Source: a virus. From it: a stretch of DNA of 31,382 bases. A program made the translations under genes and the position numbers. Numbering within the stretch: position 1 is the stretch's first letter; each line of letters begins with the position of its first letter. The notes beneath the pieces were generated by a model. It had not been told where the DNA came from, did not search any database, and was given only the letters and a program-made list of their open reading frames with translations. The stretch lies in the IMG/VR virus record IMGVR_UViG_3300030108_005477, positions 1-31,382 of that record. One strand, written 5' to 3'. Of this stretch, positions 1 through 31,382 are shown piece after piece.

Positions 1-2
1 CA

Positions 3-3000
3 ATGGTTGATGCGTTTACTGACCTTGCTATTCCATCCTTATTTGTAGATACCACCGTAAAATTAGATGCGAACCATCCAGTTGCTACGGATAACGTAGC
101 ACTGGGTAACACTGCCTTAGATAGCAATAGCTCTGGAGATCAAAACACGGCTATTGGTGCTAACTCTCTGACGGCACTTACTGCAACGAACAATAATACT
201 GGCGTTGGGTATAACACCCTTGCAGCAACTACTGGCGCAAAAAATGTTGCGGTGGGTTCTACTGCGATGGCAGTTAACGTCAATGGGTCTAATGCAGTAG
301 CGGTGGGATTTGGTGCGCTAGATGCTCAAGCGCCTGCCACAGCGACAGATACCTATAACGTAGCAGTGGGCTATGATGCAGGTGGGGCAGTTACTACGGG
401 AGTCCGTAACACCTTAGTCGGAGGTCTCGCAGGTGACGCAATAACAAGCGGGGATAACAACATAGCGATAGGCTATGCCGCGATGACTGCGAATACACTT
501 GCCGATAGAAATGTTGCTATCGGTAACGAGGCGTTAGAAGCCTTTAACATCACAACAAGCACTGATTCGTACAACGTAGCCGTTGGCTTTCAAGCAGGGC
601 ATGCAATTACTACGGGAATCCGAAACACGCTTATCGGCGGTCTTGCTGGTGATGCTTTAACCGACGCAGATAAAAATGTGGCGATAGGTTATTTAGCTTT
701 ATCGGGAGATACGTTAGGCAGTACTTCTGTAGCTGTCGGTATGGGGACTCTGCAAAACCAAAACTTTACTACAGCAACAAACAGTTTTAACACTGCTCTT
801 GGGCATGAAGCGGGTAATGACATCACCTTTGGCACAGTTAACACGCTCATCGGCGGTCTTGCTGGCGATGCTTTAACCGAGGGCAACAATAATGTAGCAG
901 TCGGTTACGCCGCACTCGGTAGTGATACTAAAGGTGATCGCAACATATCTATTGGTTCAGGATCTTTAGCCACACAAAACTTCACTACAAGCACCGATGC
1001 TTACAATGTTGCTATAGGTCATGATGCAGGGAATCAGATCACCACTGGCGGGTTTAACAATCTTATCGGTGGATTAGCTGGTGATGCACTTACCTCGGGG
1101 AACTCTAATGTAGCCATAGGCTATGCTTCATTAAGTACCGATACACTAGGTGATAGGAATGTAGCGATTGGTCATATAGCTCTTAACGCACAAAATTTTA
1201 CTACGAGCACTGATTCGTACAATGTTGGTGTTGGCTATCAAGCAGGTGCGTCACTCACCACTGGATTTAGAAACACTTTAATTGGAAGCTTAGTAGGCGA
1301 TTCTTTAACCGACGCTGATAACAATGTCGCTCTTGGATATTCGGCCTTAGGATCAGATACGTTAGGATCTGGTGCCGTAGCGATTGGGGCTGGCGCTTTA
1401 AATACGCAAAATTTCACCACTGCTACCACTAATTATAACGTGGGAGTTGGGCTAGATGCGGGTAAGTCAATTACTACGGGCAAGGAGCACACACTCATTG
1501 GGGGGCTTTGTGGCGACGCTTTAACATCTGGTGATCGTAGTGTGGCAATTGGAACCAACGCTCTTTCTGCTGACACACAAGGCAGTAGAAATGTCGCTGT
1601 TGGCTATGATTCGTTAAAAACACAAAACTTTACGACAGGCACTAACGCCTACAATGTCGGCGTGGGCTACAACACAGGTGGTTCAATCACCACGGGAATC
1701 CACAATTCTATTTTAGGTGGAGAAACAGGTAGCTCACTGACTACCGGTGAAAGCAATACTGCATTCGGTTATCAGTCGCTCAGAGATGACACGCTTGGAA
1801 GTTTTTCTGTTGCTATAGGCGATAGAGCACTTAAATTTCAAAACTTCACCACGGCCACGAGTTCTTACAATGTTGCTGTTGGGTCTTCAGCGGGCCTGAA
1901 CATTACCACGGGAACTAACAACACTCTTGTGGGTGGCCTAGCTGGCGATGCTCTGACCACGGCGACTGACAATGTTGCTGTGGGCAGGAATGCCTTGAGT
2001 GCAGACACAAAAGGTACGTTCACTGTTGCGGTTGGGACAAATGCCCTCGCCAGCCAAAATCAAACGACTGCGACTACTACTTACAACGTCGCTGTTGGCT
2101 TAAACGCAGGGACGAGTGTCACCACGGGAATTCAGAATACCCTCGTCGGAGGTCTTTGTGGAGACGCTATAACTGCTGGAGAAACCAATGTGGCGGTTGG
2201 TTATGGTGCCCTCAGTGAAAACACGCTTTCATCCCGAAACGTAGCTATAGGTAATCTTGCGCTTCTAAACCATAACACCACGGCTGGTAACGGTTATAAC
2301 ACGGCAATGGGCTATAATGCCGGACAAGCAATAACTGACGGAACAAACAATACTATAATTGGTGGCCTCGCTGGCGATGCCATGACTAATTCAAGGTTTA
2401 ACACTGTAGTCGGCACAAGCGCATTAAGCGCGTCATGCGGAGATAGTAACACCGCTATTGGATACGCAGCACTCACTGTCTGCACTGGTCAGACAAATAT
2501 AGGCGTAGGCACCAACGCTGGTGACAGTTTGACAAGCGGTAGTAATAATATACTCATCGGAGTCAATTCCGATGCAACGTCGAACACCGGTTCTAACGCT
2601 ATTGTGCTGGGAACTAATATAACAGCAGATTCAAATAATTTTTCTTTTGGCAAAGCCAGTAATGTTGTCACAAATGATTTTGACACTGACGCTAACTGGT
2701 CGAGATCCTCTGACCAAAGACTGAAAAAGAACATAGCTAATTCCACGTTAGGGTTGTCGTTTATCAACGCTTTGCGCCCCGTGAAATACAACTGGAAGCC
2801 CAGTAACGAACTTGACTCTTCAGATTCCCAGTTAGCGCACCTTTACAAAGAAAACGCCGAAGACAATGAAATGAACACGGAAGCGACGATGTATAATTTC
2901 ATCGCGCAAGAAGTGAAAGCTGCGTTAGATGCAGCAGGCGTTTCGGATTTTAGCGGCTGGAGTGAGGATCAGTGGGGAGTGCAACAAGTATCTCGCGAAA

Positions 3001-3068
3001 TGTTCATCATGCCGTTAGTCAAAGCAGTTCAAGAATTAACGGCTCGTATTGAGGCCCTAGAATCATAG
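3..3068 (+). CDS. Tail fibre with YadA-head-like repeats and C-terminal S74 chaperone domain (5' partial)
   Basis: This is a host-recognition fibre subunit, probably trimeric. The frame is open from the window edge and no tail-attachment domain is visible, so the first ATG is probably internal and the N-terminus is missing. Residues about 30-870 are NVAIG/NTLIGG-type beta repeats, resembling trimeric adhesin heads, in roughly ten 72-residue units. Residues about 900-1021 form an intramolecular chaperone (peptidase S74). It has the typical SSDQRLKKNI start and the expected Ser903-Asp904 self-cleavage bond, a MYNFIAQEV segment and a final helix ending in ELTARIEALES. In characterised members the chaperone trimerises the fibre and then cuts itself off, which here would release about 118 residues. 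No depolymerase or lectin domain is visible. The S74 call is firm; the fibre role follows from the family and the phage context. Confidence 0.88.
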   Translation: MVDAFTDLAIPSLFVDTTVKLDANHPVATDNVALGNTALDSNSSGDQNTAIGANSLTALTATNNNTGVGYNTLAATTGAKNVAVGSTAMAVNVNGSNAVAVGFGALDAQAPATATDTYNVAVGYDAGGAVTTGVRNTLVGGLAGDAITSGDNNIAIGYAAMTANTLADRNVAIGNEALEAFNITTSTDSYNVAVGFQAGHAITTGIRNTLIGGLAGDALTDADKNVAIGYLALSGDTLGSTSVAVGMGTLQNQNFTTATNSFNTALGHEAGNDITFGTVNTLIGGLAGDALTEGNNNVAVGYAALGSDTKGDRNISIGSGSLATQNFTTSTDAYNVAIGHDAGNQITTGGFNNLIGGLAGDALTSGNSNVAIGYASLSTDTLGDRNVAIGHIALNAQNFTTSTDSYNVGVGYQAGASLTTGFRNTLIGSLVGDSLTDADNNVALGYSALGSDTLGSGAVAIGAGALNTQNFTTATTNYNVGVGLDAGKSITTGKEHTLIGGLCGDALTSGDRSVAIGTNALSADTQGSRNVAVGYDSLKTQNFTTGTNAYNVGVGYNTGGSITTGIHNSILGGETGSSLTTGESNTAFGYQSLRDDTLGSFSVAIGDRALKFQNFTTATSSYNVAVGSSAGLNITTGTNNTLVGGLAGDALTTATDNVAVGRNALSADTKGTFTVAVGTNALASQNQTTATTTYNVAVGLNAGTSVTTGIQNTLVGGLCGDAITAGETNVAVGYGALSENTLSSRNVAIGNLALLNHNTTAGNGYNTAMGYNAGQAITDGTNNTIIGGLAGDAMTNSRFNTVVGTSALSASCGDSNTAIGYAALTVCTGQTNIGVGTNAGDSLTSGSNNILIGVNSDATSNTGSNAIVLGTNITADSNNFSFGKASNVVTNDFDTDANWSRSSDQRLKKNIANSTLGLSFINALRPVKYNWKPSNELDSSDSQLAHLYKENAEDNEMNTEATMYNFIAQEVKAALDAAGVSDFSGWSEDQWGVQQVSREMFIMPLVKAVQELTARIEALES
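93..2580 (+). repeat. Tandem 216-bp (72-codon) repeat array inside the fibre gene
   Basis: The NTLIGGLAGDALT element, with variants, recurs about every 216 bp: for example the segments near 409 and 625 are one period apart. I count ten recognisable copies, plus a decayed one near 2540. Within each unit the order is NVAIGY-AL, DTLG-RNVAIG-AL, QNFTT-T-YNVAVG-AG, ITTG-NTLIGG. The copies differ at many silent sites, so the array is old or diversified rather than a recent expansion. Confidence 0.85.
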
Positions 3069-3077
3069 GAGGACGAA

Positions 3078-3332
3078 ATGTCTGAAGAGGCAAGAACTGA
3101 CGAAGAAAAAGCACAGATGTATCAAGCCATGTTAGATGGCGCGAATGTCATCACTAGTGTGCTGGATGCAAACAACGAATATGGCAATGACTTGACCAAT
3201 GCTGAGAAGCAGGAGCGTGTACTGCGTAGTGCTGGTTATTTAGAATACGGCAAGGCACTAGGCGATTGGGGATCAGAAGACTTCAGCGCCATAGATTCTG
3301 CTGTAGCAGCCGCAAAAGCATATACACCATAA
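3078..3332 (+). CDS. Conserved small acidic protein of unknown function
   Basis: This 84-residue protein starts 9 bases after the fibre stop, behind a strong ribosome-binding site (taggagg, 3066-3072). It is soluble and mostly helical in appearance, rich in Asp, Glu and Ala, with no signal peptide or membrane segment. I do not recognise a domain. Its position directly behind the fibre gene, with its own strong ribosome site, suggests high late expression. A fibre-associated assembly factor is possible but is inference only. Confidence 0.75.
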   Translation: MSEEARTDEEKAQMYQAMLDGANVITSVLDANNEYGNDLTNAEKQERVLRSAGYLEYGKALGDWGSEDFSAIDSAVAAAKAYTP

Positions 3333-3345
3333 GGAAAAACAAAAC

Positions 3346-3534
3346 GTGCAAATCAACCTAGAAGAAAACGAGATTAACGCAATCCTAGCAATTCTTGGCG
3401 ACATGCCTAGCAAAAGCGGGACTTGGCCTTTGATGATGAAAATTAAAGTGCAAGCTGATGCTCAGTTGGTTGAACCTGAAGAAGAGCCAGAAGAAGGCGA
3501 GGAAGAGGCTGCTGTTGAAGCTATAAATGGCTGA
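3346..3534 (+). CDS. Small unknown protein with an acidic tail
   Basis: This 62-residue protein uses a GTG start (3346), with an aaggaaaa purine stretch a few bases upstream. The N-terminal half (about residues 5-32) is a compact predicted helix or turn with the pattern NEINAILAILGDMPSKSGTWPLM. From about residue 44 the chain is almost entirely Glu, Pro and Ala (EPEEEPEEGEEE). It overlaps the next gene by 8 bases, so the two are probably translationally coupled. The short leading segment looks familiar from phage genomes, but I can assign no function. Confidence 0.7.
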   Translation: MQINLEENEINAILAILGDMPSKSGTWPLMMKIKVQADAQLVEPEEEPEEGEEEAAVEAING

Positions 3535-4237
3535 GATTCAGTTTCAGATGCATCCGCTGCCGTCAGTATTTCTGATGGAGTTGGACATTCCGACAGAGTT
3601 TGTTGAATCGTGTAATGACTACCTTGATGAGCTAGTTACGCAAGACGATAAGGTTAGCGCAGCGCATACGCTGGTAGGTCAGATTAAGACAGGCGAGCAG
3701 CTTGTTATGGATCACGAAGATCCAAGGCTGCAACCGTTTTCTAGGTTCTTGTGCGAGATGGGCGTCACATACATCAACCAGTTCATGGCCCAATCTGGTC
3801 AGTTGCTGGACGGCAACAGAAACGTCGAGATGGATGAGCTTTGGTCTGTGCATAGTTACGAGGGTGATTACAATCCGATCCATGATCACGGCACAAAGAC
3901 GATCATGGGAATTAGCTGTACGACATGGACTAAGGTGCCACCGCAGATCGTTCAGGGGCCAAGGCCGGGATCGCAAGAGTACGGGCTGTATAACGCCTCT
4001 GGTGAGTCAGATGGTTGTCTCTGCTTCAACTACGGGCAAAGCAGCACATGGGATAGAGAGCGGCTCAAGCCTACGCAGAATGTTGTAGTCAGGCCGCAGG
4101 TGGGACGGTTATATATGTTTCCGAGTTGGATGCAGCATATGGTGTATCCGTTTCAGGGGGAAGGCGAGCGAAGGACGGTAGCCGCCAACATCAACTGTTT
4201 TCCTGTAGAGGGTGAGCAAGATGGACATAAACATTAA
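3527..4237 (+). CDS. Putative 2-oxoglutarate/Fe(II)-dependent oxygenase
   Basis: This 236-residue protein resembles the 2OG-Fe(II) oxygenase (prolyl-hydroxylase-like) families common in phage genomes. The fold signature is a double-stranded beta helix with a metal site. I see NPIHDHG (His119, Asp120, His121) for the proximal ligands, PSWMQHMVYPF (His204) for the distal His, and an Arg pair (215-216, GERRTVAANI) placed where the 2OG carboxylate is normally bound. Such enzymes hydroxylate protein side chains or other substrates using O2 and 2OG in the cytoplasm. The substrate is unknown. The position between the fibre and lysis genes makes a virion protein a reasonable but unproven target. The start overlaps the preceding gene by 8 bases. 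Confidence 0.75.
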   Translation: MAEIQFQMHPLPSVFLMELDIPTEFVESCNDYLDELVTQDDKVSAAHTLVGQIKTGEQLVMDHEDPRLQPFSRFLCEMGVTYINQFMAQSGQLLDGNRNVEMDELWSVHSYEGDYNPIHDHGTKTIMGISCTTWTKVPPQIVQGPRPGSQEYGLYNASGESDGCLCFNYGQSSTWDRERLKPTQNVVVRPQVGRLYMFPSWMQHMVYPFQGEGERRTVAANINCFPVEGEQDGHKH

Positions 4238-4424
4238 TGAAACAGCGCAGATCAGTTGGAAACAAGTTGCTGTACAAAAGCAGGAGCGTTTGAGAACAGG
4301 CGCTGAAGGCGAAACTGTGCGCGAGGCGGTAGAAACAATCATACCGACGATCTATACCAAAGAAGGCAACAAGATAGAGGCGCAACCATTAGCGCCTACT
4401 CAACGAGTGAATGTATCGGTATGA
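4221..4424 (+). CDS. Small unknown protein
   Basis: This 67-residue protein starts at ATG 4221, which has a gaggg stretch about 8 bases upstream. An in-frame GTG at 4212 would add three residues but has poor ribosome-site spacing. It overlaps the oxygenase by 17 bases and the next gene by 4. The sequence is mixed helix and strand, without membrane segments, cysteines or known motifs. No function can be given; the overlaps on both sides argue that it is a genuine late gene. Confidence 0.65.
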   Translation: MDININETAQISWKQVAVQKQERLRTGAEGETVREAVETIIPTIYTKEGNKIEAQPLAPTQRVNVSV

Positions 4425-4609
4425 GTGACGCAGGTGAAAAAGCATTGAACGAAGTCCACGCCCATGAGCGAGAGTGTGCCTTGCGTTACCAGCGTATCGA
4501 AGAGCGCCTTGCAGAGGGTTCTGCAAAATTTAAACATCTAGAGCATTTAATTTACGGACTGTACGCATTGATTGCAGCGGCTGCGTTGCCTCAGTTTTTC
4601 ATGGGGTAA
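4421..4609 (+). CDS. XhlA-like small membrane protein (holin-associated candidate)
   Basis: This 62-residue protein starts with an ATGA overlap on the preceding gene. Residues 1-42 are charged and helical (HAHERECALRYQRIEERL), consistent with a short coiled coil. Residues about 43-60 form one hydrophobic segment (LIYGLYALIAAAALPQFF). This layout, an N-terminal cytoplasmic coil and a C-terminal membrane anchor, matches XhlA-type proteins that accompany holins. The following gene lies in the same frame and is separated by this gene's TAA alone. A role in lysis is inferred from architecture and from the holin and endolysin downstream. Confidence 0.6.
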   Translation: MSDAGEKALNEVHAHERECALRYQRIEERLAEGSAKFKHLEHLIYGLYALIAAAALPQFFMG

Positions 4610-4672
4610 GCTGTCATCCTGATAGAATCCGTCGCAGCAGCCGGCCTCATTCTGAAACAAATATCAGAGACG

Positions 4673-5077
4673 GTGGCCGCAGTGAACGAGGGCCGAGCCT
4701 CCTTGGAAACGGCCATGGGTCTCATCGCAGATTTCGGATCTGGGCTTAACGAATTTCAAGCCTCTCGATCAAGTGGCTTCAGACCCCTGTCAAATGGCGA
4801 TATCCTCAAGCTCTCTATGCTGCGTAGGTCGCAGGAGCGATACGAGACCGATTTACGAAATATAATGCTCGTCATGGATTCTCGCTTGCTCGAGCAATAT
4901 GACCAGATGGTCGCCGAAAATAGGCGAAAGCATAGGGAGCACCAAGCACTCATGGCGAAAAAAAAGAGGCAAAGAGAGAAACTGCAGCAGCAGATCGCTG
5001 TCGGCCTGCTCACTCTGATTATCGGCGGGGCCATTTGTATAGGCTTGTTCGCCTTGGTGATTAAGGCTTTTGGGTGA
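4673..5077 (+). CDS. Coiled-coil protein with C-terminal membrane anchor; start uncertain
   Basis: The listed start is GTG 4673, giving 134 residues. The frame is open back to the preceding TAA (4607-4609), and that stretch encodes a plausible N-terminus (IESVAAAGLILKQISETV). A non-standard start near 4616-4622, such as CTG 4619 behind the ggggtaag at 4603-4610, is therefore likely. The body is a charged helix (QMVAENRRKHREHQALMAKKKRQREKL split over two stretches) leading into one membrane segment at about residues 106-130 (VGLLTLIIGGAICIGLFALV). The layout recalls small membrane-bound coiled-coil proteins near phage lysis genes. A spanin or a structural role are both possible. Confidence 0.65.
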   Translation: MAAVNEGRASLETAMGLIADFGSGLNEFQASRSSGFRPLSNGDILKLSMLRRSQERYETDLRNIMLVMDSRLLEQYDQMVAENRRKHREHQALMAKKKRQREKLQQQIAVGLLTLIIGGAICIGLFALVIKAFG

Positions 5078-5172
5078 GTCTTTTGGAAAAAATTCTTTGG
5101 ACACTCCTAATCAGCGGTATAGCAGGGCCGACGTTTTTGTTTGCCGCCAGTTACTGGCTGAACATGCCATGA
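5074..5172 (+). CDS. 32-residue single-TM micro-protein in the lysis region
   Basis: This short frame starts at GTG 5074, which overlaps the preceding stop as GTGA, and ends at a TGA (5170-5172) that overlaps the next ATG as ATGA. It encodes MSLLEKILWTLLISGIAGPT followed by FLFAASYWLNMP, which is one clear hydrophobic segment with charges only near the N-terminus. The exact start/stop overlap at both ends is the arrangement seen between the other genes here and is the main evidence that it is translated. Possible roles are a small holin, antiholin or lysis regulator; none is proven. Confidence 0.5.
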   Translation: MSLLEKILWTLLISGIAGPTFLFAASYWLNMP

Positions 5173-5384
5173 TCATGGCTTTCTTGCTTGTTGTCGTCGT
5201 AGACAACGCGCCCCTCGATGAACGATTTTTTTTCCGCATGGTCGATCGCTGCAATTTCTTTGCTCATATGATCGAATCGGGGCAGTATAAAATGGTGCAA
5301 AACAATAGATTATCATCACAAGAAAACGTCACTGCGTACTGCATACCAAAATATGCGCCGCCTAACACGAGGTTTTGGGACTGA
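5169..5384 (+). CDS. Small conserved phage protein, probably exported or membrane-anchored
   Basis: This 71-residue protein starts at ATG 5169 (ATGA overlap with the micro-ORF). The same frame is open further upstream from TTG 5070, but that extension reads as a shadow of the micro-ORF. Residues 1-11 are a short hydrophobic stretch (MIMAFLLVVVV). The rest is soluble, with the pattern RNCNFFAHMI-like (here RCNFFAHMI, about 28-36) and an ending VTAYCIPKYAPPNTRFWD with two well-spaced cysteines overall (29, 59). It resembles short proteins of unknown function that I remember from marine phages. Confidence 0.6.
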   Translation: MIMAFLLVVVVDNAPLDERFFFRMVDRCNFFAHMIESGQYKMVQNNRLSSQENVTAYCIPKYAPPNTRFWD

Positions 5385-5386
5385 AC

Positions 5387-5722
5387 ATGGCAGCGAAGAA
5401 GCTGGAGCCAAACTCTGAATTTGCGCAATACGATTCGAACAACGATGGAGTCGTAGACGATGACGAGTTGGAAACCAGTCAGCATTTGCAGGAACTGCGT
5501 TTGCAGCAGGATAAAGCAAATGCGCAAAGAGGAATGGCATGGTTTGCGCTGTGGGGCATGTTATTGTACCCGACATTGATCGTCATCTGCACGTTTGTCG
5601 GCTTGGATCAAGCAGCAGCTATACTTGGAGATATTGCCAGCGTCTATTTTGTGGCGATCGCTGGTTTGGTGGCAGCGTTTTTTGGCGCGAGCGCATGGGT
5701 AACAAGAGGAAACGGTAAATGA
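5387..5722 (+). CDS. Two-TM holin-like protein with an EF-hand loop
   Basis: This 112-residue protein starts at ATG 5387, with ggga about 6 bases upstream. Residues 16-27 (DSNNDGVVDDDE) fit the EF-hand calcium loop: Asp1, Asn3, Asp5, Gly6, Asp9 and Glu12 are all in place. Residues 28-48 are a charged helix. Two hydrophobic segments follow at about 51-75 (WFALWGMLLYPTLIVICTFV) and 82-105 (GDIASVYFVAIAGLVAAFFG). A single EF-hand before two membrane spans suggests a calcium-responsive membrane protein of the lysis cassette. Calcium binding is predicted from the motif; the holin-like role is inference from the neighbours. Confidence 0.65.
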   Translation: MAAKKLEPNSEFAQYDSNNDGVVDDDELETSQHLQELRLQQDKANAQRGMAWFALWGMLLYPTLIVICTFVGLDQAAAILGDIASVYFVAIAGLVAAFFGASAWVTRGNGK

Positions 5723-6117
5723 GTTTAGTAGGACAACTAATCGGCCCAGTTACAGGGCTGCTAGATAAATTTATCGAAGACAAAGACCAGAAAAACCTCC
5801 TTGCTCATGAAATCTCTACGCTGGCTGACAAACAAGCCGCCGAAAATGCGCTTGCGCAAATCGAAGTGAACAAGATCGAAGCCAAAGGTAATTGGTTCCA
5901 AAGCTCGTGGCGCCCGCTTGTAGGCTGGGTTTGTGCCATCGCTTTTGCATGGCATTTTGTCATACAAAGCCTATTGGTTTTCGCCTTTTCTTATGCTGGT
6001 GCAGAAGTTCCTGATTTACCGGAGTTCGATATGTCAGCCTTGCTGACTGTCCTCGGTGGTCTCTTAGGGCTTGGCTCGCTGCGCACGTTTGAGAAAACAA
6101 GAGGCATCAACAAGTGA
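5719..6117 (+). CDS. Holin, GTA-type (3TM-type holin family)
   Basis: This 132-residue protein resembles the 3TM-type holin first described for gene-transfer-agent release. Residues 1-57 are an amphipathic, charged N-terminal region (LLAHEISTLADKQAAENALA). The conserved GNWFQSSWRPLVGW (57-70) leads into a membrane segment at about 66-93, and a second hydrophobic segment lies at about 105-121 (MSALLTVLGGLLGLGSL). The end, RTFEKTRGINK, is typical. Holins collect in the inner membrane and open it at a set time so that the endolysin can reach the wall. The gene starts by an ATGA overlap and ends by overlapping the endolysin start. Confidence 0.8.
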   Translation: MSLVGQLIGPVTGLLDKFIEDKDQKNLLAHEISTLADKQAAENALAQIEVNKIEAKGNWFQSSWRPLVGWVCAIAFAWHFVIQSLLVFAFSYAGAEVPDLPEFDMSALLTVLGGLLGLGSLRTFEKTRGINK

Positions 6118-6563
6118 TGAGAGTGACGAGCGGAGAGGGCATATCGCTCATCAAGAAGTTTGAAGGCTGCGAGCTGGAGGCGTATCAATGCTCTGCCGAC
6201 GTATGGACAATCGGCTACGGCCACACATCTGGTGTCTCAGAAGGCGACACTTGCACCGCCGAAGAAGCTGAGTCGATGCTTGCCAAAGACCTGCAAGAAT
6301 TCGAAGGGTATGTGAACGATCTCGTCAATGTGGATCTGACACAAAATCAGTTCGATGCTCTTGTGGCTTGGACATACAACCTGGGCCCCGGCGCACTCAA
6401 AGAATCTACCCTGCTTCGCAAGCTGAATGAAGGTGACTACAAAGACGCACCGTACCAAATTAAACGCTGGAATCGAGCAGGCGGTAAAGTCTTAGATGGA
6501 CTAGTGCGTCGCCGAGAAGCGGAATCTTTATTATTTCAAGGTGCAGCCTGGGAACATGTCTGA
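6114..6563 (+). CDS. Endolysin, T4-type lysozyme (glycoside hydrolase family 24)
   Basis: This muramidase cuts the N-acetylmuramic acid to N-acetylglucosamine bond of peptidoglycan. The 149-residue length matches the family. Counting from GTG 6114, the catalytic Glu is Glu17 (KKFEG), followed by Cys26 in the place of the usual Asp, and Thr32 in VWTIGYGHT, giving the E-8x-C-5x-T pattern also found in other phage GH24 enzymes. NQFDALVAWTYNLGPGAL and the C-terminal WNRAGGKVLDGLVRRREAE are typical. There is no clear signal peptide, so release by the holin directly upstream is expected. ATG 6117 (TGATG) is an alternative start. It overlaps the terminase gene by 8 bases. Confidence 0.93.
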   Translation: MMRVTSGEGISLIKKFEGCELEAYQCSADVWTIGYGHTSGVSEGDTCTAEEAESMLAKDLQEFEGYVNDLVNVDLTQNQFDALVAWTYNLGPGALKESTLLRKLNEGDYKDAPYQIKRWNRAGGKVLDGLVRRREAESLLFQGAAWEHV

Positions 6564-8034
6564 GGCCTCTTTCAAAGACTTTGATATACTCAGTAACGCT
6601 GATCAAGCAGAGGCCTTAGCTCTCCTTCAAAAATACGACCAATTAGAAAAACAAGAAAGTTGTCAGGCAGACTTCCTTGCATTCGTCAAAAGCCAGTGGC
6701 CTGACTTTGTTCAGGGCCGACACCACAAGATAATCGGACAAAAATTCAACGATATTGCACGAGGGAAACTGAAGCGTCTCATCGTTTGTTTGCCACCCAG
6801 GCACACAAAATCTGAGTTTGCGAGCACTTTTTTCCCGGCATGGATGATGGGACTCCGATCGAATCTGAAAATCATACAAACTACTCACACTGCAGAGCTT
6901 GCGGTGCGTTTCGGACGCAGGGTTAGGAACATAATCGATTCCTCTGAGTATCAAGAAGTGTTCCCGGACTTGAAGCTTGAGGCTGATAATAAAAGCGCCG
7001 GCCGCTGGACGACAAACGGTGGGGGTGAAAGTTTCTATGCAGGAGTTGGCGGGGCTATCACCGGTCGAGGTGCAGACCTGCTCATAATTGATGACCCGGT
7101 GTCTGAGCAAGACGCTTTAAGCCCGACTGCTATGGATGGTGTTTATGAGTGGTACACCTCTGGCCCTCGTCAAAGATTGCAGCCGGGAGGCATCATCGTA
7201 ATCGTGATGACTCGTTGGTCGACCAAAGATCTTGTAGGCAAGGTGCTGAAAAAGCAGGGCGATGAGCATGCGGACCAGTGGGACGTGATCGAATTTCCAG
7301 CGATAATGCCGGAGTCGAATACGCCGCTTTGGCCTGAGTTTTGGAAAAAAGAGGAGTTGCTTTCAGTCAAAGCCTCTTTGCCCGTTTCAAAATGGAACGC
7401 GCAGTGGATGCAAAACCCAACTGCAGAAGAAGGGTCCATCGTGAAGCGCGAATGGTGGAGACACTGGGAGCGGGAAGATGTGCCAGCTTATTCCTACGTA
7501 ATCCAATCTTATGACACAGCATTTTCGAAAAAAGAAACTGCGGACTACAGTGCAATCACAACCTGGGCAGTTTTTCAGCACAATGATATCGAGCAAATAA
7601 TTCTCTTAGACGCAAAGCGCGTGCGTTTGGACTTTCCAGAACTCAAAAGGCTAGCATGGGAGGAGTACAAATATTGGGAGCCAGACTGCGTTCTGATAGA
7701 GGCAAAGGCCAGTGGGACGCCATTGACGCAGGAATTACGCCGGATGGGGATCCCAGTCACTGCATATACACCGTCTCGCGGGCAAGATAAGATCGCTCGA
7801 ATGAATAGCGTCGCACCGATATTCGAAAGTGGTATGGTCTGGGCGCCTGAAGCTCCGTTTGCAGAAGAAGTAATCGAAGAAATGGCTAGTTTCCCTTACG
7901 GGGACCATGACGATTATTGCGACTCGGCAACGATGGCGCTCATGAGATTTCGGCAAGGTGGTTTTTTGAACCTTGAAGGCGACTACGTAGAAGAAATCAC
8001 ACCGCTTCGCAGGGATAGGAAGGTTTATTACTGA
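6556..8034 (+). CDS. terL: Terminase large subunit
   Basis: This is the packaging motor ATPase and nuclease, which pumps DNA through the portal into the prohead and cuts it. The N-terminal ATPase has a variant Walker A at about residues 79-86 (LPPRHTKS), Walker B at 175-181 (LLIIDDP) and a coupling motif TRW (219-221). The C-terminal RNase-H-like nuclease shows acidic residues Asp320 (SYDTAF), Glu382 (LIEAKAS) and Asp456 (HDDYCDS). The length of 492 residues is normal. ATG 6556 was chosen over GTG 6541 because it has ggga upstream and gives a natural N-terminus. No small terminase subunit is recognisable nearby. The stop overlaps the portal start (TGATG). Confidence 0.96.
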   Translation: MSEASFKDFDILSNADQAEALALLQKYDQLEKQESCQADFLAFVKSQWPDFVQGRHHKIIGQKFNDIARGKLKRLIVCLPPRHTKSEFASTFFPAWMMGLRSNLKIIQTTHTAELAVRFGRRVRNIIDSSEYQEVFPDLKLEADNKSAGRWTTNGGGESFYAGVGGAITGRGADLLIIDDPVSEQDALSPTAMDGVYEWYTSGPRQRLQPGGIIVIVMTRWSTKDLVGKVLKKQGDEHADQWDVIEFPAIMPESNTPLWPEFWKKEELLSVKASLPVSKWNAQWMQNPTAEEGSIVKREWWRHWEREDVPAYSYVIQSYDTAFSKKETADYSAITTWAVFQHNDIEQIILLDAKRVRLDFPELKRLAWEEYKYWEPDCVLIEAKASGTPLTQELRRMGIPVTAYTPSRGQDKIARMNSVAPIFESGMVWAPEAPFAEEVIEEMASFPYGDHDDYCDSATMALMRFRQGGFLNLEGDYVEEITPLRRDRKVYY

Positions 8035-10538
8035 TGATCGAACGAAGAGACCAGCAGGCAGGCACTGCAGAAGACCCGGATATTGTAAACTTAGGCAACC
8101 AAGTAGAAATTATCCCTGAGCCCTCCAGGTCAGACCAAATACGCGAAGCTGCTCAAATATTGGTCGTCGAAGAAGACCTCTTACTAGACGAAGACGAGGA
8201 AGCTTTACCGGTCGAAGCCGGAGACTTCAATGAGAATCTTGCAGAAAAATTAGACCGGGGCGAGCTCGGCTCCCTGGCAAGCGACGTGCTTGCGTCCATA
8301 AAATCAGATAAAGACAGTCGCAGTGAATGGGAAAAAACATACACCGACGGTTTGAAATATCTGGGTATGAAGTTTGATGAATCGAGGTCCAATCCTTTCC
8401 AGGGCTCTACAGGTGTCATTCACCCGATTTTGGCCGAAGCGGTTACGCAGTTCCAGGCTCAAGCGTACAAGGAAATGCTGCCACCTAGAGGCCCGGTGAA
8501 GACGGAGATAGTTGGGGCTCGCACGCCAGAAACCGAGATGCAAGCGGAAAGGGTTCAGGAGTTCATGAATTACTATGTCATGAACGTCATGCCTGAGTTT
8601 GACCCTGAGCTCGATATGCTGCTTTTTTATCTTCCCTTGGCCGGCTCAGCCTTCAAAAAAATATATTTCGATGCGGCCTTGAACCGAGCAATGAGCAAAT
8701 TTGTAGAGCCGCAGGATTTAATCGTGCCTTATGAGGCGACTGATCTTTTCAGTGCAGAAAGAGTAACTCACGTCCTTTCGATGTCGAAAAACGAAATACG
8801 AAAGCAACAACTAGTAGGGTTTTACGCTGACATTGAGCTCAAAGGAGCCTCTTATCACGTCTCGCGAGATGAGATAGAGGAAGAGATTGATGAAATCGAA
8901 GGCCAAAGCCCGGGGTATCAAGAGGATCGTGACAGAACAGTCTATGAGATCCACACAATTTTGGATTTGCCCGGTTATGAGGACACAGGTGCAGACGGCC
9001 AGCCGACCGGTCTGAAGTTGCCCTACATCGTGACAATAGACGAACCAAGTCAGCAAGTTTTGGCGATACGCAGAAACTATTTAGAGGATGATCCCCTCAA
9101 ACAAAAAATTAACTACTTTGTGCAATATAAGTTTTTGCCGGGACTCGGATTCTATGGTTTAGGCCTATCTCACATGATTGGTGGTTTGGCGAAAGCAAGC
9201 ACCAGTATTCTGAGGCAGTTGATTGACGCCGGGACTCTCGCCAACCTGCCTGCAGGTTTTAAAGCGAGAGGTATGCGGATCCGAGACGAAGATGACCCGC
9301 TTCAACCGGGTGAGTTTCGAGATATTGACACGACTGGCGCGTCTTTAAGGGAGAACCTTATACCCCTGCCAATTAAAGAACCTAGCAATGTGCTTATGCA
9401 GCTGCTTGGATTGTTGGTCGAATCAGGCAAACGATTTGCTTCGATTGCGGACATGAATGTTGGAGATATGAACGCCGCCATGCCCGTAGGCACGACGGTC
9501 GCGCTCTTGGAGCGGGGGACCAAGGTCATGTCGGCGATCCATAAGCGCCTGCATTATTCGCAAAAAGTAGAGTTTCAGTTGTTGGCCAAGGTCTTCGCCG
9601 ATTACCTGCCACCAGTCTATCCCTATCAGACAGGTTCCGGTCCTCAGGAGGTAAAAGCGCAAGACTTTGACGGGCGAGTAGACGTTATTCCCGTCAGTGA
9701 TCCAAATATTTTCAGTCAGTCTCAACGGATCACTATGGCCCAAGAGCTGCTGACGATGGTTCAGTCTAACCCAGAGATTCATGGGCCTAGCGGTATTTAT
9801 GAAGCGTACCGGCGAATGTATGCGGCTCTGGGCGTGGATAACATAGACTCACTGCTGCAACCGCCGCAAGAGCCACCACCGCCGATGCCGATCGATGCGG
9901 GTTTAGAAAACAGTGGTCTGATGATGGGCCAGCCCGCCCTGGCGTTTGAGCAACAAAACCACCAGGCTCATATAGACGCGCACAGGTCGCTCTTCCTCAC
10001 CGAAAATGTCAAAACTAACCCAGCTTTGCAGGGCGTGATCATTGCTCACATGATGCAACATTTGCAGTTTTTGTCTGCGCAATTGGCCCAAGAGCAGATT
10101 CCTGCAGAGGTCACTCAACAAATGACGGAAATATCCTCTGCGATGCAACAAGGCGCGATTCCGCCCGCGGAGGGTCAGGCCGTAATGTCTGAGCTGCAAA
10201 TGATTGCGGAGCAGTTTTCTGCACCAATTCTGGCTCAGCTGACTCAAGAATTGTTTTTGAGTATCGGGCAGGGCTCAGAGGAGGACCCTTTAGTTGCGAT
10301 ACGTCAACAAGAGCTGGATCTACGAGCACAAGAGCTGCAGTCGGAGCAGAATCAGTTCGCCGCGAAAGAGCAGCAGCGCCGTAACGAGAAAACCTTGGAA
10401 GCCGAAATTGCTAAACAGCGTATAGAAACGCAAAAAGAGGTTGCCGATGATAAGCTAGACCTAGCTTTGCGGCGACTTCAACAGCAGGCTGATCTTAAAA
10501 TTACAGAATTGAACGCAAAGTTCGGAGGGCAACGATGA
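8034..10538 (+). CDS. Portal protein, P22-like long type
   Basis: This 834-residue protein forms the ring at one head vertex through which DNA enters and leaves. The order directly after terL, the length and the sequence character (RSEWEKTYTDGLKYLGMKFD, NPFQGSTGVIHPILAEAV, AGSAFKKIYFD) fit the large P22-type portals. Residues about 1-70 are acidic. The central region is mixed alpha/beta and includes DMNVGDMNAAMPVGTTVALL, likely part of the stem and crown. From about residue 690 the chain is Gln/Ala/Glu-rich and helical (RQQELDLRAQELQSEQNQF), matching the extended barrel of P22-like portals. I infer a podovirus-type head-tail junction from this and the gp10-like tail gene. Confidence 0.9.
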   Translation: MIERRDQQAGTAEDPDIVNLGNQVEIIPEPSRSDQIREAAQILVVEEDLLLDEDEEALPVEAGDFNENLAEKLDRGELGSLASDVLASIKSDKDSRSEWEKTYTDGLKYLGMKFDESRSNPFQGSTGVIHPILAEAVTQFQAQAYKEMLPPRGPVKTEIVGARTPETEMQAERVQEFMNYYVMNVMPEFDPELDMLLFYLPLAGSAFKKIYFDAALNRAMSKFVEPQDLIVPYEATDLFSAERVTHVLSMSKNEIRKQQLVGFYADIELKGASYHVSRDEIEEEIDEIEGQSPGYQEDRDRTVYEIHTILDLPGYEDTGADGQPTGLKLPYIVTIDEPSQQVLAIRRNYLEDDPLKQKINYFVQYKFLPGLGFYGLGLSHMIGGLAKASTSILRQLIDAGTLANLPAGFKARGMRIRDEDDPLQPGEFRDIDTTGASLRENLIPLPIKEPSNVLMQLLGLLVESGKRFASIADMNVGDMNAAMPVGTTVALLERGTKVMSAIHKRLHYSQKVEFQLLAKVFADYLPPVYPYQTGSGPQEVKAQDFDGRVDVIPVSDPNIFSQSQRITMAQELLTMVQSNPEIHGPSGIYEAYRRMYAALGVDNIDSLLQPPQEPPPPMPIDAGLENSGLMMGQPALAFEQQNHQAHIDAHRSLFLTENVKTNPALQGVIIAHMMQHLQFLSAQLAQEQIPAEVTQQMTEISSAMQQGAIPPAEGQAVMSELQMIAEQFSAPILAQLTQELFLSIGQGSEEDPLVAIRQQELDLRAQELQSEQNQFAAKEQQRRNEKTLEAEIAKQRIETQKEVADDKLDLALRRLQQQADLKITELNAKFGGQR

Positions 10539-10831
10539 CGACTAGCTACGTCAAAGACATGCAGCAAAAGCTTAAGCAGGCGAAATACATCGCTAGAGCT
10601 GCAGAAAAAATTGCTGCAGACACGGCAGCGGTGGAAAAAGAGGCAAAAAGATTAGCAAGTATGGCTCGGATAGAGGAAAAGCTCGCGAGGATAGAGGGGA
10701 GAATTCTGGCCACTCCAGAGCTTCAGCCACCGGCTCAAGCTCAGGCTGAAAGCACTGAGACAGTTACCTCGACAAAAACACCACCCAAGAAAAAAGCAAA
10801 AGCAAAAAAAGCGCCAGCAAAAAGGAAGTAA
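10535..10831 (+). CDS. Small helical protein with a Lys/Ala-rich tail
   Basis: This 98-residue protein starts with an ATGA overlap on the portal gene. Residues 1-60 are a continuous charged helix (KLKQAKYIARAAEKIAADTA, then RIEEKLARIEGRIL). After a Pro/Ala/Gln/Thr linker, the last 16 residues are PPKKKAKAKKAPAKRK, which resembles the basic tails of histone H1-like proteins. The tail probably binds nucleic acid or an acidic protein surface. Whether it is packaged in the head is unknown. I do not recognise a named family. Confidence 0.65.
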   Translation: MTTSYVKDMQQKLKQAKYIARAAEKIAADTAAVEKEAKRLASMARIEEKLARIEGRILATPELQPPAQAQAESTETVTSTKTPPKKKAKAKKAPAKRK

Positions 10832-10832
10832 A

Positions 10833-11042
10833 ATGCCTTTGAAGAAAGGGAAGAGTAACAAAGTGATAGGAGCAAACATTCGCATGTTGAAAAAAGAAGG
10901 GAAGCCGCAAAAACAAGCTGTGGCGATAGCGATGAAAACAGCGAAAAGCATGAAAGACGGTGGCGCCGTACGCAGGGTGAAAAAAACCGTGAGAGGCGGA
11001 GGAGCAGCTACCAAGGGCTTGCAGTTTTATGAGATCGACTGA
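10833..11042 (+). CDS. Small basic protein with KGKSNKVIGANI start and RGGGA C-terminal motif
   Basis: This 69-residue protein begins MPLKKGKSNKVIGANIRMLK, followed by KEGKPQKQAVAIAMKTA, a start that I recall from many phage small proteins of unknown function. The C-terminal part reads MKDGGAVRRVKKTVRGGGAA then TKGLQFYEID. The K-x-G-G-x-V ... R-G-x-G-A pattern is shared with the proteins at 18085 and 18449. It is strongly basic, so nucleic acid contact is plausible. A clear aaaggaag ribosome site precedes the ATG. It overlaps the next start by one base (TGATG). Confidence 0.7.
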   Translation: MPLKKGKSNKVIGANIRMLKKEGKPQKQAVAIAMKTAKSMKDGGAVRRVKKTVRGGGAATKGLQFYEID

Positions 11043-11230
11043 TGGACGATATTGATCTCGCGATGAAGCTTAAGGATGTCATTGCAGATCGACGAGAGAT
11101 GATTCGCGTAACGATGATGGACGGGTTGCTAAAAAGTGTGGAACATTATAAAAACTTGCAAGGTGAATTGACTGCGCTAAACTTAATTGAGTCCGAAATA
11201 TCCAACCACTTCAAGGATCACAAGTTATGA
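11042..11230 (+). CDS. Small helical protein of unknown function
   Basis: This 62-residue protein appears all-helical (LKDVIADRREMIRVTMMDGL, then VEHYKNLQGELTALNLIESE), with charge spacing compatible with a short helical hairpin or coiled-coil dimer. It starts at the TGATG overlap with the preceding gene and ends overlapping the co-chaperonin start by 4 bases. No domain is recognised. Its tight coupling to the co-chaperonin and scaffold genes puts it in the head-assembly group. Confidence 0.65.
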   Translation: MDDIDLAMKLKDVIADRREMIRVTMMDGLLKSVEHYKNLQGELTALNLIESEISNHFKDHKL

Positions 11231-11646
11231 GCAAAGTCACGGTTCGAGGCGCGTATGTTGACGATGCTGATCGATGGCTTAATCCAGATCTGATAGACGC
11301 ATCGACGCTTGAGAGGATGCCTCAACCAACCAGCTGGCGAATGCTAGTGCTCCCATTTAAAGGCAGAGCAACCAGCAAAGGTGGAATCGTGCTCACAAAA
11401 GAAACCCTGGACCGTGAAGCTCTGGCAACCGTTGTCGCGAGGGTGCTGAAACAAGGACCATTGTGCTATAACGACAAGACCAAATACGGGGCAGAGCCTT
11501 GGTGTAAAGAGGGCGATTGGGTTTTGATTGGTAGATATTCTGGGTGTCGATTTATGCTGGAGGACGGCGAAGAGGTGCGAATAATAAATGACGACGAGGT
11601 CATTGCTACCATCCTACAACCTGACGATATTGTGAGTTTTGCATGA
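11227..11646 (+). CDS. GroES-like co-chaperonin (Cpn10)
   Basis: This protein would cap the host GroEL ring so that phage proteins, classically the capsid protein, can fold. Residues about 37-139 match the Cpn10 fold: WRMLVLPFKGRATSKGGIVLT, then VVARVLKQGP, WCKEGDWVLIGRYSGCRF and EEVRIINDDEVIATI. The GGIVLT at residues 52-57 is the GroEL-binding mobile loop, and Ile54-Val55-Leu56 match the contact tripeptide of bacterial GroES. Compared with GroES (about 97 residues) it has an extra N-terminal arm of roughly 35 residues. Its place directly before the scaffold and capsid genes supports capsid folding as its job, as with T4 gp31 (known biology); the target here is inferred. Confidence 0.88.
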   Translation: MSKVTVRGAYVDDADRWLNPDLIDASTLERMPQPTSWRMLVLPFKGRATSKGGIVLTKETLDREALATVVARVLKQGPLCYNDKTKYGAEPWCKEGDWVLIGRYSGCRFMLEDGEEVRIINDDEVIATILQPDDIVSFA

Positions 11647-12587
11647 TAGAAAAACGAGAGGCAGAAATAGAGACGGAGTCTGAAGACCTGCAGATACAGG
11701 TGATGGACGATCCTGTAGAAGAGACGGCGGCACAGACCGCTCCCGACGATGAGCTCGAAAATTACACCAAATCTGTTTCGAAGCGCATCAACAAACTCAA
11801 CGCTAAAACGCGACAAGCTGAAGAACGTGCCCAACAAATGGAGCGTTTGGCGATGCAGAAAGAGCAGGAGCTCCAACAGTATCGACAAATAACGCAACAA
11901 CAAGAAGTGACTGTCCTCCAAAAAGAGGAAGAAGCTTTAGTTTCGAAGCAAGCACAAGTTGACGACATATATCGAAAAGCGGTCGAGGCGGGAGATCCCG
12001 ATTTGATGTCGAAGGCTGACACGTTGAAGAACGATATAGCCATCGAAAAAGAAAAATTACGTGTCGCAAAAAATAGGCAAGCCCAAACGCCGCAAGCACA
12101 AAACGTGCAACAGCAGACTTCAGAGGAGCCGCCTGCCGTACCCGTTCCTGACCCGACTCCTGAGGCCCAGTCTTGGCACAAGCAAAATCCCTGGTATGGG
12201 GACACAGAAAACGAACAAAACCTCGAGGCCACTCAATACGCGTACTTCACGCATTACAATTTGATCAACGAGGGCTACGAGCCAGACTCAGACGAATACT
12301 ACGACGCTCTAGATTCTCGAGTGCGTAGAGTTTATCCTGATCTCACATCTGCGGAAGTGGATGAAGACCAAGATGCCAATCAAAGTGGAGCGCGACCCCC
12401 CGTGCAAAGAGTCGCCCCCACCACGGCAAGTGGTAGGCAAAAAACACGAGAACGGGACGGAGTGACCTTTACAAAATCGGAAGTAGCAAGGCTCCGCGGT
12501 CTCAAGCCACACAACATGACAGAGGAGCAATGGCTCGTCAGTGTGGCGAAAGAAAAAAAGAAAATCGCGGCTAGAGAGGCAAGCTAA
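11643..12587 (+). CDS. Head scaffolding protein
   Basis: This 314-residue protein is the likely internal scaffold that directs prohead assembly. It has an acidic N-terminus, a long coiled-coil segment at about residues 40-150 (Gln/Glu/Lys-rich, for example QQMERLAMQKEQELQQYRQI), and a Pro/Gln linker. A conserved-looking block follows at about 178-235 (SWHKQNPWYGDTENEQN, YEPDSDEYYDALDSRVRRVY). The basic C-terminal helix (TEEQWLVSVAKEKKKIAARE) matches the capsid-binding end of known scaffolds. It has no cysteines. The position between co-chaperonin and capsid genes supports the call. It starts with an ATGA overlap. Confidence 0.8.
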   Translation: MIEKREAEIETESEDLQIQVMDDPVEETAAQTAPDDELENYTKSVSKRINKLNAKTRQAEERAQQMERLAMQKEQELQQYRQITQQQEVTVLQKEEEALVSKQAQVDDIYRKAVEAGDPDLMSKADTLKNDIAIEKEKLRVAKNRQAQTPQAQNVQQQTSEEPPAVPVPDPTPEAQSWHKQNPWYGDTENEQNLEATQYAYFTHYNLINEGYEPDSDEYYDALDSRVRRVYPDLTSAEVDEDQDANQSGARPPVQRVAPTTASGRQKTRERDGVTFTKSEVARLRGLKPHNMTEEQWLVSVAKEKKKIAAREAS

Positions 12588-13066
12588 TGACAGAAAGTAA
12601 AGCAACTGCACGTTCATCGCGTGAAAGCGGAGCGCACGATAAACAGGCTCGAAAACGACAATGGCTCGAGACGCGAAAGCTTGAGGCGCCTCCACCACCA
12701 CCAGGTTATACCTACAGGTGGATCAGGGAGTCCATGTTAGGCACTGAAGACCGTTCCAACGTATCCAGACGGGTCCGCGAGGGATGGGAGTTGGTGCGAG
12801 CGGAAGAGTTGCCACCCGATTGGGCGGACACTTTGCCAACAATGGACAAGGACGGCAGGCATAGCGGAGTCATTTACAACGAGGGACTTTTGCTTGCGAA
12901 AATACCTACAGAAATCGTAAGTCAACGCAACGAACATTATTCAGCGAAAACCCAGGACGCGAAAGACGCCTTGGATAACACCATGTTTAATGAAACGCGC
13001 GGTGACGCGAGATATGTCAAGTATGATCCGCAAAGGGACTCTCGAGTAACCTTTGGCAAACAATAA
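12587..13066 (+). CDS. Conserved unknown protein of the head gene cluster
   Basis: This 159-residue protein lies between scaffold and decoration genes and overlaps the scaffold stop by one base (TAATG). Residues about 1-30 are basic and probably flexible. The core includes PPPPPGYTYRWIRESMLG, then DRSNVSRRVREGWELVRAEE, which I remember as conserved in marine phage head clusters. The rest is soluble with an ending DARYVKYDPQRDSRVTFGKQ. There is no membrane segment or enzyme motif. It is probably an assembly or minor head protein, but this rests on position alone. Confidence 0.7.
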   Translation: MTESKATARSSRESGAHDKQARKRQWLETRKLEAPPPPPGYTYRWIRESMLGTEDRSNVSRRVREGWELVRAEELPPDWADTLPTMDKDGRHSGVIYNEGLLLAKIPTEIVSQRNEHYSAKTQDAKDALDNTMFNETRGDARYVKYDPQRDSRVTFGKQ

Positions 13067-13080
13067 ATGGAGACTAAAGC

Positions 13081-13668
13081 ATGGCTAATAAAGATGCCGC
13101 GTTTGGTTTGAAACCCGCCCGCATGATGGGTGGTTCTCCGTACTCAGGTGGCCAATCTCGTTATCGAATCGCGAATAACCAGTCGGGTGCAATCTTCCAG
13201 GGCGACCTGGTCAAGCAACTGACTGCAGGCGTTATCGGTCGAGCGGCTGCTTCTAGCACGGTTCCCGTCGTTGGCGTATTCAACGGCGTTCAATACACCG
13301 ATCCCACTACTGGTGAACAGGTGTTCAAAAACTTCTATCCCGGCTCAGTGGCCGCAGCAGACATCATCGCTTTTGTAATCGATGATCCTGATGTGGTTTT
13401 CGAAGTGCAGGCAGATGACACCTTCCCCGTAGCAGATTTGTTCGGCAATTTTGACATTGTAGATCAATCTACGACCGGGGACACCGCATCTGGCCGCTCG
13501 AACGTCGAGCTTGATGTGACTACTGGCGCCACGACCACGACGTTACCGCTCAAGGCCCTTGACATTAGCCAGGATCCCGATAATTCAGACGTAGCAAGCG
13601 CAAACACAAACGTGATGGTGGTGATTCAGAACCACATCATGGGTGTGAAAGGCGCTGGCTTGGCATAG
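13081..13668 (+). CDS. Putative head decoration/stabilisation protein
   Basis: This 195-residue protein is beta-rich and begins MANKDAAFGLKPARMMGGSP, a start shared by many phage proteins encoded just before the capsid gene. It contains PVVGVFNGVQYTDPTTGEQV, FYPGSVAAADIIAFVIDDP and VVFEVQADDTFP, and it ends with a strand segment (NTNVMVVIQNHIMGVKGAG). This fits a small beta-barrel cement protein on the outer capsid. A ggag ribosome site lies about 9 bases upstream of the ATG. The gene has its own short leader and directly precedes the capsid gene, as decoration genes often do. Confidence 0.65.
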   Translation: MANKDAAFGLKPARMMGGSPYSGGQSRYRIANNQSGAIFQGDLVKQLTAGVIGRAAASSTVPVVGVFNGVQYTDPTTGEQVFKNFYPGSVAAADIIAFVIDDPDVVFEVQADDTFPVADLFGNFDIVDQSTTGDTASGRSNVELDVTTGATTTTLPLKALDISQDPDNSDVASANTNVMVVIQNHIMGVKGAGLA

Positions 13669-13679
13669 GAGATTAACAG

Positions 13680-14597
13680 ATGGCAATTTCTCGCGCACAA
13701 TTAGCGAAAGAACTCGAGCCAGGCCTGAACTCCTTGTTCGGCATGAGCTACGATTCTTACGACAGAGAGTATGAAGAAATATACGCGATTGAAGACAGCC
13801 AGAGAGCCTTCGAAGAAGAGGTGCTCATAACTGGATTCGGCTCAGCTCCAGTGAAAACTGAGGGTCAGGGCGTAGTCTTCGATTCGGCTTCAGAGTCTTT
13901 TTCAGCTCGATATACCCACGATACGATATCGTTAGCTTTTGCACTTACCGAGGAGGCCGTCGAGGATAACCTCTACGACTCGTTGGGCAAGAGGTATGTA
14001 AAAGCACTGGCTCGATCGATGGCTAACACCAAGGAGGTGAAGGGAAGCGATGTGCTCAACAACGCTTTTTCCTCGAGCTTTACAGGTGGCGATGGCGTCT
14101 CGCTGATCAACACTGCCCACCCATTGGCAGGTGGTGGCACCGCAGCGAATCGTGCTACGACTATGGCGGATCTAAACGAGACCTCCTTAGAGGATTCGTT
14201 GATCGACATATCCACCTTTACGGACGATCGTGGACTGACAATCTCAGTCCAAGCAACGAAACTGGTGATTCCACCGCAGCTCGTTTTTGTCGCTGACCGC
14301 ATCTTGAACTCAACTCTGCGTTCGGGAACGGCCGATAACGATATAAATGCGTTGAGGAATACGGGGGTTTTGCCACAGGGCTACACCGTGAATCATTATC
14401 TGAATGATCCCGATGCATACTTCATCTTGACCAGCGTCACAGAGGCTGGTGAGGGCCTGAAGATGTTCCAGCGTTCGCCGATGGAAACTAGCATGGAACC
14501 TGACTTTACAACAGGTAACATCAGGTATAAGGCGCGCGAACGATATTCATTCGGGTTCTCCGACTGGAGGGGCATTTACGGGTCCCAAGGGGCTTAA
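13680..14597 (+). CDS. Major capsid protein (Mu gpT-like, HK97 fold)
   Basis: This 305-residue protein is the main head shell subunit. Features that fit the Mu gpT-type major head family are FEEEVLITGFGSAPVKTEGQ near residues 44-63, the central TAHPLAGGGTAANR (145-158), PPQLVFVADRILNSTLRSG, the ending VRAR-like KARERYSFGFSDWRGIYGSQ and an overall length of about 300. The gene has an aggag ribosome site and is followed within 20 bases by a strong terminator, as expected for the most highly expressed late gene. No protease gene is recognised beside it. The N-terminal MAISRAQ is repeated in the protein at 28645. Confidence 0.9.
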   Translation: MAISRAQLAKELEPGLNSLFGMSYDSYDREYEEIYAIEDSQRAFEEEVLITGFGSAPVKTEGQGVVFDSASESFSARYTHDTISLAFALTEEAVEDNLYDSLGKRYVKALARSMANTKEVKGSDVLNNAFSSSFTGGDGVSLINTAHPLAGGGTAANRATTMADLNETSLEDSLIDISTFTDDRGLTISVQATKLVIPPQLVFVADRILNSTLRSGTADNDINALRNTGVLPQGYTVNHYLNDPDAYFILTSVTEAGEGLKMFQRSPMETSMEPDFTTGNIRYKARERYSFGFSDWRGIYGSQGA

Positions 14598-14613
14598 ATG
14601 CTCTAGCGATAAG

Positions 14614-14637
14614 AGGGGGTTTCGGCCCCCTTTTTTT
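14614..14637 (+). terminator. Rho-independent terminator after the capsid gene
   Basis: A six-base-pair stem, AGGGGG (14614-14619) with CCCCCT (14626-14631), has a TTTCGG loop and is followed by seven T residues in all (14631-14637). It starts 17 bases after the capsid stop. It would end or reduce transcription after the capsid gene, so the capsid module and the downstream tail module can differ in dose. Confidence 0.9.
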
Positions 14638-14672
14638 GTGCTTCTTATTACCCTACACTCAATTTGTCTATG

Positions 14673-14693
14673 GCAATCAGATGGTCTGATTGC
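14673..14693 (+). promoter_or_regulatory. Perfect 9-bp inverted repeat upstream of the structural gene at 14715
   Basis: GCAATCAGA (14673-14681) and TCTGATTGC (14685-14693) are exact reverse complements around a TGG centre. There is no T-tract after it, so it is not a terminator. It lies 36 bases after the terminator and ends 21 bases before the ATG, with the gaggag ribosome site at 14703-14708. It could be an operator or an RNA hairpin that affects translation or mRNA stability. I see no convincing sigma-70 boxes in the 14638-14714 leader; a phage-specific promoter there is possible. Confidence 0.55.
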
Positions 14694-14714
14694 TGGTTCA
14701 ATGAGGAGAACTGT

Positions 14715-15425
14715 ATGACAACTCATTTCACTTCTGGTGTGACTAACGTCGGCGTGAGCAGCACGCTAGGCAAGCTGAAGATGCCCGCTCCATCTAAATA
14801 CCACACCTATCATAACGATTTTGACACTTACTTAGCGTCTGATTGGACGATAACGACGACAGAAGGTGGATCAGGAAATGCATCGGAGGCTTTGGGCGAC
14901 GGCGATGGTGGGCTCCTCGTCATTACAAATGACGACGCGGACAATGACAACGATTTCTTACAATTAGTAAAAGAAGGTTTCAAGTTCGAGTCGGGCAAAC
15001 AGCTAGCGTTCAGCTCACGTTTCAAGACGTCAGACGCAGACGCTTCAGACGTTGTCATGGGCTTACAGATTACCGATACGTCACCTCTTGATGTGTCAGA
15101 TGGCGTGTTTTTTCTGCTTACCGACGGATCTACCACTTTGCAGTTCATAGTCGAAAAGGATGGAACGCAAAGCACGCTGAACCTACCAACGGCTATGGCG
15201 GATGACACGTTCATGACCGTAGGTTTTGTTTTTGATCCGAAAGATCAGTTGTTTCACGTTTTCCAAAATAACGCAGAAGTAGGCACGGTTGTTGCGACCA
15301 ACGCTCCAGATGATGAGGACCTTACTGTGAGCTTTGGGATTCAAAATGGCGCTGCCGCGGCAAAAGTCATGACGATTGACTATGTTACCGCCATGAAAGA
15401 GCGCACCGCTGCGACTGAACTGTAG
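14715..15425 (+). CDS. Structural protein with LamG/jelly-roll-like fold
   Basis: This 236-residue protein starts at ATG 14715 behind a clear gaggag; upstream in-frame TTG 14664 would run through the inverted repeat and is unlikely. After a short N-terminal tag (MTTHFTSGVTNVGVSSTLGK) the body is beta-rich, with a pattern like concanavalin/LamG sandwiches: FDTYLASDWTI, LLVITNDDADNDNDFLQLVK, KQLAFSSRFKTSDADASDVV, MGLQITDT, GVFFLLTDG, VSFGIQNG and MTIDYV. Proteins of this kind are conserved in marine podoviruses and are probably virion surface components, for example a head fibre. The fold is a judgement from pattern; the location is inferred. Confidence 0.65.
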   Translation: MTTHFTSGVTNVGVSSTLGKLKMPAPSKYHTYHNDFDTYLASDWTITTTEGGSGNASEALGDGDGGLLVITNDDADNDNDFLQLVKEGFKFESGKQLAFSSRFKTSDADASDVVMGLQITDTSPLDVSDGVFFLLTDGSTTLQFIVEKDGTQSTLNLPTAMADDTFMTVGFVFDPKDQLFHVFQNNAEVGTVVATNAPDDEDLTVSFGIQNGAAAAKVMTIDYVTAMKERTAATEL

Positions 15426-15435
15426 GGGGTGACTC

Positions 15436-15840
15436 ATGGCTGACGCCGTAACGAGCCAGACAATCCAGGACGGCGAGCGAAAGGCCGTCCTAAAATTTAC
15501 TAACGCGAGCGATGGCACGGGTGAGTCTGCTGTTAAAAAGGTAGATGTTTCTGCCCTTACGAATAACGCACGAGGTGAGTCCTGTAGTAGCGTAGCCATC
15601 AATCGAATATGGTGGCAGTGTACCGGGCTAAGCGTGAAGATTGAGTTTGATGCTACGTCCAACGTATTAGCAATCGGCCTGAGTGAAGACTCGAACGGAT
15701 ATCACGATTATTCCGCTTTTTCGGGGATACCAAACAACGCAGGCAGTGGTAAAACGGGTGATTTAGATTTCACCACGGTTGGTCATAGCAGCGGTGATAC
15801 CTATATGATCATTCTCGAGCTGATCAAGTCTTACGGTTGA
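15436..15840 (+). CDS. Conserved beta-rich structural protein
   Basis: This 134-residue protein begins MADAVTSQTIQDGERKAVLK and contains TNASDGTGESAVKKVDVSAL, INRIWWQCTGLSVKIEFDA and NAGSGKTGDLDFTTVGHSSG. The sequence is beta-rich, with no membrane segment or enzyme motif. I recall closely similar small structural proteins beside the capsid or fibre genes of marine phages. The gene lies 10 bases after the previous stop with a gggggtga ribosome stretch. The exact virion position is unknown. Confidence 0.65.
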   Translation: MADAVTSQTIQDGERKAVLKFTNASDGTGESAVKKVDVSALTNNARGESCSSVAINRIWWQCTGLSVKIEFDATSNVLAIGLSEDSNGYHDYSAFSGIPNNAGSGKTGDLDFTTVGHSSGDTYMIILELIKSYG

Positions 15841-16142
15841 TGGCAACTACAAAAGACGTAAAAAAAACAGAATCTGGCAGGGTCTCCTATAGGGGAGAGA
15901 CTTTTGCCGGTTTCAATAAGCCGAAGAGAACGCCAGGCGAAAATAAAAAATTTGCAGTGCTGGCAAGACAAGGCAACGAAGTGAAATTAGTGCGATACGG
16001 TGATCCTAATATGCGAATCCGCACTAACGACCCTGAGCGTAACCGCAGCTTTCGCGCTAGACACAAGTGTTCAACAGCCAAGGACAAATTGACGGCGAGA
16101 TATTGGTCTTGCCGCGGATGGCCGGCCAAAAATAGTAGGTAA
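15840..16142 (+). CDS. Small basic Cys-containing conserved phage protein
   Basis: This 100-residue protein starts at ATG 15840, overlapping the preceding stop by one base (TGATG). It contains GETFAGFNKPKRTPGENKKF, FAVLARQGNEVKLVRYGDPN, FRARHKCSTAKDKLTARYWS and CRGWPAKNSR. Similar proteins with the ARHKC ... ARYWSCRGW ending recur in phages as unknowns. The two cysteines (about residues 77 and 91) and nearby His suggest a small metal site or disulphide, but four clear ligands cannot be seen. It is strongly basic. Function unknown; virion association is plausible from position. Confidence 0.7.
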   Translation: MATTKDVKKTESGRVSYRGETFAGFNKPKRTPGENKKFAVLARQGNEVKLVRYGDPNMRIRTNDPERNRSFRARHKCSTAKDKLTARYWSCRGWPAKNSR

Positions 16143-16147
16143 CACTC

Positions 16148-18082
16148 ATGGCAGAGACGGACCTCGAGCAAGCTATAGCGGAGTACTCTAGCGGTGCAAC
16201 CCCGTTCAGTGGGCTCCAAGATTTTTTTCTTAATCGTCCAGTATTTGATCGAGGCCCTCGACCTGATCCTGTTTTGCCGACCGTCAGAACCTTAGATTTT
16301 GCCGACTTTGATCAAGGTCAACGAGCCACTGAGCTTCAAAATTTGATTGATGAGCAAATAGCTCAACAGCAATCCGATCGACAAGCAGCGCTAGATACGT
16401 TGCGCGATACCCTCCAGGAGCAGCTTTCTACGGCAGCAGAGGCTGAAGCAGCAGAACGCTCAAATGTAGTGAGGGCGTTGGAAGAAAGATTGTCGAACGT
16501 TCGAGAGAACATTGCGGCAGAGCAGTCTGAGTTGCGAGATTTGGGAGTAGCTGAGCGCGCTGATCTTAGAGCAGAGCAACAGGCCCTGGTAGATACGCTT
16601 CAAGCAAATATCGACTCCGCTAGAGCGGATCTTCTCGAGTCTCAAGCTAGAGTGGAGGCCGCGCAAACTGGCGCGCTTGGGGATTTAGAGGCCCGGCAGA
16701 CGAGCATCGTTGAAAATCTCAGAGAAAGAATCTCGGGTTTGAACGACGACCTGGGCAGTATTTCTACTGAAATTCGTTCGGAGCTTGCCGAACAAGAAGC
16801 CTCCTTGAGTGAAGAGCAGAGGAACGCTGGCAGTGAGCTGCAGAGCAAAATCAACGATTTGTCGGCAGAGCTCGAAACCGTCTCAGAAAGCGTAGGGACC
16901 GAAACTGAAAGACAGGCTGAGTTACTCCGAGGCGAAAGAGAAACCGCTCTAACTGATTTAGAGGAGAAAATCGGGTCCCTACGAGAAGAAATTGGGCAAC
17001 TGCCTTTTGATGACATCGATGCCCGTATCGAGCAACTCTCCAACAGTAGCGCGACGCTTGCCCAAACTGCAGATACAGAGCGGGCGGAGCTCGCCAGGAG
17101 AATCGAGCAGTTGACCGGTCAAGCAGTTACGCCAGAAGATCTAGAGCGGGCGCTGGGCGATAGGGTGACAAGCGACGAGCTTTCGCGACAACTCGAGGGC
17201 ATAAGGTCTCAACTGGTGGACCCCGATAGAATTTCAACAGAACGGGCGGCCGCCATACAAGCGGCGATTGATCCTCTGAGTGCAGAAAGAGCGCAAGCCA
17301 TCTCATCGGCGGTTGACCCAATCCAGCAGCAAATAGAGGCTTTGAGAGGGCAAATACCACAACAAATAGACATTGAGGCGCTGCGCAAGCAGATCACTGA
17401 CGACATTATGGCGAACCTACCGCAACAGCAGGCAGCACCCGCAGAGACTACAACGCCAGTTACAGTTGGCTCCGCAGAAGGCCAGCAAGACATCTCGGTT
17501 GAGCCGGAGGGTGACGCTTTGGCCGCATACATGAACCTGTCGGACGGCCAAGCAGATGCTTTGGGTCTTTTCGATGATCCGAGACCGATGCAGCAGTTCA
17601 ACCCGTCCTCGGATATCAGAGACACGATTGCGGTTCCGACGCCACGACAGAATCAAATGACGAGTCGCGCAGGTGCTTTTATACCAGAGACATCAGTAGG
17701 GGTCATTCAAACAAGTGCGGACAAGCCGATCATTCCGAACTTCAAGGATCAAAATCTGATGGACAATTTTGCTGGATTTAGTATGCGCAAAGACGACAGC
17801 CCGGATGGTGGAGGATTGATGTCAAAATTGTCGCAAGCGTCTAGTCCTAGTACGTCGATTGGTGGATTTTTTCCCAGTTTAGTCGGCTTGAAAGCCGCCA
17901 ACGGGTCTGCGGGCGGGACGCCGGTAGTGGGCAACGTAGCCATTCGAGCTGATCGTACGCCTAAGCCTGAAGGAATTGTTCCGTTGACACCAACCACTCC
18001 AAAAGTGAAGCGTCAAATGCCGGCTCGAAAACCATTGCCGGTCATGACCGCACCTATTCGTTTCAATAGATTTACGAGGTAA
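16148..18082 (+). CDS. Long coiled-coil structural protein
   Basis: This is a 644-residue protein. Residues about 55-360 form a nearly uninterrupted coiled coil (SDRQAALDTLRDTLQEQLST; LRERISGLNDDLGSISTEIR; SELQSKINDLSAELETVSES). It becomes Gln/Ile/Pro-rich to about 420, then disordered, with Gly/Pro/Ser stretches and a basic end (PARKPLPVMTAPIRFNRFTR). Coiled coils of this length can span tens of nanometres and are found in fibres, head fibres or internal rods. A tape measure is unlikely in a podovirus-type genome. No enzyme motif is visible. The disordered C-terminus probably anchors it. Function is inferred only as structural. Confidence 0.65.
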   Translation: MAETDLEQAIAEYSSGATPFSGLQDFFLNRPVFDRGPRPDPVLPTVRTLDFADFDQGQRATELQNLIDEQIAQQQSDRQAALDTLRDTLQEQLSTAAEAEAAERSNVVRALEERLSNVRENIAAEQSELRDLGVAERADLRAEQQALVDTLQANIDSARADLLESQARVEAAQTGALGDLEARQTSIVENLRERISGLNDDLGSISTEIRSELAEQEASLSEEQRNAGSELQSKINDLSAELETVSESVGTETERQAELLRGERETALTDLEEKIGSLREEIGQLPFDDIDARIEQLSNSSATLAQTADTERAELARRIEQLTGQAVTPEDLERALGDRVTSDELSRQLEGIRSQLVDPDRISTERAAAIQAAIDPLSAERAQAISSAVDPIQQQIEALRGQIPQQIDIEALRKQITDDIMANLPQQQAAPAETTTPVTVGSAEGQQDISVEPEGDALAAYMNLSDGQADALGLFDDPRPMQQFNPSSDIRDTIAVPTPRQNQMTSRAGAFIPETSVGVIQTSADKPIIPNFKDQNLMDNFAGFSMRKDDSPDGGGLMSKLSQASSPSTSIGGFFPSLVGLKAANGSAGGTPVVGNVAIRADRTPKPEGIVPLTPTTPKVKRQMPARKPLPVMTAPIRFNRFTR

Positions 18083-18084
18083 GC

Positions 18085-18456
18085 ATGGCAAGCGAAGTAC
18101 CAGACAATGTAGCTAACCCGTCTCTCTACAGACAGGCTAAGAGAAAAGCAAAAGCCAAATTCGACGTCTTCCCGTCAGCTTATGCCTCGGGTTACCTCGT
18201 CCAAGAATATAAGCGCCTTGGGGGCAAGTACAAAGGCGCTATCGGCGGAGAGGTCACGCTTGACCCTGTGAAAAGCGACCTCGACAAAGACGGCAAGCTT
18301 AGCGCCTATGAGCGCAAGCGCGGGACAGCGATTGCAAAAAGCATGGCCCGGCAGGCCAAACCCATGAAAAACGGCGGCACGGTCATGGTGCAGAGCCGTG
18401 GGTGTGGAGCTATTATGCCAGAAAAACAAAAAATGACCCGAGTACCCCGTGGGTAA
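18085..18456 (+). CDS. Basic protein with EF-hand loop and RGCGA C-terminal tag
   Basis: This 123-residue protein has three parts. Residues about 11-50 form a conserved-looking block (NPSLYRQAKRKAKAKFDVFP, YLVQEYKRLGGKY). Residues 65-76 (DLDKDGKLSAYE) fit an EF-hand calcium loop with Asp1, Asp3, Asp5, Gly6 and Glu12. Residues 95-123 are a tail, KNGGTVMVQSRGCGAIMPEK then QKMTRVPRG. The tail is nearly identical to that of the next gene. It has a gaggt ribosome site. The gene overlaps the next start by 8 bases. It is probably a virion or assembly protein; the molecular role is unknown. Confidence 0.7.
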   Translation: MASEVPDNVANPSLYRQAKRKAKAKFDVFPSAYASGYLVQEYKRLGGKYKGAIGGEVTLDPVKSDLDKDGKLSAYERKRGTAIAKSMARQAKPMKNGGTVMVQSRGCGAIMPEKQKMTRVPRG

Positions 18457-18847
18457 ACCACAAGGCGGCCTGAAAAAGTGGTTCGGCAAAGGGAAAGGTG
18501 GCGATTGGGTCGATATCGGCGCTCCGAAAAAAGACGGTAAGTTTCAGTCTTGTGGACGCGCTCAAGCAAAAGGGACTAAGCGTTCTTACCCAAAGTGTGT
18601 GCCGAGGGCGGAAGCCAAGCAGATGACCGAGGCGGAGCGCAAAAGCGCAGTGAGACGCAAAAGAGCCAAACCGCAGGGTGTGGGTGGTAAACCGACAAAC
18701 GTCAGAACTTATACCTCGCCAGCATCAGCGAAAGGTCGACGGATCGTGCGCAAAGCGAATGGCGGTGATGTTACGATGGTTCAAGCCCGCGGGTGTGGTG
18801 CGATCATGCCCAACAAACAAAAAATGACGAGAGTCCCACGTTCCTAG
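18449..18847 (+). CDS. Basic protein with Cys motif and RGCGA C-terminal tag
   Basis: This 132-residue protein starts at GTG 18449, inside the end of the preceding gene. Residues about 1-85 have a conserved-looking core: PQGGLKKWFGKGKGGDWVDI, GAPKKDGKFQSCGRAQAKGT, KRSYPKCVPRAEAKQMTEAE and KRAKPQGVGGKPTNVRTYTS. The tail, residues about 103-132 (NGGDVTMVQARGCGAIMPNK, QKMTRVPRS), repeats that of the preceding protein. The core looks like a small conserved family of marine phages. There is one Cys in CGR, one in KCVP and one in RGCGA. It is strongly basic. Function unknown. Confidence 0.7.
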   Translation: MGKPQGGLKKWFGKGKGGDWVDIGAPKKDGKFQSCGRAQAKGTKRSYPKCVPRAEAKQMTEAERKSAVRRKRAKPQGVGGKPTNVRTYTSPASAKGRRIVRKANGGDVTMVQARGCGAIMPNKQKMTRVPRS

Positions 18848-18859
18848 TAGGAGGACAAA

Positions 18860-19153
18860 ATGGCCGGACACAAAATGACAAATAAAGGCATGGCGATGAA
18901 GAAGCCTGGCAAGATGCAAAAAGGCGGCGCCATGAAAAAGAAAAAAATCAAAATGCCAGGCGGCATGAAAAAAGGTGGGACCATGAAAAAAGTGGGACCC
19001 GGCAAAATGAACAAGGGCGGAACGATGAAAAAGCCGCCAACCAAAATGGACAAAGGCGGCACGATCAAGAAGCCTGGAGGTATGAAGAAAGGCGGCTCTG
19101 TCAAAATGATGAAGAAGCCCTCCAACAAAAATAGCGGCCTTTTCGGCCGGTAG
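18860..19153 (+). CDS. Lys-Gly-Met repeat protein (KGG repeats)
   Basis: This 97-residue low-complexity protein holds 29 Lys, 21 Gly and 15 Met with a single acidic residue (Asp64). Five K-G-G-[ATS]-[MIV]-K units start at residues 21, 38, 52, 65 and 77, spaced 17, 14, 13 and 12 residues apart. It has a strong taggagg ribosome site (from 18848), which points to abundant translation. The extreme charge suggests binding to DNA or to an acidic protein, like a small nucleoid-type protein packed with the genome. That is inference. It ends overlapping the next GTG by one base. Confidence 0.75.
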   Translation: MAGHKMTNKGMAMKKPGKMQKGGAMKKKKIKMPGGMKKGGTMKKVGPGKMNKGGTMKKPPTKMDKGGTIKKPGGMKKGGSVKMMKKPSNKNSGLFGR

Positions 19154-19848
19154 TGGCTTATCTACAATCGAACATCCCGTATTTCAAATGCTGGGTGCGG
19201 AAAGAGTACACGCATAATCACGAGCAATACCATGGTGAGTTTTTGCACGCTATGGCAATTGCCGTCACAACCATGCCAACTCGGTGCTTGAGCTTCCAAG
19301 TTATTTTCACCGGAGCTGAATGCGAAGACGACGAGCCAAACGTCCATGGCGGCGCTATGTGGGCACGGATGCCCATAACAGCGTTAGCGGGAGACACAGA
19401 TTATGAGGGTTGGCCTGACCCCATGCCGGTTTGGGCCGCACAGCCATGGGATTGCTCATCTCATCATCATGCCGTTTATGTGCTCGATCGTTGCACCCCG
19501 TGCCCCTGGATTGCAAAAATTGATGGTGAATTTTATCCGGCCAAATATCTGTTCACGGTTGACTACGCGGAGAACGAGATAGCCGACGACCCTGCCCAGC
19601 ACAAACAATCGCATGTGATGCAATTGCTAGAAGCAGGTGACTGGACGGGCAACATCGTCGCCCTTCCAAATAACAGAGTCCGAGTGACGCACCCCGCATG
19701 GTTCTCGGTTGGCGAGGGAGCCCCGGATTTTCGACCTAGTCAGCACATTCACTACAGCAAGAGCGATCTTGACTACACTTTAGATGTGAATAAGGTGTTC
19801 GATAACCTTTATGCCCCAGAGAAGAAGAATGGCAACAAGCGGAAGTAA
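19153..19848 (+). CDS. Conserved phage protein of unknown function (HNHEQYHGEF type)
   Basis: This 231-residue protein starts at GTG 19153. The N-terminus is YLQSNIPYFKCWVRKEYTHN and the body is beta-rich: HGEFLHAMAIAVTTMPTRCL, AMWARMPITALAGD, WAAQPWDCSSHHHAVYVLDR, GEFYPAKYLFTVDYAENEIA, QHKQSHVMQLLEAGDWTG and NNRVRVTHPAWF. I remember close relatives with the same order of motifs in marine T4-like and podovirus genomes, always of unknown function. Several His/Cys/Asp clusters could bind metal. It overlaps the connector gene by 20 bases. It is encoded with tail genes, so virion assembly is likely. Confidence 0.75.
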   Translation: MAYLQSNIPYFKCWVRKEYTHNHEQYHGEFLHAMAIAVTTMPTRCLSFQVIFTGAECEDDEPNVHGGAMWARMPITALAGDTDYEGWPDPMPVWAAQPWDCSSHHHAVYVLDRCTPCPWIAKIDGEFYPAKYLFTVDYAENEIADDPAQHKQSHVMQLLEAGDWTGNIVALPNNRVRVTHPAWFSVGEGAPDFRPSQHIHYSKSDLDYTLDVNKVFDNLYAPEKKNGNKRK

Positions 19849-20524
19849 GGATTTCGAACTAGATGTAGCAGATTACATCGAGGAAGCTTTTGAGCGTTGC
19901 GGGCTGGAGCTCCGCACAGGGTACGACTTGAAAAGTGCCACACGGTCGCTGAATCTCATGCTAGCCGAATGGTCAAACCGGGGGTTGAACCAATGGACAG
20001 TCGCACAAAAAACTATTTCGATGGTGAAAGACACCACCGAATATACAATTGATTCTACAAATCCTACAGCGACGATTGACGTTCTAGACGTTTTCATACG
20101 TGAAACGATAGGCGGTCAAACGACAGACGTGCCCCTCAGCAGAATGTCTCGTGCCGAGTATGCGCACATTTCAACAAAAACGAGCACTGGTAAGCCGAAC
20201 CAATTTTTGGTTCAGAAAAAACTTTCGCCAACGGTGACTGTGTGGCCGGCGCCAGATAAAAACAGTACGTATACTATCCACCTCAATGTCCTGTCTCGTA
20301 TGGACGATGCGGACGTTGGCGTCGATACGCTTGAAATACCCTTCCGATTTTTTCCCTGCCTTGCGGCGGGTCTAGCATATTATTTGGCTTTGAAGCGCGC
20401 TCCTGAGAAAGTACAAATGTTGAAGGCGCTGTATGAAGAGGAGTTCGATAGAGCCTTATCACAAGACGAGGAGCGGGCGAGCTTTCGCGTTGCGCCAGAT
20501 TTGCGTAATTATAACATCGCCTAA
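19829..20524 (+). CDS. Head-tail connector/adaptor, P22 gp4-like
   Basis: This 231-residue protein starts at ATG 19829 (MATSGSKDFELDVADYIEEA); the more upstream ATG 19811 lies within the preceding gene and reads as basic filler. The helical N-terminal part (FERCGLELRTGYDLKSATRS, LNLMLAEWSNRGLNQW) matches P22 gp4-type adaptors, which attach to the portal after packaging. The core is beta-rich (TTEYTIDSTNPTATIDVLDV, NQFLVQKKLSPTVTVWPAPD) and the C-terminal helices (LAAGLAYYLALKRAPEKVQM) complete the fold. It is the first of the head-completion genes before the nozzle gene. The role is inferred from the pattern and position. Confidence 0.75.
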   Translation: MATSGSKDFELDVADYIEEAFERCGLELRTGYDLKSATRSLNLMLAEWSNRGLNQWTVAQKTISMVKDTTEYTIDSTNPTATIDVLDVFIRETIGGQTTDVPLSRMSRAEYAHISTKTSTGKPNQFLVQKKLSPTVTVWPAPDKNSTYTIHLNVLSRMDDADVGVDTLEIPFRFFPCLAAGLAYYLALKRAPEKVQMLKALYEEEFDRALSQDEERASFRVAPDLRNYNIA

Positions 20525-20526
20525 TT

Positions 20527-20850
20527 ATGGCTTTCTCTAGCAACAAGAACGCTTATGGGATTTGCGATATCACGGGGTTTCGATATCGCTTGCGTGATAT
20601 GAAAAAGACCTGGAACGGTCTATTGGTGGGCCCGGATCAATGGTCACCGAAGCACCCCCAGCTGATGAAAAAGCCTACTCCGATTGATCCGCAAGCGCTG
20701 AAAGAAGCCAGGCCAGACCCCTCTTCCGATGGCGAGGATAATAAATTTTTCAGTGTTTACACTAACGTCGGAAGTGGTAAATTAGGTACAACTTTGCAAA
20801 CTTTTGCAATTACAGCCGGCGTTGGAACCGTGGAGATCACCATCACATGA
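20527..20850 (+). CDS. Small conserved protein with a degenerate Cys-ribbon-like region
   Basis: This 107-residue protein has NAYGICDITGFRYRLRDMKK, TWNGLLVGPDQWSPKHPQL, then TPIDPQALKEARPDP. The first part resembles a known phage small-protein type in which CDRCGF ... C ... C would form a zinc ribbon. Here only one Cys (about 13) is left, so zinc binding is not expected. The C-terminal end is beta-like (TLQTFAITAGVGTVEITIT). It sits between two adaptor genes and overlaps the next start as ATGA. A tail or adaptor accessory protein is likely; the mechanism is unknown. Confidence 0.65.
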   Translation: MAFSSNKNAYGICDITGFRYRLRDMKKTWNGLLVGPDQWSPKHPQLMKKPTPIDPQALKEARPDPSSDGEDNKFFSVYTNVGSGKLGTTLQTFAITAGVGTVEITIT

Positions 20851-21497
20851 GCTTTACCCTAGCGACTCTTAAGTCCACCGTGCAGGATTACTTGCAGGTC
20901 AATGAAACGACCTTCAACAATAATTTGAACACGTTCATCAAAGAGTCTGAAAGTCGTATATTTAAAATGGTCCAGCTGCCCTCGCAACGCAAAAATGTTC
21001 AGGGGACGGTTACCACTAGCAACCGTTTTTTAGCGACTCCCAGTGATTTTTTTGCTCCGTTCAGCTTGGCTGTAATAGATAGTAACAACAAATACCACTA
21101 TTTGGATTTCAAACACCCAAGTTTTTTGAAAGCTTTCAGTCCGACGACCACAACAACAGGTAGACCTCGGTACTACAGTTTGTTCGATGATACAGCCTTT
21201 GAACTAGCGCCCGTGCCAAATAGCGGCTACACCGCAGAGCTACACTATCTCCACAAACCGGCGTCTTTGACGTCAGGCAGCGACTCTGGAACAACTATTT
21301 TGTCTGATGAGCATCCCGACGCCCTCTTTTATGGCACCCTGGTAGAAGCGGCTGTTTTTTTGAAAGAAGCTCCTGACGTCATAGGGAATTTTGAGGGGCG
21401 GTTCAAAGAGGCGATTGCTAGGATGAAGAACCAAAGCGAGGGCCGTGAGAGTCGAGACGAATATCGTTACGACTTGCTGCGCATTGGTATCAGTTAG
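20847..21497 (+). CDS. Second tail adaptor-type protein (T7 gp11/P22 gp4-like organisation)
   Basis: This 216-residue protein begins with a helical block (FTLATLKSTVQDYLQVNETT, FNNNLNTFIKESESRIFKMV). A beta core follows (NRFLATPSDFFAPFSLAVID, NNKYHYLDFKHPSFLK, RPRYYSLFDDTAFELAPVPN, YTAELHYLHKP). It closes with helices (DALFYGTLVEAAVFLKEAPD, FEGRFKEAIARMKNQSEG). This helix-strand-helix order is that of short-tail gatekeeper/adaptor proteins. Two adaptor-like genes in one cluster may give a two-layer junction. The assignment is by pattern only. Confidence 0.7.
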   Translation: MSFTLATLKSTVQDYLQVNETTFNNNLNTFIKESESRIFKMVQLPSQRKNVQGTVTTSNRFLATPSDFFAPFSLAVIDSNNKYHYLDFKHPSFLKAFSPTTTTTGRPRYYSLFDDTAFELAPVPNSGYTAELHYLHKPASLTSGSDSGTTILSDEHPDALFYGTLVEAAVFLKEAPDVIGNFEGRFKEAIARMKNQSEGRESRDEYRYDLLRIGIS

Positions 21498-22219
21498 TGT
21501 CCCGTATCCCTGAATTAGAGGGCAAGCGAGTTGCCATCATAGGTTTGGGCGCGTCTCAGATTGATTACGTAATCGGTGTAGAAAACAGCAAAACGTGGGA
21601 TGAGGTTTGGGTGATCAACTCTGCCTTATCAGTCTTCGCGTGTGACCGTGTCTTCATGTTGGACCCCGCGAGCAGATTTCTCGATACAAATGATGCGGGA
21701 AATCAGACCGAAGTCATGCGCAAGGTGTTGCCCAGTTTTTCGAAACCGATTTACACCTGCGAGTTAGATCCAAGGGTGCCTGCTGCGGTCGAATATCCCT
21801 TAACCGACGTCATCAAAGATCAAAGATGCGCTTACCTAAACACGACGGTTGCTTATGCGGTTGCTTTCGCTGCCTACCAGAAGGTAGGGCATATTGACCT
21901 TTTTGGCATGGATTTTTCGTACAAACACAATCTGCACTTTGCAGAAGCCGGCAGGGCGTGTCTGGAGTTTTGGATTTGTAAGTGCATCTCCATGGAAATA
22001 AGCGTTGGTGTCAGCCCCAGATCCTCTCTTCTAGACCAGAACGTTGAGGTGGAGGAGCGTTTGTATGGGTATCATCGTTTAGATAATCCCAAAATAGCGA
22101 TGCCGGATCCGCAAGGAGAGTGGGTTGTTTGTAATCGATCAGAGCTCGCGTCGATGGTCAAGAAACACAACCTTGAAACCATCGAGGTGATGGCTAGCCC
22201 AGAGCCATACAAAGGATAA
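21497..22219 (+). CDS. Rossmann-like protein, possible DUF115/glycosyltransferase-like enzyme
   Basis: This 240-residue protein starts at GTG 21497, overlapping the preceding stop by one base. It opens with a nucleotide-binding-type beta-loop (RVAIIGLGAS, residues 11-20), followed by WDEVWVINSALS (34-45), DRVFMLDP (50-57), NTTVAYAVAFAAYQKVG (115-131), IDLFGMDFSY (133-142) and EAGRACLEFWI (150-160). This order resembles DUF115-like or sialyltransferase-like Rossmann proteins, which bind nucleotide-linked substrates. I cannot tell the substrate. It is unusual among tail genes; virion glycosylation or a structural reuse of the fold are both possible. Confidence 0.6.
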   Translation: MSRIPELEGKRVAIIGLGASQIDYVIGVENSKTWDEVWVINSALSVFACDRVFMLDPASRFLDTNDAGNQTEVMRKVLPSFSKPIYTCELDPRVPAAVEYPLTDVIKDQRCAYLNTTVAYAVAFAAYQKVGHIDLFGMDFSYKHNLHFAEAGRACLEFWICKCISMEISVGVSPRSSLLDQNVEVEERLYGYHRLDNPKIAMPDPQGEWVVCNRSELASMVKKHNLETIEVMASPEPYKG

Positions 22220-22221
22220 AT

Positions 22222-22506
22222 ATGTCACAGGGCACATTTCAGGTAGGCCAAGTCCTGGTCTCTACGACCGAAAACGCGGGCCATGACGCAGAGTTTTGGG
22301 CGGAGCAGGTGACTCGTAAAATATTGGGCATCAGCCAGGAAGCAGATCCTCATATAAGATTGCAGGCAGAGGCTTTTCGTAACCAGGTGTATACCCTTAT
22401 ACTCATTGCAATCAAAAACGCCATCGCCTCTGATCGAGTTACGATTAGGGGCTTGCTAGCAAGCCAAGGGCATGATGATATGGCGGGTATCATAAAGGAG
22501 TTATAA
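22222..22506 (+). CDS. Small conserved helical protein
   Basis: This 94-residue protein begins with a short beta-like segment (GTFQVGQVLVSTTENAGHDA). The rest is helical (EFWAEQVTRKILGISQEADP, LQAEAFRNQVYTLILIAIKN, DRVTIRGLLASQGHDDMAGI). The pattern N-x-G-H-x-x-x-F/Y-W-A-E followed by an IR-x-QA-x-AF helix is familiar from marine phage genomes. An aaagg ribosome stretch precedes the ATG. No membrane segment is certain; the YTLILIAIKNAI stretch is only weakly hydrophobic. Its position between tail genes suggests an assembly factor. Confidence 0.65.
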   Translation: MSQGTFQVGQVLVSTTENAGHDAEFWAEQVTRKILGISQEADPHIRLQAEAFRNQVYTLILIAIKNAIASDRVTIRGLLASQGHDDMAGIIKEL

Positions 22507-22507
22507 C

Positions 22508-22936
22508 ATGGCTATCACCTCGGCTATACCCACTTCCTTCAAACAAGAGCTTTTGGTAGGCACCCATAATTTTACCGCTACTAGTGGCAACGCTTTCAAA
22601 TTAGCTTTGTACACTTCGAGCGCAACGCTAGGCGCGTCAACGACGGCGTTTACGACTACAGGGCAAGCGAGTGGCACCAATTACTCTTCGGGGGGAATAA
22701 CGATCACATCGGTTACCCCGACAACGTCCGGGACGACAGCGGTGTGCGATTTTGCCGACGCGACATTTTCCACTGCTACTATCACGGCGCGCGGAATGCT
22801 AATTTATAATGACACGCAAAGCGACAAAGCGTGCGCTGTTGTTGATTTCGGTGGTGACAAGACCTCTACTGCGGGCGACTTCACCGTTGTCTTCCCGTCG
22901 CCGACTGCGACAGGGGCCATCATCAGACTAGCGTGA
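22508..22936 (+). CDS. Small beta-rich tail/structural protein
   Basis: This 142-residue protein has the start AITSAIPTSFKQELLVGTHN, then FKLALYTSSATLGASTTAF, SGGITITSVTPTTSG and DFTVVFPSPTATGAIIRLA. It is Thr/Ser/Ala-rich and beta-structured, without charged clusters, as is usual for short phage tail or decoration proteins. I recall similar proteins before the nozzle gene in marine phages. It is separated from the upstream gene by one base and ends 3 bases before the nozzle gene. The exact role is unknown. Confidence 0.65.
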   Translation: MAITSAIPTSFKQELLVGTHNFTATSGNAFKLALYTSSATLGASTTAFTTTGQASGTNYSSGGITITSVTPTTSGTTAVCDFADATFSTATITARGMLIYNDTQSDKACAVVDFGGDKTSTAGDFTVVFPSPTATGAIIRLA

Positions 22937-22939
22937 TGC

Positions 22940-24838
22940 ATGGCATTACAACTTTTAGAGTTTCAAGCAGGTGTCAATAAAGAAAGCACCGACTATGCCG
23001 CTAAGGGCGGTTGGGTAGACGCAAATCTAGTCCGGTTCCGTAAAGGTCGAGCGGAAAAAGTCGGCGGCTGGCTAAAGTCTGGGACCAGCTCTTACTTGGG
23101 CACAGGCCGAGCCCTTCATAGCTGGATCTCTTTGGGCGGCACCCGATTTTTGGGTGTAGGCACAACCTTCAAATACTACATCGAAGAAGGAGAGTCATAT
23201 AATGACGTCACTCCTATCCGATCCACCACTAGCGCTGGCGATGTAACATTTTCTGCAAGCGATGGGAGCAGCACGGTTACAGTTACTGATACGGCGCACG
23301 GTGCCGTGAATAACGATTTTGTCACTTTTTCTAGCGCTACTAGTCTCGGGGGTAATATCACTGCCGCGGTTCTCAACCAAGAGTACCAAATCGACTTGGT
23401 GACTGGAGCAAACACCTATGAAATTACAGCCAAGGACACCTCAGGTTCGACTGTCACGGCGAACAGCAGTGATTCTGGAAACGGCGGTAGTAGCACTGTC
23501 GGGGTTTACCAAATCAATGTCGGGCTCGATACGTTTGTAGCATCAAGTGGTTGGGGGTTAGGGACTTGGGGCGCCGGTGGCTGGGGCAGCGCTTCTTCTA
23601 TCAGTTCGATCAACCAATTACGCATCTGGACTCATGATAACTACGGCGAAAACTTAATAATCAACCCGAGAGGAGCCGGCATTTTCCGCTGGGTCGAAAA
23701 CAACGGCGTTGGAGTCCGCGCTTTAGAATTATCTGGTGTAAGTGGTGCAAGCGGCGTGCCCACCGTAGGGCTTCAGGTAATCACCTCTGAGACCGATCGC
23801 CATTTGATTGTTCTGGGATCTGACCCTCTCTCCAGTGGTAGTCGTACAGGCGTCGTAGACCCAATGCTAGTTGCTTTCAGCGACTCTGAAAACGAACTAG
23901 ATTTTTTGCCCACTAGTACTAACAGCGCTGGGTCTGTACGGCTCAGCTCGGGGTCCTTCATCGTAGGTGGCATCAAGAGCCGCCAAGAAATTTTGATCTG
24001 GACAGACACGTCTCTGTACAGCATGAATTTCATCGGACCACCGCTCACTTTTGCAGTAAATTTAGTCAACGAGGGCAGTGGTCTCATTGGACCAAAAGCC
24101 GCAGCTAACGCCCCAAACGGTGTTTATTTCGCCAGTAAAAACTCGTTCTATTTTTACAACGGCTCCGTTCAGAAACTCCCATGCTCAGTTCAAGAGTACG
24201 TGTTTAACGATTTAGATCTGGGGCAAGCTTTCAAATGCCACATGGGAGTAAACAGCGAATACGGAGAGTTTTGGTTTTTCTATCCGAGTAAAACAGACGG
24301 CACTGGCGAAATCAGCCGATATGTCATCTATTCTTATGAGGAGAACCATTGGTCAATCGGCAGTCTGACTCGTTTTGCTTGGCTTGACGCAGGTATAGAG
24401 GATCTCCCGTTGGCTACTGCGGTAAGCAACAGTGAGCAATGCGTTTTCGAACATGAAATCGGCTACGACGATAATGCTGATCCGATGACCAATGTTTTTA
24501 TTGAGAGTGGGGACCTGGACATCGCGAATGGCGAAGCGTTCAGCTTGGTAAGCAAAGTAATTCCTGACATGAAGTTTGTTCAGGACGCCGGGCTGACAAA
24601 TACCCCCGCAATGAACATCGTTTTGAAACGTCGTAATTTTCCAGGAGAAACGCTGACGACAGATTCCACAACACAGGTGACATCTACCAGCACGTTTACG
24701 AATGTGCGCAGCAGAGCTCGGCAGCTAGTTTTCCGATTTGAATCTGACGATGACAATACCACAGACAATCAATTAGGTTACAAGTGGCGTTTGGGTAGCA
24801 CTCGTATTGATATAGCTCCGAGTGGTCGCAGAGGATGA
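22940..24838 (+). CDS. Tail nozzle/stabilisation protein, P22 gp10-like
   Basis: This 632-residue protein is the probable tail hub that closes the portal-adaptor channel. Residues 1-80 carry the typical start (QAGVNKESTDYAAKGGWVDA, NLVRFRKGRAEKVGGW). Residues about 100-190 look like an inserted small beta domain (TVTVTDTAHGAVNNDFVTFS, LNQEYQIDLVTGANTYEITA), similar to the FCCH-type beta domains often annotated in phage proteins. The rest has a beta-propeller pattern (GENLIINPRGAGIFRW, DRHLIVLGSDP, NGVYFASKNSFYFYNGSVQK, YVIYSYEENHWSIG). It has the size and position of P22 gp10 and T7 gp12 counterparts. It overlaps the next gene as ATGA. Confidence 0.82.
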   Translation: MALQLLEFQAGVNKESTDYAAKGGWVDANLVRFRKGRAEKVGGWLKSGTSSYLGTGRALHSWISLGGTRFLGVGTTFKYYIEEGESYNDVTPIRSTTSAGDVTFSASDGSSTVTVTDTAHGAVNNDFVTFSSATSLGGNITAAVLNQEYQIDLVTGANTYEITAKDTSGSTVTANSSDSGNGGSSTVGVYQINVGLDTFVASSGWGLGTWGAGGWGSASSISSINQLRIWTHDNYGENLIINPRGAGIFRWVENNGVGVRALELSGVSGASGVPTVGLQVITSETDRHLIVLGSDPLSSGSRTGVVDPMLVAFSDSENELDFLPTSTNSAGSVRLSSGSFIVGGIKSRQEILIWTDTSLYSMNFIGPPLTFAVNLVNEGSGLIGPKAAANAPNGVYFASKNSFYFYNGSVQKLPCSVQEYVFNDLDLGQAFKCHMGVNSEYGEFWFFYPSKTDGTGEISRYVIYSYEENHWSIGSLTRFAWLDAGIEDLPLATAVSNSEQCVFEHEIGYDDNADPMTNVFIESGDLDIANGEAFSLVSKVIPDMKFVQDAGLTNTPAMNIVLKRRNFPGETLTTDSTTQVTSTSTFTNVRSRARQLVFRFESDDDNTTDNQLGYKWRLGSTRIDIAPSGRRG

Positions 24839-25146
24839 GCAAGCTTTTACCGACGCGACTGCCGTTAGCGCAGGGCGAAACGGTAAATGCAGACGTGTTC
24901 AATCGCATGGTTCGAGTGCTAGAGCTGAACCTGGGGGCGGTGGATATCAACATCAGCCCGCATTTCAACGCAACAGAAATCAGTGAGCTACAATTTGCGA
25001 CGGGTGCGGTAATATTCAATACTACGACACAGATTCATCAGGCTTTCGACGGGACACGTTTGCGGGACCTGTACTCGCACCAGACATACCCGACCGGCTT
25101 GGCAATGACTAGCGCTGTAGGCGCCGTTACGGTGACGATATCATGA
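24835..25146 (+). CDS. Small unknown tail-cluster protein
   Basis: This 103-residue protein starts and ends with ATGA overlaps to both neighbours. It begins LLPTRLPLAQGETVNADVFN, contains RMVRVLELNLGAVDINISP, and ends FDGTRLRDLYSHQTYPTGLA then AVGAVTVTIS. The segment GAVIFNTTTQIHQAFDG resembles the N-termini of fibre or fibre-attachment proteins. It sits directly after the nozzle gene. A small tail or assembly component is likely; no function is known to me. Confidence 0.65.
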   Translation: MSKLLPTRLPLAQGETVNADVFNRMVRVLELNLGAVDINISPHFNATEISELQFATGAVIFNTTTQIHQAFDGTRLRDLYSHQTYPTGLAMTSAVGAVTVTIS

Positions 25147-26834
25147 ACAAAATGCTCCAGGATAGAATCGACGCGTTGATGGGCATGGGTGCCGTTTCGC
25201 CTATGCAAATGCAAAGCGGCGGCGAAGTAGACATGACGGACATGATGATGTCCGACCCGGTCCTCGCGGGGCCCGCACCGGAGGCAAGTAACGCAGATTT
25301 AGAAGCGGCAATCAACGAATTGCTCAAAGCGCGAGACACGGCGATGGACCCGGCCGAGGCCGAGAAAGCCGGTCAAATGGCAGAGTCTTTACAGGTCAAA
25401 TCACAAGCTCCGATGTCCGAGCTTGCAATGCAGCTGGCCGCACAAGGCAGGGGTGAAGACACCACACTTGCTCATTTGAGGCCGGGTGAAGTTATTCTGC
25501 CGCCCGAAATGTTTGACGACGCGACCTTTGAACAAGCAGTCGAAGCCAGATTCGAAGATCTGGATTTGGATCCCGAGCGATATGTAGTGGGGCTAGGGAT
25601 TGCCAGCTTGAATCCCTCGACAGGTTTAGAAGAGTTCGGTTGGTTCAAAAAGACCTTCAAAAGCCTGAAAAAGGTTGTCAAAAAGGTTGCGCCTGTAGCT
25701 ATGTTTATACCTGGTATCGGCACGGCTCTGGGTGCGGCACTCGGCGGTATTGGCGGATTAGCGGGGGCTGCTTTGGCTAAAGTGCCTATCTTGTCTGAGG
25801 CAGTTAGCGGTATTGGTGCCGCGGTAAAAGGTCTCGGCAGTCTAGGCATTCCCGGGTTGTCTCCGGCAGCACAGGGGGCTATCCAAGCCGGTAAGAGCGG
25901 TGTGTTGAGCACCATTGGTGGTGCTTTGAAAAACCCGCTTGCTGGAGGTCTCCTGGGTGGAAAAGGATCTACTTACGGTGGCATAACCGGTCAAGAGGGC
26001 AGCTCAGATTTTTTCCGGAAATTTTTGGATAAATTGGCAAGTACGGGTCCACAACAGGAAAAAGCCGTATCTACAGCAAGAGAATCAGGAGCCTCTGATA
26101 AAGAGATTTACGAGGAAGTTCAAAAGCAAAACCCAGGGCTTGTCGAACGTTTTGCCGCGACTTTCCTTGGTGGCGGAGCTGGAGGCGGTTTCGGAGCGCG
26201 AGATATAGCCTCATTAGGAGCCGCAGGCGTTCTAGGTAAACTTGCATACGACGCGGCAAAGGACCGCAGAGGCGTGCCGCTGACGCCCCTTACACAGATG
26301 GACGCAGCTGGCCGTTACAACATCGAAGCTGAAATCGCTCGACGAATGGGTAAAGAAGCGCCAAACCCTGTTGAATTTGGATTATTGCCGCAAGGAACGC
26401 TGCCGACTTTGAGCGGGGGTAGGCCAACACCTACGCCGAGGGGAGAACCACAGCAGACAGTAATGGTCGATGGTCAGCCGGTTACTCAAACGGTGAAGAT
26501 CAACGAAGATGACATGATCATGATGAGATATGGCGGCCCAGTGATGGCCTTCGCAGAAGGTGGCAACGTCGCCATGCAAGATTTCGAGCGGATGGACGGC
26601 AAGATCGAAGGTCCTGGCACTGAGCGTAGCGACGACATCCCAGCAATGCTCAGTGACGGAGAATTCGTTATGACGGGGCAAGCTGTCCGAGGCGCTGGGG
26701 CGTTCGACATGGCAAAAGGCGCTGGGGGTATTATTACTTTAACGCCCAACGGTGAAGAAAGCCGTGAGCGAGGAACGAAGCTCATGTACGACATGATGGA
26801 TCTATTCAAAGATTTCGCGCAGCTGAGGGCATAA
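25143..26834 (+). CDS. Putative internal virion/DNA-ejection protein with membrane-active region
   Basis: This is a 563-residue protein. An acidic, Met-rich N-terminus is followed by the motif AHLRPGEVILPPEMF (110-124). Residues about 164-183 are a basic amphipathic helix (EFGWFKKTFKSLKKVVKKVA). Residues 184-250 are a Gly/Ala-rich hydrophobic stretch (IPGIGTALGAALGGIGGLAG). The C-terminal motif RSDDIPAMLSDGEFVMTGQA (495-514) is common in phage tail-measure and ejection proteins. A basic helix beside a membrane-inserting stretch suits a channel-forming ejection protein that crosses the host envelope. Location in the head interior is inferred. It starts with an ATGA overlap. Confidence 0.65.
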   Translation: MNKMLQDRIDALMGMGAVSPMQMQSGGEVDMTDMMMSDPVLAGPAPEASNADLEAAINELLKARDTAMDPAEAEKAGQMAESLQVKSQAPMSELAMQLAAQGRGEDTTLAHLRPGEVILPPEMFDDATFEQAVEARFEDLDLDPERYVVGLGIASLNPSTGLEEFGWFKKTFKSLKKVVKKVAPVAMFIPGIGTALGAALGGIGGLAGAALAKVPILSEAVSGIGAAVKGLGSLGIPGLSPAAQGAIQAGKSGVLSTIGGALKNPLAGGLLGGKGSTYGGITGQEGSSDFFRKFLDKLASTGPQQEKAVSTARESGASDKEIYEEVQKQNPGLVERFAATFLGGGAGGGFGARDIASLGAAGVLGKLAYDAAKDRRGVPLTPLTQMDAAGRYNIEAEIARRMGKEAPNPVEFGLLPQGTLPTLSGGRPTPTPRGEPQQTVMVDGQPVTQTVKINEDDMIMMRYGGPVMAFAEGGNVAMQDFERMDGKIEGPGTERSDDIPAMLSDGEFVMTGQAVRGAGAFDMAKGAGGIITLTPNGEESRERGTKLMYDMMDLFKDFAQLRA

Positions 26835-26836
26835 CG

Positions 26837-28645
26837 ATGGCCGAGACAGAGTTCCCGTTTGTTGAGTCCGTACAAAGATCAGACCGTCAGTTAGATCCCA
26901 TCACTCAACAATTGTTGTTCGGCCTCGATGGCCAGGGTGGGTTTATCCCTGGAGCCTTCCAGGCGGCAGAACGTACGTTCTTCGATGAAGAGGGCAGACC
27001 GATCGTCATCGGCCAAGAAATTGCAGGACTCAGCCCCGATCAAATTCGAGCAGCTCAGTTAGCGCGTCAGTCAATCGGTGTGCAAGACCCATTTATTGAG
27101 GAAGCGGTTAGGCAAGGTACAGCCGGCATTGGCGCGCTAGAAGCGGGTTTGACAGACGAGGCGATTGCACAAGCTCGCGCCTTGCAAGCAATACAAGAAG
27201 GCTCTCGGTTTGCCTTAGATCAAAGAGACCGAGGGTTGTTAGACGCGTTAGCAGGTACCGAGGAGCAACGCGCACGGGCAATCACTGCAGAAGAAAGACT
27301 GCGAGGCGATTTAGCTGACCTTGCTGGGTTTCAAACAGGCGCTACTCGACAATTCATAGATCAGCTAGGTGAAAGAGAACGTCTCGGACGGACGGCAGCC
27401 GATCAATTCGGTATGGATCTAGGTAGGGCCCGTCAGGTTGGCCGCAGAACTTTTGATGAATTTGGTAGGGATATTACCGACGCTGTTGGATTAGGAGCGA
27501 TAAGCACAGAGGAATTATCTCGAGGCTTGAGGGAGTCTGAAGAACTGCTTCGCGGCACCACCGGCGATTTTGACGCAACGGCTGCAACGCAGCGGTTTTT
27601 TGATCCCTTTGAGGAGCAAGTGGTTCAACAAACCGTAGACGACGCGTTGGAGCGTCTCGCGCAGGCGGACCAGGCGCAAACTGCTCGAGACATACAAACA
27701 GGCGGAGAGTCTGCGTTTGGCTCTCGTGCGCGTTTACAGGCGTCTGAGCGAGCAGAATCATTAGGCAGGGGTCTTGCACAAGAACTAGCTGGAATCCGCT
27801 CTGCGGGCTTCCAGAGAGCCCAGCAGACCGCAATCAGTGAAGACGAAAGGGCGCGACAAGCGGCCAGGGGAGCAGCTTCAGGTTTAGCGTCTCTCGGCGG
27901 CCAAAGGTTCGGTGCTCGATCTGGGTTAGCAGGACAACTGTCGTCGGCCGCTCAACAAAGGTTGGGTGCAGGCACCGGGTTTGGCAATTTGATTCAACAG
28001 ACAGCAGCTCAACAGCTCGCAAGCCAACAACAATTAGGTCAACAGATGGGGCAAACGGCCGCTCAGGGTCTAGGCGCCCAACAGGCTTTAGCTGGTCAAC
28101 TGGGGACCGCAGCACAACAAAGATTCGCAGCCGGCACCGGGTTGGGACAGACTTTAGGACAAACCGGTCAACAAGCAGCTGCGGCTCGATCAGCTGCAGC
28201 GCAACAAGGGTTAGGCGTTGCAGGGGCTCTCGCCGGCCAGTTCGGCCAAACGGGGGCAACGCAAGCCGCCGCGGGCAGACAGCTGCAGCAGGCAAGACAA
28301 GGGTTAGGAGGCTTCCTTACCGGCTTAGGACAGCAAGCGCAAGCAGCAAGTGCTGCAGACGTTGGATTGTTATCGGGCATCGGACAACAAGCCCAACAAC
28401 AACGACAAAGAGAGTTGGATGCTCAGCGTGCAGCGCTTCTTCAAGCTCAACAAGCTCCCCTCGCGCAGTATCAAGCGTTAGCGCCGTTCGTAGGCATGGT
28501 TCCCCAAGGTTTCTCTCAGACCCAAACGACGTTCGGTCAGCCAGCTAGCGCCCTCCAAGCAGGTTTAGGCACCGGCTTGAGCACTTTGGGGGCTCTTGGA
28601 AATTTTTACGGTCAACCGCAAAGACAAACGGCAGCGACTAGCTGA
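26837..28645 (+). CDS. Ala/Gly/Gln-rich internal virion/ejection protein
   Basis: This is a 602-residue protein. Residues about 1-340 are largely helical with a conserved-looking block around 254-305 (FFDPFEEQVVQQTVDDALER, then IQTGGESAFGSRARLQASE). Residues about 350-560 are low-complexity Ala/Gly/Gln, with a 54-residue repeat (AAQQRLGAGTGFGNLIQQT recurs as AAQQRFAAGTGLGQTLGQT, 162 bases apart). No enzyme motif is visible. Such helical, Gln/Ala-rich large proteins next to the nozzle and other big late genes are typical of short-tail ejection proteins. It starts 2 bases after the previous stop and overlaps the next ATG by one base. Confidence 0.65.
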   Translation: MAETEFPFVESVQRSDRQLDPITQQLLFGLDGQGGFIPGAFQAAERTFFDEEGRPIVIGQEIAGLSPDQIRAAQLARQSIGVQDPFIEEAVRQGTAGIGALEAGLTDEAIAQARALQAIQEGSRFALDQRDRGLLDALAGTEEQRARAITAEERLRGDLADLAGFQTGATRQFIDQLGERERLGRTAADQFGMDLGRARQVGRRTFDEFGRDITDAVGLGAISTEELSRGLRESEELLRGTTGDFDATAATQRFFDPFEEQVVQQTVDDALERLAQADQAQTARDIQTGGESAFGSRARLQASERAESLGRGLAQELAGIRSAGFQRAQQTAISEDERARQAARGAASGLASLGGQRFGARSGLAGQLSSAAQQRLGAGTGFGNLIQQTAAQQLASQQQLGQQMGQTAAQGLGAQQALAGQLGTAAQQRFAAGTGLGQTLGQTGQQAAAARSAAAQQGLGVAGALAGQFGQTGATQAAAGRQLQQARQGLGGFLTGLGQQAQAASAADVGLLSGIGQQAQQQRQRELDAQRAALLQAQQAPLAQYQALAPFVGMVPQGFSQTQTTFGQPASALQAGLGTGLSTLGALGNFYGQPQRQTAATS

Positions 28646-30222
28646 TGGCGATTTCTAGAGCGCAAATGGAAAAGCAGGTGAAAGGTTTCGCGGACGCGGG
28701 TATTGCATCACTTGATCCTTTCGAAGAGTTTGGCGCTGGCACAGGGTTACAACCTTTGAGGTTGGACGAACAGAAACAACAGCCACCAGCTCCAACGAGC
28801 CAGTTGTCATTCTTCAGCACTCCATCTCAAGAAAAAATTTCTGAATACGCGAATGTGCTACGTAATCTGACAGGGAGAGATAGAAGAACTCAAAGACAAA
28901 AGCTTTTCGACCTGGCAAGTACGGTTGGTCAGACCATGCTGACAGCCGATCCCAGAGCCGGTGCGTTCCGCACGTTGGGTTTGGGTTTTGCACAGTTCAG
29001 TGACGCGGAGAGAAAGCGGCGTCGAGAACAAGAACAAGAAGACAGGGCAATCGCTTTGAAAGCGTTTGAACTGGCCAAAGCAGACGAAGATAAGTCCGCA
29101 TCTCTCATGAATGAATACCGCATTGCTCGGGCAAAGCGTATAGCAGAGGCGAGATACAAGCAGTATGTCGTAAAAAACCCCAACGGTATTACTGTGCGAA
29201 ATGAGCGCATACCTGCCGGAGAAACAGTCTTTTTGACGCAGTATGAACTTCCAGGTTACCTCCAAGACGTGCAGGAACAGCTCGAGGGGCAAGAGGTATC
29301 ACCGGTCGCAGATTTCGGACAGGCGGTTTACATGAGTCCTGACGAAGCCAGAAAGCGTTTTGAGCTGGTAGCGCCGGATTTGAAGCGCCTCAAGCCAGAC
29401 GAATTCAACAAGGTGGTAGAAAAGTTTTCAACCGACGATGAAAAATTGCAGGGCAAGTCCGTCATTGTCGGCCAGTCTTTTACTGATTTCAGCGTTCTGT
29501 ATGACGATGCCGGCAACCCAATTACGATCATTGCGAAACCAAATAAGGATTACGCAAAGGTGCCTATGGCCGGTTATCGAGAGGCATCGGAAAAATCCTT
29601 GCAGGAAGAGGCGCAAAATTTACGTCAGCTGCAGTCTAGCGTCATACCCGATTTGAGGACGGCTTTGGCGCTGCTCTTGGACGGGAAAGCTGAGACAGGC
29701 CCCTTTCAGGGTCGTATAGCTAATTTGAAATTTATTTTGGGCGACGCTTTCGGGGTTGACGTCGAGGGCATGGAAGACCTCGAGGTAATTTTGTCGATTG
29801 CGAACCGGTTGGCTCCAACGTTACGTGTAGCCGGCTCTGGTTCGACCTCAGACATGGAGTTTCGCGCCATGTTGTCAGGCCTTATTTCAGCCGAAAAAAC
29901 GCCCAAGTCGAATTATTTGGCGGCCTACATGCTTATAAAGCGAGCGGACATTCAGGCCAAACAATTACAAATACTGCAAAGCATGCTTTACGACGAATCA
30001 GTGCGCAGCCCTGCGGAAATCACCGCGGCGATTCAAGAGGTCGATAATAGTCTTTTCGAGCAATACGAGGGCGACACAAACGATTCGGAAGAATTGCAGC
30101 GCTGGACCGATTCTTTACCGCGGGGCGCCATAATCAAAAACAATCCTTTGGATCCCCTCTACGTGGATAAGAGTGGAAATCCGATCACAGACGTCTACAT
30201 CATCAAAGGGATGGACTTCTAA
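28645..30222 (+). CDS. Large unknown, putative internal virion protein
   Basis: This is a 525-residue protein. It begins MAISRAQMEKQVKGFADAGI, echoing the capsid protein N-terminus. A charged coiled-coil region follows (about 110-175; ERKRRREQEQEDRAIALKAF). The middle has FLTQYELPGYLQDVQEQLEG and SVIVGQSFTDFSVLYDDAGN. Residues about 330-460 have SSVIPDLRTALALLLDGKAE, LRVAGSGSTSDMEFRAMLSG and YLAAYMLIKRADIQAKQLQI. I recall the SGSTSDMEF segment in marine phage late proteins. No catalytic motif is clear. Its neighbours suggest an ejection or core protein, but this is inference. Confidence 0.6.
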   Translation: MAISRAQMEKQVKGFADAGIASLDPFEEFGAGTGLQPLRLDEQKQQPPAPTSQLSFFSTPSQEKISEYANVLRNLTGRDRRTQRQKLFDLASTVGQTMLTADPRAGAFRTLGLGFAQFSDAERKRRREQEQEDRAIALKAFELAKADEDKSASLMNEYRIARAKRIAEARYKQYVVKNPNGITVRNERIPAGETVFLTQYELPGYLQDVQEQLEGQEVSPVADFGQAVYMSPDEARKRFELVAPDLKRLKPDEFNKVVEKFSTDDEKLQGKSVIVGQSFTDFSVLYDDAGNPITIIAKPNKDYAKVPMAGYREASEKSLQEEAQNLRQLQSSVIPDLRTALALLLDGKAETGPFQGRIANLKFILGDAFGVDVEGMEDLEVILSIANRLAPTLRVAGSGSTSDMEFRAMLSGLISAEKTPKSNYLAAYMLIKRADIQAKQLQILQSMLYDESVRSPAEITAAIQEVDNSLFEQYEGDTNDSEELQRWTDSLPRGAIIKNNPLDPLYVDKSGNPITDVYIIKGMDF

Positions 30223-30224
30223 TT

Positions 30225-31382
30225 ATGGCTATACCTCTACCAGATGATTTTTCAACGTACGAACCGTCCGATCGACAACAGCCTTTGCCAGCAAATGTAG
30301 AGGACAGTTTCGAGAAGGGTTTAGGGGCTCGGGTACAAGAAGCACTTGGAAACGTCGTGTCTTACCCAGGCAAAATTTTTGCGGCTGCAACAGGTGCAGA
30401 CGCACCGATACAGTTTCCAGAGTTGCCCGAGCTTACAGATATGCCCGGTGCTGACATGCCATCTTTTTTCAGACGATTGATGCCGAACATCAAGGCAATG
30501 CTGACCAGTGATGACTTGGGCAAGGCCGAAATATTCGAAGCCTCATTTGGTGACGATGAAAAATTTGGCGGCGTGTTCGTAGACGATTTCGGACTGCCTA
30601 TCGTTTTTTGGAACGATGTGCCGTATTACGTTAACAAGCCTGGTTTCAGCGAACAGGATTTCAGCACGTTTCTTGGAGAAGTAGCGAAGTATTCACCAGC
30701 CAGCCGTTTCGTTGGAGGGGCGAAAACAGTTACCGGCACAGCAGCGAGGGGCGCGGTTGCTTATCCAACGACAGAAGCCACGCTGCGGGCGGGTGAAGCG
30801 TTGGTCACGCCAAAAACGGTCGCAGCTCGTGATGAGGCACCTTCAGAGGTTGTCGGAGATATCGCTACTTTGGCGCTTCAAGACGTAGCGATAGATTACA
30901 CTTTGCCAAAAGTTTTGAAGGTTGCCGGAAAAACAATCGAGACAGCTGCCGACAAAGGCGGAGACATTACCAAAAAACTGGTTGAGCGAGCAGGCAAATA
31001 TAATCCTTTCCCCCGGATCACTCCCGAGCAGATCAACAAATCTCGCTTTCCGTTGACGCTGGGACAAAGATACAGCCCAATACAAGATCCCAGAGCAAGA
31101 GATTTTACCCCACAACTAGCGACCGAAGATTTGATTAGATTCGGTAACGCCGATACGACCGCTCAGGAAACGCTTAAGCAGTTCGATCGAGACCAAATGG
31201 AGATGATTGAGTCTGCAGCGAGAGACCTGCAAAACGAACTTGGTGTCGGCGTAGTGGCAGAAAACTACTATCAAGTTCCGGCCGAAGCAGGAGCTGAGAT
31301 CCAGAAAATTGTCTCAGATTTAGCAGCAGACAAAAACGAACAATCGCAGCTCATATATGACGCGTTGAAACAAGCGCAGGAC
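30225..31382 (+). CDS. Large late protein, putative internal virion/ejection protein (3' partial)
   Basis: The frame opens at ATG 30225, 2 bases after the previous stop, and stays open for all 386 codons to the window end; no stop is seen, so the gene continues. It starts MAIPLPDDFSTYEPSDRQQP. It includes KFGGVFVDDFGLPIVFWNDV, NKPGFSEQDFSTFLGEVAKY, ITPEQINKSRFPLTLGQRYS and DFTPQLATEDLIRFGN. Residues about 150-240 are Ala/Gly/Thr-rich and may insert in membranes. I remember the INKSRFPLTLGQR block from large marine podovirus ejection proteins. Downstream enzymatic domains, such as a transglycosylase, could lie beyond the edge. Confidence 0.7.
   Translation, partial: MAIPLPDDFSTYEPSDRQQPLPANVEDSFEKGLGARVQEALGNVVSYPGKIFAAATGADAPIQFPELPELTDMPGADMPSFFRRLMPNIKAMLTSDDLGKAEIFEASFGDDEKFGGVFVDDFGLPIVFWNDVPYYVNKPGFSEQDFSTFLGEVAKYSPASRFVGGAKTVTGTAARGAVAYPTTEATLRAGEALVTPKTVAARDEAPSEVVGDIATLALQDVAIDYTLPKVLKVAGKTIETAADKGGDITKKLVERAGKYNPFPRITPEQINKSRFPLTLGQRYSPIQDPRARDFTPQLATEDLIRFGNADTTAQETLKQFDRDQMEMIESAARDLQNELGVGVVAENYYQVPAEAGAEIQKIVSDLAADKNEQSQLIYDALKQAQD

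Follow-up and report, generated by a model that had tools for sequence, protein, structure and literature searches.

Why should two adjacent phage genes, whose products are otherwise unrelated, end in the same peptide? The question is raised by a pair of small genes in a 31.4-kb IMG/VR virus contig, which was analyzed over its full 31,382 nucleotides and is referred to here as the window. Both proteins end in RGCGAIMP-x-KQKMTRVPR, part of what we call the class I tag.

18085..18456, plus strand: gene 1, 123 aa; DUF5872/PSAY module at aa 11-50, variable linker and class I C-terminal tag
18449..18847, plus strand: gene 2, 132 aa, GTG start; WVDI-CGR-PKCVP module, linker and class I tag
18370..18453, plus strand: class I tag of gene 1, NGGTVMVQSRGCGAIMPEKQKMTRVPRG (codon comparison, tag profile, pLDDT about 55-70)
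18761..18844, plus strand: class I tag of gene 2, NGGDVTMVQARGCGAIMPNKQKMTRVPRS (codon comparison, low pLDDT)

Comparison of 18 tag codons between the two genes (18397-18450 against 18788-18841) reproduced the counts of the initial annotation exactly: 9 differ silently, 8 are identical, and 1 is a replacement, from GAA (Glu) to AAC (Asn). The common module is longer than first stated and reads NGG-x-V-MVQ-x-RGCGAIMP-x-KQKMTRVPR (about 18370-18453 and 18761-18844), a shared peptide of roughly 28 residues. Between the two window tags, pS was 0.73 and pN 0.048 (Nei-Gojobori). Silent sites are thus saturated, which rules out recent gene conversion and agrees with the earlier view that the tag is not a recent DNA copy. 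The same numbers bear on selection at the nucleotide level, for an overlapping start codon or an RNA signal, instead of on the peptide. An overlap of 8 nt does join the end of gene 1 to the beginning of gene 2; however, it is the amino acids that are conserved, with silent change at saturation, and the tag of gene 2 is the same although no such overlap exists there. The codon comparison refutes a nucleotide-level signal, and we consider this explanation exceedingly improbable.

Other genomes gave a similar picture. Among 25 distinct within-genome pairs of paralogous tags, pS was 0.775 and pN 0.092, and dN/dS of the tag among close orthologues was about 0.05 (0.056 for gene 1 and 0.052 for gene 2). 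This is far from one and lies within the range of the bodies (0.02 to 0.08), with 0.19 for the linker before the Gly-Gly, showing that the peptide is kept as strongly as the folded parts. Two further claims of the initial annotation, strong selection on the peptide and a lack of relationship between the bodies, are well founded. BLASTP found no similarity between the bodies, and a profile-profile comparison without the tag returned a probability of 0.1 (E 0.45). The full profiles of genes 1 and 2 matched over 29 tag columns only (probability 97.4, E 1.3e-11); this match is far beyond chance.

The shared tag recurs in hundreds of related contigs. A profile built from 113 distinct tags retrieved 390 distinct open reading frames in 527 loci, and the tag was C-terminal in 390 of 390. 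Scans with DNA patterns that did not select for position gave 377 distinct matches (276 + 101); all 375 complete ones reached a stop 17 to 22 codons after the R, and the other 2 were cut by a contig end. The refuting condition set by the initial annotation, a simple duplicated domain limited to these two genes, thus fails, and the tag is carried by many proteins. When the same pattern was run against 84,980 prokaryote species, it returned one match, on a phage contig, and as far as sampled the tag is restricted to viruses. Bacterial sorting signals (LPXTG, PEP-CTERM and similar) likewise are conserved C-terminal signals on unrelated proteins. Unlike them, the tag lacks any apparent transmembrane segment and occurs on phage contigs; since the sole match in a prokaryote genome also lay on a phage contig, we ruled out a sorting signal of the bacterial kind.

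At least 12 bodies unrelated by BLAST, acidic ones included, carry the class I tag. BLAST clustering alone merges the first three of those listed below via shared linkers, and these were separated by Pfam/PHROG matches and module signatures.

PSAY/DUF5872; WVDI and WVRIGTDG; DUF5824 (loci L162, L185, L234)
RPGLWANIHAKRKR (L162); NINKRKKAGTSR (L248, L419); SEKQRKYLHAN (L450, L511)
Three further small-protein groups (the L258, L275 and L312 groups), at least 2 of them acidic
Single cases: L226, L401, L406/L432, L417, L473, L506

Relatives of each of genes 1 and 2 number in the hundreds in IMG/VR. When loci were sampled by capsid-protein homology and not by tag, the PSAY gene, wherever present, ended in the class I tag or in a variant form (KGCG, AIDP, RGQGAVL). 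The bodies are present without the tag in HTVC027P and HTVC106P. Class I tags usually number one or two per contig; genomes of the window group have two, as does L162, where they sit on two bodies that both differ from those of the window. In searches of 50,697 phage records with tblastn, neither the 28-residue tag nor a class III tag (see below) gave a match, and a 33-residue variant of the tag matched 023Pt_psg01 only, which left no route from the tag to a cultured phage whose virion proteome is known.

The class I tag is a mobile C-terminal micro-domain of about 25 to 30 residues. A Gly-Gly hinge leads into R-G-C-G-[AK]-x-M; the basic segment K/R-x-K-x-T-K/R comes next, followed by a short tail. 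It also exists by itself, in a few microproteins of 33 to 34 aa that are little more than an RGCG tag.

L479:8252-8353: stand-alone tag, 33 aa, between two structural-block genes with one-base overlaps
L430:17-118: stand-alone tag, 33 aa
L403:1976-2131 and L440:4301-4423: stand-alone tags, 34 aa, starting with the major-capsid N-terminus MAITRAQLAK

The 34-aa protein of L403 and L440 comprises only the major-capsid N-terminus and the tag. Several other small proteins in related phages also begin with this N-terminus, which gave 127 N-terminal matches (mostly capsid proteins) and 0 internal ones in these phages. In the window, the MAISRAQ start is found on the major capsid protein (13680-13700) and on an unrelated 525-aa protein (28645-28665).

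The same bodies end in other peptides in other phages. In many relatives, the gene 2 body ends NSGLFGR (class II) or NMGLYGR. NSGLFGR also ends the MKKGG-repeat protein of the window, making it a second interchangeable C-terminal tag. Class III tags (RGxGAAxRG or RGAGIAxRGVRxxKM) are found on one window gene and about 25 other bodies. They occurred C-terminally 144 times against 4.9 expected from their internal frequency, though these counts lack independence, the phages sampled being related. Isolate HTVC023P has class III tags at the C-termini of two unrelated proteins, gp32 and the PSAY protein gp51. The occurrence of the same bodies with other C-terminal peptides (SGLFGR; RGxGAAxRG) indicates that the tags are swappable.

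18860..19153, plus strand: MKKGG-repeat (Lys/Met-Gly-Gly repeat) protein; C-terminus NSGLFGR, a class II tag
10833..11042, plus strand: phrog_2423 small protein; class III C-terminal tag KDGGAVRRVKKTVRGGGAATKGLQFYEID, the C-terminus VRGGGAATKGLQFYEID being from the large RGxGAAxRG class

Another exchangeable C-terminal module, SMV+xAQ+NYxGSYVxGDLGGVxVGN, is common to the WVDI protein of some phages (L204) and a separate gene in HTVC027P; the loci recorded for it are L204 (WVDI protein), L003:14484-14753 and L004:5965-6336. The linkers TSPASAKGRR and GGLxEATARLKxQGLK are likewise exchanged between bodies.

Homologues of the two bodies are found in modular proteins of other phages. Gene 1 matches DUF5872 (PF19197) at aa 11-50 with 32.8 bits (cut-off 27.5, E 1.1e-7), over model positions 3-46 of 116 only, and thus shares its N-terminal module only. 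Gene 2 matches phrog_23735 over positions 2-79 of 81, a full-length profile match (E 9e-23), and its aa 6-88 match an internal part (positions 113-195) of the 450-residue phrog_727. In cyanomyoviruses, PSAY/DUF5872 and WVDI modules are fused with DUF6321 (PF19846) in one protein, T4-GC119 of S-BM3 and relatives. The T4-GC119-type proteins examined lack the class I tag, whereas the window splits the modules into two tagged genes. The main text of PMC3037559 makes no virion call for T4-GC119. In the cyanophage S-SCSM1, S-SCSM1_29 has homologous PSAY, WV and DUF6321 modules, lacks the tag and is labelled “virion protein.” Mass spectrometry of CsCl-purified S-SCSM1 virions detected 45 phage proteins (PMC9602691). 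The phage record holds 48 “virion protein” labels against these 45 identifications, and for this reason we say that the S-SCSM1_29 label almost certainly, not certainly, reflects detection.

Such modularity could mean that the tag is a small shared domain, spread among modular small proteins by duplication and recombination, whose role is local and structural and has no bearing on targeting. The fusion of the bodies in cyanophages, the exchange of linkers and the existence of stand-alone forms are all in keeping with this. Ordinary domains, however, also occur internally, whereas hundreds of cases of the tag are strictly C-terminal, and the same body bears other classes of short C-terminal peptide instead. 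We therefore judge a plain domain to be improbable.

The setting of the tagged pair is a head/tail structural block, which runs from the portal, GroES-like and major capsid genes through the pair to virion structural proteins, and the gene settings of tagged relatives are similar.

8034..10538, plus strand: portal protein (PF23899 SU10_portal; phrog_1216 portal)
11227: GroES-like gene, in the structural block between portal and major capsid
13680..14597, plus strand: major capsid protein (PF25209 and PF10124; N-terminus MAISRAQ)
20847..21497, plus strand: virion structural protein (phrog_2941), downstream flank of the tagged pair
22940..24838, plus strand: virion structural protein (phrog_3287), downstream flank of the tagged pair

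The initial annotation suggested an address tag, for example one for the capsid or assembly complex, which is plausible. Of the functions considered, the most likely is that the tag serves to dock its small carrier proteins in the virion or procapsid; the docking step is one that we infer, and we hold it tentatively. Several lines of evidence favor it. The tag is strictly C-terminal, is under purifying selection, is carried by at least 12 unrelated bodies and is exchanged with other tag classes, and in monomer predictions it has little or no structure. In addition, the tagged genes lie between capsid and tail structural genes, here and in similar settings in relatives. Homologues of the bodies occur in the virion-labelled S-SCSM1_29, itself untagged, and small proteins share the major-capsid N-terminus, which in L403 and L440 is joined directly to the tag. 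The position of the genes also bears on a different idea, in which the tag acts soon after infection and sends its carriers to some part of the host, for example the ribosome, RNA polymerase, membrane or a protease. In its favor, proteins of host takeover are typically small and varied and are recognized through a short signal at the C-terminus, but the tagged genes are inside the head/tail block and not in an early region, and homologues of their bodies are virion labelled; host targeting is accordingly hard to credit.

Structure predictions provided a view of bodies and tags. In AlphaFold2 models, the gene 1 body forms helices at 12-25 and 32-44 (block mean pLDDT 86-89), and the gene 2 body reaches about 71-76 in its best blocks. 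As a monomer, the tag had a pLDDT of 55-70 in gene 1, and block means were mostly <50 in gene 2, where it is predicted to be disordered. This low confidence fits a peptide that would be flexible until bound. A fold search with the gene 1 model against the PDB gave no meaningful match, nor did profile searches with the two proteins and the tag reveal any relative of known structure.

A low-structure, basic, Arg-Gly-containing tail might also bind nucleic acid and keep the small proteins attached to the DNA or RNA of the phage, perhaps in genome compaction, with head location as a consequence. The window tags have a net charge of +4 and one stand-alone peptide reaches +16, which would suit such a tail, as would the Lys/Arg-rich PSAY and WVDI bodies, the best known of those that carry it. 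On the other hand, 14 diverse tags all have RGCG, the Met and the Thr but differ at several charged positions, charge alone needs no strict stop 17 to 22 codons from the R, and acidic bodies carry the tag too. Nucleic-acid binding is therefore unlikely in our view. The invariance of these residues while charge varies favors a specific binding site, and conservation of the Cys, Met and Thr hints at recognition by a specific pocket and not just by charge.

Marine phages fuse the tag to many unrelated small proteins from the head/tail block and sometimes make the tag alone. On the docking reading, the tag would stay flexible until it bound a single partner, common to all carriers, in the virion or procapsid under assembly, with the capsid lattice, scaffold, portal or packaged DNA as candidates. 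Any tag-bearing body would thereby be brought into or onto the particle during head assembly, and the tag would provide a docking signal comparable to capsid-targeting and cargo-loading peptides. Several observations weaken this reading. The virion evidence comes from the S-SCSM1 homologue, which has no tag, and searches gave no matching solved structure. Three more count in particular against a pure “address.” Stand-alone tags have no cargo. Most contigs have only one or two class I tags. Finally, the two tags of one genome showed no covariation beyond that of their bodies (partial Mantel, partial r 0.05, p 0.30), and thus coevolution with one receptor is not supported.

Two known systems offer parallels. 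The T4 capsid-targeting sequence (CTS) is N-terminal, takes internal head proteins into the prohead and is cleaved by the prohead protease. The likeness, if docking is right, is that of a short peptide on unrelated small proteins that brings them into the prohead. Several unrelated small proteins per phage carry a CTS, and the tag is similarly found on at least 12 bodies overall, with two per genome in the window group and L162. In contrast to the CTS, all class I tags are C-terminal and no cleavage is known for them. Encapsulin cargo-loading peptides are short, flexible, C-terminal, found on unrelated cargo and bound by an HK97-fold shell. The tag is likewise a short, flexible C-terminal peptide on unrelated proteins; however, it is longer and basic, and its putative shell is a phage capsid. 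No encapsulin shell gene lies beside the cargo, since the HK97-type gene of the window is the phage major capsid protein (Phage_capsid_4, Mu-like gpT), adjoining terminase and portal genes. The tag would thus work like a CTS or a cargo-loading peptide, if docking is right, and would belong to neither system, given that the CTS is N-terminal and no encapsulin is present.

A portable C-terminal tag of this kind is not described in the literature searched. Searches for the tag strings found no relevant paper, the three matches being for class III strings only and in unrelated nucleotide, species-list or other text; DUF5872 is named in one paper, which gives no function for it, and searches for pelagiphage virion proteomes found nothing relevant.

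Between their capsid and tail genes, marine phages encode many small “hypothetical” proteins. A portable connector at the C-terminus would account for many unrelated small proteins in this position and would allow virion-associated proteins to be predicted from sequence alone; if cargo loading is true, it would also serve as a packaging tag for a phage shell, one that is short and genetically simple. More speculatively, and with some doubt, the abundant marine podoviruses may have a small set of interchangeable plug-in connectors, C-terminal and perhaps N-terminal (MAISRAQ), that install swappable small proteins in the virion head, RGCGAxM being one connector that is able to exist as a free 33-aa peptide.

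Two other genes of the window gave matches to virion-related profiles. The small Cys/Arg protein at 15837-16142 matches phrog_7595 and, weakly, part of phrog_220, “minor head protein and DNA pilot” (E 9e-5), a hint that it may also belong to the virion. The 563-aa product of 25143-26834 contains “GG-hydrophobic” stretches and resembles several tape-measure profiles in their C-terminal parts, despite the portal being of the SU10 podovirus type.
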